A stretch of 64,000 nt of DNA from Armatimonadaceae bacterium. GTDB lineage: Bacteria > Armatimonadota > Armatimonadia > Armatimonadales > Armatimonadaceae. Under the pieces are notes generated by a model. It was not told where the DNA came from. It did not search any database and was given only the letters and a program-made list of their open reading frames with translations. The translations under genes and the position numbers were made by a program. The DNA is taken from contig JAUJOK010000027.1 of NCBI GenBank assembly GCA_030447685.1, forward strand, positions 1 to 64,000, written 5' to 3'. Shown piece by piece: positions 1 through 64,000 of this stretch. Within the stretch, counting starts at the first letter, position 1. Every line of letters begins with the position of its first letter.

Positions 1-170
1 CGCCGCGCGCCCCCCCCCCCCCGCGGGGGTGGCGCGGCGCGGGGCCGCCCCCCCTCCCGGGGGGCCCCCCCCCCCCCGCGCGGCGGGGGTGGGGGCCTCC
101 ATGCGGGCACAAGAACCGGGGGTCGTCCGGCCGCCCCCCCCGCTCTATTCCCGGGGCCCCCCGCCGCCGA
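1..170. other. C/G homopolymer-rich end, no gene
   Basis: This stretch is almost pure C and G, with repeated runs of 7 to 12 C or 5 to 6 G. Nothing in it looks coding or like an RNA gene. It begins abruptly at the window edge and stops at the end of the CHRD gene. Composition this extreme differs from the rest of the window and may be low-quality contig-end sequence. Confidence 0.5.
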
Positions 171-725
171 TTACGGAACGATCTGACCGCGAATTTCGCC
201 GCCGGGGAAGTCGCCGGGGCCGGAGTTTGGCGGGTCAGTATTGTTGTTGGTATGAACGTTGATATAGGTGTTGCCCTCGTCAATGCGGTCCAGCGCATCG
301 TCAAAGTTGTTGGCCGTAACACCGCTCGGAGATGTACCGGGCCTGAAATTTGCCGGTGTCAGCGTCTTCCGCAATGTCGTCGGAAAGGGACCGTCAGCGG
401 GAAGGAAGAGGTCGAAAATGATCGGACCGGCCTCGGCGGTGGTGCCGACATGAATATGCGCGGCGACGACGTTTGTCAGCCCCTGCGTGTTCATCACCAC
501 TTCGATGGTATTGTTGGTGGCGTTCAGTCGCACGGTCGCACTGCCACTGGCGGGAGTGGTGCGGGGGGTGGGCCGCTCCTGCTGGCCGTCCAGCGTTGAC
601 CGAAGACTAACGACATTATCACCGCCGCCGTCACATCCGGTTAGAGCCAGCGCGGGCGCAAGCAGAGCAGCCACGCTTCCGGCCAGGCACCACGCTTTTT
701 TCTTTCGGCACAGCTGTCCTGTCAT
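171..725 (-). CDS. CHRD domain lipoprotein
   Basis: A 184-residue secreted protein of unknown function. Residues 1-30 form a lipoprotein signal: KKK, a hydrophobic stretch, then a lipobox ending LTGC followed by GGG. The rest is one CHRD (chordin-type) domain with the typical AHIHVG segment and a GGEIRGQI ending. The ATG at 725 is chosen because GGGAG lies just upstream and the signal peptide begins there; the frame stays open further upstream but that part looks non-coding. It is transcribed alone, downstream of recQ on the same strand. CHRD proteins are extracytoplasmic with no agreed function. Confidence 0.85.
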   Translation of the reverse strand: MTGQLCRKKKAWCLAGSVAALLAPALALTGCDGGGDNVVSLRSTLDGQQERPTPRTTPASGSATVRLNATNNTIEVVMNTQGLTNVVAAHIHVGTTAEAGPIIFDLFLPADGPFPTTLRKTLTPANFRPGTSPSGVTANNFDDALDRIDEGNTYINVHTNNNTDPPNSGPGDFPGGEIRGQIVP

Positions 726-921
726 GTTTCCTATCTCCCTTAAAGATTTTGATAAAGGAATGCAATCGGCGGCTCGTTCCCACCGTTCGCGAAGAACCGG
801 CTGTTTTGGAGAGGAGGCCGAGAACGGTTGGCCCAGGGTATAAATGCGGCATGTCCCTTCGCCCCTCCTGCCTGAGTCGTTGCGGAAGAGGGGAAAGTTG
901 GCAGGGAGAATTTCCTTGCCG

Positions 922-3318
922 TTAGCGACCGGTTCCGGCGGAATATTTTTCGATAATCTGAAGAACTGCCGTGCCGAATTTCGCAGCCTTTGCGGGGCCG
1001 ATTCCGGGAATTTCGAGAAGGTCGAATTCATTCGAGGGCTTACGGGCGGCAAGCGCGAGAAGCACTTTGTCGGCGAAAATGACATAGGGAGGCACATTAT
1101 CCCGCTCGGCCTGCCCCCGACGCCAGGCTTTCAGCGCCTCGTATAGATCGGCGTCCACCTCGTCCGGCAGCGGCTCGCCCCTCTTGGGCGGCGCGGGAGC
1201 AGGCGCAGACAGGCGCCACTCGACATCGGCGTCTCCCGTGGCGACCGCGTCACGACCCTCCGCAGTGAGATACAGGCGGCGGTACTCATCGTCGTCATCG
1301 CGGCGCAGGTAGTTCTGCTCGATCAGGGCTTCGATCAGGCGCTCCACTTCGGCCTTTTTCAGCGAGGCCAGCGCGCCGAAAGCCCCCGTGCGCTCCGGTT
1401 TGATGGGCGCGTCGGGGGTGCCGCGCAGCGCGCGCATCAGCCCGGATTTACCGACGGCGAAGGGGCGATAGCCAGCGGCCAGGTCGGCGACGATCTGGAG
1501 GGCGTGCTGCGGCGCTTGAGCAGGGTCGATGGGAGCGCCCGCTTCCTGGCCCCCTCCCCCCGGCCCCCTCCCCCACGCTGCGGGGCGAGCGTCGCCTGCG
1601 GGAGAGGGGGAGGAAGAATTGGATGCACGGCCTTTGCCCGTCTTCTTCGCCTGACCCGCGCATACATCGCACGCGCCGCAGGGCAGATTCGGCCAGCGGT
1701 CGCCGAAATAGCGAGCGATGGCCCCGTGGCGGCAGCGATGGTCGCGCGCATAGGCCTGCATCGCTTCCACGTGGCGTTTCGCGCCTTCGGCGCGCCGCGC
1801 GAGCGTCGCTTCCAGTTGTCGTTTCGTATCGGGCGGGGCGGGCACTATCTCCAGCAGCAGATCACGCGGCGCGGCTCGATAGGTCAGATGGCCAGCGTCC
1901 TGGAAGCGCAGCAGCAGAGGCTCCAGATCGGGCAGCGCCATCCCCGTATCCTGCGCCAGGCGCACGGGGTCGAACTCTCCCCCGCCGCCCAGATGTGCGG
2001 CAAAGGCGTCCCAATCGGGGTCATGGGGGCTGCTTTCCTCATCGCCGCCGGTGAAATCGGGATACAGGGTAAGCGCGCGGGGCAGGTCGGTGTGGCGGGC
2101 GATTAGCCCCGCCTCCTCCAGAATCGGCAGCCCGGCGCGCACCAGACCGTCATCGCCGCCGACACCCTGCGCCAGGGTGTCGAACGCCACCGGGCCGATA
2201 CGCCGCCCCAGGCTTCCGCGCACGGCGGCGTAAACGGCCTTTATCTGGTCGAGTGAGATGATGTCTTCGCGCAGATGCCGGGTGGTATTGGACGCGTCAG
2301 CCGATGAATACAGCAGCGTGCAGGACGACGGCAGACCGTCCCGCCCGGCGCGTCCCGCTTCCTGATAATAGTTTTCCAATGTCCGCGACGGATGGTAATG
2401 GATAAGGAAGCGGATGTCGGCCTTGTCGACACCCATACCGAAGGCGACGGTCGCCACCATGACACGGATGTCGCCGTTCATGAACCGATCCTGCGCGGCG
2501 GCCCGCTCGTCGGGGGGCAGGCCCGCGTGGTAAAAACCAGCGGAGATGTTCTGGCGGCGCAGCATCCGGGCAAGCTGCTCGCACTTTTCCCGCGACCCGG
2601 CATAGACGAGGCCGATGCCGTCGTTTTCCTTGCAGAGGTCGAGCGTCGCCCACAGCTTTTCGTCCTCGCCCTGCACCTTGCGGCAGGACAGGAAAAGATT
2701 ATCGCGGTAGGTAGGACGCACCAGACGCTGAAGCCCCCGCCCCAACTGCCGCTCGATATCGTCCTGCACATCCGGCGTCGCCGTCGCCGTGACCGCCAGT
2801 ACGGAGCGGGGCTGAAGCGCGCCCACCGCGCGGCCCACGGCGCGGTAATCGGGGCGAAAGTCGTGACCCCACTGCGAGATACAATGCGCCTCGTCCACCA
2901 CCACCAGCGACACGTCGGCGCGGCGCAGCGCGTGCAGGAACGGCGGCTGGCGCAGGCGCTCCGGCGCGGCATAGACCATCTTGATGCGGCCCGACTTCAC
3001 CAGGCTCAGCCGCCGCCCGACTTCCGATGAATCCAGCGATGAGTTGATGATCGTGGAGCAGGCGGCGACCTCCGGCGGCAGGTTTTCCGCCTGGTCTTTC
3101 ATCAGCGCGATCAGGGGGGAAAGCACGAGCGTCGCGCCGGGAACGAGCATCGCGGGCAACTGGTAGGTCAGGGATTTGCCGCCGCCGGTGGGCATCACGG
3201 CGAGCGTATCGCGCCCCGCGACCGCCGCCTCGACGATCTCGCGCTGCCCGGCCCGAAAGTCGTCGTGACCGAACAGCCGCTTCAGTTCCGCCCGCAGGTT
3301 ATCCGCCACCGCCGTCAA
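922..3318 (-). CDS. recQ: ATP-dependent DNA helicase RecQ
   Basis: RecQ family 3'-5' DNA helicase for recombination and repair, 798 residues. Walker A TGGGKS is at residues 44-49 and DEAH at 142-145, followed by a helicase C-terminal domain with the YQEAGRAGRDG motif. Next come a cysteine zinc site (CGACDVC near 553-559), a winged-helix RQC region, and a C-terminal HRDC domain ending IPGIGPAKAAKFG. The start is TTG at 3318, 8 nt after GGAGGAG; it overlaps the upstream gene's stop as TTGA, so the two are co-transcribed. The protein is longer than E. coli RecQ, partly because a palindromic repeat encodes about residues 569-590 in the linker between the zinc and winged-helix domains. Confidence 0.95.
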   Translation of the reverse strand: MTAVADNLRAELKRLFGHDDFRAGQREIVEAAVAGRDTLAVMPTGGGKSLTYQLPAMLVPGATLVLSPLIALMKDQAENLPPEVAACSTIINSSLDSSEVGRRLSLVKSGRIKMVYAAPERLRQPPFLHALRRADVSLVVVDEAHCISQWGHDFRPDYRAVGRAVGALQPRSVLAVTATATPDVQDDIERQLGRGLQRLVRPTYRDNLFLSCRKVQGEDEKLWATLDLCKENDGIGLVYAGSREKCEQLARMLRRQNISAGFYHAGLPPDERAAAQDRFMNGDIRVMVATVAFGMGVDKADIRFLIHYHPSRTLENYYQEAGRAGRDGLPSSCTLLYSSADASNTTRHLREDIISLDQIKAVYAAVRGSLGRRIGPVAFDTLAQGVGGDDGLVRAGLPILEEAGLIARHTDLPRALTLYPDFTGGDEESSPHDPDWDAFAAHLGGGGEFDPVRLAQDTGMALPDLEPLLLRFQDAGHLTYRAAPRDLLLEIVPAPPDTKRQLEATLARRAEGAKRHVEAMQAYARDHRCRHGAIARYFGDRWPNLPCGACDVCAGQAKKTGKGRASNSSSPSPAGDARPAAWGRGPGGGGQEAGAPIDPAQAPQHALQIVADLAAGYRPFAVGKSGLMRALRGTPDAPIKPERTGAFGALASLKKAEVERLIEALIEQNYLRRDDDDEYRRLYLTAEGRDAVATGDADVEWRLSAPAPAPPKRGEPLPDEVDADLYEALKAWRRGQAERDNVPPYVIFADKVLLALAARKPSNEFDLLEIPGIGPAKAAKFGTAVLQIIEKYSAGTGR
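1549..1614. repeat. Dispersed C-rich palindromic repeat inside recQ
   Basis: An imperfect palindrome with C-rich and G-rich outer arms (CCTCCCCC against GGGGGAGG) and an inner ACGCT/AGCGT stem. It resembles the elements at 10263-10313 and 56892-56941, which lie between genes. Here it keeps the recQ frame open and encodes a Ser/Pro/Gly-rich linker between two folded domains. Confidence 0.6.
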
Positions 3319-3608
3319 GAATGTTGCTCCTCCGCTTCCGGTGTCGCTCGCGCGCAGATTTTCCAGACATTAAACCAGGAACTAAAGCAGGCAAAGAGAA
3401 CTACACTGCTCGCGACAAGCAGATTGAGTAGCGTACGCTCTCGGAGAAAATCCACTACAAAAAAGACGGCAGCAAAGGTCATCACGATTGCGTTCACAAC
3501 CGCCGCAGGCAGATTCCCTTCATCAACCGCTTTTAACAACCGTCTGTACAGTGGCCAAAGCAGTACCGCTGCCAGAATCGTGAGTACAGGAGTTATTGCC
3601 TCAGCCAT
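3315..3608 (-). CDS. Small two- to three-helix membrane protein
   Basis: A 97-residue protein I do not recognise. It has three hydrophobic segments at about residues 5-20, 38-53 and 62-80, separated by short charged loops, and a charged C-terminus ending EAEEQHS. The ATG at 3608 is preceded by AGAGGTG. Its stop codon overlaps the TTG start of recQ, so the two are translationally coupled, but nothing else ties it to DNA repair. Confidence 0.7.
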   Translation of the reverse strand: MAEAITPVLTILAAVLLWPLYRRLLKAVDEGNLPAAVVNAIVMTFAAVFFVVDFLRERTLLNLLVASSVVLFACFSSWFNVWKICARATPEAEEQHS

Positions 3609-3721
3609 TGCAGTCACCTCTCGCGTATTATCCCCGTCAGACCCGTTCGTCGTAAAGCCGGACATTTCCTGCGCTTGAGTGCGCCAGGCTATGAACAGCC
3701 CGGCCTCGGGGGCGCTGTCGC

Positions 3722-3780
3722 GCCAACCGTCCTGCGGACGGGAGCAGGAAAGGGTCTCCCCCGTCCGCAGGACGGTTGGC
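3722..3780. repeat. Perfect 21-bp inverted repeat
   Basis: Two 21-nt arms (3722-3742 and 3760-3780) are exact reverse complements around a 17-nt loop. The hairpin lies in the 295-bp region between the divergent recQ operon and the apionate operon, which has no other clear gene. No T-run follows on either strand, so it is not a typical terminator. It could be a mobile palindromic element or a regulatory structure. Confidence 0.7.
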
Positions 3781-3903
3781 CGCAGGCCCCACAGCCAGGA
3801 GTGTCCACACTCCGGGGTCAATAACTGGCAGGATACTGCCGCCGTTCCGTTGAACTTGGCGAGGGCGCGACGGGACAGGCTGAACTCCGTCGGGCAATTT
3901 CTC

Positions 3904-5748
3904 ATGCTGACTAAAACCCTGATCTATTACGGGCGGGAGGAAGCGCCGCCGGAACCGCTGGCGCTGCGCGCGGGGCCGCTTTCGATGCGCTTCGACCCGG
4001 ACAACGCTTTTCTGCGCCAGGTGCGGCTCGGCGAGCGCGAGGTCGTGCGCGCTGTCTATGCCGCTGTCCGCGATGAAACATGGGGCACGGTGCCGCCGCG
4101 CGTTCACAACCTCGAAACAGACATCGCCCACGACCGATTCACGCTGTCGTTCGATGTGGAGTGCCGCAAGGGGGAGGTAGATTTCCTGTGGCGCGGGACG
4201 ATTCGCGGCGAGACGGATGGGACCGTGACCTACACCCTCGACGGCACGGCGCGCTCGACATTTCTGAGGAACCGTATCGGCTTCTGTGTCCTGCACCCCG
4301 TCCACGAATGCGCGGGCAATAAATGCGCTGTGGAGCATGCGAATGGAAACGTAAAACACAGCGCATTTCCCGCGCTTATTTCGCCCCATCAGCCTATTCA
4401 AGATATACGTGCCATTACCCATGAGGCCGCGCCGGGCGTCTCCGCCGAACTTCGCTTTTCCGGGGATGTGTTCGAGATGGAGGATCAGCGTAACTGGACG
4501 GATATGTCCTTCAAGACCTACTGCACACCACTTGCGTTGCCGATGCCGGTCCGCGTGCGCGAGGGAACGCGCATCACGCAGTCGGTGACTTTGACCCTCA
4601 ATGGCAGCCCCACCGCGCCTGCATCGCCGCGCGCTTCGGAAATTGAAATCACGCTTGGTGAAGCTCTCGGTCCACTTCCTGAGATCGGGCTGGGGACGGC
4701 GAGCCACGGGCAGAGACCGACAGAACGGGAGCGCGAGCGGCTTCGTGCACTGAACCTTTCGCATCTGCGGGTCGATCTCAAACTTCGAGATACGGACATG
4801 GCGGATACGCTGGCGTCGGCGGCTTCGGAGGCAGGATTGCTCGGTGTACCTCTGGAGGCGGCGCTGTTCGGCCATGATCTTCATGCGGAAATTCCGGCGC
4901 TGGCTCAGGCGATACATCAGTTCAAGCCATCGCTGCGCCGGTGGCTGCTGTACGAGGCAGGCCGCAAGTCTACCAGCGAGGCATTTGCGCAGCGGACGCG
5001 GCCCTATCTGTCGGCGCTGGCGCGTGACATTCCCCTCTACGGCGGCACCAACGAGAACTTTACCGAACTGAACCGGGAACGTCCCCCGACCGCCGCTCTG
5101 GACGGCGTCTGCTACTCAATCAATCCGCAGGTACACGCTTTCGACGACACATCCCTGGTGGAAAACCTGGAAGCGCAGGCGCAAACGGTGGCAAGCGCAC
5201 GCGCCTTTTGCGGCGGTTTACCGATTGCCGTCAGCCCGGTGACGCTGAAACCACGTGCGCGGCAGGGCGTGGAGGACGCGCGGCAAAGGTCACTGTTCGG
5301 GGCGGCGTGGACACTGGGAAGCGTGAAATATCTGGTGGAAAGCGGCGTCAGCAGCATCACGTATTACGAAACAACGGGCAGACTGGGGGTAATGGATACG
5401 AAAATGGTTTTTCCGCTATACCATGTGCTGGCTGATGTGGGCGAATTCGCGGGCGGCGTGGTGCGGCGAACTACCTCCAGTGACCCGCTGACGGTGGTGA
5501 GTTTGAGCGTCTTCAAGGAGGGGCGGACGCGCCTTATCCTGGCAAACTTGACCCCGCAGACACAGCGGGTTCGCCTCCGAAATTTTGGATCGATGGCCCG
5601 CCTGCGGCAACTGGACGAAACGAACGCCGAAGCGGCGATGACGACGCCGGAAGCGTTTCGCGCCACTTCCGCCGCCATTCCTCTTACCGACGGCGCGTGG
5701 GAGCTTCCGCCGTTCGCGGTCGCCTGTTATGAGGAGGAAGCGGCATGA
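3904..5748 (+). CDS. apnL: D-apionate lactonase (ApnL-like)
   Basis: A 614-residue cytoplasmic protein resembling the D-apionate lactonase family, which opens D-apionolactone to D-apionate after oxidation of D-apiose. Family-like stretches are the N-terminal ALRAGPLSMRFD, the WGT segment near residue 60, FPALISPHQP and MEDQRNWTDMSFKTY. The second half looks like a TIM-barrel glycoside-hydrolase-type domain with IPLYGGTNENFTELN. The start at 3904 marks the onset of conserved sequence; no strong ribosome site precedes it. It overlaps the next gene by ATGA and heads a five-gene operon whose other members are all apionate-pathway families. Recognition is from remembered family features, not a search. 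Confidence 0.75.
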   Translation: MLTKTLIYYGREEAPPEPLALRAGPLSMRFDPDNAFLRQVRLGEREVVRAVYAAVRDETWGTVPPRVHNLETDIAHDRFTLSFDVECRKGEVDFLWRGTIRGETDGTVTYTLDGTARSTFLRNRIGFCVLHPVHECAGNKCAVEHANGNVKHSAFPALISPHQPIQDIRAITHEAAPGVSAELRFSGDVFEMEDQRNWTDMSFKTYCTPLALPMPVRVREGTRITQSVTLTLNGSPTAPASPRASEIEITLGEALGPLPEIGLGTASHGQRPTERERERLRALNLSHLRVDLKLRDTDMADTLASAASEAGLLGVPLEAALFGHDLHAEIPALAQAIHQFKPSLRRWLLYEAGRKSTSEAFAQRTRPYLSALARDIPLYGGTNENFTELNRERPPTAALDGVCYSINPQVHAFDDTSLVENLEAQAQTVASARAFCGGLPIAVSPVTLKPRARQGVEDARQRSLFGAAWTLGSVKYLVESGVSSITYYETTGRLGVMDTKMVFPLYHVLADVGEFAGGVVRRTTSSDPLTVVSLSVFKEGRTRLILANLTPQTQRVRLRNFGSMARLRQLDETNAEAAMTTPEAFRATSAAIPLTDGAWELPPFAVACYEEEAA

Positions 5749-6767
5749 CGGAGACGCGTTTCGCTGTCATCGGAAGCGGCTTCTGGTCGCGGTTCCAACT
5801 GGCCGCGTGGCAGGAACTGGAAGGCGTCCGGTGTGTCGCTGTATGTGACCCGAACCGTGAGCGCGCCGAGGCTTTAGCTCGCGACCGGGGCGTGCCTGCC
5901 GTCTACGAGGATGTTGAAACGCTGCTGGACCGCGAATCGCTGGACTTAATAGATATAATCACGCCGGTGGAGACGCACAGTTCGCTGGTCCACCTTGCCG
6001 CCGCGCGCCGTTTGCCGGTGATCTGCCAGAAGCCGATGGCTCCCACGCTGGCGGAAGCGGAACGTATGGTCGCTGCGTGCCGCGACGCCGGGACGCCGTT
6101 CTTCATCCACGAAAACTGGCGCTGGCAGACGCCCATCCGCGCGCTGGCGAAAATCCTCGCTGACGGGCGAATCGGGCACCCGTTTCGCGCCCGAATCCAG
6201 TTCTCGTGCAGCTTCCCGGTTTTCGATAACCAGCCTTTTTTGAAAGAGCTGGAGCAGTTTATTCTGACCGACATCGGCAGTCATATTCTGGACACGGCGC
6301 GCTTCCTGTTCGGCGAGGCGGAAAGCTTGTCTTGCCGGACGCATCGTATCCATCAGGACATCAAAGGCGAGGACGTGGCGACGGTGATGATGACCATGCG
6401 CCGCCGCCAAGAGGACGCCGCGCCGACCACGGTCGTTTGCGATATGAGCTACGCGAGCCGCCTGGAAAATGAGCGGTTCCCGCAGACCTTTTTCCTGGTC
6501 GAAGGCGTAAAAGGCTCGGTGAAACTTGGCAGCGATTACTGGCTGCGTGTCACCACCGAGGCGGGCACCCACTCGTGGCGCTGCCCTCCTCCCCGCTATG
6601 CCTGGGCCGACCCGGAGTACGACGTCGTCCACGCGAGCGGCGTTCCCTGTAATGCCGATCTGCTGCGTGCGCTCCAAACCGGTCAGCACGCCGAAACCCG
6701 CGCGGAAGATAATCTGGAAACGGTACGGCTGGTTTTCGGGGCATATGATTCGGCGGAGAAGTTATGA
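5745..6767 (+). CDS. Gfo/Idh/MocA oxidoreductase, likely D-apiose dehydrogenase
   Basis: A 340-residue NAD(P)-dependent sugar dehydrogenase. The N-terminal Rossmann fold has VIGSGFWS at residues 8-14. The family catalytic motif appears as CQKPMAP with Lys96 in place of the more usual EKP, followed by ENWRWQ and DIGSHILDTARF. Start and stop codons overlap both neighbours by ATGA, implying tight coupling. In known D-apiose pathways a Gfo/Idh/MocA enzyme (ApsD) oxidises D-apiose to apionolactone, the substrate of the upstream lactonase. That role is inferred from context, since the superfamily covers many sugars. Confidence 0.85.
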   Translation: MTETRFAVIGSGFWSRFQLAAWQELEGVRCVAVCDPNRERAEALARDRGVPAVYEDVETLLDRESLDLIDIITPVETHSSLVHLAAARRLPVICQKPMAPTLAEAERMVAACRDAGTPFFIHENWRWQTPIRALAKILADGRIGHPFRARIQFSCSFPVFDNQPFLKELEQFILTDIGSHILDTARFLFGEAESLSCRTHRIHQDIKGEDVATVMMTMRRRQEDAAPTTVVCDMSYASRLENERFPQTFFLVEGVKGSVKLGSDYWLRVTTEAGTHSWRCPPPRYAWADPEYDVVHASGVPCNADLLRALQTGQHAETRAEDNLETVRLVFGAYDSAEKL

Positions 6768-8035
6768 GCGATTATATTCGAGCCACCTATCTTATTGAAA
6801 CGCCGCATCCGGTCGGGCAGGCCGCCGAGGCGCTGGCGGGCGAGCAGTCCTCCGGGACATTCGTTGCCGTGCCGGGAGAAACGGCGGAACTGCGCGAACG
6901 GCACCGTGCCCGTGTTGAGCGCATTACCGAACTGGAAACGGCGGATACGCCAAGCCTGCCGGGATCACGCCCGCCCAGAGGAACAGCAGAAACGTCGCCG
7001 CGCTACCACCGGGCGGAAATTGAGGTTGCCTTCCCGCTGGAAAATGTCGGAACCAACCTGCCGACGCTGTTTGCCACGGTCGCCGGTAATCTGTTCGAAC
7101 TGAGCGAGTTTTCCGGGCTGAAGCTGCTGGATATAGACCTGCCGCCCGCGTTTGCGGATGCTTATCCCGGCCCGCAATTCGGTATCGCGGGGACACGCAG
7201 ACTGGCTGGAGTGTACGAGCGGCCCATTATCGGAACCATCGTCAAGCCCAGCGTCGGGCTGACGCCGGAGCAGACGGCAGCCCTCGCCCGCGATCTGGCC
7301 GAGGCGGACATTGATTTCATTAAAGACGACGAGCTGATGGCCGACCCGCCCCACTCGCCCCTGAAAGAGCGTGTGAGCCAGGTAATGCGCGTGCTGAACG
7401 AGGTCGCCGACCGCAAAGGCAAAAAGGTGATGTATGCCGTGAACATCACCGACGAGATGGACGCGATGCTGCGTCACCATGATACGGTGGTGGAGGCGGG
7501 CGGTACCTGTGTCATGGTCAGCATCAACAGTGTCGGCCTGGTCGGCGTCTCGCACCTGCGGAATCGCTGTTCCCTCCCCATCCACGGCCACCGCAACGGC
7601 TGGGGGATGCTTACCCGGCATCCGCAGCTTGGCATCGCCTTCTCCGCGTACCAGAAGCTGTGGCGATTGGCAGGCGTCGATCATCTGCATGTGAACGGTC
7701 TGCAAAACAAGTTCTGGGAGCCGGACGACTCCGTGGTGCGCTCGATTCAAGCCTGCCTCACGCCACTGCTGGGCGGCTACCCGATTATGCCGGTGGTCTC
7801 GTCCGGCCAATGGGGCGGCCAGGCTCCCGACACCTACCGGCGCACGCAGACCGTGGATTTGATGTATGTCGCGGGCGGCGGCATCATGGCGCATCCCGGC
7901 GGCCCGGCGGCGGGTGTCACGGCGCTGCGGCAGGCGTGGGAAGCGGCGGTATCCGGCGTTGCGCTGGAGCAGTTCGCCCAGGAGCACACGGAACTGCGAC
8001 AGACACTGGAAAAGTTCGGAGGAGGCAGGCGATGA
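6764..8035 (+). CDS. RuBisCO-like protein (form IV), 3-oxo-isoapionate-4-phosphate decarboxylase or transcarboxylase candidate
   Basis: A 423-residue RuBisCO large-subunit homologue. GTIVKPSVGL (157-166) keeps the first catalytic Lys (161) of the RuBisCO GTxxKPKxGL motif but has Ser where the second Lys sits. The metal and carbamate motif is intact as FIKDDE (185-190; Lys187, Asp188, Glu190). HGHRNGWG (274-281) matches the His/Arg phosphate-binding region. The loop-6 position reads VVSSGQWGGQ (344-352) and lacks the CO2-addressing Lys of true RuBisCO. This fits a non-CO2-fixing form IV enzyme. Beside a 3-oxo-isoapionate kinase-type gene it is best read as OiaX (decarboxylase) or OiaT (transcarboxylase/hydrolase); the sequence alone does not separate them. 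It overlaps both neighbours by ATGA. Confidence 0.85.
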   Translation: MSDYIRATYLIETPHPVGQAAEALAGEQSSGTFVAVPGETAELRERHRARVERITELETADTPSLPGSRPPRGTAETSPRYHRAEIEVAFPLENVGTNLPTLFATVAGNLFELSEFSGLKLLDIDLPPAFADAYPGPQFGIAGTRRLAGVYERPIIGTIVKPSVGLTPEQTAALARDLAEADIDFIKDDELMADPPHSPLKERVSQVMRVLNEVADRKGKKVMYAVNITDEMDAMLRHHDTVVEAGGTCVMVSINSVGLVGVSHLRNRCSLPIHGHRNGWGMLTRHPQLGIAFSAYQKLWRLAGVDHLHVNGLQNKFWEPDDSVVRSIQACLTPLLGGYPIMPVVSSGQWGGQAPDTYRRTQTVDLMYVAGGGIMAHPGGPAAGVTALRQAWEAAVSGVALEQFAQEHTELRQTLEKFGGGRR

Positions 8036-9393
8036 GCACGGGTCTCCGCCTGACCTTCTACGGCGACGACTTCACCGGTTCGACGGATGTGATGGAGGCG
8101 CTGGCGCGGGCGGGACTGCCGACCGTGCTGTTCCTGCGGCCTCCGACGCCCGATGATCTGGAACGCTTTCCCGGCATCGGCGCGCTGGGCGTGGCGGGAG
8201 TCAGCCGGTCGCTGCCGACCGAGGCGATGGAGGACGAGCTTCGTCCCGTCTTTGAGGCGTTTCGGGTGCTGGGTGCGCCTCTCGTTCACTACAAGGTCTG
8301 TTCAACATTCGATTCGTCCCCGGAAGTCGGCAGCATCGGGCGAGCGATAGAGATCGGTCAGGAAGTGTTCCGGTCGCCGTTTGTGCCGCTGCTCGTCGGT
8401 GCGCCGGTGCTGAGGCGCTACTGTGTATTCGGAAATTTATTCGCCCGCTCCGGGCCGGAGTCGGAACCGTTCCGGCTGGACCGCCACCCGACCATGCGCC
8501 GTCACCCGACCACGCCGATGACGGAAAGCGACCTGCGGCTTCATTTGGCACAGCAGACGGCGAAAAGCATCGGCCTGCTGGATATTTTAAGCATGGCGAG
8601 CGCGGACGCCGCCGCGCGCCTCGATACGCTGCTGTCGTCCGGCCCGGAAGTCGTCCTTTTCGACGTGCTGTACGACGAGCACCTGCCGACTATCGGACGC
8701 CTGATCGCACAGCGGGCAGCGGGTGATGTGTCGTTATTTGCGGTGGGTTCGTCGGGCGTGGAGTATGCGCTGACCGCCCACTGGCGTGCCGCCGGCCTGT
8801 TACCCCTGGAGCCGCCGGTTTTCACGGCGAAACCGGTGGATCAAATCGCCGTAGTATCAGGAAGCTGCTCGCCGGTAACGGAGCGGCAGATCGCCCGGGC
8901 TTTACAAGACGGCTTTGCGGAGGTACCGCTGCGCCCGGAGGGTCTGGTGGATAGCCGGGAGGCCGCCGGGGAATGCGAGGATGCCGTTCGCCGGGCGCGG
9001 GAGATTCTGGCAACGGGGCGAAGCGTTCTTCTGCATACCAGCCGGGGGCCGGACGATCCGCGTATCGACGCCACCCGGCAGCGCATCGCGGAGGAAAAAA
9101 GCACAGCGGGAACGGCGGCGCTGCTGGGCGAGGCGATGGGACGCATATTGCGCGACGTTCTGACGCAGACGGGGCTGCGCCGCGCTGCCGTCACCGGCGG
9201 CGACACCTCCAGCTATGTGGCGCGCGCCTTGGGCGTGGAGGCGCTGGAGATGGCCGCCCCGATGGCTCCCGGTTCGCCGCTGTGCCGCATCCATGCCGCC
9301 GGGAAGATAGACGGAACGGAGATCGTCTTCAAGGGCGGGCAGGTCGGCAAGATCGACTTTTTCAACCATGTTCTGAGCGGCAATCAGCCATAG
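8032..9393 (+). CDS. oiaK: Four-carbon acid sugar kinase family, 3-oxo-isoapionate kinase candidate
   Basis: A 453-residue kinase of the DUF1537/four-carbon acid sugar kinase family. YGDDFTGSTD at 10-19 is the family's N-terminal substrate motif, and the C-terminal nucleotide-binding part has AVTGGDTSSYVARAL and ends with FKGGQVGKIDFF. The ATG at 8032 follows GGAGGAGG and overlaps the stop of the RuBisCO-like gene. Related kinases phosphorylate sugar acids such as erythronate, tetronates and 3-oxo-isoapionate. Coupling to a RuBisCO-like enzyme and ApnO-type dehydrogenase points to OiaK, which would make the RuBisCO-like enzyme's phosphorylated substrate. Confidence 0.85.
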   Translation: MSTGLRLTFYGDDFTGSTDVMEALARAGLPTVLFLRPPTPDDLERFPGIGALGVAGVSRSLPTEAMEDELRPVFEAFRVLGAPLVHYKVCSTFDSSPEVGSIGRAIEIGQEVFRSPFVPLLVGAPVLRRYCVFGNLFARSGPESEPFRLDRHPTMRRHPTTPMTESDLRLHLAQQTAKSIGLLDILSMASADAAARLDTLLSSGPEVVLFDVLYDEHLPTIGRLIAQRAAGDVSLFAVGSSGVEYALTAHWRAAGLLPLEPPVFTAKPVDQIAVVSGSCSPVTERQIARALQDGFAEVPLRPEGLVDSREAAGECEDAVRRAREILATGRSVLLHTSRGPDDPRIDATRQRIAEEKSTAGTAALLGEAMGRILRDVLTQTGLRRAAVTGGDTSSYVARALGVEALEMAAPMAPGSPLCRIHAAGKIDGTEIVFKGGQVGKIDFFNHVLSGNQP

Positions 9394-9418
9394 CCGCAAT
9401 GAAAGGAAACTCCAAGCG

Positions 9419-10261
9419 ATGACAACCATTGCGCTGTTCGGCGCGGGCGGAAATATGGGCACCCGCCTGACGGGGACGCTGGCAAAGCACTCGGAATACC
9501 GCCTATTGTATGTGGAGGCGGGCGAGGCGGGTCAGGCGAAACTGCGCGAGCGAGGCCACGAACCGACGCCGCGTGACGAGGCGCTTCGCCAGGCGGACGT
9601 GATCATCCTGGCCGTGCCCGACAAACTCATCAAGACCGTGGCGACGGATATCGTGCCGGACGTAAAAAGCGGCGCGATTGTGATCTGCCTGGACCCCGCC
9701 GCGCCCTTCGCGAAGCACCTGCCCGAGCGCGCCGACATCTCCTACTTCATCACCCACCCCGCCCACCCGCCGGTCTTCAACGACGAGACGGACCCGGAGG
9801 AGCGGCGCGACTTCTTCGGCAGCGGCAAGGCGAAACAGAGCATCGTCAGTGCGCTGATGCAGGGGCCGGAAGAGGATTACGCGAAGGGGGAGGCGATTGC
9901 CAGCGCGATGTTCGGCCCGATTCTGCGCTCGCATCGTGTCACCGTGGAGCAGATGGTGATTCTGGAACCGGCGCTTTCGGAAACCGTTGCGGCAACCTGC
10001 GTTACCATCATGCGCGAGGCGATGGACGAGGCGATTCGCCGGGGCGTCCCGCCGGAGGCTGCGCGCGATTTCCTGCTCGGTCATATCAACATCCCGCTGG
10101 CGATAGTGTTCAACGAGATCGAATGGGATTTTTCCGCGGGAGCGAAAAAAGCCATTGAGGAGGCAAAGAAGACCATCTTCCAGCCGGACTGGAAGAAGGT
10201 CTTCGAGTGGGAAAACATCCAGGAAAGCGTCGGCAAGATTACCGGCGAGATTCCTTCATAG
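9419..10261 (+). CDS. apnO: D-apionate oxidoisomerase (ApnO-like), phosphogluconate dehydrogenase superfamily
   Basis: A 280-residue NAD-binding dehydrogenase. GAGGNMG (8-14) is the dinucleotide loop; an all-helical C-terminal domain carries the substrate site. The HPAHPPVFNDE segment (113-123) is typical of the semialdehyde and apionate oxidoisomerase subgroup. ApnO oxidises D-apionate and isomerises it to 3-oxo-isoapionate, feeding the kinase encoded 25 bp upstream. It closes the operon; a palindromic repeat follows before a convergent gene. Confidence 0.8.
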   Translation: MTTIALFGAGGNMGTRLTGTLAKHSEYRLLYVEAGEAGQAKLRERGHEPTPRDEALRQADVIILAVPDKLIKTVATDIVPDVKSGAIVICLDPAAPFAKHLPERADISYFITHPAHPPVFNDETDPEERRDFFGSGKAKQSIVSALMQGPEEDYAKGEAIASAMFGPILRSHRVTVEQMVILEPALSETVAATCVTIMREAMDEAIRRGVPPEAARDFLLGHINIPLAIVFNEIEWDFSAGAKKAIEEAKKTIFQPDWKKVFEWENIQESVGKITGEIPS

Positions 10262-10262
10262 A

Positions 10263-10313
10263 GCCTCTCCCCCCGGCCCCTTTCCTTTAGGAGAGGGGGC
10301 AGGGGCGAGAGGC
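10263..10313. repeat. Dispersed C-rich palindromic repeat
   Basis: An imperfect hairpin with outer arms GCCTCTC and GAGAGGC and C-rich/G-rich interiors. It lies between the converging apionate operon and the isomerase gene, and resembles the copies at 1549-1614 and 56892-56941. It may help end transcription here, but there is no T-run. Confidence 0.55.
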
Positions 10314-10315
10314 CC

Positions 10316-11317
10316 TTAGTCCCGCGCCCAGAACATCGGGCCAGGCTGCTCCTTGACGATAGCCTCGTTCAGCACGTCCAGGGCCTTGTGCAGCCCCTCT
10401 TTCGTGGACAGCAGGCTGTCCTCATGCTCGATAGACAACACGTAATCATAGCCGATCATACGCAGGTTGGAAACCAAATCTTTCCACCAGGTCGCGTCGT
10501 GGCCGTAGCCTACCGAGCGGAAGACCCAGGCGCGCTCCAGAACGTCGCCATACGATTTCGTATCGAGCGTGCCGTTGACGGCGGCGTTCAGCGGGTCAAT
10601 GCGCGTGTCTTTGGCATGCGCGTGGAAAACTGCGCCCGCTTCGCCCAGGGCGCGCACCGCCGTCAGCGGATCGATGCCCTGCCACCAGAAGTGCGACGGG
10701 TCGAAGTTACAGCCGATGTTGTCTCCGGCGGCTTTGCGAAGGCGCAGCAGCGTGTCCGGATTGTAGACCAGGAAGCCAGGGTGCGCCTCGATGGCGAACT
10801 TCGTACCGTGCGCCTTCAGGAACTTGTTCTGCGCCCGCCAGTATTTCGCCGCCACCTTCCATTGATAGTCCAGAATGTCCCGGAACTCGTCCGGCCACGC
10901 ACACGTCACCCAGTTCGGGTTTTTCGCGCGCGAACTGTCGCCGGGGCAGCCGGAAAAGCCGTTCACTGTCGCCTGCGGCATGATGCCGTCCCCGTGCAGC
11001 TTCTCAGCCAGCAGCACGGCATTGATGAACGCCTCGTGGTGCTCCTGCGCGATCTGCTTGTTCGGGTGCAGCGGGTTTCCGTGCACCGAGATGGCCGAGA
11101 TAATCAGGTTGCGGGACTGCGCCGCGTTTACCAACTTCTGCCGCGCCTTGTCGTCCTTGATCAGCTTTTCAATGCCCCCGAAGTTATCCAGGTGCGCCGA
11201 GCCGGGATAGGCCCCGCCTCCCAGTTCCACTGATTCTATGCCCGCCTGCTGAATATAGTCCAGCGCCTCTTCAATGGGCCGGTCATGAAACAATGCCGTA
11301 AAGATACCGATCTTCAT
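10316..11317 (-). CDS. Xylose isomerase-like TIM-barrel sugar isomerase/epimerase
   Basis: A 333-residue member of the sugar phosphate isomerase/epimerase superfamily. Putative metal ligands sit where the family has them: VELGGGAYPG near residue 30, KFAIEAHPG near 172, NFDPSHF, HAKDTR and SIEHED. The ATG at 11317 follows AAGGACG. It converges on the apionate operon, so it is probably separately controlled. One known apionate route uses a xylose-isomerase-family decarboxylase (OiaC), but this sequence looks like the common, functionally unassigned branch of the superfamily, so the substrate is left open. Confidence 0.8.
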   Translation of the reverse strand: MKIGIFTALFHDRPIEEALDYIQQAGIESVELGGGAYPGSAHLDNFGGIEKLIKDDKARQKLVNAAQSRNLIISAISVHGNPLHPNKQIAQEHHEAFINAVLLAEKLHGDGIMPQATVNGFSGCPGDSSRAKNPNWVTCAWPDEFRDILDYQWKVAAKYWRAQNKFLKAHGTKFAIEAHPGFLVYNPDTLLRLRKAAGDNIGCNFDPSHFWWQGIDPLTAVRALGEAGAVFHAHAKDTRIDPLNAAVNGTLDTKSYGDVLERAWVFRSVGYGHDATWWKDLVSNLRMIGYDYVLSIEHEDSLLSTKEGLHKALDVLNEAIVKEQPGPMFWARD

Positions 11318-11475
11318 GCTTCGTCCTTCCTTGTTCCGGCGGCGACCACGTCAGCGTACCGCCGCCGCGTTTGCCGGGCCGCAGATAAACGGCCCGAAAC
11401 ATTCCTTTTGCGCCTCTACAGGCTCTTCCGGGGGGGATTTTAGCATATTGGCGGGGGAAAGTCCACATAAAACGC

Positions 11476-11507
11476 ACAAAAAGCCCCCGGATGATCACCG
11501 GGGGCTT
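11476..11507 (-). terminator. Rho-independent terminator of the PEP-CTERM gene
   Basis: A 10-bp stem (AAGCCCCCGG and CCGGGGGCTT) with a 7-nt loop is followed on the minus strand by TTTTTG. It lies about 30 bp beyond the stop of the NHL-repeat gene at 11535. Confidence 0.85.
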
Positions 11508-11534
11508 CGTACCGTTTACCGGACGGCGGCGCGT

Positions 11535-12221
11535 CTATCGCCTGCGGCGGCGCGCAGCGACACCAATGGAGGGAAGGAGAGCGCTGGCTACGAGCGCAAG
11601 CGTGCCGGGTTCGGGAATGATCTGCTGGGCGGGACGAACCGTCATATACGTCGGCCCATCCAGCCCCCCGCCGGACAGAGCGCCCAGCGGCTGCCCCGCC
11701 GCGTTGAATCGCAAAACGCTGTCCTGCGTGAAGCTGCCGACAAACAGGTCGCCGCCGGGGTCGAAGGTCAGTCCCATAGGCGCGTCGATGCCGGAAACAA
11801 AGGTGCCCAGCGGCGCGCCAGTCGCACTGAAGCGGACGACGCTGTTCGTTTCGAAGCTGCTGACGTACAGGTTGCCGTCCGGCCCGAACGCCAGCCCGGT
11901 CGGACTGTCCAGACCGCCGCCCGAAAACGCTCCCAGTGGTGCGCCCGTCAGGTTGTAGCGCTGGACGTTGTTGTCCTGGAAGCTGCTGACATACACATTG
12001 CCGTCGGGGCCGAACGCCAGTCCTTCGGGGCCGTCCAGTCCCCCGCCCACGGCGAAATCGACGAACATGCCGGTGGCGCTGTCGAAGCGCAGGACGCGGT
12101 CGTTGTTTTCACTGCTGACGAAGAGTTCCTGCGCCGAGGCGTTCGGCGCAGACAGGACAAGGAGGCAGAACAGAGCGATACATGCCGGCGCGAGGCTGGC
12201 CCAGGTGCGGGAAATTTTCAT
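11535..12221 (-). CDS. PEP-CTERM protein with NHL repeats
   Basis: A 228-residue secreted protein. A signal peptide ends near ASAQE (about residue 31). Four NHL-type beta-propeller repeats follow, each with a G-L-x-F-x-P-D/G-G-x-L-Y/F-V core. The C-terminus is a PEP-CTERM sorting signal: IPEPG, a hydrophobic helix and RRRRR. Such signals are processed by an exosortase, which is not in this window. Four blades may be too few for a closed propeller, so oligomers are possible. A strong terminator follows. Confidence 0.85.
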   Translation of the reverse strand: MKISRTWASLAPACIALFCLLVLSAPNASAQELFVSSENNDRVLRFDSATGMFVDFAVGGGLDGPEGLAFGPDGNVYVSSFQDNNVQRYNLTGAPLGAFSGGGLDSPTGLAFGPDGNLYVSSFETNSVVRFSATGAPLGTFVSGIDAPMGLTFDPGGDLFVGSFTQDSVLRFNAAGQPLGALSGGGLDGPTYMTVRPAQQIIPEPGTLALVASALLPSIGVAARRRRR

Positions 12222-12315
12222 GCGTCCCCCTTCGCTTCCCCATACGGTGGATGAAGATGAGGAAGCTGCCCGTATTCTACCCAGGCTTTTCTGCGTCCTG
12301 CAAGCGGTATTTTTA

Positions 12316-12756
12316 CTACTCGTAGCGAAGGGCCTGGATCGGGTCGAGGCGCGCGGCGCGAAACGCGGGATAGATGCCGAAGAACATACCTACGAAGGTG
12401 GCAAACCCGAAGCCCAGGCCGACCGCCCAGAGCGGAACGAAGGTCGGTAGCTTATCGCCCGCCGCCACCCCGACCAGCTTGGAAAGGCCGTAGCCGAACG
12501 CGACGCCCAGCAGGCCGCCGATGCCCGATACGGTCATGCTTTCGGTGATGAACTGGAGCAGAATGTCGGCGCGCTTTGCCCCGACCGCTTTGCGGATGCC
12601 GATCTCGCGCGTGCGCTCCGTGACTGACACCAGCATAATATTCATGATGCCGATTCCGCCGACTAATAGTGAGAGACCGCCGACGCCGCCCAGGATAAGC
12701 TGGAACACGCCCGGAATCGTATCGAGGCGCTCAATAAGCCCCTCCTGCGTACTCAA
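12316..12756 (-). pseudogene. MacB/FtsX-type ABC permease, C-terminal remnant
   Basis: Only the last 146 residues of a MacB-family permease are present: the GGVGGLSLLVGGIGIMNIMLVSVTERTREIGIRKAVGAKR signature region, two more membrane helices and the usual ending LDPIQALRYE. A full protein is about 400 residues and would have a periplasmic domain and first helix upstream. The frame meets a stop codon just upstream of the conserved STQEGL start, and the next bases belong to an opposite-strand remnant. No ATPase partner is present, so this is a truncated, probably non-functional gene or a misjoin. Confidence 0.75.
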
Positions 12757-12886
12757 GACCTGTGACCGGCTTTATCTCCACACCGGCGCGGCGGGCACCA
12801 CCCTCGTTCTGGAGCAGGAGCGGACGCCGCCGGAACCGGCGTGGCTGCGCGACATCCGGCTGCAAACCGGCCCGTCGCGGCTTTGA
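12757..12886 (+). pseudogene. 3' remnant of an unidentified plus-strand gene
   Basis: From about 12760 the plus strand encodes some 40 residues with coding character (beginning DRLYLHTGAAGTTLVLE and ending LQTGPSRL before TGA). To the left the same frame runs antisense through the macB remnant, so this gene's 5' part is missing. I do not recognise the family. It abuts the headless permease fragment, so both genes lost their 5' ends at one junction. Confidence 0.45.
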
Positions 12887-12895
12887 CGCCTGCTG

Positions 12896-13273
12896 CTAAA
12901 CCGCGTCTTCCCATTCGCCGGTAAAGCGAAGGGTTCCCCCGGCGCAGGCGGGGCAGGCGCAGCCATCTAACTCCCACGTCAGCGGGGCGGCGCAGACGGG
13001 GCAGGGGCCGCTTTCCGTCCCGTCACAGCCCAGACGCTGCGCCTCGGCATAGGCGACGACGGCATGATCGGCGGGCGGATCGAGGCGAACGAAGGCGTGG
13101 GCGCGAACGGCGCAACACTCCGGGCACCACAGACGGTTCGCCAGCCCGCCGACGGGGCCATGGCCGGGATACGGCAGGATTTCCCCCGCCGCTCCCGGCG
13201 TCCACTCCTCGGCGTGAACCAGCACCACGTCGCCGCCGCAGCCGTCGCAGACGTACAGTTCGGAAACCGCCAT
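12896..13273 (-). CDS. Small zinc-ribbon protein
   Basis: A 125-residue protein with four CxxC pairs: CDGC near residue 9, CPEC near 50, CPVC near 95 and CPAC near 110. This suggests two zinc ribbons. Function is unknown. The ATG is 1 nt after the stop of the upstream lipoprotein gene, so it is the last gene of the operon starting at 17332. It has no signal peptide although its two operon partners are exported. Confidence 0.7.
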   Translation of the reverse strand: MAVSELYVCDGCGGDVVLVHAEEWTPGAAGEILPYPGHGPVGGLANRLWCPECCAVRAHAFVRLDPPADHAVVAYAEAQRLGCDGTESGPCPVCAAPLTWELDGCACPACAGGTLRFTGEWEDAV

Positions 13274-13274
13274 G

Positions 13275-14198
13275 CTACCGGTTCAGCGTCAGGTTCGCAG
13301 CGACCGGAACCGCGGGATTGGTGACCGTTACGTCCGCGACGGCGTCCTGGTAGCCGGTTTGTCTGCCGATAACGCGATAGCTGCCCGCCGGAACGAAGAA
13401 GCCATACCGCCCCTGCTCGTTTACCGTCGTACGCTCGATTTCCTGTGCGCCTTGCAGCAGAATCACCGTGGTTCCGGCAATCGCGCCGTTATCGGCGAGC
13501 GCGACCGTGCCGCCGATGGTAAAGGGCGGCGGCGGCGGGTTCGGATTGGGGTCGGCTTGAAGTCGAATATCGCCGATGTCCGAGACGCCGTTCGAAACAG
13601 TCGCCTGAACGGTCGCGGATGTAGTGCCCTGGAACGCCTGCACTTCGGTGACGCCGAAGGGAATGTTATCCACCTGGAACTTACCTTCGGCGTCCGTGGT
13701 GACGAGGTCTCCCGTGGAGATAACGCTGACGAACGCGCCGACGGCGGGCGCTCCCTGCGGGTTCAGGACCCGCCCGCGAATCTGCCCGATATTGATAAAG
13801 AACTCATATGGCCCGTTGGCGATGCCGCTGACGACGGGCGGATTGAACCCGATTTCCTGGGGCGGCAGCCCCGGCGCGGTAATCGTGGCCGTGGCGGCCC
13901 CGGCACGCGCGCCGATAATACGGAATCGGCCCAGATCATCACCGGTCGTGCCCGTCATGGCGAACTTGCCGCCGATCTCCACGCGCGCATTCGCTACCGG
14001 CGCATCCGACTTTGAAGAATCGCGGACAATACCGTCCACCGTAGTTCCGGCGTCCGTCCCCCCCCCCCCCCCGCCGCCACACCCCGCCAGCAGCGGGAGC
14101 AGCGCCAGCAGAAGGAACGCGGCAGCGGCGGCAGCAGCAGTGGCGGCACCGGACGCTATCAGTCGCAGTTGTTGTTGCAAGAAAGTGCCTCCGAACAT
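13275..14198 (-). CDS. Lipoprotein with carboxypeptidase-regulatory-like repeats
   Basis: A 307-residue lipoprotein: an Ala/Leu-rich signal, then a lipobox ending LLAGC and a Gly-rich stretch. Three beta-sandwich repeats of the carboxypeptidase regulatory/transthyretin-like type follow, beginning VDGIVRDSS, IRGRVLNPQG and IGGTVALADNG, each with a GxF/YxxxxxP/AG pattern. The start at 14198 overlaps the upstream stop as TGATG. Such domains usually mediate surface binding or structure; no enzymatic motif is visible. The Gly linker lies in a long C/G run, so its exact length is uncertain. Confidence 0.8.
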   Translation of the reverse strand: MFGGTFLQQQLRLIASGAATAAAAAAAFLLLALLPLLAGCGGGGGGGTDAGTTVDGIVRDSSKSDAPVANARVEIGGKFAMTGTTGDDLGRFRIIGARAGAATATITAPGLPPQEIGFNPPVVSGIANGPYEFFINIGQIRGRVLNPQGAPAVGAFVSVISTGDLVTTDAEGKFQVDNIPFGVTEVQAFQGTTSATVQATVSNGVSDIGDIRLQADPNPNPPPPPFTIGGTVALADNGAIAGTTVILLQGAQEIERTTVNEQGRYGFFVPAGSYRVIGRQTGYQDAVADVTVTNPAVPVAANLTLNR

Positions 14199-17100
14199 CA
14201 GTTCAGCATCAGCACGGGCCGGGTTTGGGTGGCGGTTGCGCCATCTTCCCCACGAGCCGTGATTGAAATCAGATAAGCGCCCACAGCCAGCGGGGCGGCA
14301 TTTTCCGCGCGGCCATCCCAATGCACGGTCTGAAGGCCCGGCGTCTCCGCCCGCCCTCGCGACAGTTTCCGCAGCGTTTTCCCGCCCAGCGTCCGCACCT
14401 CGATGGTTACGTCTGCGGGACCGGAAAGCGCGTAGCTTATGGAGCGCCCGCCGCCGCGTGTCGCCCCCATCCGAATACTGGAGATGCTCAGTGCCTGCGA
14501 CCTTTCTGACTCGGCGCGGATCTGGAAGGCGCGGCTTTGCCCGGCGGTGGCCGTAAACGTGTACGAGGATTTACCGCGCAGCAGCGTGCGCGCCCCCGTT
14601 GTTTTATCGACCAGAACCAGGCGGGTCCGGCGCGGGACCGTGCCCAAACCGTCCCAGGAAAGCGTCACCTCACCCTCGGTCGGCGAGGAGACCGCCACGT
14701 CCCAGACGGCGTTCGTCGAACCCGCGGCGCGGTAATCGGCGGTATAGCGTCCCCCGGCGTTTCCCCAATCGGCATGCGGAAATTCGATGGCGACCGCCGG
14801 AACGATGGCCGGAGGAGATTCCCGGTCCCAGCGGTTGTCGAACCCGGCGCTCGCATTTTGAGCCACGCCGAAAGTAGCCGTCGCGACGGGAAGGGGCGCT
14901 GTGGCGCTGGAAGTCTTCGCGCGCAGGCGCACTGCCCACTCGGGTCGCGCCGCGCGGCTGTCGCCGGCGCGGCTTACGCCGCCGCCTTGCGCCCGGCCAC
15001 GATTGTTCGTGCCGGGAATAATCAGCGTGATCCCGCTGGGCACCAGCACGCGTACCCAGTAACCCTGCCACGGAACCAGCGCCCCACCCTGAAGCGGGAT
15101 CGCCTGATAGCCAAGCTGCGCGTTGAACCCGAACGGGTCCGGCGTAACCAGGTTGTTCGCAACCGCGCTTTCCCAGGTCTGGGAGCCGTTTTGCAGATAC
15201 TGAACCTGAAGCTGACTGACGGGAACATCCTGGCTGAATGGCGTGCCAATCAGGTTCCAACCGAAGGCCAGGCTGACGGTCAGATCGGTTTCGGGCGAAG
15301 GAGAAACGCCGGTCAGGTTTGCCGTGATCTGGGACGCGCCGCCACTGGGCGGCAGCGCCTTCAGCCAGTAGCCGCGCCCCGGCTCAATGGGCGGCGTTGT
15401 CGCCCCACCGCCATAGGTCTGGTAGCTGCGCGTGATCGGATCATAGTAGGACAGCAGGAAGCTGGACGCGGGCAGACCGAGCGCGGCGGAAATATCCGTC
15501 GCCAGGGGCCGCACCGGGAAGCTGACAAGCTGCATCCCGGCGGGGAAAGGACGAGACACGGTGGCTGTCCCGCCGTCCAGGCGCAGAATAGCGATATAAC
15601 GGCCATCGCCCGCATTGTATCGCGCGGTGCCCAGCACGTTGTTACTGGCGTCGGTTACGGTTACCGTCGTCGCACCCAGGTCGTTATTCGCCATGCCCAG
15701 ATTGACACCCGCGACACCGCCGCGGATGTCGGCGGAACCGGTACGCGTCTGCCCCGATACGACCTGCGACACATTGATGCGCCCTGTTTTCGCTCCGAGC
15801 ACCACCACCTGGAAATCGCCGGTCGTCCCCTGCGGTAGGTACGTCCGCGCCGTTTCGTTCCCGATATGGAAGCTCATTGCCAGCCAGGTATTATCCGAGT
15901 TGTCACCCTGAGCGAACCGCAGCGTCGTCAGAAAACCCTCGCCTTCGGCGATGACGGTCTGCTCGGACTCGGCGTTCAAAAACAACTGGTTGTTGTCCAC
16001 ATCATAATAGGTTGCGTAGGCCCGGCCTGAAAGCAGGTCTTCATCGCCGTTCGGTTTGGTGTTGAAGTACACCAGAACAATGGTGGCGCTCTGCTGGCGC
16101 TGGCCCGCCTGGTCCTCCGGGTCGCTGGGCAGCACAAAGGCATACAGCTTCCGCCCCAGCGAAACGCTGGTGTCCAGCACCCACTGCCGCTCATACCACG
16201 CGCCGAAGGGCTGCCCCTCCACATTGGGCGCGAAATTCTGCGCCAGCGCGCGCAGGGCGGGCACGTTGCCTGCCAGGCCAGGCGTCCCGCCCGCGTTCAA
16301 CTGCCCGTAGTACGCTTCGTTGAACTGCCGGAAGAAGCTCGGGTTCTCGACATAGACTTTCAGCCACGCTGCGCCGCTCATGGCTGTGCGCGCCAAAAAC
16401 ATCTTGCCGATGGAGAAGCTGGATGTTAGAGAAACGTTGAGCTGCGAGGGCGGGAAAAACGTCGGGTTGCCCAGCGATGGCTGGTTCAGCACATCGTAGA
16501 ATTTGAGCAGCGAGTAGATATTGTTGGCGGAAGCGTCCTGAAACACGGGTACGCCGCCCTGATACACCAGTGACGGGTCGCGGGCGATAACCGAGGCGGC
16601 GGCGCGGGCAAATCCGAACTCCCAGGCATCGTACTCCAGAAAGGACGGGCCGTGGAAGGCGTGAATCATGAGCAGAAGGAACGCGTGGAGCGTACTTTCA
16701 TCGAACTCATAAACCGGCAGCAAAATGCGGTTATTGGTGACATCGTAGGTGCCGAAGGTCAGCCGCTGCACATCGGTGCCGGTGCCGGTGTCGAAATCGC
16801 CCAGGCTGGCAACCTCGACATTGCCGCTCCAGGCAGGCGCACCGTACAGGTTCTGAATGCGCGGATAGGCGACGGCGACGAACTGGCGCAGCAGGTCTTC
16901 CGTGCGGGCGCTGAAGCCGGTGTAGCTGAAGGTGATCGTCCCGCCGCCCACCTGCCGCGTAGTCCGCGCGGGCAGCACCAGCCGCCCGGCCTGACGCACG
17001 GCGACCAGCGTGGAGACAGGCACCGCTCCCCGACCCCGCAGAATACCCGCCTTACGCAGCGCGGCGACCTGCGGACCGGCGACGCGCGCACGGGCTTTCC

Positions 17101-17332
17101 AGTCATCACGGACACGGCGCGTGACGGCCTGGGAAATGGCTTCCCGGCTCGCGCCGCCCGCAACGTCAACGATCAGCGAGGACTGCGGGCCGCTGCTTAC
17201 CGTCGCAAAGCGATTATTGACGGTGTTGACATATCGCTGCGCCGTAGCGGCAGTAGAAAACAGAAGGAGCAGGGCGGAAGCAAGCAAACAAATCCGCGCA
17301 ACACGGCGCGCGGGGCGACAAGCAGGACGCAT
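14198..17332 (-). CDS. Large secreted protein with FlgD-like C-terminal domain
   Basis: A 1044-residue exported protein. A signal peptide ends near TAATAQ (residue 32). Residues about 140-250 resemble a peptidase-like region: the segment FLLLMIHAFHG and EYDAWEFGFARA sit where related secreted proteins have a zinc HExxH helix and downstream Glu, but His-Glu is replaced by hydrophobic residues, so catalysis is doubtful. Several beta-rich stretches with GYWLKA and GWNLIGTPF motifs follow. The last 90 residues look like a FlgD-type Ig fold (TIEVRTLGGKTLRKL...LAVGAYLISI). It is first in an operon with the lipoprotein and zinc-ribbon genes. Confidence 0.65.
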   Translation of the reverse strand: MRPACRPARRVARICLLASALLLLFSTAATAQRYVNTVNNRFATVSSGPQSSLIVDVAGGASREAISQAVTRRVRDDWKARARVAGPQVAALRKAGILRGRGAVPVSTLVAVRQAGRLVLPARTTRQVGGGTITFSYTGFSARTEDLLRQFVAVAYPRIQNLYGAPAWSGNVEVASLGDFDTGTGTDVQRLTFGTYDVTNNRILLPVYEFDESTLHAFLLLMIHAFHGPSFLEYDAWEFGFARAAASVIARDPSLVYQGGVPVFQDASANNIYSLLKFYDVLNQPSLGNPTFFPPSQLNVSLTSSFSIGKMFLARTAMSGAAWLKVYVENPSFFRQFNEAYYGQLNAGGTPGLAGNVPALRALAQNFAPNVEGQPFGAWYERQWVLDTSVSLGRKLYAFVLPSDPEDQAGQRQQSATIVLVYFNTKPNGDEDLLSGRAYATYYDVDNNQLFLNAESEQTVIAEGEGFLTTLRFAQGDNSDNTWLAMSFHIGNETARTYLPQGTTGDFQVVVLGAKTGRINVSQVVSGQTRTGSADIRGGVAGVNLGMANNDLGATTVTVTDASNNVLGTARYNAGDGRYIAILRLDGGTATVSRPFPAGMQLVSFPVRPLATDISAALGLPASSFLLSYYDPITRSYQTYGGGATTPPIEPGRGYWLKALPPSGGASQITANLTGVSPSPETDLTVSLAFGWNLIGTPFSQDVPVSQLQVQYLQNGSQTWESAVANNLVTPDPFGFNAQLGYQAIPLQGGALVPWQGYWVRVLVPSGITLIIPGTNNRGRAQGGGVSRAGDSRAARPEWAVRLRAKTSSATAPLPVATATFGVAQNASAGFDNRWDRESPPAIVPAVAIEFPHADWGNAGGRYTADYRAAGSTNAVWDVAVSSPTEGEVTLSWDGLGTVPRRTRLVLVDKTTGARTLLRGKSSYTFTATAGQSRAFQIRAESERSQALSISSIRMGATRGGGRSISYALSGPADVTIEVRTLGGKTLRKLSRGRAETPGLQTVHWDGRAENAAPLAVGAYLISITARGEDGATATQTRPVLMLN

Positions 17333-17460
17333 GTTATAAAATCTCCGTCGAGGATAGTTGCGTTCGCAGAAAAAAGCAGCGGCAAAGACGCGGACGATTC
17401 ATTAGACGGTCTTTCGCCGCCGTCGCTTCAAGTTTATCAGGCCAAACGCCGCCGGACGCC

Positions 17461-20400
17461 TCAAAAACGCGCCGCCAGGTCCATGTTCACCGTGCGGGCG
17501 CGATACGAATAGTCAGGGTCGTCCCGATCATTCATGCGGATAATGTTGGTATCGAAGGTCAGCGTGGTGATGGGCGTGATCTTAAAGGCGATTCCGGCGG
17601 TTCCCACCGAGCGCTGCGAATTCGGACTGACACGGTAGCCGCCGGTCGGCAGGTCAGTAGAAAACTTGGGGGTGCGCGTATCGATGTTCTGCAATTGCAC
17701 GAACAGCGTGCGTCCGCCGCCGACCTCGAAGTCTCCGCGTGTGGTAAAGACGGTCAGATTCTGGTTTTGCAGAATATAGCTGCCGGCAACGTTCTGGCGC
17801 GGGTTGCTGGTGCTGTAAAAAAGGTTCGATCCGGTGTTCAGGCGCTGAAGCGATGATGTGAGCGTGAGCGCCCCGAACGGCCCCGCCGAGCCGGTAAGCT
17901 GATAGGAGCGGCTGTTGGAGTCGCCCTGCCCACCGACATAGTTTACTTTCTGGTCGGACAGCGAGCCGCTGATCTGGAATTTGCTAAGGCCACTGAACGA
18001 GAAAGCGACCTGCGAGTTGCCGCTTTCGGTATTGTCGTAGCCGGGAATCAGATAAAGCTGACGGTCCGTGCTGAAGTCCAGAGTGAGTGTGCTGAAGGGT
18101 GTGTACTGCACGGAAAGCTGCGAGGTTTTGGTGCGCTGGCCGGTCAGGGTGATTCCGGAACCGCCGCCGATGCCCGGCACGCCAATCGGCAGGCCGGTAT
18201 CCGTGTTCATCGATCCCCCGCTGTTATAGAAACCCGCCGTGCTCTGACCGTTGGACGTATCGGAAAAGCTGGCCTGAATGGAAAGACTGCCCCCAGGCCT
18301 CAGCGTAAGCGCGCCGCCAAGGTCACGCGCCCGCGCTGCGCTTCCTGTGCTGGTCTGGCCCGATGTCGAGCCGAACTGCGTATTCGTAAATCCGACGTTG
18401 CCGGTGAAGCTAAGCCAGGCGGCGGGCGTCAGCGAAATATTCAGACGGGCGGAGTCGGAGGAGGAGTCGTTCAGCGTCAGAGACGGGTTGTTCTGCTGCT
18501 CTCCGGCATACGGATTGTACCCGCCGTAGTTGTAGCCGTTCGAAAAAACGCTTCGCCCCTTCGAGGCCGTACGGGTCAGCCCGGCGGAGATGCCGAGGAT
18601 ACCGCGCTGCCAGCCCAGCGTCAGCGAATCCGTCATGAACGTAGAGCGCGAGGCCCCGTTCTGCTGAACCTGCGAATGCTGGAAGGAGAGCGACGGCAGA
18701 TTCGGCAGCTTTACGTCCAGTCCCATATTCCAGGTAGAGTTGTTCACCCAGGTAAGAATATCGTCGTCATTTTCATTGCCGAAGTAGCCGAAGTTCTGCT
18801 GAGCGAGCCGGGAATTGGTGAAGGAGGTGTTCAGGTTTATGTACTGGTTGGGCGAAAAGGAGAAGTTGGTGTTCATCCCCTTTTCCGCCCGCAGAAAGGC
18901 CGAGCTGACGGAATCGACACCGGAGAACCCGGCCCCGATATCGCGAAGAACGGTGGTAAGCGTCCAGTTGTTGCGCCCGCTGCTGCCGCCCTCAAGCGAA
19001 GCGGTCACGGTCATGGCGTTGCCGGTCTGGTCGGCGCTGGCGGCCTTGCTCTGGCCGAACTGGACATTCAGGTTCCCCCGACTGCCCAGACGCATATTCC
19101 CATCCACTCCCATTACGGTGCGGTCGCCGCCGAGCGAGGACGAGCGCACCGGCGTGTATTCGACGCGCAGCGAGATTTCGCCGGTAAGCGACGTATCGGC
19201 GGGCTTGGGCTGGATCAGCCGGATAAAGCGAAGCTGGCGGTTCAGTTCGAAGTCGATATTCTCGACCAGTTCCAGCTCTTTCCACCAGACACGCACCGGC
19301 GTTCCCGGCTCGACGCGTGAAAGAAGCCCGTATCGGTACAGCGGATCGGGGTGGACGGGAAAGCGTTCGACCGTCGTGCCGTTTCGCCCACTGGGGTTCT
19401 TGGCCTTCTGCTGAAGCCAGGTCAGGCCGAAGTTCCCCATGCCCGTGCTGAAGTCCCAGCGCGAACCGAACAGCAGCCCCGCATTGCCATTGTAGTTCTG
19501 GCTTTCGTAGGAATATTCGACCGTGGATTCCGGCGGGATGATCCGATTGAACGTTACCTGGCCGGTGAAGTAGTCGATCAGGTAATCGTCGCTGGCATCA
19601 CTGCCGCGCCGCAGTTCCCTGCCGTCCAGACGCAGACGCTCGGTACCTTCCAGAATCGAGGAGCCGCCCAGATAGTACGGGCCGGAAGTCCCATTACCCT
19701 GAAAGGTCCCACGCCGCGTGACTGCCTTCGTCACCGATAATATATTGGTGGTGCGAATCTTGCCGCCGCCGAAGTCGCGCGAAAGCACGATGCCCTGAAG
19801 GCTCTTGCTGAAGCTGACCAGGGAGTTTCCGGTAAGCGAGGCGCTGACGTTGCCCAGTTCAAGCGACGTGCCGTTCTTTTTGAAGTTCAGACCGATGGTG
19901 TTGTTGAGGTAGTTGCCGTAACGTGAGTTGCTGAACCGCGCATCAACGTTGAAGACATTGAGGAACTTGCCCTGTACGGTCAGGTCCATCGTCTGCTGGA
20001 AGGGGCCGACGCGCCGGGTGTCGTAGGCGTTGCCGTAATCGTCCAGATAGCCGCGCGATCCCTCGCCGCCGCCGGAAATCTTGTGGGAACGCATACTGAA
20101 CGTGGTCCCGCCGCTGAAGGTCAGGTTCTCGCCCAGCTTACCCAGGATACTTGCGCCGTTGCCCGCGCTGCCATTCGTTGTCACCGGCTGGTCCGCAGGC
20201 TTCTCGTTGGCTTTCTGCGCTGCCGCCTCGCCCTTGGCATCGGCAGGTTTCGCGTCGGTCTTCCCGTCCTTCTTTTTGGCTTCCTCCGCCTTGCCGGTCT
20301 CTTTTTCTTTGGCTGCTTTTTCGTCTCCCTTTGCTTTATCCTCGGCCTTTGGCTTCGTCTCCTCCGGCGCGGAAGCCGGAGCCGGTTCGGCAGGGGCAGG

Positions 20401-20643
20401 AGTGGGAGCAGGCAAAGGCTCAGCGGGCGGGGTAGTGGGTATGCCGGGCGCAGGCGTACCGGGCGGCGGCACCGGCGCAGGCGTCTCCTGGGCGCGGGCA
20501 CTGACTCCCAGCAGGCCGAGCATCGCCAGCGTTGCGGCTACCGCAGCCGGGGTCGCTGCCGAGGAAGCGCCCTTCGGGCGGGACGTGCGAGAGCGCGTTT
20601 TTTCGCGCGCGGAATTTCGGGGGGAACGGGTCTTGCTTGCCAA
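17461..20643 (-). CDS. Putative outer-membrane beta-barrel protein with Pro/Ala/Lys-rich linker
   Basis: About 1060 residues. A basic N-terminus and a hydrophobic segment ending SARAQE form a signal peptide. Residues roughly 55-170 are low complexity, first Pro/Ala, then charged Lys/Glu/Ala, as in a periplasmic spacer. The rest is long, beta-rich and full of alternating Ser/Thr/Asn/Gly and aromatic residues. It ends MDLAARF, the terminal Phe being typical of proteins inserted by BAM. The start is taken as TTG at 20643, 6 nt after GGAGG. It lies directly downstream of csaB. It implies an outer membrane; its role is unknown. Confidence 0.65.
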   Translation of the reverse strand: MASKTRSPRNSAREKTRSRTSRPKGASSAATPAAVAATLAMLGLLGVSARAQETPAPVPPPGTPAPGIPTTPPAEPLPAPTPAPAEPAPASAPEETKPKAEDKAKGDEKAAKEKETGKAEEAKKKDGKTDAKPADAKGEAAAQKANEKPADQPVTTNGSAGNGASILGKLGENLTFSGGTTFSMRSHKISGGGEGSRGYLDDYGNAYDTRRVGPFQQTMDLTVQGKFLNVFNVDARFSNSRYGNYLNNTIGLNFKKNGTSLELGNVSASLTGNSLVSFSKSLQGIVLSRDFGGGKIRTTNILSVTKAVTRRGTFQGNGTSGPYYLGGSSILEGTERLRLDGRELRRGSDASDDYLIDYFTGQVTFNRIIPPESTVEYSYESQNYNGNAGLLFGSRWDFSTGMGNFGLTWLQQKAKNPSGRNGTTVERFPVHPDPLYRYGLLSRVEPGTPVRVWWKELELVENIDFELNRQLRFIRLIQPKPADTSLTGEISLRVEYTPVRSSSLGGDRTVMGVDGNMRLGSRGNLNVQFGQSKAASADQTGNAMTVTASLEGGSSGRNNWTLTTVLRDIGAGFSGVDSVSSAFLRAEKGMNTNFSFSPNQYINLNTSFTNSRLAQQNFGYFGNENDDDILTWVNNSTWNMGLDVKLPNLPSLSFQHSQVQQNGASRSTFMTDSLTLGWQRGILGISAGLTRTASKGRSVFSNGYNYGGYNPYAGEQQNNPSLTLNDSSSDSARLNISLTPAAWLSFTGNVGFTNTQFGSTSGQTSTGSAARARDLGGALTLRPGGSLSIQASFSDTSNGQSTAGFYNSGGSMNTDTGLPIGVPGIGGGSGITLTGQRTKTSQLSVQYTPFSTLTLDFSTDRQLYLIPGYDNTESGNSQVAFSFSGLSKFQISGSLSDQKVNYVGGQGDSNSRSYQLTGSAGPFGALTLTSSLQRLNTGSNLFYSTSNPRQNVAGSYILQNQNLTVFTTRGDFEVGGGRTLFVQLQNIDTRTPKFSTDLPTGGYRVSPNSQRSVGTAGIAFKITPITTLTFDTNIIRMNDRDDPDYSYRARTVNMDLAARF

Positions 20644-20709
20644 TTCTATCCTCCGGGCGAGCGGCAAAACGGCTCGCGGACGGGCACCGTAGGGGTGTGT
20701 TCTCGCCTG

Positions 20710-21831
20710 CTATGTCAACGTTTCCAGCAGGCCCGCGGCTATTTCGGCGGGCCGCCGCGCCCGCCGCGCCTGCTCCTGAGCAAACTGTTCCAGCCGGTCC
20801 ACACGCGCCTGGCGCGTCGCCAGAACCGTCTCCACCGCCCGCCGCAGCGTTTCTGCCGTTACCGTCTCCACCGGCAGCAGCGCGTCTTCCTGTCCCGCCG
20901 CCCGTGCCAGTGCGTCCACTTTCGGGTCGTAAGACAGGGCGACGAACGGTACGGCGGAGCGCGCGGCGAAAATCAGCGCATGAAGCCGCATCGCTATCAC
21001 CAGACGGGCCTTCGAAATACGGGCCAGCACATCGGCAGGTGTTTCGCCGCGCTCGCGCCAGTCGGCTATCTCGATGCCGCTGCCGCTGCTCGGACATAGT
21101 GCCTGAAGATACCGGTAATCGTCCGGCACATGCATCGCGACGCCGATCCAGGAACTTCCCGACTGCCGGGTCAAATCAAGAAACAGTGTATCACTGGTGA
21201 ACGCCGCGCGCAAGGCGGCATCGCCGTCCGGCCAGGAGCGCAGCGCCAGAACGGAAAAGGCTGACTCCTCCATCTTGACGGCTGCCGGTGACGGCGTGAG
21301 AGCGAACGCAGGGTCGCCGACCTCTTCAATAGACCCGCGCGCGCCGACAGCCTTCAAAAGATTTACCGACGCCGTATCCCGCACGGTCAGCGCATCGGCC
21401 TGATTGGCTATCCAGCGCACCAGACGCCGCGATGACGAAGCGCGCAGCGGGCCGATTCCCTGCCCCCACCAGAGCACCCGGCGCGACCGGCGGCGCACTA
21501 TCAGGGCCATCAGCGCGTACCAGAGCACCGAGCGCGCGCTGGTCGCATCTTGAAGCAGGCTTCCCCCGCCGAGGATGAAAAGGTCCGTTCCGCGCAGGGC
21601 TGCCGCCGCTTCGCGCCAGCGCCAGCGGTTCACGCTTTGGACGCCCGGATGCAGCTTCCGGGTTCCGTCCGGGTCGTTGGAAAGGACGACAAACTCCGTG
21701 TCGCCCACCGTCTCCGTCACCGTCTGGCGAATCCCGGCAAGAACGGCCTCGTCGCCCAGGTTCCCGAAGCCGTAGTAACCGAGCGCCGCGATACGGGGCC
21801 GCCGTCTCCCCTGCCCCGCCTCAGCCCGCAC
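20710..21831 (-). CDS. csaB: Polysaccharide pyruvyl transferase CsaB
   Basis: A 373-residue cytoplasmic enzyme of the polysaccharide pyruvyl transferase family. It adds pyruvyl ketals to cell-wall glycans, which then anchor SLH-domain surface proteins. N-terminal [14 protein letters not shown] is the family hallmark, followed by LGGGSLLQD near 95 and [24 protein letters not shown] in the C-terminal half. It starts with GTG at 21831, inside the DUF5693 gene (11-nt overlap), so the two are coupled. The pair matches arrangements known from monoderms and some diderms. Confidence 0.9.
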
Positions 21832-23758
21832 GAGTCGCCCCCGATGTCATCCGTCTCAGCAGTCGCTCCAACAGCAGATACGCAACCGCACCGAAGACGA
21901 TCCCAATGGAGAAGCCGAGCAGCGCGCGGAGCAGGCTGACCAGCAGCGGCGTATGCAGATGACAGAAGGTGTTCAAAAGCGACACCTGCCCGATAGCCCC
22001 GACCAGAAACAGCGGAAACGCCCACAGCCGCCGCCCGGTCGCCCCCAGCGCCAGCGCGAGAATCATCGCCGGGTGGCCGATAAGAAACTCCTTGAAGCGA
22101 GGCCGCGTGAACAGCAGACGGTCGAGCAGGCCGCGCACGCGCAGTTCCAGCCCGGATACGCCGACACCGGGGTCGTTCCCGGAGCGCAGAACGACAATGG
22201 CAAGCAGGACAAGCGCGCCGAGCGCCGCCGCCACCTGCCACAGCAGTATCGGCTGCGTACCGATATAGATGACCTTGCGCCGCGCCTCGTCCACCACACG
22301 CGGCCAGGGCCGCTCCGGCGAGGCTTGCAGACCGAGAAAATAGACAACGGCGGCGGCGGCTATCGGTATCAACTGCGCCACTTTGATTCCTGCAAAAGCG
22401 TCCGCCTTGATTAAGAAAACCCGGTCCGCCAGCAGTCCGACGATCAGCATCGCTCCCATCAGCGTGATGCCGGTCATCGCCAGGAATCGGCGGAAAGCGT
22501 ATTCCAGCGCAGCGCGCGGCGCAAGTCCTTGTCGTCCGCCCGGCGCAGGCCGCAGCAGATCGGCGTGCAAAAGCGCGAGCGTTGGGAAAAGACACGCGGC
22601 AGCGAGCGCGGCCAGCTTCGGTCCGGCAGTCTCTCCCACACCCGGCAACAGGGCTAGACTGGCGGCGACCGGAATGCTGATAATTCCCAGCCCGCCGCGC
22701 GAGATGAACCCGGTCAGTGCATCCAGGAGGAGGCACCAGGCGGCGGCGAGGCCAAGGCCCATCAAAAGGCGCAATATCAGCGGGGTGTGCAAATCGTTGT
22801 AGCCGTGGGCGGGGCCGGGGGTGAGGTCGCCGCGCTTCAGGCCCGCCGTTAGCTTTTCCACATATTCGACGTTCTTTGCCAGCGCATCCGGCTCCTGAGT
22901 GAAAAGACGCACGAACAGAAGGCGGATGTTGCGCTCGCGGGCAGCCAGCAGGAACCGCTGGATATTGCCGGGAATGTCCGCCGCAATCATCTCCGCGCCG
23001 GAAACGGTGTGGACGCGCACCGTACGGTCCTGCGCCGCCCGCGCCAGCAAGTCATTCCCCTTCTGCTTTACAAACTCCACCGTGCCGAAATACAGCCCCT
23101 GCTCCCGCAAAACCGATTCGGTAGACGGGCGGGTCGGCTCCTCTTTATCGGCAGCGATATAGCCTTTGAAACCCAGCACCTCGTCGCCGGAAAAAATAAC
23201 CGTTTCGACGCCCTGCGATTTAAGCTGCGCCAGTGTCCAGCGCACGCCCTCCGGCGTCACGCCTTCCCAGTTCCCGACGCGCCCGACCACCCCCAAGCCT
23301 GCCGCACGCGCATCTGCAACTGCCTGGGGGTCCAGACCAAGAGCGACGCCGCGCACCAAGGCGAGCGGCTGATCGAAAGAAAGCTCCGTTCCGCGCGCCG
23401 TTTCCGCAGCCCGGACATTCAGCCGCGTCTTGTTTCGGATGGCTTCTAAAATCCGTGCGGTCAGCGCTTGTTCGGGCAGCAGCGATGCGGTATTTCGCCC
23501 CGCCCCGACGACCTCAATGCGCCGAGCCTCTTCCAGCGAGCCGATACTTTCTTCCTGAAGGGCCACCGAAGTCGCGCCCGCCGCGCGGAACCGGCGCAGC
23601 ACATCGGGAAGCGGCACACCCTGCGCCGCGGCCAAGCGCCGCAATTCGGAATAGTCCAGGGTGATCTCGACACGCCGGTTGCGCGCTTCGACCCGCCACC
23701 GCGCCGCCGCGCTGACCAGTGCCGCCAGGACGCCGACCGCGACCAGTGCCCACAACAA
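21821..23758 (-). CDS. DUF5693 family multi-pass membrane protein
   Basis: About 645 residues. An N-terminal membrane helix ([18 protein letters not shown]) is followed by an extracytoplasmic alpha/beta domain of about 280 residues ([30 protein letters not shown]). The C-terminal 300 residues hold about eight helices. DUF5693 is uncharacterised, but here it overlaps csaB, suggesting a role in exporting or modifying the surface glycan. The frame is open into the M48 gene, so the start is uncertain; TTG at 23758 or 23755, just after the M48 stop, fits the helix onset. Confidence 0.75.
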
Positions 23759-23777
23759 TCTGCGGATTGCCTGCTGC

Positions 23778-25490
23778 CTACCGTTTATCTTCCGCCGCCG
23801 TTTCCCGCTCCATGTCGAGCGCCAGTAGTCGCATCGCTGTCGCGATGTTTTCCGGTATGCCGCCGCTGCGAAGCGCCCAGTCGGCCCAGGGAGTATCCTC
23901 GCGCCCGGCTCCGACAAGCTCAATCGGCCTGGTTAGCTGAACCGACAGTGCCGCCTGAACGGTTGCCGCGCCCGCCGGACCGGTTGTGGGAAAGCGTCCG
24001 CCCAGCCGCCGCGCGAGCAGGTCCGCCCACCGTGCGCGCCGCGCCGCATCATCTTCCGGGGCAAGCATATTGAGCAGCGCCTCGTACCGGCGTATGCGCG
24101 CCATCGCCAGCAGACGCCACGCTCGCGCGGAGGCATCGTCGGCGCGGGCCAGTTCGCTTTCCGCATAGCGCAGCAGTCCCTCCAGCGTCCCGTACCGAAC
24201 CCAGGCAGTAGCGCCGCGCAGATGGTACAGCGGGTTGTTCAAGTCTGCCAGCACGGCCAGCGCCGCCTGTGAGGCCCGCGCGAGCGGGCCGGGCGCGGCG
24301 GAGATGCGCTCCACCGCGCGCTGCACTTCATCCCGGCCCCGCAGAGAACTGGCGGACAGAGCGGGATCGGGCACGTCGGCGTGGGCGGCAAGCGCATCAT
24401 AAGTCGGGGTAGCGGTGCGAAGGACGCGCAGCGTGCGGGCGTAGACGTTTTCCGTCTCCATCTGGACGGCATACGCACGAAGCGCCACGTACAGCCAGCG
24501 ATAATCCAATTGAGAGTTCACCAGCAAAAGCTGCTGTAACTGCCCGCCGAACCGCTGCGCCCGGTATGCCGATGTCAAACCGCGCACCTGGTCATCCACA
24601 CGCTGCGATACCGACCGTCGTCCCGCCGCTGCCGGCTCCGACAGTCGGGAAAACGGACGAACCGGAACCTCCAGCGGATCGCCACTGCCGCGCCGCACCT
24701 GCGCCGCCGCGCCGGGCAGACCGCGCGATTCGTATCCGGCGGCAATCGTTTCCCGCAGCTTCGGATCATCGCGGCGCACCAGTGGGTCGGCCTGTGCCTT
24801 TTGCAGGCGATTTCGCGGCGACGGATGTGTGGCGAAATACTGCTCCAGTCGGCCCGGCTCCCGCCCGCCCGCCGCTAATCGCTCGAAAAAACGCGGCAGA
24901 CCGCCGGGATCGTAACCGGCCTCATAGGCATAGATAAGTCCGTTCTCATCCGCCTGCGCCTCCATCGAGCGGCTTCTCTGGAGCGTGCGCAGAACATTGT
25001 AAACCTGTGCGGCGGTTTTTATGTCCCCGGCATGGCGGCCTTTTACCTGGTTGAGAAGGATCAGAAAAGCCGCGTTCTCGCCGATCTGCTGGATGGCGTG
25101 GCGCTTCGAAACATGGGCGGATTCATGGGCGAGTATGGCGGCCAGTTCATCGTCGGATTCAATAGTGTCGATCAGGCCGCGCGTGACGAAGATATAGCCG
25201 CCGGGAGCCGCCAGCGCATTGGCGACATCCGAGCCAAGGATGCTAAAGGTGTATTTAATGTCCTGACGCGGGGCGCGCGCCGATACTTTCCCCCCGATCT
25301 GCCGCACCCACGCCAGCAGCAGCGGGTCGGTGTCCACGCCGGAGGTCTCTTTCAGGCCCCAGGCAACCGGCTTGCCCAGCAGCTTTTCCAGCGTCGTATC
25401 CAGACGCTCGGCATGGACAATCGACACGAAGCAGAGGGCAAACAGCAGAACAAGAAGAAGCCGCCGAAGACTCCGCAGACACGCCGCCAC
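23778..25490 (-). CDS. Exported M48 family metalloprotease (BepA-like)
   Basis: A 570-residue zinc protease. A signal peptide spans residues 1-27. The peptidase domain has HESAH at 122-126 as zinc ligands and catalytic Glu, and EAQAD with Glu177 as third ligand. The C-terminal 350 residues are helical and tetratricopeptide-like, as in periplasmic BepA proteases that monitor outer-membrane protein assembly. It starts with GTG at 25490, just after the rhomboid stop, and sits in the operon with DUF5693 and csaB upstream of a beta-barrel-like gene. This supports an envelope quality-control role. Confidence 0.85.
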   Translation of the reverse strand: MAACLRSLRRLLLVLLFALCFVSIVHAERLDTTLEKLLGKPVAWGLKETSGVDTDPLLLAWVRQIGGKVSARAPRQDIKYTFSILGSDVANALAAPGGYIFVTRGLIDTIESDDELAAILAHESAHVSKRHAIQQIGENAAFLILLNQVKGRHAGDIKTAAQVYNVLRTLQRSRSMEAQADENGLIYAYEAGYDPGGLPRFFERLAAGGREPGRLEQYFATHPSPRNRLQKAQADPLVRRDDPKLRETIAAGYESRGLPGAAAQVRRGSGDPLEVPVRPFSRLSEPAAAGRRSVSQRVDDQVRGLTSAYRAQRFGGQLQQLLLVNSQLDYRWLYVALRAYAVQMETENVYARTLRVLRTATPTYDALAAHADVPDPALSASSLRGRDEVQRAVERISAAPGPLARASQAALAVLADLNNPLYHLRGATAWVRYGTLEGLLRYAESELARADDASARAWRLLAMARIRRYEALLNMLAPEDDAARRARWADLLARRLGGRFPTTGPAGAATVQAALSVQLTRPIELVGAGREDTPWADWALRSGGIPENIATAMRLLALDMERETAAEDKR

Positions 25491-25491
25491 G

Positions 25492-26250
25492 CTAAAACCG
25501 AAAGCCGCCGCCGCGTCGCGGTTGGTACTGCTCGTATTCCGGCAAAGCGCGCGTGGGGTGCGCGCCGAACATCTTGATCAGGACGAAGCCCGCGATAAAG
25601 CCGCCGATATGCGCCCAATAGGCGACGCCGCCGGTTTCGCGCCCTTCCGGCGCGGCGAGCGAGCCGGTAATCTGAGAAAAAAACTGGGAAATGATCCAGA
25701 AGCCGAGCAGGACCATCGCCGGGAGGCGTATCACGGTGATAATCACCATCACGACCAGAGTTTTAACGTGTGCGCGCGGGAACAGCAGCAGGTACGCTCC
25801 GAGGACACCGGCAATCGCGCCGGACGCCCCAAGGGTCGGAATAATGGAGTCCGGCTTCCAGAATACTTGCGCCAGCGCCGCGATCACGCCGCACACCAGA
25901 TAAAAGACCAGGAATTTCGCATGCCCCAGCGCGTCCTCGATGTTGTTCCCGAAGACGACCAGATACACCATGTTTCCCGCCAGGTGCATAAATCCGCCGT
26001 GCATGAACATCGAGGTGAAGATAGTCAGCCAGTACGGCTGAAGCGAATACAGGTTCGTGGGCACATCCACGCCCTGGGTCACTTCGACAGGAACCATCGT
26101 CCAGCCGGCCATCGGCCCGATCAAGCCGTACCGCCCCTCCTGCATCCCCCCCAATGCCTGAAGCAGATAAACGGCCACATTGGCGGCGAGAAGCGCCCAG
26201 GTGACATAGGGCGTGATTCGAGTCGGGTTATCGTCGTGAAGGGGAATCAT
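25492..26250 (-). CDS. Rhomboid family intramembrane serine protease
   Basis: A 252-residue membrane protease with six or more helices. The catalytic Ser143 is in GASGAIAG and the catalytic His214 in YWAHIGGFIAG. A long loop after the first helix holds the HGGFMHLAGNM motif (84-94) typical of rhomboids. The ATG at 26250 is used because the conserved N-terminus begins there. It is the first gene of the envelope operon running to csaB; substrates are unknown. Confidence 0.9.
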   Translation of the reverse strand: MIPLHDDNPTRITPYVTWALLAANVAVYLLQALGGMQEGRYGLIGPMAGWTMVPVEVTQGVDVPTNLYSLQPYWLTIFTSMFMHGGFMHLAGNMVYLVVFGNNIEDALGHAKFLVFYLVCGVIAALAQVFWKPDSIIPTLGASGAIAGVLGAYLLLFPRAHVKTLVVMVIITVIRLPAMVLLGFWIISQFFSQITGSLAAPEGRETGGVAYWAHIGGFIAGFVLIKMFGAHPTRALPEYEQYQPRRGGGFRF

Positions 26251-26271
26251 GAGGGTTTCGCTTTCCGGGTC

Positions 26272-26300
26272 ATTGTAGCACAAAGCCCTATGCCCGTAAA
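26272..26300 (-). promoter_or_regulatory. Promoter of the rhomboid-csaB operon
   Basis: TTTACG (26295-26300), a 17-bp spacer and TACAAT (26272-26277) read on the minus strand, 22 bp before the rhomboid ATG. Confidence 0.5.
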
Positions 26301-26312
26301 CAGGGCAGGCTT

Positions 26313-26340
26313 TTGCGGAAGTTGCGTCACGGGGTATACT
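26313..26340 (+). promoter_or_regulatory. Promoter of DUF1015-ppa-ftsY
   Basis: TTGCGG (26313-26318), 16 bp, then TATACT (26335-26340), about 47 bp before the DUF1015 ATG. It is divergent from the rhomboid promoter. Confidence 0.5.
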
Positions 26341-26386
26341 ACGGACAGCGGCGGACGCCGTGTATTCCACCCGATACGAGGTACTC

Positions 26387-27667
26387 ATGGCGGAGATACG
26401 CCCCTTCGCAGCCATACGCTACGCCGAAAATGCCGACCTGGCCGCCGTCACGTGTCCCCCCTATGATGTTCTGTCTCCGGCGGAGCGCCAGGCGCTGATT
26501 GACCGCTCGCCGCATGCTGCGGCGCGGCTGATCCTGCCCGAAGGCGAGGGCGACGCGAAATATCAATCCGCATCCGAGCTGTGGACGGCGTGGCAGCAGA
26601 GCGGCGTGCTTCGCGAAGATACCACGCCGGGTCTGTATGTCACCCGCACGGAGTTCGTAGAACCCGGCTCCTCCGGCGAGCAGAGGCGGCAGCGCCTGGG
26701 TCTGGTGTGCCTGCTGCGCCTCCAGCCCTATGGGGAGCGCGCCGTGCTGCCGCACGAGCGGACGCTGACCGGCCCCAAGGAAGACCGCCTGCGCTTGCTG
26801 CGGGCGACCCATGCCAACTTCGAGTCGAGTATGGGCCTGGGGGTGGACCCGGTCGGCGTCGGGGATCGGCGGCGGGAAACCGGGGCGACCGGCGCGCCGC
26901 CGGCGGACTTCGTCGGCGACGGTAACCAGAGGGACACGCGCGGGAAAGTGGAAGACACGGCGACCAATGCGGCGCAGCCAACGCAGTTCGCCGCGCGCCC
27001 GGTGTATATCGCCGACGGCCACCATCGCTACGAAACCTCGCTCGCTTTTGCTCAGGAGACCGGGGCGGCGGGTACGGATCGCCCGGAAGCTTTTCTCTTA
27101 ACCACGCTGAGTTCCTTTCACGATCCCGGCCTGTCGCTTCTGCCCACCCACCGGCTGGTGCGCGGCCTGACGAGCGATTTTCGGACGACCCTGTTCCGTC
27201 ACCTGGAAGAGTTGTTCGATGTCGGTGAGATCGCCCTTGACGACCTGGAGGCGCGCCTGCGGCTGCATGTCGAGAACCAGACGGCGTTCGGCCTTGCTCT
27301 GCCTTCCGGCTTCACCTACCAGGTGACGGCCCGCGATGCGTCGCGGCTGGATGCGGCTTTGCCCGCCGATCTTCACCCGTCGCTGCGCCGCCTGGACGTT
27401 ACCATTCTTCAGCATCTGGTGCTCGACCGGGTGATGGGCATCCCCGCCGCCGAAGTCGCCACCACGGATCGGCTGGCTTATACCCGCAGCGCCGAGGAGG
27501 CCATTCAGCGCGTTCGGGAAGGCGAGTTCGATGTGGCGCTGCTTCTGGGCCACACACCCGTAGAGGCAGTGCGCGACGTTTCCGATGCGGGCGAGGTCAT
27601 GCCGCAGAAATCCACCTTTTTTTATCCCAAACTTCTGTCCGGCCTCGTCATGCGCCGGATGGCCTGA
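26387..27667 (+). CDS. DUF1015 family protein
   Basis: A 426-residue uncharacterised soluble protein. The N-terminus (IRPFAAIRYA, VTCPPYDVLSPAER) and RPVYIADGHHRYETSL in the middle are hallmarks of DUF1015, as is the C-terminal MPQKSTFFYPKLLSGLVMRRM. The ATG at 26387 follows GAGGT at 4 nt. About residues 150-205 are unusually GC-rich and low in recognisable similarity, so a local compensated frameshift is possible. It is followed by ppa after 3 nt and is probably co-transcribed. Confidence 0.85.
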   Translation: MAEIRPFAAIRYAENADLAAVTCPPYDVLSPAERQALIDRSPHAAARLILPEGEGDAKYQSASELWTAWQQSGVLREDTTPGLYVTRTEFVEPGSSGEQRRQRLGLVCLLRLQPYGERAVLPHERTLTGPKEDRLRLLRATHANFESSMGLGVDPVGVGDRRRETGATGAPPADFVGDGNQRDTRGKVEDTATNAAQPTQFAARPVYIADGHHRYETSLAFAQETGAAGTDRPEAFLLTTLSSFHDPGLSLLPTHRLVRGLTSDFRTTLFRHLEELFDVGEIALDDLEARLRLHVENQTAFGLALPSGFTYQVTARDASRLDAALPADLHPSLRRLDVTILQHLVLDRVMGIPAAEVATTDRLAYTRSAEEAIQRVREGEFDVALLLGHTPVEAVRDVSDAGEVMPQKSTFFYPKLLSGLVMRRMA

Positions 27668-27670
27668 ACG

Positions 27671-28230
27671 ATGACCAATCAAAACCTTCTGCACTTGAAC
27701 GCATTTCGACAGGACTCAGACACGCTCAACGTCATTATCGAAACGCCCAAGGGGAGCCGGAACAAGTTCGATTACGATGACGAGACCGGACTGTTCGCGC
27801 TGGGGGAATCCTGCCGGTCGGCGCGGTCTTCCCGTTCGACTTTGGCTTTGTGCCGTCAACTCTCGGTGAGGACGGCGACCCCCTGGACGTTTTGATACTG
27901 ATGGACGAACCGGCTTTCCCCGGCTGTCTGGCACGGGCGCGGCTCATCGGCATCATCGAGGCGGATCAGAGGGAAGAGAATGGCGAAACCATGCGCAACG
28001 ACCGCCTGATCGCCGTGGCGAAAAGTTCGCGCAGCCACCGGGACGTACGCGATCTGGGCGCGCTGAACGAAAATCTGCTTGCCGAAATCGAGCATTTTTT
28101 CGTTTCGTATAACGCGGTCAAAGATAAGCAGTTCACACCGCGCGGACACTTCGGCCCGGAGCGCGCCCACGCAGCCGTACGGGAAGGGATAGCTCGCTTC
28201 CAGCCGCCCGGAAAGAACCGATATGCTTAG
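27671..28230 (+). CDS. ppa: Inorganic pyrophosphatase, frameshifted as assembled
   Basis: A family I pyrophosphatase-type protein of about 186 residues that hydrolyses pyrophosphate. The N-terminal part (IIETPKGSRNKFDYD) and, after a frame change, the DGDPLDVLILMDEP metal-binding motif and GFVPSTLGEDG are clear. The frame breaks near 27805-27815, where a run of five G needs one more G to restore the reading GGILPVGAVFPFDFGFVPS. A homopolymer miscount is the simplest cause. The stop overlaps the ftsY ATG by 8 nt. Confidence 0.85.
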
Positions 28231-29145
28231 AAAAGGGATATTTACGCGCGTTTTTCAGCGTGTAGACCAGCTTGTCACCGGGCAGGGCCGCATCGATGAG
28301 GAACTTTTTGATGAGTTCGAAGAGAGCGCTTTTAGCCGCGGACCTGAGCGTCCACACCACCGACCGTGTACTCAACGATTTGCGCGACGCCGTCCGTGAC
28401 GAGCGCCTCCCCGACGCGGAAGCGGTACACGCACGCCTGTCCCAGTCCCTGACGGAGATTCTGGGCGACTCCGGTGATACCCGCCTTAACTTCGCCCCTG
28501 CCCCGCCGACGCTGTTCCTGATGGTCGGCGTCAATGGTGTCGGCAAGACCACTACCCTTGCGAAGCTTGCCAGCCTGGCGACGCGCCACGGACGCAAGGT
28601 GATTCTTGCGGCGGGCGATACGTTCCGGGCCGCCGCCGCCGATCAGTTAGGTCTCTGGGCCGAGCGCGTCGGCGCGGACTTTATCCGGCACCGGGAAGGC
28701 TCCGATCCCGCCGCTGTGGTTTTCGACGCTGTGCAGGCCGCAAAGGCCCGTAAGGCGGACCTGGTGCTGGTGGACACGGCGGGCCGCCTCCACAACAAAG
28801 CCAACCTGATGGAGGAATTGAAAAAGATCGGCGCGTCTGTGAGCGGGAATTGGGCCGCAAGCCGGATGAGATTCTGCTGGTGCTGGACGCTACGACCGGC
28901 CAGAACGCCATCCGCCAGGCTAAAGAGTTCGTGGACGCCGTCGGCGTGACGGGAATCGTACTGGCGAAGCTGGACGGCACGGCGCGCGGCGGCATCGTCA
29001 TCACCATCCGTGAGAATTCTCCCCCGACGCCTTTGTCGAAGCTGGGCATCCCCATCAAGCTGGTTGGTATCGGAGAAAAAGCCGAAGACTTACGCGCGAA
29101 TTCTCCCCCGACGCCTTTGTCGAAGCGTTGCTGGCGACGGACTGA
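28223..29145 (+). CDS. ftsY: Signal recognition particle receptor FtsY, multiply frameshifted
   Basis: SRP receptor GTPase that docks translating ribosomes at the membrane. NG-domain motifs are present in pieces: [14 protein letters not shown] (G1), [29 protein letters not shown] and [11 protein letters not shown]. The frame changes near 28327 (one extra base), near 28834 (one missing base in the GGC-GCG stretch) and near 29095 (two extra bases). A 24-nt in-frame insertion after VITIRE duplicates the gene's own C-terminal segment. The last frame ends [15 protein letters not shown] at 29145. The ATG overlaps ppa. Each piece is well conserved, favouring sequence error or very recent decay. Confidence 0.8.
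29014..29126. repeat. 29-bp direct repeat within ftsY
   Basis: Two identical 29-nt copies lie at 29014-29042 and 29098-29126, 84 bp apart. The second is the native FtsY C-terminus (EFSPDAFVE frame); the first interrupts the gene between VITIRE and KLGIP and is read in another frame. Confidence 0.85.
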
Positions 29146-29150
29146 CGGCC

Positions 29151-30023
29151 TCAATACACCACTTTGTTCAGCGGGTATTCGACAATGCCCTCGGCACCCG
29201 CACGCTTCAGACGCGGTATCAGGTCGCGGGCCTGTTTTTCCTCGATAATGATCTCCACGGCCATCCAGCCGTTGTCGTAGAGGGGCGACACAGTCGGGCG
29301 CTTCAGGGCAGGAAGCTGCGCGACCACGGCGTCCAGCTGGCTCTTTTCGACGTTCATCTTCAGACCCACCAGCGCATCCGCGTTTAAGGCTCCCTGAAGG
29401 AGCATCGCCAGGTTCTCGATCTTGGCGCGCTTCTCCGGGTCGGCCCAGGCGGAATGGTTGGCGACCAGGCGCGTGGTGGAAAGAAGCAGCGTGTCCACGA
29501 TGCGCAGATTGTGCGCCCGCAAACTGTTGCCGGTTTCGGTGTTGACGACGATAGCATCCGCCAGCACCGGCACCTTTACCTCGCACGCTCCCCACGAAAA
29601 CTCCACCGATGCATCCCGCACACCGTGCGCCCCCAGATACCGCTCGGTAAGCTGCACGTATTCCGTCGCGATACGCTTGCCCGCCAGATCACGCGGCCCT
29701 TCTATCTGTGAGTTTTCCGGGGCGGCAAGCACGACCCGGATCGGGTTGCGGGTCGCTTTGCTGTAGGTTAGTTCCGTTACCTCGTGAACATCCGCGCCGT
29801 TGTCCTCGATCCAGTCCTTGCCGGTAATGCCCACGTCGAGGATGCCGTCTTCCAGATAGCGCGGTATCTCCTGGGGTCGAATCAGCAGTGCACTGATCTC
29901 CGGGTCATCCACCATCGGCTGGTATGAGCGCGCATCCACACGAAAGTCCCAGCCTGCCTTACTCAGCAATTTGAAGGTGGCCTCTTGAAGGCTGCCCTTA
30001 GGAAGCCCGATTTTTAGCAGCAT
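29151..30023 (-). CDS. hisG: ATP phosphoribosyltransferase (long form)
   Basis: First enzyme of histidine synthesis: ATP plus PRPP gives phosphoribosyl-ATP. The 290-residue length indicates the long HisG form with a C-terminal regulatory ACT-like domain (about 215-290), which does not need HisZ and is usually inhibited by histidine. The N-terminus MLLKIGLPKGSLQEATFKLL and the signature YVQLTERYLGAHGVRDASVEFSWGACEV region near 130-160 are typical. The ATG at 30023 sits 39 nt after a likely transcription start. No other his gene is nearby. Confidence 0.95.
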   Translation of the reverse strand: MLLKIGLPKGSLQEATFKLLSKAGWDFRVDARSYQPMVDDPEISALLIRPQEIPRYLEDGILDVGITGKDWIEDNGADVHEVTELTYSKATRNPIRVVLAAPENSQIEGPRDLAGKRIATEYVQLTERYLGAHGVRDASVEFSWGACEVKVPVLADAIVVNTETGNSLRAHNLRIVDTLLLSTTRLVANHSAWADPEKRAKIENLAMLLQGALNADALVGLKMNVEKSQLDAVVAQLPALKRPTVSPLYDNGWMAVEIIIEEKQARDLIPRLKRAGAEGIVEYPLNKVVY

Positions 30024-30068
30024 ATTGGTTTCTGTTATCCATTGGTTGCGGAAAAAGGTCGTTACCCC

Positions 30069-30098
30069 ATTATATCGGGCCTTCGTCCGTGTCGGCAA
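30069..30098 (-). promoter_or_regulatory. hisG promoter
   Basis: TTGCCG (30093-30098), 18 bp and a perfect TATAAT (30069-30074) on the minus strand, giving a leader of about 40 nt before hisG. Confidence 0.6.
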
Positions 30099-30128
30099 CC
30101 ACAGCGGCGAAGTGTATGGTCGAAATGA

Positions 30129-30153
30129 TATAATTGAGTGTAAGAAACTCAAG
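30129..30153 (+). promoter_or_regulatory. hsp20-lon promoter with HAIR (HspR-type) operator
   Basis: A perfect -10 box TATAAT (30129-30134) overlaps an inverted repeat ATTGAGT-N7-ACTCAAG (30133-30153). This matches the HAIR consensus CTTGAGT-N7-ACTCAAG at 13 of 14 positions. HspR binds HAIR and represses chaperone and protease genes until heat shock. Binding here would cover the -10 box and start site. No hspR gene is in the window. Confidence 0.8.
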
Positions 30154-30228
30154 GAACTTCACGGGCAATAAAACGTTATTAAAGTAGATGCGGTCGGATT
30201 AGCGTCATTGACCGCAGGGAGAGAGAAA

Positions 30229-30702
30229 ATGGCCTTTCGAAACTACCGTGACCTGCTCCGGCAGATGGAAACCGATATGCAGCGTTTCGCCGAAGAGGCG
30301 TTCTTCGGTTCCTGGGATCAGCCTTCGGGCCTGAACCGGTTCTGGCAGCCGGCGGCGGATGTGCATGAAACCGCAGCGGGCGTCCTGATAAAGCTGGAGC
30401 TTGCCGGGGTGACGGCGGAAGACCTACAGGTATCACTGAGCGCGGACGGGCGACGGCTGACCGTTTCCGGCGTCCGTACGGAGCGCCCTGACGAACGCCT
30501 CGAACGCCGGGGCTGTCATCAACTGGAAATCTATTTCGGGCCGTTCGAGCGGACGTTCCCGCTCCCTCCGGAGTCGGACATCGACCGCGACGGCATTTCA
30601 GCGACATTGCGGGACGGGTTTCTGGTGATAGCCCTGCCCCGCCGCGCCCGGCAGGAAGCACTGCCGCCGTCGCGCACCATTCCGATTGAGACCGGTGATT
30701 AA
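30229..30702 (+). CDS. Hsp20/alpha-crystallin small heat shock protein
   Basis: A 157-residue ATP-independent chaperone that holds unfolding proteins. The alpha-crystallin domain spans about residues 40-135, with AADVHETAAGVLIKLELAGV at its start. The usual A-x-x-x-n-GvL motif reads ATLRDGFLVIALP. The IxI-like tail is RTIPIETGD. The ATG at 30229 follows GGGAGAG. It is first in an operon with lon (15-bp gap) behind the HAIR operator, so heat induction is likely. Confidence 0.95.
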   Translation: MAFRNYRDLLRQMETDMQRFAEEAFFGSWDQPSGLNRFWQPAADVHETAAGVLIKLELAGVTAEDLQVSLSADGRRLTVSGVRTERPDERLERRGCHQLEIYFGPFERTFPLPPESDIDRDGISATLRDGFLVIALPRRARQEALPPSRTIPIETGD

Positions 30703-30717
30703 GAAAAGATAAAAACC

Positions 30718-33272
<2,555 letters not shown>

Positions 33273-33277
33273 ACCAG

Positions 33278-33314
33278 AAGGGGCAGGCCATTTGGCCTGC
33301 CCCTCTCATTTTTA
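33278..33314 (+). terminator. Terminator of hsp20-lon
   Basis: A 10-bp stem GGGGCAGGCC/GGCCTGCCCC with an ATTT loop, followed by a T-rich tail (TCTCATTTTTA). It is nearly the same hairpin as at 33944-33976. Confidence 0.85.
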
Positions 33315-33347
33315 TGGTGATGTATAATGGATTCAGGAGCCGCCGAA

Positions 33348-33605
33348 ATGACAAGTCTGGAGATTGTACTGCCTGAACCATTACGCGCGTTCGTTGAAGA
33401 GCAGGTCGTGACCGGCGGTTATGCCACGCCAAGCGAATATGTACACACCTTGATTCGAGAGGCACACGAACGGCAGGCGCAGGACCACCTGGAAGCTTTA
33501 TTACTGGAAGGTCTGGATTCGGGGCCGCCTGTCGAAGTTACCTCGGAATACTGGGAAGAGAAGCGTTCTTGGCTCCTTACCCACCGAAAAAGTACAACGC
33601 CGTGA
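33348..33605 (+). CDS. parD: ParD-like antitoxin
   Basis: An 85-residue antitoxin of the ParD/CopG type. The N-terminal ribbon-helix-helix region (SLEIVLPEPLRAFVEEQVVTGGY, then TPSEYVHTLIREA) would bind the operon's own promoter, and the C-terminal half wraps the ParE toxin. The ATG at 33348 follows AGGAG at 8 nt; a TATAAT at 33322-33327 may be its -10 box. The stop overlaps the ParE start. Confidence 0.85.
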   Translation: MTSLEIVLPEPLRAFVEEQVVTGGYATPSEYVHTLIREAHERQAQDHLEALLLEGLDSGPPVEVTSEYWEEKRSWLLTHRKSTTP

Positions 33606-33937
33606 ACCGACGCCTCTCGGTGAACCCACAGGCGGATCGAGACATTGACGTAGCTTCCCTTTACATAGCGCAAACCAGTGAAGAGCGCGCACTTCGCTTT
33701 CTGGATGCGGTCGCGCAGACTTTCCGACAACTTGCTGAGATGCCGGGCTTAGGCAACCGACAGCAGTTTCGCAGCCCGCGCCTTCAAGGCCTTCGTCGCT
33801 GGCACGTACAGCTATTCCCCGCGTATCTTATCTTTTACCGCGCCACTGAGGAAGAAGTCGAAGTAGTGCGCGTTCTGCATGGAGCGCGCGACATACAGGC
33901 GGAAATGGAAGAAGCGCCGCCTGACGAGAAACCGTAA
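33602..33937 (+). CDS. parE: ParE-like toxin
   Basis: A 111-residue RelE/ParE superfamily toxin; ParE members poison DNA gyrase. NPQADRDIDVASLYIAQ near the N-terminus, the middle RSPRLQGLRRWHVQLFPAYLIFYRA and the final VVRVLHGARDIQAE are family patterns. A GTG start at 33602 overlaps the parD stop, as usual in such pairs; the frame is open further upstream but runs into parD. Confidence 0.85.
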   Translation: MNRRLSVNPQADRDIDVASLYIAQTSEERALRFLDAVAQTFRQLAEMPGLGNRQQFRSPRLQGLRRWHVQLFPAYLIFYRATEEEVEVVRVLHGARDIQAEMEEAPPDEKP

Positions 33938-33943
33938 TGGAAC

Positions 33944-33976
33944 AAAAGGGGCAGGCCGCGTGGCCTGCCCCTTTTT
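33944..33976. terminator. Bidirectional terminator between parE and the periplasmic protein gene
   Basis: A 14-bp stem (AAAAGGGGCAGGCC/GGCCTGCCCCTTTT) with a GCGT loop. T-runs follow on both strands, so it can end parDE (plus) and the gene at 34001 (minus). The 10-bp G/C core is identical to that of the lon terminator. Confidence 0.85.
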
Positions 33977-34000
33977 CTTCATTGTTGCAAAGCCGTTACG

Positions 34001-34789
34001 CTAAAGATCGGTGCGGAACCGGAACGGCTTGCCCTGCGCAGATTCCCAGCGGGCCATCTCTTCCGGGCTGAGCAAGGCCAGAATCTTCTCCGACGCCTCT
34101 ACCTTGGCTTGGTCCGTCTTCTTGCGGAGCGGCGACAGGCGGTTTTTCCGTTCCTGCTGAATGTTTTTACCTTCCTTCAAAGCGTCCACCGTGGCTTCGG
34201 CCATCTTTCGCTGGGCTTCCTGGGCCAGTGCCGTGATAGGTGCGCGCCTTTCCGAAGAAAGCTTTACCTCAGCGGCCACGCGGGGATTACCCAGCGCCAG
34301 CGGACCACGGAACTGGAGGTCAAGCTCCGCCAGGCGCTTTAGCTGCTCCGGGGTCAGCACCTCTTTGATCTTCGCTTCACTGGCGCTATGGGATGCCTCC
34401 ACCTGCGCCCGCATCTTTTCCGAAAGCTCCTGAACGCTCTGCTGCCGCTCTTCCGGCGAGGACTTCGCGTCCACTTCGATTCGCAGGGGAACAGCTGTCG
34501 TTTCGACGGGCTTGCTGCCCGTCCTGGTGCCGGGCGATGGAGCCAGGCCCAGTTCCTTCTTCTGACGAACCGTCAGGCGCAGATGGTTCTGCACGTCTCC
34601 ACGCTCCAGCAGACGGCGCTGGCTGCCCATCGCGGACGGCGTGGTGGAGATAATCAGCGGGCCACTCCCCGGAGCGCCGCCTTCCGCCGGTCCCCGGAGG
34701 ATGACCTGTGCGCTCAGGGCGGTGGACGCGAACGCCAGAACCAGCACCGGAACCACTGCTGCATTAAACGTAATTCGTCGCATGGACAT
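34001..34789 (-). CDS. Exported helical protein, Spy/CpxP-like in character
   Basis: A 262-residue exported protein of unknown function. A signal peptide ends at ALSAQ (about residue 27). The mature part is helical and charged, with repeated L-T-x-x-Q-type motifs (LTVRQKKELGL, LTPEQLKRLAEL, LSPEEMARW) like those in Spy/CpxP-type periplasmic chaperones. The ATG at 34789 follows GGAGG at 8 nt. It is monocistronic and divergent from pckG. Confidence 0.7.
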   Translation of the reverse strand: MSMRRITFNAAVVPVLVLAFASTALSAQVILRGPAEGGAPGSGPLIISTTPSAMGSQRRLLERGDVQNHLRLTVRQKKELGLAPSPGTRTGSKPVETTAVPLRIEVDAKSSPEERQQSVQELSEKMRAQVEASHSASEAKIKEVLTPEQLKRLAELDLQFRGPLALGNPRVAAEVKLSSERRAPITALAQEAQRKMAEATVDALKEGKNIQQERKNRLSPLRKKTDQAKVEASEKILALLSPEEMARWESAQGKPFRFRTDL

Positions 34790-34933
34790 CGCAAATACCT
34801 CCGCAAATCATAAAGTCTTGGTATGGCCCGTGGGTCAGGCCCGTACGGTTAGAGGCCGCCTATACCCTTCCGGCTTCAGCGAGCTTTCGGCCCTGTCTTT
34901 CTTAATAAACGAGGAGGCGCGTCGTTTCCACGA

Positions 34934-34980
34934 AAACAGACCCCTGTCTGTTTGACGCATCCCCTCCCCTGTGCTACCAT
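34934..34980 (+). promoter_or_regulatory. pckG promoter with operator-like palindrome
   Basis: TTGACG (34952-34957), 17 bp, TACCAT (34975-34980), about 39 bp before the pckG ATG. A perfect palindrome AAACAGAC-CCCT-GTCTGTTT (34934-34953) overlaps the -35 box, where a bound regulator would block or alter polymerase contact. The 229-bp region also serves the divergent gene at 34789. Confidence 0.6.
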
Positions 34981-35018
34981 GACCGTGCGTACAAACGGAA
35001 CGGAAGCAAGCCCAGAAG

Positions 35019-36776
35019 ATGAAGATAACACACGCGCGATTGCGGCAGTGGGTGGACGAATGCGCGGCCCTATGCCAGCCCGACACTATCCACTGGTGCG
35101 ACGGCTCGGAGCAGGAATACCGGTGGCTGGTGCAGGAAATGCTGGACAGCGGCGCGCTCGTGCCGCTCAGCCAGGAAATCCATCCCGGCTGCTACCTGCA
35201 CCGCAGTCATCCCAATGATGTCGCCCGTGTGGAAAATCGAACCTTTATCTGCTCCCGCCGCGAAGAAGACGCCGGTCCGACAAATAACTGGATGGCTCCG
35301 GACGAAGCGAAGAGCCTCCTGACTGCCCTTTTCTCCGGCTGCATGCAGGGCCGGATGATGTATGTTGTGCCGTACCTGATGGGTCCCGCAGACTCCCCGT
35401 TCGCCCGTGTCGGCATCGAGATCACCGACAGCGCCTATGTCGCCGCCAGCATGCGTGTCATGACCCGCATGGGCGATATTGCTTTGCGCCAGCTTGGCGA
35501 GGCCGGCAGCTTCGTGCCGGGCCTGCATTCGGTCGGCGAGCTTGACCCGGAGCGTCGTTACATCTGCCATTTTCCCGAAGAGCGGCTTATCTGGAGCTAC
35601 GGATCGGGTTATGGCGGCAACGCTCTGTTAGGTAAGAAAACGTTCGCCCTGCGTATCGCCAGCGCCATCGCCCGCGACGAGGGCTGGATGGCGGAGCACA
35701 TGCTGATTCTGGAACTTTCCGACCCCGCCGGAGAGAAGACCTACTTCGCCGCCGCCTTTCCCAGCGCCTGCGGCAAAACCAACCTGGCGATGCTGGTGTC
35801 CCCGCTGGAAGAGCAGGGCTATACCGTCCGCACCGTTGGCGATGATATTGCCTGGATGCACATCGGCGACGATGGGCGGTTATGGGCGGTTAACCCGGAG
35901 GCAGGATTCTTTGGTGTCGTCCCCGGCACGAGCAGGCAGACCAATCCCAACGCGATGGCGACCATGCAGGCGAATACCATCTTTACCAATGTCGCCGTTT
36001 CCGACGACGGCATCCCCTGGTGGGAAGGAAAGGATGAGCCGCCGCCGACGCCCCTGACGGACTGGAAGGGCAGGCGTCCCTGGAGCGGCGAGGAACCGGC
36101 GGCGCACCCGAATTCCCGCTTCACCGCTCCGGCGGCGCAATGCCCGTCCATATCGTCGCATTGGGAGGACGTGCAGGGTGTCCCCATCTCCGGAATCATC
36201 TTCGGCGGGCGGCGGGCACACGTCATGCCGCTGGTGGTGGAAGCCTTCGACTGGCGGCACGGCGTGTTTCTGGGAGCGACGATGGCCTCGGAAACCACGG
36301 CGGCGGCGACCGGCGCTTCCGGGGTCCTGCGGCGCGACCCGATGGCGATGCTGCCGTTTTGCGGCTACCACATGGGCGACTATTTTTCCTACTGGCTGAA
36401 GATGGGAAAGCGTCTCACCAACCCTCCCTGCCTCTTTCACGTCAACTGGTTTCGCAAGGATGAGGACGGACGGTATCTGTGGCCTGGTTTCGGGGAAAAC
36501 GTCCGCGCGCTGATCTGGATGCGCGAGCGTATCGCCGGGCGCGGGCAGGCGACGCCGACCCCTATCGGCCTGGTTCCTGCGCCGGACGCGCTGCTTCTGG
36601 AGGGTCTTGACCTGGCGCCGGACGCGCTGCGCGAACTGCTGACGGTGGATGCGGCAGAGTGGCGGACGGAGGCGAACGATATTGAACGGCACTTTGCCCG
36701 ATTCGGCGACCACCTGCCGCAGGCGCTGGCAGATGAGCTGACCTCACTTCGGGTACGGCTGGCGACGGCGAAATAA
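35019..36776 (+). CDS. pckG: Phosphoenolpyruvate carboxykinase (GTP)
   Basis: A 585-residue enzyme making PEP from oxaloacetate with GTP, the entry to gluconeogenesis. The P-loop FPSACGKTN is at 247-255 with catalytic Cys251 and Lys253, followed by GDDIAWM (metal site) and NPEAGFFGVVPGTS. FGGRRAHVMPLVVEAFDW, CGYHMGDYF and the nucleotide-clamping LFHVNWFRKDEDG are also intact. Length and motifs match the GTP class rather than the ATP class. It is monocistronic behind a palindrome-bearing promoter. It fits with acs, glpKD and the apionate operon, which all feed growth on non-glucose carbon. Confidence 0.97.
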   Translation: MKITHARLRQWVDECAALCQPDTIHWCDGSEQEYRWLVQEMLDSGALVPLSQEIHPGCYLHRSHPNDVARVENRTFICSRREEDAGPTNNWMAPDEAKSLLTALFSGCMQGRMMYVVPYLMGPADSPFARVGIEITDSAYVAASMRVMTRMGDIALRQLGEAGSFVPGLHSVGELDPERRYICHFPEERLIWSYGSGYGGNALLGKKTFALRIASAIARDEGWMAEHMLILELSDPAGEKTYFAAAFPSACGKTNLAMLVSPLEEQGYTVRTVGDDIAWMHIGDDGRLWAVNPEAGFFGVVPGTSRQTNPNAMATMQANTIFTNVAVSDDGIPWWEGKDEPPPTPLTDWKGRRPWSGEEPAAHPNSRFTAPAAQCPSISSHWEDVQGVPISGIIFGGRRAHVMPLVVEAFDWRHGVFLGATMASETTAAATGASGVLRRDPMAMLPFCGYHMGDYFSYWLKMGKRLTNPPCLFHVNWFRKDEDGRYLWPGFGENVRALIWMRERIAGRGQATPTPIGLVPAPDALLLEGLDLAPDALRELLTVDAAEWRTEANDIERHFARFGDHLPQALADELTSLRVRLATAK

Positions 36777-36789
36777 AAAGCCCCGGTTT

Positions 36790-36834
36790 GTGTGCGGTTC
36801 TATGATATTCCCGCACACGATATGCTATGATATT
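36790..36834 (+). promoter_or_regulatory. Palindrome and direct repeat before the HD-GYP gene
   Basis: An 8-bp inverted repeat GTGTGCGG/CCGCACAC (36790-36797 and 36811-36818) overlaps two direct copies of CTATGATATT (36800-36809 and 36825-36834). The second contains a TATGAT that could be a -10 box 20 bp before the ATG. It could be an operator or a weak pckG terminator. Confidence 0.35.
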
Positions 36835-36854
36835 TTTCCTATGGAGGTCATTGA

Positions 36855-38192
36855 ATGTCATCTTCCGCCGAAGTGAAACCCACTGCTACCCTTCCCACCC
36901 CGGTTCTGGACGCATTGGAAAGCGCCCGCATTACCGCGCTGGACTGGCACGCCCGGATCGATGCGGAGCGCGAGGCTGCACGAGCGGCGCAGGCCCGCGC
37001 CGAGTCTGAATGTGGCGACGCCGTGGCCAGGGCGCGAAATGCCGAGCAGGCGCTTCTGGAAGCCCGCGCTGAGATAGACAAGCTCAAAACGGAGCGCGAT
37101 CACTGGCACGAGCAGTACGGCGCGGAAAAAGACCGGGCGACGCGGCTCGAATTCCAGCTTTCCGCGATGGCGGAGCGTAACCGGGAGCTTCGGCGAGACC
37201 TGCTGGAAGTCCACCAGGATTTAATGGCCGAAGACTTGCCGACATTGATCCTGCGCGCGGCGATGACGCTGACCCATGCCGAGAAAGGCTTGTGCTGCGA
37301 TCCCTCGGGTGAGCGAATAATAGCTTCCGTCGGTCTGGACGATCTGGCGGACGCCCCCCGGCAGGCGCTTTTCGAGCACACGCGCGAGGCGGCGCAGCAG
37401 GATTCGCCGGTCGTTCGCAATGAAGCGCAGACGCTGCCAAACGGGTTGCAGTTCGCCAACCTGGCCGCTGTGCCCGTGGCGCTCAAAGGCAAGAACGCGG
37501 GTGTTCTTCTGGTCGTCAATAAGCGCACCGGGCCGTTCACCGACGAGGACACCGAACTGCTGCTCAGTGTCGGGCGGCACGCGGGCGTTGCGCTGGAAAA
37601 CCGGCGTCTGCATCAGGCGCTCGGCGAAGCTTATGTTGGAACCGTGGCCGTGCTGGCCGATGCCATCGAGGCAAAAGACCCGTACACGCGCGGGCACTGC
37701 GAAGACGTGGCCGCGCTTGCGGTGCGGGTCGCCCGGCAGATGGGCTTGCAGGGTGAGGAACTCGACCACGTCAAATACGGCGCGCTTCTGCATGATGTCG
37801 GCAAAATCGGCATCTCTGACGGCATTCTTCTCAAGCCGGGGCGTCTGCTGCCCGAAGAGTTCCAGGTCATTCAGCGGCATGCGGCCATTGGCAGTGACCT
37901 GGTCAGCCGCGTGCCCGCTCTCACTTCCATCGCCGCAATCATCCTGCACCACCATGAGCGCTTCGACGGCTCCGGCTACCCCGCCGGTTTGAGCGGAGAC
38001 GATATTCCGCTGGCATCACGCATTATAAGCGCGGTGGACGCGCTGGACGCCATGACCTCGCCTCGACCATATCGGGAACCCGTCGCCAAAGAAGCCGCGC
38101 TGGCCGAGCTGCGCCGCTGCGCTGGTGGTCAATTTGATCCGACCGTAATCGCCATCGTGGAAGGGATTCTCGCCGGGCCTCCCCCGGCGTGA
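36855..38192 (+). CDS. GAF/HD-GYP cyclic-di-GMP phosphodiesterase-like protein
   Basis: A 445-residue cytoplasmic signalling protein. Residues 36-115 form a charged coiled coil, 125-250 a GAF sensor domain, and 255-440 an HD-GYP domain with HD at 313-314 (LLHDVGKIGI), HHHERFDGSGYP at 365-376 and DALDAM near 395. The HHExxDGxGYP motif is complete, so cyclic-di-GMP hydrolysis to GMP is likely. There is no receiver domain or membrane helix, so the input is probably a small ligand or protein through GAF. GGAGG precedes the ATG. Confidence 0.93.
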   Translation: MSSSAEVKPTATLPTPVLDALESARITALDWHARIDAEREAARAAQARAESECGDAVARARNAEQALLEARAEIDKLKTERDHWHEQYGAEKDRATRLEFQLSAMAERNRELRRDLLEVHQDLMAEDLPTLILRAAMTLTHAEKGLCCDPSGERIIASVGLDDLADAPRQALFEHTREAAQQDSPVVRNEAQTLPNGLQFANLAAVPVALKGKNAGVLLVVNKRTGPFTDEDTELLLSVGRHAGVALENRRLHQALGEAYVGTVAVLADAIEAKDPYTRGHCEDVAALAVRVARQMGLQGEELDHVKYGALLHDVGKIGISDGILLKPGRLLPEEFQVIQRHAAIGSDLVSRVPALTSIAAIILHHHERFDGSGYPAGLSGDDIPLASRIISAVDALDAMTSPRPYREPVAKEAALAELRRCAGGQFDPTVIAIVEGILAGPPPA

Positions 38193-38220
38193 GGCCGCCG
38201 CCGCCCTGCCTTCAATCCTG

Positions 38221-38330
38221 GGGGCAGGGGCAGCAAACCCTACAGCGTTGCCAGCAGTGCGGTCAGCCCATCCGGGGGGCAGGGGCAGCAAACCCTACAG
38301 CGTTGCCAGCAGTGCGGTCAGCCCATCCGG
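38221..38330. repeat. Exact tandem duplication of 55 bp
   Basis: Positions 38221-38275 and 38276-38330 are identical. The right copy holds the last 12 codons and stop of the DUF4380 gene; the left copy repeats that tail in the intergenic space. Confidence 0.95.
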
Positions 38331-39296
38331 GCGGCGCTGTGGTCCACTCAGGCGGCGCAGTTCCCAGACCACGTCGAGCGTCAGCGTTTCTCCGGAAGCG
38401 AGCGTCTTCTGCGGCGAGGTTAACTCCAGTTCGATGTAGGGGGTGATGCCGCGCGCGAGGTCATCCGCGTTATCCGGGTGGGAGTAGATTTGTGCGCGGT
38501 CGCCGGGGGTGATGGCGGTGATGGGCGGCGTGGACACGGTTTTCTGTGTGTACAGCAGATCCCCCTTTACCCAGGCCAGCAGGTCGGCGTCCGTACCGAA
38601 CTTGGCGCTGGCGCTGGTCGGGCGTTCGGCAAAGAGAAATCTGCCTTCGCCGCGCAGCGACTTCCACGGCTGGGGAATGAACAGCTTATACCCTTCCGCA
38701 AGCGTCGAACCGGGCAGCAGGCGGGCCACGGCGACATCGGGAACCGGAAGCTGGGTGATGCTCCACACGGCCACCGGGAACTGCGCGCCCGTCCGCACCT
38801 TCTCAAAACGGCTGCGAAGCGTCACCTGCGTTCCCGTCGGCGCAAGGCGGATGTCGCGGACAATCCGCACGCCGTAGCCCGCCAGCACGGGCGAGGTCAG
38901 CCGCAGCGTGTCCTTGCCCACTGTTTCCACCTGATGCGCCGTCTGATCGGAGGCGGCGGGCGGCGGCCAGGCGCGGCCCGTGCGCCGGGGCCACTCGTTC
39001 TGAGGCCACGGCCATATCTTATCCCCGCCGATATTGGGCCACTGCCCGATTTCGGCGGGCTTCCCGGCAACGGTCGGGTTATCCCAAAGCGCATTGGGTT
39101 CCCCGACAAAGCCGTAGCGCATGATACGCGCGACGGCGGGAACCACGACAACCTCCACCGTACCGTTCGTCAGCCAATACGCCTCTTTCCACCCCTGGTA
39201 TGCCGCCTGCTTAATCATTACGTCCGCCCGCGCCGCGTGGCTGCCCAACGCCAGGCAGACCGCCAATAACAAAACTCCGACTATGCTTCGTCGCAT
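38295..39296 (-). CDS. DUF4380 domain exported protein
   Basis: A 333-residue protein with a signal peptide ending at AARAD (about residue 25). The mature part resembles DUF4380, an aldose-epimerase-like beta-sandwich, with VEVVVVPAVARIMRYGF and WPNIGGDKIWPWPQNEWP as the recognisable N-terminal segments. A sugar-binding or surface role is possible, but no activity is known. Its 3' end is tandemly duplicated. Confidence 0.75.
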   Translation of the reverse strand: MRRSIVGVLLLAVCLALGSHAARADVMIKQAAYQGWKEAYWLTNGTVEVVVVPAVARIMRYGFVGEPNALWDNPTVAGKPAEIGQWPNIGGDKIWPWPQNEWPRRTGRAWPPPAASDQTAHQVETVGKDTLRLTSPVLAGYGVRIVRDIRLAPTGTQVTLRSRFEKVRTGAQFPVAVWSITQLPVPDVAVARLLPGSTLAEGYKLFIPQPWKSLRGEGRFLFAERPTSASAKFGTDADLLAWVKGDLLYTQKTVSTPPITAITPGDRAQIYSHPDNADDLARGITPYIELELTSPQKTLASGETLTLDVVWELRRLSGPQRRPDGLTALLATL

Positions 39297-39339
39297 TGCT
39301 TGATTTCCTCGCCGCCATCCGTGCGGCGCGTTCTCTTCG

Positions 39340-40530
39340 TCAGCGTTTCAGCAGAAGATCGATCAGCCGGTGCCCTTCCTCCACAATCAGGCGCGTATCT
39401 TCCAGGGCGCGTTCATCATACGGAAGGTTATTGTTCTCTTCACGGCTTGAATCATACAGCAAAAACGGCACGGGGCCGGGCCGGTGCGTTTTCAAAGCGA
39501 TAGGCGTCGCGTGATCGGGCACGACCAGCAGGCGGAAGGGCTGCCTGCGCTCCTGGAAACCATCCAGCAGCGGCCCGACCACCTGCCGGTCGATATCTTC
39601 CAGGCTTTGAATCTTATGGTCGATGTTGCCTTCGTGGCCGCTTTCGTCCGGCGATTCGATATGCAGATAGAGGAAGTCGACCCCGCCGTCCAGCGTCTGA
39701 AGCCCGTAGGCTGCCTTGCCCCGGTAGTTGGTGTCGATATAGCCGGTCGCGCCGGGGACGTTGACGACTTTCAGCCCCGCGCAACGGCCCAGCCCGCGCA
39801 CCAAATCCACGGCGGTGATCACCGCGCCCGCCAATCGTCGCTCACGGAAGAAATCCGGCAGAACCGTCGCCAGCCCCTGCCCCCACGGCCAGATCATGTT
39901 GCCCGGCGCTTTGCCCTCGCCGCGCCGCCGCCGGTTGATGGGGTGGTTATCCAGCAGTTCCAGCGAATCGAAGATAAGGCCGCGCAGCGCGCTTTCGCCG
40001 TCGCCGGTCGGCAGATGCGGAGAAAGCGGCTGTCCCTGCATATCGTGCGGCGGCGTCGTCTTTACATTCAGTTCGCCGTCCGTCCAGCGCAGAATGTGCC
40101 GGTAGGAGACGCCCGGAAAGAACTGAAAGCGCCGGGAGCCTAACTTCTCCTGCACCAGCGCCATCAGCGTGCGCGCCTCGTCGGTGGAGATATGCCCGGA
40201 CGAATAATCCAGCAGCGTCTCCCCGTCGGAGGCGACCAGCGAGCAGCGGTACGCCACGTCGTGCGTTTCCAGCGGAACCTCCAGGGCGGCGGCTTCGAGG
40301 GGGCCGCGCCCGGTGTAGTAGCGCGCCGGTTCGTAGCCCAGCAGGCTCATGTTCGCCACATCCGAGCCGGGATACATCCCCTCCGGCACGGTCAGCACAC
40401 TGCCCACACGCCCCTTTTTGGCGAGGCCATCCAGATACGGCGTCCGCGCCGCCTCCAGCGGCGTCTTCCCGTCCAGCTCCTCCAGTGGGTCATCCGCCGC
40501 ACCATCCGGCACAAGAATAACGTATTTCAA
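39340..40530 (-). CDS. apgM: Cofactor-independent phosphoglycerate mutase, archaeal type
   Basis: A 396-residue enzyme interconverting 3- and 2-phosphoglycerate. ILVPDGAADDP at 5-14 gives a metal Asp, PGSDVANMSLLGY at 54-66 carries the phosphorylated Ser62, and HIESPDESGHEGN and VPDHATPIALKTH supply further metal ligands of the alkaline phosphatase superfamily. It is shorter than bacterial GpmI and of the ApgM class. Monocistronic; with pckG and fba it completes the lower trunk near these loci. Confidence 0.93.
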   Translation of the reverse strand: MKYVILVPDGAADDPLEELDGKTPLEAARTPYLDGLAKKGRVGSVLTVPEGMYPGSDVANMSLLGYEPARYYTGRGPLEAAALEVPLETHDVAYRCSLVASDGETLLDYSSGHISTDEARTLMALVQEKLGSRRFQFFPGVSYRHILRWTDGELNVKTTPPHDMQGQPLSPHLPTGDGESALRGLIFDSLELLDNHPINRRRRGEGKAPGNMIWPWGQGLATVLPDFFRERRLAGAVITAVDLVRGLGRCAGLKVVNVPGATGYIDTNYRGKAAYGLQTLDGGVDFLYLHIESPDESGHEGNIDHKIQSLEDIDRQVVGPLLDGFQERRQPFRLLVVPDHATPIALKTHRPGPVPFLLYDSSREENNNLPYDERALEDTRLIVEEGHRLIDLLLKR

Positions 40531-40549
40531 TTAATCCCTTGTCCTGTGT

Positions 40550-40830
40550 CTATTCTGAGTGCCATACTTTGAAGACAGCAACGAGGATAGCCTCCTCTTC
40601 CAGAGCCTCGAATGCTGTCGCTCGCAGAGCATCCGTATAGCGTGACAGCTTGTCGATTCCTTCATCAAACGTGAACGGAGCATCCGCGTACAGAAGGTTG
40701 ATTCGGTCCTGCACCGGCAGAACGTGTACGTGAACTCCTGTTCCAGCGCATCCAACAGATCGCGGTAAGCCGGAGAAGGCAAATCAGGAAGATATACTTC
40801 GATCCTTGCTCTTTCGGACAGTGGCAACAA
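40550..40830 (-). pseudogene. Small conserved hypothetical protein, frameshifted
   Basis: The first 37 codons (MLPLSERARIEVYLPDLP...) start at TTG 40830, 4 nt after AAGGAG. A frame change near 40715 leads into DRINLLYADAPFTFDEGIDK and EALEEEAILVAVFKVWHSE, ending at 40550. The parts look like one small protein type often found beside short antitoxin-like genes; the middle appears shortened as well as shifted. It overlaps the small gene at 40784 by 47 nt, as in a two-gene cassette. Function unknown. Confidence 0.55.
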
Positions 40831-40948
40831 TCTGCTCCTTCCGTTCCGGGAACGCCTCCATGCGTTTCAGCGATTCCTCTGCCGTCAGTTTGGCGCGCTT
40901 GGGGCGCTGCACCTTGACCTCCTGCACCTCTTCCAGTTTCTCAGCCAT
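40784..40948 (-). CDS. 54-residue charged protein, possible antitoxin-like partner
   Basis: A very short gene with an excellent ribosome site: GGAGG 6 nt before the ATG at 40948. The product is highly charged (22 Lys, Arg, Glu or Asp in the first 40 residues) and probably helical. Its 3' end overlaps the start of the gene at 40830. The arrangement is that of a small toxin-antitoxin-like cassette, but neither product belongs to a family I can name. Confidence 0.6.
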   Translation of the reverse strand: MAEKLEEVQEVKVQRPKRAKLTAEESLKRMEAFPERKEQIVATVRKSKDRSISS

Positions 40949-41040
40949 TCTCATCCTCCATAAACGACAACAAGACGCAGGTATTGCGCTTCTCCTTCAG
41001 TATACGATGCACACACTGCCGACGCGCCCTTTAAAACCGC

Positions 41041-41256
41041 TCAACGTCCGGCATTAACTGAACGCTCGTCCTCAAGCACGGCAAGCAGTGTACGCGCGGC
41101 GTCATGGGCTTCGAAGGGCGACCACACAGCATATGACTGCGCCGTCTGAAGCAAGCCTTCTTCTTGTGCAAGCTCCTGTACCAGAAACTGCATGACGCGC
41201 AACTTATCGGCGCGGCTCAATTTCCGCAGCGAGGGTAGCAATTCAGTAACAGACAT
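41041..41256 (-). CDS. Small conserved hypothetical protein
   Basis: A 71-residue protein beginning MSVTELLPSLRKLSRADKLRVMQFLVQELA. This helical N-terminus is common to many short antitoxin-like hypothetical proteins in cyanobacteria and related phyla. A short variable tail (VWSPFEAHDAARTLL) follows. The ATG at 41256 has GGGAG 7 nt upstream. No toxin partner is evident next to it. Confidence 0.6.
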   Translation of the reverse strand: MSVTELLPSLRKLSRADKLRVMQFLVQELAQEEGLLQTAQSYAVWSPFEAHDAARTLLAVLEDERSVNAGR

Positions 41257-41339
41257 GGCGTACTCCCTACTACTTCTCGTACAGATGGACAAGCACCTGG
41301 GAAACGGGAGCCGGTTGTATTCGCGTCCCCTGCGACGAT

Positions 41340-41540
41340 TTAATAGGCCTTTCGACCTCCACGCTTCCGCCGTTCGTCTATGTGAGAACACAGCCAGACA
41401 AGCAAGCTGGAGCCGCTGAGGCTGCCAACCACCAACAGGCTGTGCGAAAAGTACCACGCCATCCACCAGATGAATAATAATGCCGCCAAACCGGCGAGCC
41501 TGACGAGTGTTGCTATTTTCGTCTTCTTTGTCCGGGCTGC
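41340..41540 (-). other. Possible small two-helix membrane protein without a clear start
   Basis: The minus strand has an open frame of about 66 codons with two hydrophobic stretches (LVRLAGLAALLFIWWMAWYF and SLLVVGSLSGSSLLVWL) and a basic ending ERRKRGGRKAY before TAA at 41340. It has no in-frame ATG or GTG, but a GTG one frame off lies at its 5' end, so a single-base error may hide the start. It begins right after the attC-like element. Between 41257 and 41663 no other gene is visible. Confidence 0.4.
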
Positions 41541-41564
41541 CTCACCCTGCTTCGTGTTACTGCC

Positions 41565-41669
41565 GCCTAACGGCCCCGCTCATGGGCGCGAGATGGGGGC
41601 AATATGGGCACTTGCCCTTTCTGCCGACACTGCGGGTGCTTTCGCGTCCGGTACAGCGTTGGGTTAGAC
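41565..41669 (-). repeat. attC-like integron recombination site candidate
   Basis: On the minus strand this 105-bp imperfect palindrome starts GTCTAAC (RYYYAAC consensus) and ends GTTAGGC (GTTRRRY consensus), with partly complementary inner arms. The stop codon of the gene at 41664 lies within the first box, as in integron gene cassettes. No integrase gene is in the window, so if real it is an isolated or orphan site. Confidence 0.45.
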
Positions 41670-41954
41670 GCACTCTGCTATTTCGTACCACACTTCGGTT
41701 CCGACCGGCACATCTTCCTTATTCAGGTTCCGAAGAAGGCCAAAGGGTTTGGGATTGTCCGCGCCCGTACCGAACGCCTGCGCTACCGTGAATGTCGCCT
41801 CAAGAACGGAGCCGTCCGGTTTTACCAACTCGACCGGGAAAGAAGACAGCATAGTGCGGGCCACATCCTCAGACAACGCCGGGGCAATCGCCAGACCGCG
41901 CCCACTAATAAGCAATGTTTCCTCAACCGTAAGAAGTTTGCGTCTGCCGCTCAT
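41664..41954 (-). CDS. Conserved hypothetical beta-barrel-like protein
   Basis: A 96-residue soluble protein. It has the pattern ISGRGLAIAPAL, PVELVKPDGSVLEAT and LNKEDVPVGTEVW, seen in short hypothetical proteins resembling elongation-factor domain 2. Function unknown. AGGA precedes the ATG. The stop codon lies in the attC-like element, so this may be a gene cassette. Confidence 0.6.
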   Translation of the reverse strand: MSGRRKLLTVEETLLISGRGLAIAPALSEDVARTMLSSFPVELVKPDGSVLEATFTVAQAFGTGADNPKPFGLLRNLNKEDVPVGTEVWYEIAECV

Positions 41955-42061
41955 GGAATCCTGTCCCGCGTTCCGCCGATCAAAGGCGGTCTAACTCTGC
42001 ATTTTACCGCATGCAGACTGTGTCAGTGAAGGCAGGATAACGCCTGCGCTCTCTACTCCCC

Positions 42062-43036
42062 TTATTTGGGGAGAGCCTTTCCCGTGATACGGTGGTAAGC
42101 GTCGCGGTATTTTTCGGCGGTCTTTTCGACGATGTCCGGGGGCAGGTCGGGGGCGGGCGGCTGCTTGTCCCAGCCGGGGACGCTTTCCAGATAGTCACGG
42201 ACGAACTGCTTGTCGAAAGAGGGCTGCGGCTTGCCCGGTTCGTAGATAGCGGCATCCCAGAAGCGGGAGGAGTCGGGCGTCAGCGCCTCGTCTATGAGCA
42301 GAATGTCGAAGCCATCGCTGCCGGGAAGCGTGCCGAACTCGAACTTGGTATCGGCAAGAAGGATGCCGCGCTCCGCTGCGCGCTCGGAGGCCGTGCGGTA
42401 CAGGCGCAGGGCAGCGTCTTCGATAACGGGCGCGAAGCCGCCGAGGAGGGCGGCGGCTTCATCCGGGCGCATCGGCAGGTCGTGGCCGGACGTGGCTTTG
42501 GTGCTGGGCGTGAAGATGGGTTCGGGCAGGCGGTCAGATTCGCGCAGGCCGGGGGACAGCCCCAAACCCCAGAGGTCCACGGATGCCCCGCCGCTGGCCG
42601 ACTGCGCGCGGTACTCTTTCCAGGCGGAACCGGACAGGTAGCCGCGAACAACGGCCTCGACGGGAAGCGGAGTGGCCTTGCGGCACAGCATCGCGCGTCC
42701 GGCCAATTGCGCGGCTATCTCATCGGTTACCTTCACGCCCGCTTCGGTCAGGGCAGCGGCTATGGCGTCATCGTTCGCCGTCAGCAGATGGTTTTCGATC
42801 ACAGCGCGTGTGTTTTCGAACCAGAAGGCGGAAAGCTGGGTAAGCACGCGGCCCTTGCCGGGGATGCCCTGACGAAGTACGATGTCGAAGGCGGAGATGC
42901 GGTCGGTGGCGACCAGCAGAAGCGCGTCTCCCAGGTCGAAGATGTCGCGCACCTTACCGGTGGCGTGGCGCGGCAGGCCGGGTATCTCTGCGGACAGCAC
43001 AACGTCGGGCAGTGGCAGCGGTGGCGGTGGTGTCAT
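42062..43036 (-). CDS. purC: Phosphoribosylaminoimidazole-succinocarboxamide synthase
   Basis: SAICAR synthase of purine synthesis, joining CAIR and aspartate with ATP; 324 residues. HATGKVRDIFDLGDALLLVATDRISAFD at 20-50 is the ATP-binding N-terminus, VEAVVRGYLSGSAWKEY and IFTPSTKA follow, and LIDEALTPDSSRFW is the C-terminal signature. The ATG overlaps the lepB stop as TGATG, coupling purC to the signal peptidase gene. No other pur genes are close. Confidence 0.96.
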   Translation of the reverse strand: MTPPPPLPLPDVVLSAEIPGLPRHATGKVRDIFDLGDALLLVATDRISAFDIVLRQGIPGKGRVLTQLSAFWFENTRAVIENHLLTANDDAIAAALTEAGVKVTDEIAAQLAGRAMLCRKATPLPVEAVVRGYLSGSAWKEYRAQSASGGASVDLWGLGLSPGLRESDRLPEPIFTPSTKATSGHDLPMRPDEAAALLGGFAPVIEDAALRLYRTASERAAERGILLADTKFEFGTLPGSDGFDILLIDEALTPDSSRFWDAAIYEPGKPQPSFDKQFVRDYLESVPGWDKQPPAPDLPPDIVEKTAEKYRDAYHRITGKALPK

Positions 43037-43659
43037 CAGCGAATATAGATTACCTTGCCAAGAATGCGCTCCGGCTCGATAGGGCCGATTTCGCGCGAGT
43101 CTGTGGAGTTGTTAATATTGTCGCCCAGCACATAGATGGAGCGCTGCCGGAACGGCGGGCGCGTGGGCGGCCTGTCCAGCCCGGCGGCGGCCACATCGGC
43201 AAGAAGCCGCCGAACCGGAATCTGGCCGCGCGACGTTTCCACGAAGGGCGGCCAGGGTGCGGTTCCGGCCCGATTCTGCACAAACACAACCCGCTTGACA
43301 AGTTCCATCTCACCGTACCGGAACACGATAATGTCGCCGGGCTGAAGCGCCGAAAACCAGCGCCAGGATTTCCACACCAGAAGGGTCTGGCCGTGATGAA
43401 GTCGCGGCTCCATAGAGCGACCGACCACCCGCGCCATACGGAAGTTAGGAAGCAGCATCAGCACCAGGGCCAGGATCACGAGGAGCACGCGGCGCTCTCG
43501 CCACACCTGCGCCCGCCACTTTTCCCGGCGCACGCGCTCCTGCTCCAGAGCCGCCAGCCGGGCCGCCAGTTCCGGGTCCAGTTCCACCGCGCCTCGTGCG
43601 GGCGTGGGTGATGGCGTCGATGGCGCGGAAGAAGCCGCATCCCGGAATCCCTCGTGCAT
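43036..43659 (-). CDS. lepB: Signal peptidase I
   Basis: A 207-residue membrane-anchored enzyme removing signal peptides from secreted proteins. One helix spans about residues 57-73 (VLLVILALVLMLLPNF). The catalytic Ser82 is in GRSMEPRL and catalytic Lys122 in ELVKRVVF. GDNINNSTDSREIGPI is the conserved C-terminal box. A 45-residue Pro/Arg-rich cytoplasmic extension precedes the helix. It is translationally coupled to purC. Confidence 0.93.
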   Translation of the reverse strand: MHEGFRDAASSAPSTPSPTPARGAVELDPELAARLAALEQERVRREKWRAQVWRERRVLLVILALVLMLLPNFRMARVVGRSMEPRLHHGQTLLVWKSWRWFSALQPGDIIVFRYGEMELVKRVVFVQNRAGTAPWPPFVETSRGQIPVRRLLADVAAAGLDRPPTRPPFRQRSIYVLGDNINNSTDSREIGPIEPERILGKVIYIR

Positions 43660-43725
43660 TATTGTCTTTCCGTTCTCTGCCGCGAAACTATCCCTTCGGC
43701 GTCTGCCGCCGCCGCCGTGGAAGGT

Positions 43726-44826
43726 TTACAAAGCCATCACTGCCGCTGCGGGCTGAATCTCACTCATATCAAGCGCGGCCAGCACCGCATCGCGCGTGGA
43801 AGCCACTTCGCGAATGGCGGTTGCCGCCGTGGCAATGGCACGATCCGGGTCTTTCAGGCCGTGTCCCGTCAACGTTACCGTTACCGTCGCCGGAGCATCC
43901 CCGAAAAAGCCGCGCGCGGCGAGCATCTTCAATCCCGCGACCGGTGCGGCGCAGGCAGGCTCCGCAAAGACGCCCTCCGTGCTCGCCAGGGCGGCATACG
44001 CTTCCAGTATCTGCTCATCGGTTACTTTATCGATCAAGCCGCCTGATTCGTCGCGCGCCGCGATGGCTCCCGCCCAGGAGGCCGGGTTGCCGATGCGGAT
44101 AGCTGTCGCGATGGTCTTTGGCGAAAGTACGGGCGCTCCGTCCACCAGCGGGGCCGCGCCCGCCGCCTGAAAACCGAGCATGCGCGGGGTGCGGGTCGCC
44201 CGCCCGGCGCTCTGATACTCTTTGTACCCTTTCCAGTAGGCCGTTATGTTCCCGGCGTTGCCCACCGGCATAGCGTGGTAGTCGGGGGCATCGCCAAGGG
44301 TATCGACAATCTCGAAGGCTGCCGTCTTCTGCCCCTCAATACGGAATGGGTTGACGGAGTTGACCAGCTCCACCGGATGGCTGCCGGTAATCTCCCGAAC
44401 CAGGCACAGCGCCTCGTCGAAGCCGCCGTCCACCCCCAGAACCTGCGCGCCGTGTATGAGGGCCTGGGATAATTTGCCCAGAGCCACCTCCCCGCGCGGC
44501 AGCAGAACCACGCAGGCCAGCCCGGCCCGCGCGGCATAGGCTGCCGCCGCCGCCGACGTGTTGCCGGTAGAGGCGCACATCACCACCCGCGCCCCTTTTT
44601 CGACCGCTTTGCTGATCGCGAGCGTCATGCCCCGGTCTTTGAAGGAGCCGGTGGGGTTCATGCCCTCGAACTTCAAAAAGACGCGAAGCTGCGCCCCGAC
44701 TCCCAGCCACGCCGCGAGGCGCGGCGCTTCGATCAGCGGCGTATCGCCTTCGGCCAGGGAGACGACCGGGGTGGCCTCGGTGACGGGCAGAAACGCCCGG
44801 TAGTTCTCGATGATTCCTTTTCGCAT
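43726..44826 (-). CDS. thrC: Threonine synthase
   Basis: A 366-residue PLP enzyme converting O-phosphohomoserine to threonine. The PLP Lys63 lies in [14 protein letters not shown], and [19 protein letters not shown] supplies phosphate contacts; [14 protein letters not shown] and GHGLKD follow. This is the shorter (class II) form. The ATG at 44826 is chosen by the conserved N-terminus; an upstream in-frame GTG overlaps hom. It is the last gene of accB-hom-thrC. Confidence 0.95.
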
Positions 44827-44842
44827 TTTCTTTTCTAAAAAA

Positions 44843-46132
44843 TTACTCCTCGACACGCATCCAGTTGTCTACGGAACGCACGGCAGGCAGGTGGCTGATA
44901 ACATCCAGCGCGCCAAGCAGGTCGGCCTCGCGCACCCGGTGCGTCACCCACACAATCTCGGCGTCGTCCTCGTTCATCGCCTTCTGCACCACGGATTCAA
45001 TGCTGACGTTGAAGTCGCCGAAGACCCCGGCAATGGAGGCAAGCACCTTGGGCCGGTCGGCGGCGTGTATCCGCGCGTAGAATTTCGTCTCGACCGAATC
45101 GATAGGCTGCATCCGCTTTTTCTCGAAACAGGTGCAGCCGATGCGCCCGGTCGATCCCCGCAGAATATTACGCGCGGTCGCGATCAAATCGCCGACCACC
45201 GCGCTGCCGGTCGGCAGGCTGCCCGCGCCTCGCCCGTAAAACATCACGTCGCCGACGGCGTCGCCGCGCACCAGTACGGCATTGAACACGCCGTCCACGC
45301 TCGCCAGCGGATGATGCACGGGCAGAAATGCCGGATGGACACGCACCTGCATCGCCTCGCCATTGGGGTCCTGCTGTGCCACGGCGACGAGCTTTATGCG
45401 GTAGCCCAGCTCACGCGCTACCTCGATGTCGCGCGGCGTGACGGCCCGGATGCCCTGCGCGGATACTTCCTCGACCGGCACGCGGGAGTTGAAAGCAATG
45501 GAGGCGAGAATCGCGATCTTGTACTGGGCGTCCCAGCCGTCCACATCCGAACTCGGGTCGGCCTCGGCATAGCCATGCGCCTGCGCTTCGCGCAGCACGT
45601 CGTCAAAGGCGGCCCCTTCCTGGCTCATCTTAGTGAGGATATAGTTGGTCGTACCATTGACGATGCCCATCACCTCGCGCACTTTGTTGGCCGCCAGCGA
45701 TTCCTTGAGCGGCCCGATGATCGGGATGCCCCCGGCGACGCTTCCCTCGAAAAAGAAGTCCCGCCGTGCATCGCCCGCCGCCTCCATGAGATCATGCCCG
45801 GCTTTAGCCATCATCTCTTTATTGGCGGTGACGATGTTCTTGCCGCGTTCAATGGCGCGCAGCACATAGTCATGGGCCGGTTCCACGCCGCCGATCAACT
45901 CCGCCAGAATCTCGATCTCCGGGTCGTCGATGACTTCCTGCGGGTTATCGGTCAGAAGTGCCGGGTCAACCATTACAGCGCGCTCTTTGTGCAGGTGCTG
46001 CACGGCGATCTTCTTCACCACCAGGCGCGCGCCGACCCGGTGGGCGATGTCGTCCGCGTTCTCCTGGAGAATACGCAGCGTCCCCGACCCGACCACGCCC
46101 AATCCCAGCACCCCGACCTTGATTTCGCGCAC
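44843..46132 (-). CDS. hom: Homoserine dehydrogenase
   Basis: A 429-residue enzyme reducing aspartate semialdehyde to homoserine. [13 protein letters not shown] at 7-19 binds NAD(P); [11 protein letters not shown], the catalytic-region [18 protein letters not shown]-like stretch and [11 protein letters not shown] are present. An ACT domain at about 350-425 ([21 protein letters not shown]) probably gives threonine feedback. The GTG start overlaps the accB stop by one base, and thrC follows after 16 nt, so all three are one operon. Confidence 0.95.
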
Positions 46133-46626
46133 TACGGAAGAACCTCCACCACCAGCAGCGTCTCGCCCGGATGCACCAGAGCGCCGTTTTTCACCGGAAT
46201 GTCCCGAATCTGGCCCGGCGTTTCCGCCAGCACTTCGGAAAACACCTTCATCGCCTCAATCAGCCCGACCGGCTGCCCGGCCTCGACCATGTCCCCCACC
46301 TCCACCAGCGGCGGCGCGCCGGGCGCGGACGAGCGATAAAATACGCCCATCACCGGAGCCTCGATGCGTGCTATGTTCGCGCCGCCCGCAGCAGCCACGG
46401 CATGATCCGGGCCGGATACCGGGGGCACAGAAAACAGGTCATCATCGCCGTATTCATCGGGGACAGCGGCGGCAGAAGGAGCAGCAGCGGCAGGAACGCG
46501 GGAAAGCGTGGTGCGGAGCGTAATACGCAGATCGCCCTGATCGTAACGCAGCTCGCTCAGGCCGTTCTCTTCCACCAGGCGCGCGAGCCGCCGTAAATCA
46601 TCCGGGCTAATGCCAAACTCCGCCAC
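46132..46626 (-). CDS. accB: Biotin carboxyl carrier protein of acetyl-CoA carboxylase
   Basis: A 164-residue carrier whose biotin shuttles CO2 for malonyl-CoA synthesis. The biotinylated Lys127 is in EAMKVFSEV within the C-terminal lipoyl-type domain (about 87-164). It is preceded by an Ala/Pro-rich swinging linker and a helical N-terminus. Usually accB neighbours accC; here it is joined to hom and thrC, with no accC in the window. Confidence 0.93.
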   Translation of the reverse strand: MAEFGISPDDLRRLARLVEENGLSELRYDQGDLRITLRTTLSRVPAAAAPSAAAVPDEYGDDDLFSVPPVSGPDHAVAAAGGANIARIEAPVMGVFYRSSAPGAPPLVEVGDMVEAGQPVGLIEAMKVFSEVLAETPGQIRDIPVKNGALVHPGETLLVVEVLP

Positions 46627-46688
46627 GTCTCTCGTTGTTCCTGTTCTGGGACGCAGGCCGACGAATCGGCGCGCCCGGAGATCAGGTC

Positions 46689-46719
46689 ATTGTAGCACCG
46701 CAAAGGGGGGGGCTGTCAA
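46689..46719 (-). promoter_or_regulatory. accB-hom-thrC promoter
   Basis: TTGACA (46714-46719) and TACAAT (46689-46694) on the minus strand, with a 19-bp spacer that contains a G-run and may be miscounted. The IS element begins 15 bp upstream of the -35 box, leaving the promoter intact. Confidence 0.6.
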
Positions 46720-46733
46720 GTTGCCAGACGCGG

Positions 46734-47567
46734 GGGAGTACCTAACTTAGCGGTGGGAGAAACTCCATGAGCGTTGGCTTGAGGTGGGGGTGGCGCTACA
46801 ACCGCAATCGTCTGCGGTTGTAGCAGTAGACAAAGAGCCAAAACGCTTGACGCAGCGACTCGACTTTGCGGCGAAGCAGCGGCTCCTTCGGGCAAGACGG
46901 GCCAGGTAATGGCGGATGTCCGCATTGACCGCCTCCACGCTGTAGGTCTGGCGCTTGTCTTCATGCGCTTCGTGCTTGCCGTTGTAGTAGAGCAGCGTGG
47001 GATACGTGTTCAAGCCGTCACTATAGAACTGCTGACAGGTGCGCGGCACCTGATCACTACAGGTTGCAGGGTATCGAAGGTGCGTTCTTCGACTACTGCC
47101 CAGCCCACGATGCAGCGCGTGAGGCGATCCACAGCAGTGGCTATGTAGACCCAGCGTTTTTTCGCCCTTTCTGGCACCGACAAAGACGTGCAACTCATCG
47201 AGTTCTACCGTCTGGCATGCGCCCAGCCCAGGATCATCTGTCGGCAAAGTAGCCTGAGCTGTCCGCTCCAGCGCGTTCTGGTGAGCGGCCAGCCAGTTCG
47301 CTACGGACTGCGCGTTGACCGACAGCAGTCGCGCGATGCGCCGCAGCGACAGTCCCTCCACATGCAGAGCGACTGCCTGCTGCCGCACCGACAGTGGATA
47401 GCCATGCACCATCGGCTCGGGGGTGTAGACCTTATGACAGTCCTGGCAGCGATAGCGCTGGCTGCCACAGCGGTTTTGCCCCACCGGCCTGGCGCTTGTC
47501 CTGCCACACTGCAGACAGGAGGCGGTAAGCATGCCTAAAGTATACCACTGCTATGTTAGGTACTCCC
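46734..47567. mobile_element. IS1-type insertion sequence, 834 bp, with terminal repeats and target duplication
   Basis: The ends are 23-bp inverted repeats, GGGAGTACCTAAC(T/A)TAGC(G/A)GTGG, at 46734-46756 and 47545-47567, differing at two positions. Both are flanked by GACGCGG (46727-46733 and 47568-47574), a 7-bp target duplication, so the insertion is recent or well kept. The single transposase gene is broken. The element separates the accB promoter from the CNNM gene. Confidence 0.9.
46747..47532 (-). pseudogene. IS1 family transposase, frameshifted
   Basis: The N-terminal zinc-finger part (CLQCGRTSARPVGQNRCGSQRYRC region, then CHKVYTP) and helix-turn-helix (LSLRRIARLLSVNAQSVANWL) match InsA. 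The catalytic InsB-like part starts ELDELHVFVGARKGEK, shifts frame (KRWVYIATAVDRLTRCIVGWAVVEERT), then returns as QQFYSDGLNTYPTLLYYNGKHEAH and shifts again before the end. At least three indels make it inactive as assembled unless programmed frameshifting is used. It fills the IS element. Confidence 0.8.
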
Positions 47568-47599
47568 GACGCGGTGCAAATGAGCGCAAGCCGGGTACA

Positions 47600-48955
47600 A
47601 TGAGCACGATAAGAATGGATGATGCCTTACGATCCACGCTGCTGGTTCTGTTCGCGCTGTTTCTCGTTTTGCTGAACGGCTTCTTTGTCGCCGCCGAATT
47701 CGCCATCGTCAAGGTGCGGGCAACGCGCATTGATGAGCTGGCGGCCAAAGGGCGCTTCGGCGCGAAGAAGGCGCAGGAGGCGGTACGTCATCTGGACGCC
47801 TATCTTTCCGCGACCCAGCTTGGCATAACGCTCGCTTCGCTGGGCCTGGGCTATATCGGCGAACCGGCCTTCGCGCACCTTCTGGAACCCCTTTTCCACA
47901 ATTTCAGCCCCAAAACGCAGCATGCCGTCGCCTTCGCGATAGCCTTCACCATTATCACCGCGCTGCATATCGTTATTGGCGAACTTGCGCCCAAATCGCT
48001 GGCGATCCAGAAGGCCGAAGCGACGACACTGGCGGTGGTGTACCCACTGGACTGGTTTTACAAGATTTTCCGGCTGCCGATCTTCCTGCTGAACGGAACT
48101 GCGACCGTGGTGCTGCGCCTGTTCGGACTTCAGCCCGCTGCGGAAGGGGACGGCGAAGCGCACTCGGAAGCGGAACTGCGGTTAATTGTCAACGCATCGC
48201 ACGCCGGAGGAGAGATAAAAGAATCGGAAATGAATCTGGTGAACCAGATTTTCGATTTCGCGCACCGCCAGGCCAAGGAGATCATGGTTCCGCGCCCGGA
48301 TATGATCTTTCTTTCAACCGATAAATCGATACAAAGTAATATCGCAATTACCGAGAAAGCAGGCTTTACGCGCTATCCCCTGTGCGACGGTTCCCCCGAC
48401 GATGTGGTCGGCTTCGTCCACCTCAAGGATCTGCTGGGCCTGCCTCCGGAAGCCGACGGCGAATGCCTGCGCGAAAGAGCGCGACCGGTTTTGCGCGTGC
48501 CGGAAACCAAGCCTATTGATCAGATGCTGCGCGACTTTCAGCGTGAGCACCAGCATCTGGCTGTGGTCGTGGACGAATACGGGGGAACGGCGGGCATCGT
48601 GACGCTGGAAGACATTCTGGAGGAGATCGTCGGCGACATCCAGGACGAGTTCGACCGCACCTCCCCCGAACTGGAACCGGCGGGCAAGGACTGCTATCAT
48701 GTGGACGCGCGCATGTCACTGACGAAGCTTCAGCGCGCCCTCAATATCGAAGCCCCGGAGGAAGAACCGGAAGTGGATACGGTAGGTGGATACGTTTTGA
48801 CGACGCTGGGCAACACGGTGCGCGTCGGTGACACGCTTTCCTACGGCGACGCCACCTTTACCGTGACCGAGACCGCAGGCCGCCGCATCCGCAAGGTGAG
48901 GGTCTGCATTCCGGAGCCGGCACCGACGCAGGAGACGCCGGTTTCACGGCATTAA
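47600..48955 (+). CDS. CNNM/CorC-type transporter or hemolysin-like protein with CBS domains
   Basis: A 451-residue membrane protein. An N-terminal CNNM (DUF21) domain has four helices (from [24 protein letters not shown] to about residue 165), followed by a CBS pair (about 205-320: [43 protein letters not shown]) and a C-terminal CorC_HlyC domain. Family members are linked to magnesium or cobalt efflux. The start is ATG 47600; the upstream frame enters the IS. Only 32 bp separate the IS end from the ATG, so its original promoter was probably displaced. Confidence 0.9.
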
Positions 48956-49687
48956 GAGGCTCCCCGTGCCCCTTCGGCTTCCCGAAAACACCACCCGACC
49001 ATCGTCCTGCCCGACGATAGCGCGCGTCGCCAGACCGACGAAAAGCCCGACCTCCGCCACGCCGACAATTTCGCGTAACTGCGCCTGAAGCCGCTCCGGG
49101 TCATCGATAATGCCGAAGCTCATGTCGATCAGATACAGCCCGTCATCCGTGATGACCGGCTCTCCATCCGGTTCCCGCTGCCGCCGCAAACTCGCCGGAA
49201 CCGCGAAGCGCTCCGTCAACTGTCGGCAGGCAGTTTCCCATCCAAAGGGGAACACGGCCATCGGCAGCGGAAAGGCACCCAGACGCGGCACCTCTTTGGA
49301 AGCGTCCGCGATAACGATAAGTTCGCGCGACGCCGCCGCGACCAGTTTTTCCCGCACCAGCGCGCCGCCGCCCCCCTTGATGAGATTCAGGCCCGGACCA
49401 ATCTCATCCGCCCCGTCGACGGTAATGTCCGGCCTGCTCTCCCAACCCAGAGGAACTGTCTCGATACCCAGCCGCCGGGCGAGCGTTTCGGATGCCTGCG
49501 AAGTCGGCACGCCGCGCACGGTTAATTCCCCGGCGGCGACCCGCGCACCCAGGGCCTCGACAAAAGCCGTTGCCGTGCTGCCCGTGCCCAGGCCGACCGT
49601 CATCCCGGACCGGATCAGATTCGCTGCCGCGTTCGCCGCCGCGCGTTTTGCTGCTTGTCGCTGCTGCTGCTGCTGCGCTTCGTTCAT
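48944..49687 (-). CDS. rpiA: Ribose-5-phosphate isomerase A
   Basis: A 247-residue enzyme interconverting ribose-5- and ribulose-5-phosphate. GLGTGSTATAFVEALG near 30-45 is the phosphate loop, DGADEIGPGLNLIKGGGGALVREK holds the catalytic Asp/Glu/Lys set, and ADASKEVPRLG follows. A Gln-rich N-terminus (five Gln in a row) precedes the fold. The ATG at 49687 is used; a GTG three codons upstream is an alternative. The 3' end overlaps the converging CNNM gene by 12 bp. Confidence 0.95.
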   Translation of the reverse strand: MNEAQQQQQRQAAKRAAANAAANLIRSGMTVGLGTGSTATAFVEALGARVAAGELTVRGVPTSQASETLARRLGIETVPLGWESRPDITVDGADEIGPGLNLIKGGGGALVREKLVAAASRELIVIADASKEVPRLGAFPLPMAVFPFGWETACRQLTERFAVPASLRRQREPDGEPVITDDGLYLIDMSFGIIDDPERLQAQLREIVGVAEVGLFVGLATRAIVGQDDGRVVFSGSRRGTGSLLMP

Positions 49688-49714
49688 ACACTCCACGCCA
49701 TTGGTTTGAAAAAG

Positions 49715-49776
49715 AAGTCCGCCCGCACGGAGGGAGGAGGGCGCGCTCCGCCCACCCCGCCCGCGCAGGCGGACTT
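49715..49776. repeat. Inverted repeat between rpiA and fba
   Basis: AAGTCCGCC (49715-49723) and GGCGGACTT (49768-49776) can form a 9-bp stem around a GC-rich loop in the 146-bp gap. No T-run follows; it may aid termination of the fba transcript. Confidence 0.4.
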
Positions 49777-49833
49777 AGTGCGTCTTTCGGCAGCCCGCCC
49801 GCCGAATCGGCGAGCGCGCACGCATTGCACGGA

Positions 49834-50790
49834 TTACTTCTGCGTCACGGTCTCCCGCACCGAATCCAGTTGGCCTGCCGAGCCAAGAAGCTCGTTGCGG
49901 CTGGCGATAAACTTCGCATATTCACCCATAAATACCTTACCGGGACCGCGCAGGTCGAAATCTTCCGGCTTTTGCAGGAAATATTCCCGGTGCACACGCG
50001 TCCAGACCAGCCGCCCGTCCGTGTCGATATTGACCTTGCAGACGCCGAGTTTGGACGCGGGAAGATACTGGTTGGGGTCCACGCCCTTCGCACCCTCTTT
50101 CAGCTTTCCACCCGACTCGTTGATGCGCTTTACTTCGTCCTGGGGAACTGAGGACGAGCCGTGCATGACCAGCGGAAAACCAGGAAGCTGAGCCTGAATG
50201 GCCTTGATGCGGTCGAAGTGCAGGCCCTGCGAGCCGGAAAACTTATACGCGCCGTGGCTGGTACCGATAGCGCAGGCCAGGCTGTCGCAGCCGGACCGCT
50301 CGACAAACACCTTCGCCTCGTCCGGGTCGGTAAGCATCGCATTCTTTTCATCGACGGCGATGTCTTCTTCCACGCCGCCCAGCATTCCCAGCTCCGCCTC
50401 GACCGAGACACCGCGCGCATGGGCCGCCTCGACGACGCGTCGGGTAATGGCGATATTCTCATCAAAAGGATCGTGGGACGCATCGATCATGACCGAGGAG
50501 TAGAAGCCCGACTCAATGCACTCATAACAGGTCTGCTCGTCGCCATGATCCAGGTGGACGGCAAAGACCGCTTCAGGGAAAATCTCCTCGGCGGCGCGAA
50601 TCATGGCCTCCAGCATGCGCTTGTCGGTGTAGGAGCGTGCGCCTTTGGACAACTGGATGATAAACGGCGCGCGGCTGTCGATGCAGCCACGGAACAGGCC
50701 CATGACCTGCTCCAGATTGTTGATGTTATAGGCTCCCAGCGCGTATTTGCCGTAGGCGTGCGCGAAAAGCTGTTTGGTGGTGACGATCAT
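49834..50790 (-). CDS. fba: Fructose-bisphosphate aldolase, class II
   Basis: A 318-residue zinc aldolase joining or splitting fructose-1,6-bisphosphate. VHLDHGDEQ (79-86) has catalytic Asp81 and zinc His82; VSVEAELGMLGG (128-139), GTSHGAYKF and LVMHGSSSVPQ provide the other metal and phosphate contacts. The ATG at 50790 is 8 nt after AAGGAG and 85 bp from a strong promoter. It is monocistronic. Confidence 0.95.
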   Translation of the reverse strand: MIVTTKQLFAHAYGKYALGAYNINNLEQVMGLFRGCIDSRAPFIIQLSKGARSYTDKRMLEAMIRAAEEIFPEAVFAVHLDHGDEQTCYECIESGFYSSVMIDASHDPFDENIAITRRVVEAAHARGVSVEAELGMLGGVEEDIAVDEKNAMLTDPDEAKVFVERSGCDSLACAIGTSHGAYKFSGSQGLHFDRIKAIQAQLPGFPLVMHGSSSVPQDEVKRINESGGKLKEGAKGVDPNQYLPASKLGVCKVNIDTDGRLVWTRVHREYFLQKPEDFDLRGPGKVFMGEYAKFIASRNELLGSAGQLDSVRETVTQK

Positions 50791-50875
50791 CGCTCGGACT
50801 CCTTGATGATGCGGTGCGTTCAATGCGGGCGACGCGCCATTGCGTCACCGACCACAGCGCCATTTCGTTGGCCTA

Positions 50876-50905
50876 AGTGTAGCAAAACCGGCAAAGCGTT
50901 GTCAA
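50876..50905 (-). promoter_or_regulatory. fba promoter
   Basis: TTGACA (50900-50905), 18 bp and TACACT (50876-50881) on the minus strand. It lies downstream of the small-RNA terminator, so fba has its own start. Confidence 0.65.
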
Positions 50906-50944
50906 GCCGCCGCCCCACTGCCTTCCGGCTTTCGGGTGTTACAT

Positions 50945-50976
50945 AAAAAAACGACCGAGCTATAATAGCCCGGTCG
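50945..50976 (-). terminator. Rho-independent terminator upstream of fba
   Basis: On the minus strand CGACCG (50971-50976) pairs with CGGTCG (50952-50957), with an inner GCTA/TAGC stem and a 3-nt loop, followed by seven T (50945-50951). No protein gene lies upstream on this strand, so it ends a short transcript. Confidence 0.75.
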
Positions 50977-51014
50977 CTTCCACAAGCGCGTGGAGAGAAA
51001 AGGAGATCACACGC
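50945..51014 (-). ncRNA. Candidate 70-nt small RNA with a CU-rich loop
   Basis: A promoter (51020-51049) would start transcription near 51014. The RNA would fold into stem-loop 1 (arms 51008-51015 and 50985-50992, 8 bp with one G-U pair) presenting a 15-nt loop that contains UCUCCUUUUCUCUC. It then ends in a strong terminator hairpin. The loop is complementary to Shine-Dalgarno-type sequences (AGGAGA), as in some trans-acting regulators. No open reading frame is needed to explain the region. A plus-strand reading is possible but less coherent. Confidence 0.45.
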
Positions 51015-51019
51015 TCAGG

Positions 51020-51049
51020 ATGTTAACACAACCTATGAGTATATGTCAA
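51020..51049 (-). promoter_or_regulatory. Promoter of the candidate small RNA
   Basis: A perfect TTGACA (51044-51049) is followed after 17-18 bp by TTAACA/TAACAT (51020-51026). The predicted start falls at the first base of stem-loop 1. Confidence 0.45.
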
Positions 51050-51066
51050 GTCAAAACTGAAAAAGT

Positions 51067-51084
51067 ATAGCTATAAATAGCTAT
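51067..51084. promoter_or_regulatory. Two ATAGCTAT palindromes one helical turn apart
   Basis: ATAGCTAT occurs at 51067-51074 and 51077-51084, each self-complementary, with centres 10 bp apart. They lie between the small-RNA promoter and the glpK promoter, and could be an operator for either. Confidence 0.4.
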
Positions 51085-51137
51085 TTTCAGAAAATAACGC
51101 TTGCCTGCTGCGCCGCACCGCTTATCGGATCGATTGA

Positions 51138-51166
51138 TTGACACACGCCGGGGCAGCGGGTACACT
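51138..51166 (+). promoter_or_regulatory. glpK-glpD promoter
   Basis: TTGACA (51138-51143), 17 bp and TACACT (51161-51166), 20 bp before the glpK ATG; GGAAGG at about 51171 can serve as ribosome site if transcription starts a little early. Confidence 0.65.
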
Positions 51167-51186
51167 CAACCGGAAGGCTTCACTTT

Positions 51187-52755
51187 ATGACCGTTCCCCG
51201 CGCCACCGCCGCCGCGTCCGTTGTGTCTCCCTCGCAGCACGCCGATTTTATTGCCGCGCTCGATCAGGGCACCACCAGCACGCGCTGCGTCCTTTTCGAC
51301 CCCGCGCGCGATATGGCGGCCTCGGACAGCCGCCCGCTGCCGTTGTCCTTCCCCCGCCCCGGCTGGGTAGAGCAGGACCCGCTGCTTATCCTCCAGCAGA
51401 CCCGCGAAACGCTGGCAGGCGCACTTGCCAAAGTCTCCCTCACTCCTGGCCGTCTTGCCGCCATCGGCATCACGAATCAGCGCGAAACAGTCGTGTTATG
51501 GGAACGCAGGTCGGGAGCGCCGGTCGCGCCGGCTATTGTCTGGCAGGATCGGCGCACGGCGGACGTCTGCGAACAACTGCGCGCTGAAGGTGTGCAAGAC
51601 CGGGTGCGCGAAATCACCGGGCTTCCCATCGACCCCTATTTTTCCGCGACGAAAATAGCCTGGCTGCTGGACAGTACGCCGGGGTTGCGTGCCCGCGCAG
51701 AAGCCGGAGAGATACTGGCCGGTACCATCGACACGTGGCTTATCTGGAACCTTTCCGGCGGGCCGAACGGCGGCGGCGCGCATGTCACGGATGTGACCAA
51801 CGCGTCGCGCACGCTGCTTTTTGACCTGCGCCGACATGCCTGGAGCGATGAACTCTGCGCGCTGTTTCGGGTGCCCGCTTCACTTTTGCCCAAGGTGCGC
51901 CCGAGCGCGGGGCCGGAACCGTTCGCCATTGCCCACCTGAACGACGGAGCGGAAGTTCCTATTACGGCGGTACTGGGCGACCAGCAGGCCGCACTTGTCG
52001 GTCAGGGGGCGATTCGGCGCGGAGACATCAAGAATACCTACGGCACCGGATCGTTTCTGCTGCTGAACACCGGGCCGGGCGAGCCGCCGCGCTCCTATCA
52101 TGGTCTGCTGTCTACTATCGCTTATCAGGTCGGGCGGGAGCCGGTCGTTTACGCGCTGGAAGGCAGCGTCTTTACGACCGGCGCGGCCATTCAATGGCTG
52201 CGGGACGGGCTGGGCATTATCACGCGCGCGGACGAGACAGCGGCACTGGCCCGTTCGGTGCCGGACACGGGCGGGGTGGTCTTCGTCCCGGCGTTCGCGG
52301 GCCTGGGAGCGCCGTACTGGGATGCCGATGCGCGCGGGGCGATCTTCGGCCTGACGCGAGGCACGACCCGCGCCCATATCGTCCGCGCCACGCTCGAAGC
52401 TATCGCCCACCAGACCCGCGAGGTCGTGGACGCGATGGCATCCGATGCGGAAAACATCCCCCTTCCCGCGCTGCGCGTGGACGGCGGCGCGGCGGCAAAC
52501 GATTTCCTGTGTCAGTTTCAGGCCGACCTGCTCCAGCGCCCCGTGCTGCGCCCGCGCGATCTGGAGCGGACGGCGCGCGGCGCGGGCCATGCCGCCGGAT
52601 GGGCAATGGGCATTTGGGACTGGGATGACCATGACAGCGATGCCGGGGATACCTTTGCGCCCACAGTGAATCAGGAGGCCGCGGACACGGCACATGCCCG
52701 CTGGAAGGAAGCGGTGCAGAGAACGCTGCGGTGGGAGCGAGCCGAAGTATCATGA
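51187..52755 (+). CDS. glpK: Glycerol kinase
   Basis: A 522-residue FGGY kinase making glycerol-3-phosphate. ALDQGTTSTRCVLFD at 24-38 is the N-terminal phosphate loop, GITNQRETVVLWERRSG and WQDRRTADVC give glycerol contacts, and YGTGSFLLLNTG and RVDGGAAANDFLCQFQADLL are the ATP-side signatures. The first 18 residues extend beyond the fold; a later start is possible. The stop overlaps the glpD ATG, so product passes straight to the next enzyme. Confidence 0.95.
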   Translation: MTVPRATAAASVVSPSQHADFIAALDQGTTSTRCVLFDPARDMAASDSRPLPLSFPRPGWVEQDPLLILQQTRETLAGALAKVSLTPGRLAAIGITNQRETVVLWERRSGAPVAPAIVWQDRRTADVCEQLRAEGVQDRVREITGLPIDPYFSATKIAWLLDSTPGLRARAEAGEILAGTIDTWLIWNLSGGPNGGGAHVTDVTNASRTLLFDLRRHAWSDELCALFRVPASLLPKVRPSAGPEPFAIAHLNDGAEVPITAVLGDQQAALVGQGAIRRGDIKNTYGTGSFLLLNTGPGEPPRSYHGLLSTIAYQVGREPVVYALEGSVFTTGAAIQWLRDGLGIITRADETAALARSVPDTGGVVFVPAFAGLGAPYWDADARGAIFGLTRGTTRAHIVRATLEAIAHQTREVVDAMASDAENIPLPALRVDGGAAANDFLCQFQADLLQRPVLRPRDLERTARGAGHAAGWAMGIWDWDDHDSDAGDTFAPTVNQEAADTAHARWKEAVQRTLRWERAEVS

Positions 52756-54389
52756 ACCGAGAAACAAACCTGAGGACGCTGGCCGACGAGGGGCCGTTCG
52801 ATGTGCTCCTTATCGGCGGCGGCATTATCGGGGCGGGGTGCGCACGGGATTTAACGACGCGCGGCCTGCGGGTGGCTCTGGTGGAAGGACGCGACTTCGG
52901 CCATGGCACCACGGCCCGCTCCACGCGCCTTATTCATGGCGGACTGCGCTACCTGGAACAGCGTGACTTCGGCCTGGTGCGCGAGTCTTTGCGGGAGCGC
53001 GAACTGCTGCTCCGTAACGCCCCGCATCTGGTTCATCCCCTGCTGTTCGTCACGCCGCTCTACACCGGGGGGCGTCACACGCGCCCTCTCCTGAAGGTCG
53101 GGATGACGCTGTATGACGTGCTTTCCTATGACAAGTCCCTGCCCGGCCACCGCACGTATGATAAAAAGGGCCTGCTGAACTTAGAGCCGGGCCTTTCGCC
53201 GGAGGGCCTGCTGGGTGGAGCGACGTACTCCGACGGCCAGGTGGAGATGCCGGAGCGGCTATGCTGGGAAAACGTGCTGGCGACCGCGCAGGGCGGCGGG
53301 GTGGCAGCAAACTATGCGCGGGTGACCCAACTGCTGCGCGAGGGCAATAAAGTAATCGGGGCGGAAGTGCGCGACGAGCGTTCCGGGGCCACTTTCCCGG
53401 TCAGGGCCGCGCTGACAGTAAATACCACCGGCCCCTGGGTGGATGAGGCGCTGGAACAACTGCTGGGCAGGGGCAGCGGCGGCGACGGCAAACAGCGTTT
53501 CTTGCGGCGCACCAAAGGGGTGCATCTGGTCGTTCCCAAGTTTACCGATAACGCCGTCGTGCTGGTGGCGGGTTCCGATGGGCGCGTGTTCTTTGTCGTG
53601 CCCTGGCGCGGCTTTTCCGTGGTAGGCACCACGGATACGGATTTTCAGGGTGATCTGAACGACGTGGCCGCCGATGCGGACGATGTCAGTTACCTTCAGG
53701 CCGAGACGCGCCGCCACTTCCCCCGCGCCGATGTGGACACCGTCTTCTACACGTGGGCAGGCGTGCGCGCCCTGGTTCTGGAGCGTTCGCGCACCGGCAT
53801 GACCGAATCGCAGGTATCGCGTAAGGACAAGATACACGACCATGCCGCCGACGGCATTCCGGGGCTGGTTACCGTCCTGGGGGGCAAGATTACCGCCTAT
53901 CGGGCAATCTCCGAGCAACTGGGGGCGCTGGTGGTTGGCATTCTCGGCAAAGGCGGTCCCTCACGCACGGCCACAACCCCCTACCCCGGCAGGCCGGTCG
54001 GCGATCCGCCCCACGATTCGCGTCTGGGAGACGAGGTTGTCCACATGCTCGTCCACACCCACGGCAGCCATGCCGAAGCAGTTCTGCAACTGGCGGCGAA
54101 GGATAACGATCTGGCCCGGCCCGTTACCCCGGACGCGCCGGAGATCCTGGCGCAGGTGGCCTATGCGGCGCGCGAGGAGATGGCCGTCAGCCTCGGGGAC
54201 GCTCTGCTGCGGCGCACCGGGGTGGGCTTCGGCCCCAGGCAGGGATTGGACGGATTGGAGGACGCCGCCCGTGTCATGGCCGCCGTTCACGGCTGGCCGG
54301 AAAGCCGGATAGCGGAGGAGATAACCGGCTACCTGCGCGAAATAGAGCCGATGCGCCGGTTCTCGTCCGGCGCATCGGTGAAGGATTAA
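52752..54389 (+). CDS. glpD: FAD-dependent glycerol-3-phosphate dehydrogenase
   Basis: A 545-residue membrane-associated flavoenzyme oxidising glycerol-3-phosphate to dihydroxyacetone phosphate and passing electrons to quinones. GGGIIGAGCARDL (22-34) is the FAD loop; HGTTARSTRLIHGGLRYLE, RRTKGVHLVVPK and LGGKITAYR are family motifs. A C-terminal helical domain follows from about residue 400. The ATG at 52752 overlaps the glpK stop (ATGA). Dihydroxyacetone phosphate would feed the nearby fba. Confidence 0.95.
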   Translation: MNRETNLRTLADEGPFDVLLIGGGIIGAGCARDLTTRGLRVALVEGRDFGHGTTARSTRLIHGGLRYLEQRDFGLVRESLRERELLLRNAPHLVHPLLFVTPLYTGGRHTRPLLKVGMTLYDVLSYDKSLPGHRTYDKKGLLNLEPGLSPEGLLGGATYSDGQVEMPERLCWENVLATAQGGGVAANYARVTQLLREGNKVIGAEVRDERSGATFPVRAALTVNTTGPWVDEALEQLLGRGSGGDGKQRFLRRTKGVHLVVPKFTDNAVVLVAGSDGRVFFVVPWRGFSVVGTTDTDFQGDLNDVAADADDVSYLQAETRRHFPRADVDTVFYTWAGVRALVLERSRTGMTESQVSRKDKIHDHAADGIPGLVTVLGGKITAYRAISEQLGALVVGILGKGGPSRTATTPYPGRPVGDPPHDSRLGDEVVHMLVHTHGSHAEAVLQLAAKDNDLARPVTPDAPEILAQVAYAAREEMAVSLGDALLRRTGVGFGPRQGLDGLEDAARVMAAVHGWPESRIAEEITGYLREIEPMRRFSSGASVKD

Positions 54390-55279
54390 GGCGCGGACGG
54401 CGGCAGGACGGCCAGGCCGCGAACCTGCTCGCCGCCCGCCGCCACTCCGACGTGGGCAGCAGCGCCTGTCGTCAAATCAATGACATATAGACTCGATGCC
54501 CTCCCGCTGCCCGTCGTCATCACAGCGAAGGCGGTGTTGCTTCCTGGTGCGATATCGAAGCCGGTCACATCGCCCACATCCACATTCAGCGGCCCGACCG
54601 TGTTGAGCACGCCCGCGTTCGGTGGGTTCTGGATTACCAGGACGTTGCGCGTGGAGTCTATCCCATACAGCGTGGTAGTGGTCGCCCCGGCGACGCTGTT
54701 GGTGTAAGCCGCCGCCACGATATTCGGATCCGCTCCGGCATTGACATCCCCCGCGGCGTAGGCAAGCGTCCCGTCCGGCTGCACGCCCGGCGCGTTCGCG
54801 TCGTTATCGGCAACCGCGCCGGTATCGGGGTTGACACGCAGGTTCTGGTCGGCGTCACTCACGATGCGTACCTGGTCGGGCACCGGGTTGAAGTCGAAAC
54901 CGAAATTCGTGCCCACCAGCGGCGGAACGAAAGGAGCCGCGCCAACCGCCGTCGCAGCCCCCGTGGTGATGTCGATGGTATACAGGCGACCCGAGCTTCC
55001 CAGGCCGAAAAGCTGACCGTTGGCCGGGCGAAAGTCAATTCCCTGTAGCGATTCACCCGCCGCCAACCCGGTAATGGCGACGCGCCCGGTTGTCGTTCCG
55101 GGCCTTCCACTGCTGATACGAACCAAGCTGTTTCCCGCGGTGAGCGCTAAAAGCGGCTGCCCCACCGGAGCGGCGCTGTTTCTGCCGCTGTCGCACCCGT
55201 TCCCAAGAAGGAGTGCCGGAAGCAGGAAGAGTGGCAGGGCAGCGTTGCGCCGCAGCCACTTGGGAGAAGTTCTGAACAT
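54386..55279 (-). CDS. DUF4394 exported protein
   Basis: A 297-residue protein: a signal region with LLLGNGC, possibly an atypical lipobox, then a DUF4394 beta-propeller-like domain (LQGIDFRPANGQLFGLG, GFDFNPVPDQVRIVSDADQNLRVNPDTG, LYGIDSTRNVLV). DUF4394 proteins are extracytoplasmic and uncharacterised. The ATG at 55279 follows AAGGA. It converges with glpD, overlapping by 4 bp. Confidence 0.8.
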   Translation of the reverse strand: MFRTSPKWLRRNAALPLFLLPALLLGNGCDSGRNSAAPVGQPLLALTAGNSLVRISSGRPGTTTGRVAITGLAAGESLQGIDFRPANGQLFGLGSSGRLYTIDITTGAATAVGAAPFVPPLVGTNFGFDFNPVPDQVRIVSDADQNLRVNPDTGAVADNDANAPGVQPDGTLAYAAGDVNAGADPNIVAAAYTNSVAGATTTTLYGIDSTRNVLVIQNPPNAGVLNTVGPLNVDVGDVTGFDIAPGSNTAFAVMTTGSGRASSLYVIDLTTGAAAHVGVAAGGEQVRGLAVLPPSAP

Positions 55280-55381
55280 TTCTGTCCTTGCTAAGAGGGA
55301 AGAGATAGGTTTCCGCCCTGTGTTCATTATCCACATTCTGCCGCAAAAGGAATCGTGCTATCCGATAGAAGAAGGGCTGTC

Positions 55382-56440
55382 TTAATCAGGAACGACGAAG
55401 AAACGCTCTACCTTCGGGAGCACGATGCGCCTTTTTGCGGGCGCGGCAAGGGTTATCTCATACAGGTCGTTTACCTCGGAGCGGGCCGAGAGGAACAGCA
55501 GGCGCTTACCGTCCATTGACCAGCGCGGCGTGTCATCACCGGGCTGGCGCGTCAGGCGGCGGTAGGTCTTTCCCTGGACATCGACATGCCATAGCCCCGC
55601 GCCGACCGTGGCAAAGGCCAGGCTTTTTCCGTCCGGGGCGAGGGCCGGTGCAAGAGCGGCGGCATACAGCGGCCTGCTGCGGCCCGAAAAGGCGGAAGGA
55701 AGCAGCGAGGTCGTTTTACCTTCGGCAAGGTTGGTGACCAGAAGGGGATAAAAACGGCTCGCCGGTTCCGGTGCCTGCGCGGCCTCGCCGGGTTGATAAG
55801 CCAGCCCCACCCCCGCTAAGAGCGGCCCGCGCGCATCTACCTGAGTCATCGGAGCGATGCTTTTCCACCGCTGGGCGGCATCCACCACGACCGCACCTGT
55901 CGCCGAATCAGCAACAAAGGTCGCGCGGCCACCCCGCGCGCTCTGCAACGTGCAGGACAGGTACAGGCTTTTGCCGTCGGCGCTCCAGGCCAGCGAATCC
56001 GGCGTCCAATTCTCGAACAGACCGCCGCCGTCCCTGGTTGCTGCTGTCGCCACCGTGCCCACGCCAATCTGCGTCACCGGGCGTCCCTGTCGATCCCGCA
56101 GGTTGTCGGTGGAAAACAGGCGCTTTTTCCGCTGCCCGGAAAGGTCGGCAACGTAGACGGCAATGGGCCGCACCTTCAAGCTGGCGGTTCTTGCGCCGCC
56201 CTTCCCCGCAAGCGGCGCGTACCAGGCGATGCGGCGTCCGTCCCCGGACACGGCCCAGACCACTTCCAGAGGCATTCCGATGGTAAACAGGCGGCGAGCG
56301 TCCTTGCCGTCCGCCCCGGCGGCATAGAGCGCGTCGCCGCGCTGAAAGATAAGCCTTTCGGCCTGAATGGGCAGGGCGCTTCCCGCCAGCAGACAGGCAA
56401 GCGCGCTGAGCAAAGCGACGCTGTGGGACAGGTGTCTCAT
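55382..56440 (-). CDS. TolB/PD40-type beta-propeller protein, exported
   Basis: A 352-residue protein with a signal peptide ending at PIQAE (about residue 28). It has several WD40-like PD40 repeats (VSGDGRRIAWY, WSADGKSLYLS, LAPDGKSLAFATVG, WSMDGKRLLFLSARS), suggesting a six-bladed propeller as in TolB. No Pal or Tol genes are nearby, so the partner is unknown. Its ATG overlaps the upstream GNAT stop by 4 bp. Confidence 0.75.
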   Translation of the reverse strand: MRHLSHSVALLSALACLLAGSALPIQAERLIFQRGDALYAAGADGKDARRLFTIGMPLEVVWAVSGDGRRIAWYAPLAGKGGARTASLKVRPIAVYVADLSGQRKKRLFSTDNLRDRQGRPVTQIGVGTVATAATRDGGGLFENWTPDSLAWSADGKSLYLSCTLQSARGGRATFVADSATGAVVVDAAQRWKSIAPMTQVDARGPLLAGVGLAYQPGEAAQAPEPASRFYPLLVTNLAEGKTTSLLPSAFSGRSRPLYAAALAPALAPDGKSLAFATVGAGLWHVDVQGKTYRRLTRQPGDDTPRWSMDGKRLLFLSARSEVNDLYEITLAAPAKRRIVLPKVERFFVVPD

Positions 56441-56880
56441 GGAAAAGCGATCTCGAAGCGGTCGGCGGATTGGCGGACGAGATGGAAGCCAGCCGATTCA
56501 TAGGTCCGGCGCGCGGCCACATCCGTAAAATCGCAACTGACGATGATATAGGAAGGTGCCTGCGCCTGGGCAAGCGCCGCGATATGATCGAGCAGCGCCC
56601 GCCCGATTCCCTGGCGGCGCTGCTCGGGAAGAACGATAAGCTGGTCGATATGAAAGCGGCGACGCCGCGTATTGGCCGCCAGCCGTATTCGCTCGTTCAC
56701 CACGACAAGGGCGATTCCCACGACGCCTTCTTCCGCTTCGGCTACCAGAGACAGATGGCCGGGATCATGGCAGACAGCGGCAAAAAGTGCCTCATCCAGA
56801 TCGAAGCTCTCACCCATCAGGACGCGAAACAGAGCGTGCGCGGCTTGAAAATCACCTTCATTGGCGGGTCGTATGGTCAT
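56437..56880 (-). CDS. GNAT family N-acetyltransferase
   Basis: A 147-residue acetyltransferase. IDQLIVLPEQRRQGIGRALLDHIAALA (78-104) contains the acetyl-CoA-binding R/Q-x-x-G-x-G/A loop; FTDVAARRTYESAGFHLVR is the typical C-terminal motif. The acceptor is unknown. It lies between acs and the propeller gene on the same strand. A link with acs, itself controlled by lysine acetylation in many bacteria, is possible but unproved. Confidence 0.88.
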   Translation of the reverse strand: MTIRPANEGDFQAAHALFRVLMGESFDLDEALFAAVCHDPGHLSLVAEAEEGVVGIALVVVNERIRLAANTRRRRFHIDQLIVLPEQRRQGIGRALLDHIAALAQAQAPSYIIVSCDFTDVAARRTYESAGFHLVRQSADRFEIAFP

Positions 56881-56891
56881 TATTGTTTTTT

Positions 56892-56941
56892 CCTACCCCC
56901 CCCTGCCCCCCTCCCTCGGAGGGAGGGGGCAGGGGGGTAGG
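56892..56941. repeat. Dispersed C-rich palindromic repeat
   Basis: Arms built of CCTACCCCCC, CTGCCCCCC and CTCCCTC pair with GGAGGGAGGGGGCAGGGGGGTAGG around a minimal loop. It is the clearest copy of the family also at 1549-1614 and 10263-10313. It lies between acs and the GNAT gene. Confidence 0.7.
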
Positions 56942-58912
<1,971 letters not shown>

Positions 58913-58957
58913 CGCTATCTTCTTCCTTCTGTGGAATATATCGTCGTTGCGTGCTTC

Positions 58958-58987
58958 AGTATAGCCAGAGGGACGGGCGAGCGTCAA
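58958..58987 (-). promoter_or_regulatory. acs promoter
   Basis: TTGACG (58982-58987), 18 bp, TATACT (58958-58963), then GAAGC, on the minus strand. The same boxes, spacer length and flanks recur at 60266-60295. Confidence 0.75.
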
Positions 58988-59020
58988 GGGTGGAAAAGGC
59001 AGGCGCACCGTTCGCGCAGG

Positions 59021-60226
59021 CTATGGCTGGCTTCCGGCCAGCGTAGCGGCGTCCTCGCCCTTTAGCTCAATGTGCTCGGTGCTGACAACCGCGCCGCGAC
59101 GGTCCATCAGGGTCAGGAAGAAAACGACTGGTCGCTCCGGGGGAAGCGCCGCCGACGCTTCGCCAGCCTCTGTCAGCTTCACACGCGCACTGTGCCAGCG
59201 GCGCGCCGACCAGTCTTTTTCGCAGTCCGTTGTCCAGTGGATCGCCGCGTTCGCCACGGGAATAGGACTGGTAAAGCGGACGTGAACCGTGCCGTCATTT
59301 ATCTCCTGCCCCGTCACGGCAGCCAGGCCAGGCGTACCCCGAAAAATGGAGTCGGTGAAAAGATGAATCTCCTGCCGCTCCCAGCCCCGATCCGCCATCT
59401 GGGATCGGTATGCGCGGGCGGACGGTAACGCAAAGCGTGCGGGGGCCGTTCGTCGCGCGATAGCTCTGCCGAAACCTGTCCAGGTTTGCATGGGCTTCAT
59501 TGGTTCCCGTCAGCCAGAGAACGGGGATTCGGCACTGGGGAAGATAAAGTCCCGGCTCGAAGTTCGCTCGCACCAGTTCGCGCTCGGACTCCGTGAAGTC
59601 CGCGCCGATACCTAATGTCGGGTTGAAGCCAAAGCCATAGATCTGGGTACAGCCAGCTTGAGGCGACGATCCAGGCCCATGACGATACAGGTGAAAATCC
59701 CTCCCAGGAGATGCCCGTGATTCCGACACGATTTTCATCCACTTCGGAAACGAGCACAAGGCGGAGATACCGCGAATAATGCTCGCCACCGCCTGGTACA
59801 TCCATCCGTTTTTCAGTCCTGCCTTCAAGCAGGCGATATCATAGTCACTCCAATCCGGTCCCCCGTCCGGCAGGCGCTTTCCGTCCGGCCCTATGCCGTA
59901 CAGGTCCATCGCCAGCGCCGCGTAGCCGCGCGATGCCCAGAGCGCGCCCACTCCGGCGAGGCGGTGTCGCCGCCGCCATGCACCAGAACCATCGCGGGAA
60001 GCGGATTCTCACGTGGTTCATCGGGCCGGGCGTAACAGGCGAACACGCGGCTTGGCCGCCCCATCCACGGTTCCCCGGCGTAGTACAGTTCCGAAAGCGT
60101 GACCGCAAGGTCGCCTTCGCGGACAGAATACCGGGAGCCAATCGTGATTGATGGCGTCCGCTCCAGTGCCGAAAGGTCCCAGGGGCCATAGACGGAACCC
60201 GTTTGCGATTGCTCAGCCGGTTTCAT
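59021..60226 (-). pseudogene. Alpha/beta hydrolase (acetyl xylan esterase/prolyl oligopeptidase-like), multiply frameshifted
   Basis: Pieces in three frames make up one protein of about 400 residues. It starts MKPAEQSQTG at 60226 and has AMVLVHGGGDTASPEW (oxyanion-hole strand), RGYAALAMDLYGIGPDGKRLPDGG, VGITGISWEG with the nucleophile Ser, and FNPTLGIGADFTESERELV. IPVLWLTGTNEA and a C-terminal beta domain ending EDAATLAGSQP complete it. Frame changes occur near 59945, 59760, 59715, 59680 and 59410. Conserved blocks survive in each piece, so sequence error or very recent decay is likely. Its promoter matches that of acs. Confidence 0.65.
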
Positions 60227-60265
60227 CGCTATCTCTTTCTGGAGCGTGTGGGCGTTATGCGCTTC

Positions 60266-60295
60266 AGTATAGCGACGGGCGCGGGTAAGCGTCAA
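60266..60295 (-). promoter_or_regulatory. Promoter of the alpha/beta hydrolase gene
   Basis: TTGACG (60290-60295), 18 bp, TATACT (60266-60271), then GAAGC, on the minus strand, nearly the same as the acs promoter. Confidence 0.75.
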
Positions 60296-60408
60296 GGCCG
60301 CCGCACGGCATCGAAAAAGAACGCTTCAGGAAACGAAAGTCTGCGGGTATCATGTAGCCATCTTCCCTCCGGCATGTCGTGCCGGACGCGGTCCGGGGGT
60401 TAACTGTC

Positions 60409-61560
60409 ATGACGTCAAGCAGACTCGCCGCGCTTGTCGGAATTACACTGCTGGTTCTGGTCGGCGCGCTCGTCGCCCTGCGGGTGCGCGACGCGTCCCT
60501 GGCATCCGCACAACAGGACGACGACCTGTATGCGCCGATTCCCGGTGTCTCGCAGCCCGATTACGCAGGCGTGCCGTCCCCTGCCCTGGCCGCCGCACGG
60601 CAGGCCGGTCGCACATTCGGCACACCACACACCTTTCGTAACCTGACGCTGATTCCCGTTCATGCCCGGTCGGCGAAGGCCAGGGGTAGCTATATGACGC
60701 TGGACGAAGGGCTGCATTCGGGTCTGGTGACGGTGAGCGAGGGCGCGGGAGACCTGGAACGCGACGTGCTGCTGGTAACGAACAATGGCTCCCGGCCCCT
60801 TTTTATCCCCTCGGGCGAGGGACTGATCGGCGGCTGCCAGGACCGCGTTGTCGCCACGGACACGCTCCTTCCACCCGGCGGGCGCAGCGTGCCTATCGCC
60901 GTCTTCTGCATGGAAAAGGGACGCTCCGATGGCCCCGCCTCCGAGTTCCGCGTGACCGCCGCCTCGCTTGCGGCCCCGCACCTACGGGCTGCCGCGCAGG
61001 AGACCCAGTTTATGCCGGACGCGGATTGCCCCCCCTTCGCCGATCATCCGGCGAAAACGCAGGACGTGGTGTGGAACGAGATCAATAAAAAGAACCGCTC
61101 CTTCGATGCGCGCCCCGCCACGGAAGCCTACCGCGCGGTGTTGAACCTGGAAGAGGGCAATGCGCGGGAACGCATCACACCCTACGCAGCGGCGCTCACA
61201 GCGCGTCTTGAACGCACCCCGCATCCGGTGGTGGGGGTAGTTGCCGCCGTGGACGGGAAGGTCATCGCCGCCGACATCTTCGGTGATCCGGCTCTGTTTC
61301 GCAAGTTCTGGCCGAAGCTGCTGCTCTCCTATGCAGCGGACGCCGCCGAGCGCGCCCCCGACGAAGACGGAGCCACTCCGGCGGCGGCGGCGGCGACACC
61401 GGAACAGGCGAAAGCCTTTCTTGCCCGTGGCTTCAACGTCACGGATAGTTCGCGGGCCGGCACGATGCTGCGCTTTGAATCACGGGAGGCCATTGCGTAC
61501 CGCCTGACGGAAAGCGGGGATGGGACGCGACTGGTGCACGAAAGCGTCGTTAGAAAATAG
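60409..61560 (+). CDS. ARPP-1 type domain protein with N-terminal membrane anchor
   Basis: A 383-residue protein. The first 30 residues contain one hydrophobic segment (LAALVGITLLVLVGALVAL), either anchor or uncleaved signal. Residues about 75-370 match the ARPP-1 family pattern: NLTLIPVHA, TLDEGLHSGLVTVSE, LLVTNNGSRPLFIPSGEGLIGGCQDRVVATDTLLPPGG. Its biochemical role is not established. The start ATG at 60409 has a weak ribosome site. It is monocistronic and divergent from the hydrolase gene. Confidence 0.75.
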   Translation: MTSSRLAALVGITLLVLVGALVALRVRDASLASAQQDDDLYAPIPGVSQPDYAGVPSPALAAARQAGRTFGTPHTFRNLTLIPVHARSAKARGSYMTLDEGLHSGLVTVSEGAGDLERDVLLVTNNGSRPLFIPSGEGLIGGCQDRVVATDTLLPPGGRSVPIAVFCMEKGRSDGPASEFRVTAASLAAPHLRAAAQETQFMPDADCPPFADHPAKTQDVVWNEINKKNRSFDARPATEAYRAVLNLEEGNARERITPYAAALTARLERTPHPVVGVVAAVDGKVIAADIFGDPALFRKFWPKLLLSYAADAAERAPDEDGATPAAAAATPEQAKAFLARGFNVTDSSRAGTMLRFESREAIAYRLTESGDGTRLVHESVVRK

Positions 61561-61589
61561 GAAATGAGCCGGGGGCTAACCGGAATTTC

Positions 61590-64000
61590 CTATGGGCCGG
61601 GCTTTTGTGACCTATCCTCCCGGCGCAGACGCCGCGCCTTCAGACCCGTGCCGTGCGCTCCAGCGAGGTGGGCAGGGTATGGGGCATTCACACCCTTGAT
61701 GGAGTGCCAGAGGATGCGGTTCAGGGTGTCTTCATCCGCCTGATCGAACTTTTCCAGCGGAAGCTCCCGGCTCTTTTGCGCCCAATAGTGTTTTCTGCCG
61801 CTCAGAGCGCTCAGTTTCGGGTTCAGTTCGTCCAGCGGGATGCGGTTGGGCAGCGCGCGATAAGGACGCAGGTCGGGCGTCTTCTGGAAGCAGGCGGTCA
61901 TCACCGGGGATAGGGCGTCCATCTGATTCAACGGCGGAATGCCGAGAATACGCGCGATTGTGTGCAGCAGCGACGTCTGATTATAGAAGTCGGAGACGAC
62001 CGCGCCGCGCTTCGTGTACGGGCTGACGACCAGGCACAGGGAGCGGTGGCCGTCTATGTGGTCGAAGCCGTCCTGCGGGTCGTCCTCAATAACGAAAACG
62101 CAGGTCTTCGGCCAGAAGCGGCTCCGGCTGATCCCCTCGATGATCCGCCCCAGGGCGAGGTCATTGTCAGCCATGTGCGCGCGGGGCGTCGGTTCGCCGG
62201 GCGCGGTGCCGGAGGTGTGGTCCTGCGGCAGATAAACTATTGTCAGGTTTGGCCAGGTACCGGGCGTCTCGGCCTGTTTCAGTTCCCTGAGAAACGCCTC
62301 GGCGCGCAGAACGTCGGGGATACGCATGTTCCAGCCGGGATAGCTCGGACTGCTGTAGCCGCGCAGACGCGCGATGCCGATGTTCTGCGTAAAGCGGATT
62401 TTCCCGGTCTTCCCACGGAAATCGTCGTAGATCGCCTTGAAAGTGGCATTCGCGGGAACCGGCGTGGCGTAATCCATTTCACCGAAGTTGCGGAAGGAAA
62501 GGCCAGCCAGCAAAACGCTGTCCCAGATAAAGCCGGACGACGAATACGAGAGCGGATCGTCGCCAAAGGTATAGGTGCGGGTGAAGCCGCCGAAAGCCTT
62601 TTCCAGATAACCGGTGACGTTGCCTTCCGTAGACCAGGCGTGGCCGTCCGCCGAATTCACCCCGTTGCAGTAGAAGTTGTCCAGCAGCACGAACTGCTCG
62701 GCCAGGGCGTGGTGGTTGGGGGTCACTTCGCGCCCGAAAATACACAGGCGGGGGTCGCCGTCGCCCTGCGGCAGATCGCCGAACACCTGGTCGTAGGTCC
62801 GATTTTCTTTGATGATGTAAACCATGTGCTCGAAAACGGAACATTCTCCGGGGCGCTCTGGTACCGGAACGGCGGCCTGACCGCTTTGCGCCCGCTCCCA
62901 CGCTTTCAATATTTCAGGAATGCGCCCGTCCGCGTGAACCTGCCGGGTATAGCTTGCAAGCATTCCCGCGCCGGGAATCGGCACCCGGTTGATGGTGCCC
63001 AGGAACCGCTTGACGTGCCAGCCCTTGTCGCCCTCTTCCCGGCGTCGTGAGCCAAGCCCTTTGACGTTGGCGATGTACAGGTTTTTTCCATCGGTGACCA
63101 CGCTGCCGGGATACCACCCGGCGGGAATGAAACCCCGGATTTCGCTTCGCCCCTGCTTGCCGCTTTTCATCGAAACCACCGCGACCGCATTGTTGCCGCC
63201 GTTCGCGACGTACAAGGTCGCGCCGTCCCGGCTCAGCGCCAGGGCGTTGGGCGCGCTCCCGTAGGGCAGCCGGGGGTCGGGACGGACGAGCAGCGTTTCG
63301 CGGGTCCGGCGAGTGGCGACATCCAGAACGCTGACGGTGTCCGAATTGGCGTTGGCGACGAAAAGCGTGCTGCCGTCGGCGCTGAGAACCACGTCCGACG
63401 GATGAAGGCCGGTCGGCGTCTGGCTGGTTTCGCGCCCCTCCTCCACGTCCACAAAGGAGATGCTTCCCTGCACCGCGATTCCGCGCCGATCCACCGCCAC
63501 GTCCGTTCCCGATGAATTCGCGCGGCGCTCGCCCGGTTCCGGGTGCGCCCCGCCCCAATTGGAAACAAAAGCCGTGCGCCCATCCGCCGACAGCGCAACA
63601 TCGAAGGGGGCGACTCCGACCCGGATTTCCCGGCGCAGCATACCGGATTCCAAATCAATGACGCCCAGGCTGTTGTTCCGGGACAGGCAGACATAGGCCC
63701 GCTTTTCGTCGGGAGACAGCGCGATGCCGCAGGGATGCGCGTATCCTTTGCCGTCCGGCGGTGGCCCCGGCAGGAGGATAGTACGCCCCCAGGCGAGACG
63801 GCCCTCGGAGGTCACTTTCGCTTCGGCCAGATGATTCTGCGCGGTGGTGGCGTACACACGGGAGCCGTCGCGGGTGATCGCGATGCCGTCCGGGGAGCCG
63901 CCGCCGCTCCCCTCGGTGAAGGGCAGTTCCTGGCGCACTTTCCAGGTCTGCGTATCTATCGCCACCAGCCCCCGATTGTCCTTCACATACAGCGTCCGGC
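61590..64000 (-). CDS. YncE-like beta-propeller/phosphoesterase fusion, partial
   Basis: At least 803 residues; the frame is open to the window edge, so the N-terminus (probably a signal peptide and first blade) is missing. About the first 330 residues form a YncE/lactonase-type seven-bladed propeller with repeated GxTxxVxNWGG and LSPDEKRAYVCLSRNN-like blades. The rest is an alkaline phosphatase superfamily phosphoesterase: MVYIIKENRTYDQVFGDLPQGDG, VTPNHHALAEQFVLLDNFYC, VNSADGHAWSTEGNVTGY and VIEDDPQDGFDHIDGHRS metal-site motifs. Likely exported; substrate unknown. Confidence 0.85.
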   Translation of the reverse strand, partial: RTLYVKDNRGLVAIDTQTWKVRQELPFTEGSGGGSPDGIAITRDGSRVYATTAQNHLAEAKVTSEGRLAWGRTILLPGPPPDGKGYAHPCGIALSPDEKRAYVCLSRNNSLGVIDLESGMLRREIRVGVAPFDVALSADGRTAFVSNWGGAHPEPGERRANSSGTDVAVDRRGIAVQGSISFVDVEEGRETSQTPTGLHPSDVVLSADGSTLFVANANSDTVSVLDVATRRTRETLLVRPDPRLPYGSAPNALALSRDGATLYVANGGNNAVAVVSMKSGKQGRSEIRGFIPAGWYPGSVVTDGKNLYIANVKGLGSRRREEGDKGWHVKRFLGTINRVPIPGAGMLASYTRQVHADGRIPEILKAWERAQSGQAAVPVPERPGECSVFEHMVYIIKENRTYDQVFGDLPQGDGDPRLCIFGREVTPNHHALAEQFVLLDNFYCNGVNSADGHAWSTEGNVTGYLEKAFGGFTRTYTFGDDPLSYSSSGFIWDSVLLAGLSFRNFGEMDYATPVPANATFKAIYDDFRGKTGKIRFTQNIGIARLRGYSSPSYPGWNMRIPDVLRAEAFLRELKQAETPGTWPNLTIVYLPQDHTSGTAPGEPTPRAHMADNDLALGRIIEGISRSRFWPKTCVFVIEDDPQDGFDHIDGHRSLCLVVSPYTKRGAVVSDFYNQTSLLHTIARILGIPPLNQMDALSPVMTACFQKTPDLRPYRALPNRIPLDELNPKLSALSGRKHYWAQKSRELPLEKFDQADEDTLNRILWHSIKGVNAPYPAHLAGAHGTGLKARRLRREDRSQKPGP

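Follow-up and report, generated by a model that had tools for sequence, protein, structure and literature searches.

Five intact open reading frames lie head to tail at positions 3904–10261 of the 64,000-nucleotide stretch of DNA that we analysed (hereafter the window), in the order ApnL, ApsD, RuBisCO-like protein (RLP), OiaK and ApnO (Table 1). We conclude that they very probably encode an apionate pathway, its substrates and products all being predicted from sequence. The explanation that best fits the whole, which we moderately favour, is an operon for oxidative D-apiose catabolism with an RLP of the OiaT type. D-apiose is a branched pentose of plant cell walls, where it occurs in rhamnogalacturonan II. 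ApsD would convert it to its lactone, which ApnL would open to D-apionate; ApnO would rearrange D-apionate to 3-oxo-isoapionate and OiaK would phosphorylate the latter at O4. An OiaT-type RLP would act on the resulting 3-oxo-isoapionate 4-phosphate by decarboxylation followed by recarboxylation and hydrolysis, in the fashion of RuBisCO, yielding 3-phosphoglycerate, which may enter glycolysis, and glycolate, which may be passed to glycolate oxidation.

Table 1 Features of the candidate D-apiose operon, in window coordinates.
Feature	Position	Strand	Length (aa)	Family, model or remark
ApnL-like D-apionate lactonase	3904–5748	+	614	NCBIfam NF049900
ApsD-like D-apiose dehydrogenase	5745–6767	+	340	Gfo/Idh/MocA family; Pfam PF01408/PF22725
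RuBisCO-like protein (RLP)	6764–8035	+	423	OiaX/OiaT superfamily; predicted transcarboxylase/hydrolase type
OiaK-like 3-oxo-isoapionate kinase	8032–9393	+	453	DUF1537 fold; Pfam SBD_N and NBD_C
ApnO-like D-apionate oxidoisomerase	9419–10261	+	280	Pfam PGDH_C (5e-62)
Hairpin 3′ of ApnO, between convergent genes	10255–10320	+		strong, very stable

A sequence-only reading had described four genes as joined by ATGA overlaps. Four genes are indeed joined, by three such overlaps (at 5745, 6764 and 8032), and ApnO starts 25 nt downstream of the OiaK stop codon (TAG, 9391–9393). The ApnL frame has an alternative GTG start at 3679; the predicted start at ATG 3904 agrees with the family model, whose match begins at residue 7. 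No transporter or regulator was seen next to the operon in the window flanks, in agreement with the same reading, which had also correctly placed the host in an Armatimonadota-type lineage. Upstream, on the opposite strand, lies a gene that we take from its sequence to encode a RecQ-like helicase, and downstream a convergent sugar-isomerase-like gene (10316–11317) encodes a xylose-isomerase-like TIM barrel. We considered the latter as a sixth pathway gene and rejected it because no homologue at E<1e-10 was found in any other apionate locus. The hairpin between the convergent genes folds at −43.7 kcal/mol, compared with −27.7 ± 3.5 in shuffled sequences (z −4.6); it has no T-run and was not called by the terminator scan, and it is a possible transcript end. 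Scans for sigma-70 promoters and intrinsic terminators gave matches at chance level only.

Matches in NCBIfam, Pfam and PDB bear out the proposal that this is an apionate/apiose operon, and with it the family given to each gene. ApnL matches its NCBIfam model with 341 bits (E=1e-101; equivalog cut-off 750 bits) and has no match in Pfam or PDB; it keeps 36 of 36 positions conserved at ≥97% in the aligned ApnL sequences and is linked to ApsD and ApnO. ApsD matched no specific model in the libraries scanned, NCBIfam included. Its Gfo/Idh/MocA fold and its place in the apionate cluster are the basis for its name, and oxidation of D-apiose is its predicted role. It is 60–62% identical to the corresponding neighbour of ApnL/ApnO in loci from Verrucomicrobia, Chloroflexi and Planctomycetes, and 42% identical in Microvirga. 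OiaK scores 512 bits against NF042436 (1e-153), below the cut-off of 700, as does the kinase of one annotated OiaX locus, which reaches just 469; all 53 of its conserved positions are kept. ApnO, which carries the PGDH_C domain, matches PDB 5t57 (7e-98), retains 40 of 40 positions conserved in the ApnO of OiaX and ApnL loci, and is 53–56% identical to ApnO from annotated loci of both kinds. In alignments of 22–102 homologues per protein, no position conserved at 97% or more is changed in ApnL, ApsD, OiaK or ApnO. Three of the proteins (ApnL, RLP and OiaK) have an apionate-pathway model, and each stays below the NCBI equivalog cut-off, so the gene names rest on context too.

We scanned species genomes with the RLP alignment and obtained 80 loci, in nearly all of which a kinase gene adjoins the RLP gene. 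The sequence-only reading had described the pathway as known from a few phyla; the RLP–kinase pair occurs in at least ten, haloarchaea included. The phyla with RLP loci include Latescibacterota, Verrucomicrobiota, Armatimonadota, Gemmatimonadota, Bacteroidota, Balneolota, Planctomycetota, Chloroflexota, Acidobacteriota, Pseudomonadota, Bacillota and haloarchaea. Among the loci retrieved, 13 further distinct ones carry all five genes (L068 and L027 are one and the same contig, and ApnL is in two pieces in the G053 locus). They co-cluster in shuffled order in Verrucomicrobiota, Chloroflexota, Planctomycetota, Bacteroidota, Pseudomonadota and other Armatimonadota. The loci with this gene set include plasmid loci, from Microvirga (899 bits) and Ensifer (816 bits), that have an ApnL above the equivalog cut-off. 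A gene adjoining ApnL in locus L062 was considered as an OiaC-type decarboxylase and rejected, as no NCBIfam model matched it.

Within Armatimonadota the RLP was found at full strength in 8 of 291 genomes. Genome G010 belongs to the same family and has a gene order identical to that of the window operon, contrary to the proposal that the operon has an order of its own. In G038, G040 and G053 a gene for a GH140-type apiosidase lies inside the operon, which makes D-apiose the best-supported substrate. In the present genome an apiosidase homologue with 66% identity lies on a different contig, unlinked to the operon. Apiosidase genes were detected in 84 of the 291 genomes, and the homologue is present in 7/8 RLP-bearing Armatimonadota compared with 77/283 others (Fisher p 0.0008, with kinship ignored).

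The residues of the RLP bear on which reaction it catalyses. Both decarboxylase and transcarboxylase/hydrolase RLP activities on 3-oxo-isoapionate 4-phosphate are described for characterised enzymes in PMC6302742, with Carter et al. (2018) as the source cited there. The best NCBIfam match of the window RLP is OiaX (NF042437; 551 bits, 2e-165), some 150 bits below the cut-off of 700; against PDB 3nwr it gives 1e-132. It keeps K161, K187, D189, E190, H276 and K316, together with E27, T32, N109 and H309. With RuBisCO numbering assigned by motif and by alignment to solved RuBisCO, residues K175, K201, D203, E204, H294, R295, K334 and S379 are kept throughout the compared RLPs (n=112). The positions of RuBisCO E60, T65, N123 and H327 divide the set: the annotated OiaX clade has D, T, G and Q in each of its six RLPs, whereas 104 of the remaining 106, the window RLP included, have E, T, N and H (104/112 overall). 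The D/G/Q combination of OiaX at E60, N123 and H327 is therefore absent from the window RLP, which has E27, N109 and H309. In RuBisCO, E60, N123 and H327 have a role in carboxylation and hydration, and an enzyme that only decarboxylates could thus lose them. In a tree of the RLPs, whose inner forks are weak and whose root is arbitrary, the window RLP does not group with the plasmid loci that have an equivalog ApnL, and falls in the half shared by annotated OiaX and by a large clade from loci lacking ApnO and ApnL.

That position in the tree, and the rank of OiaX as best match, are what speak for a different end to the same pathway, in which the RLP would be a true OiaX-type decarboxylase producing L-erythrulose 1-phosphate for processing by unlinked isomerases. 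We regard this as unlikely, though the foremost of the alternatives, because the match falls short of the OiaX cut-off, the window RLP retains three RuBisCO residues that are altered in all annotated OiaX, and the genome offers few candidate isomerases. The Rhizobium phaseoli OiaX locus contains, besides a homologue of triose-phosphate isomerase, a D-erythrulose-4-phosphate isomerase that scores above cut-off; LerI/EryI lie beside OiaX in just one of the OiaX loci examined. The present genome has one triose-phosphate isomerase (TPI), and RpiB was not found in it, an absence that is provisional at 87.6% completeness. On this inventory it lacks both isomerases required by the decarboxylase branch, and hence the LerI and EryI expected of an OiaX genome. 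Among RLP-bearing Armatimonadota, RpiB is missing in 7/8 and a single TPI is present in 8/8. The residue signature and the isomerase inventory together favour the OiaT type. Given an apionate pathway, we consider the window RLP likely to be an OiaT-like transcarboxylase/hydrolase, and the OiaX decarboxylase named by the best match probably not to be its correct identity. The genome encodes a GlcD-like glycolate oxidase subunit (487 bits), beside which no GlcE/GlcF partner was seen; as GlcD-like proteins are common, this permits a glycolate route and no more. The earlier description of the operon as complete depends on the RLP type. If the RLP is a transcarboxylase/hydrolase, as its residues favour, the operon is complete as far as 3-phosphoglycerate and glycolate; if it is a decarboxylase, recognisable follow-on isomerases are missing from the genome.

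The substrate might also be a different branched sugar acid (D-hamamelonate, for example) or a rhamnogalacturonan II sugar other than apiose. An RLP-containing D-hamamelose pathway in Ochrobactrum is cited in PMC8914248. The RLP–kinase pair is common to such routes, and about 66 of the 112 compared RLP loci have neither ApnO nor ApnL, usually with a kinase present and in several cases beside short-chain dehydrogenases. The sub-cut-off scores of the window proteins would also suit another substrate. Against this, the window holds both ApnL and ApnO with all conserved positions of both families, and close relatives carry the apiosidase in the operon. Defining the D-hamamelose type as an RLP–kinase pair with short-chain dehydrogenases and neither ApnO nor ApnL, we found that the window has both Apn genes and no short-chain dehydrogenase in the operon. 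We judge a substrate other than D-apiose improbable. A further departure, with the RLP in another RuBisCO-family role (methionine-salvage enolase or true carboxylation), draws on the retention of most RuBisCO catalytic residues and appears very improbable indeed: the gene is linked to apionate genes, RuBisCO K177, H298 and G381 are replaced by S, W and Q, and the score of type III RuBisCO lies 296 bits below that of OiaX, with the methionine-salvage models 350 or more bits below it. Grouping of the RLP or kinase with tetronate, erythronate or methionine-salvage enzymes, which the sequence-only reading had named as evidence that would overturn it, was not observed; MtnW-type models give the RLP 158–198 bits, and the kinase scores 189 with OtnK and 84 with DtnK.

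The preferred reading, D-apiose oxidation with an OiaT-type RLP, has its nearest counterpart in Xanthobacter autotrophicus, for which Carter et al. (2018, as cited in PMC6302742) are said to have described an apionate pathway with an RLP transcarboxylase/hydrolase (OiaT). The window has the same predicted set (ApsD, ApnL, ApnO, OiaK and RLP), and in both cases erythrulose-phosphate isomerases would not be required. The comparison is one of gene content and arrangement, and the window differs in gene order, tight overlaps and the absence of a linked transporter. OiaX pathways of the Agrobacterium radiobacter K84 type, including rhizobial loci such as L157, share ApnO, OiaK and RLP at 47–53% identity. 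Unlike the window, they have D, G and Q for RuBisCO E60, N123 and H327 and mostly a NanR regulator, and L157 adds a D-ribose-type ABC transporter and LerI/EryI-like isomerases. Five Armatimonadota genomes (G010, G038, G040, G041 and G053) resemble the window in having OiaK, RLP and ApnO in one run, but G038, G040 and G041 have a GntR/FCD-type regulator gene upstream and the G010 RLP has lost key residues. RLP–kinase loci of Rhizobium, Agrobacterium and Bacteroidota, possibly of the hamamelose type, share the RLP and DUF1537 kinase but contain no ApnO or ApnL, and some have short-chain dehydrogenases.

The pathway itself is already known and widespread, and the Armatimonadota operon adds another example. 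It extends D-apiose catabolism to this phylum, and the scan shows how widely the RLP–kinase pair occurs. More tentatively, and as a possibility that we hold to be somewhat short of even, RLPs that keep E60, N123 and H327 may form a broad, mostly uncharacterised set spanning at least ten phyla, archaea included, and performing RuBisCO-like carboxylation and C–C hydrolysis on the phosphates of branched sugar acids; OiaX would be a derived side branch in which these residues were lost. If this is true, most such RLPs receive the wrong name (OiaX) when annotated by their best hit. Retention or change of E60, N123 and H327 may serve as a sequence rule separating transcarboxylase/hydrolase from decarboxylase RLPs, a rule that bears on the divergence of RuBisCO chemistry and on the naming of RLP genes.

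The apionate operon of a second genome of the family (G010) is the same as that of the window, and its RuBisCO-like protein (RLP) carries leucine, glycine and serine at the positions of RuBisCO E60, T65 and N123, respectively, with AGAAT as the glycine run near G403/G404. This RLP may have altered activity or be in decay. A search of G010 for the glycolate oxidase subunit GlcD gave no strong match (115 bits). The gene convergent with the window operon has PDB entry 2zds as its top match (1e-16), and we found no counterpart of it in the other apionate loci compared. Within 10 kb of the unlinked apiosidase homologue of the window's genome lie one Gfo/Idh/MocA gene and three AP_endonuc_2 genes.

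Positions of the features discussed
Feature	Location	Position	Strand	Context
Xylose-isomerase-like TIM barrel gene	window	10316-11317	-	convergent with operon
G010 RLP (L027)	CADCTO010000094.1	about 7878-9143		
Apionate-gene locus L062	G002:C21	6715-11399		another Armatimonadota lineage
GH140-type apiosidase homologue (L059)	G000:C113	712-2022		window's genome, unlinked to operon

Apn genes and the RLP–kinase pair also occur apart. Locus L062 carries ApnL, ApnO and ApsD close to a GH140 gene but has neither RLP nor kinase; an isomerase-like gene adjoining ApnL, which had no NCBIfam match, is a candidate member of an OiaC-like branch that would use a direct decarboxylase. Conversely, ApnO and ApnL are missing from about 66 of the 112 RLP loci (range L022-L163), nearly all of which keep the kinase. 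On a Croceibacterium plasmid (L026), the pair lies within a gene cluster that encodes beta-galactosidase, alpha-L-fucosidase, arabinofuranosidase and sialidase-family proteins as well as a TonB receptor. This cluster is similar to a rhamnogalacturonan-II (RG-II) utilisation locus but has no Apn genes. Since some Apn-free loci have GH28, GH78 or short-chain dehydrogenase genes around them, our comparison suggests that the RLP–kinase pair is also used in additional pathways for branched sugars (hamamelose or other sugars of RG-II).
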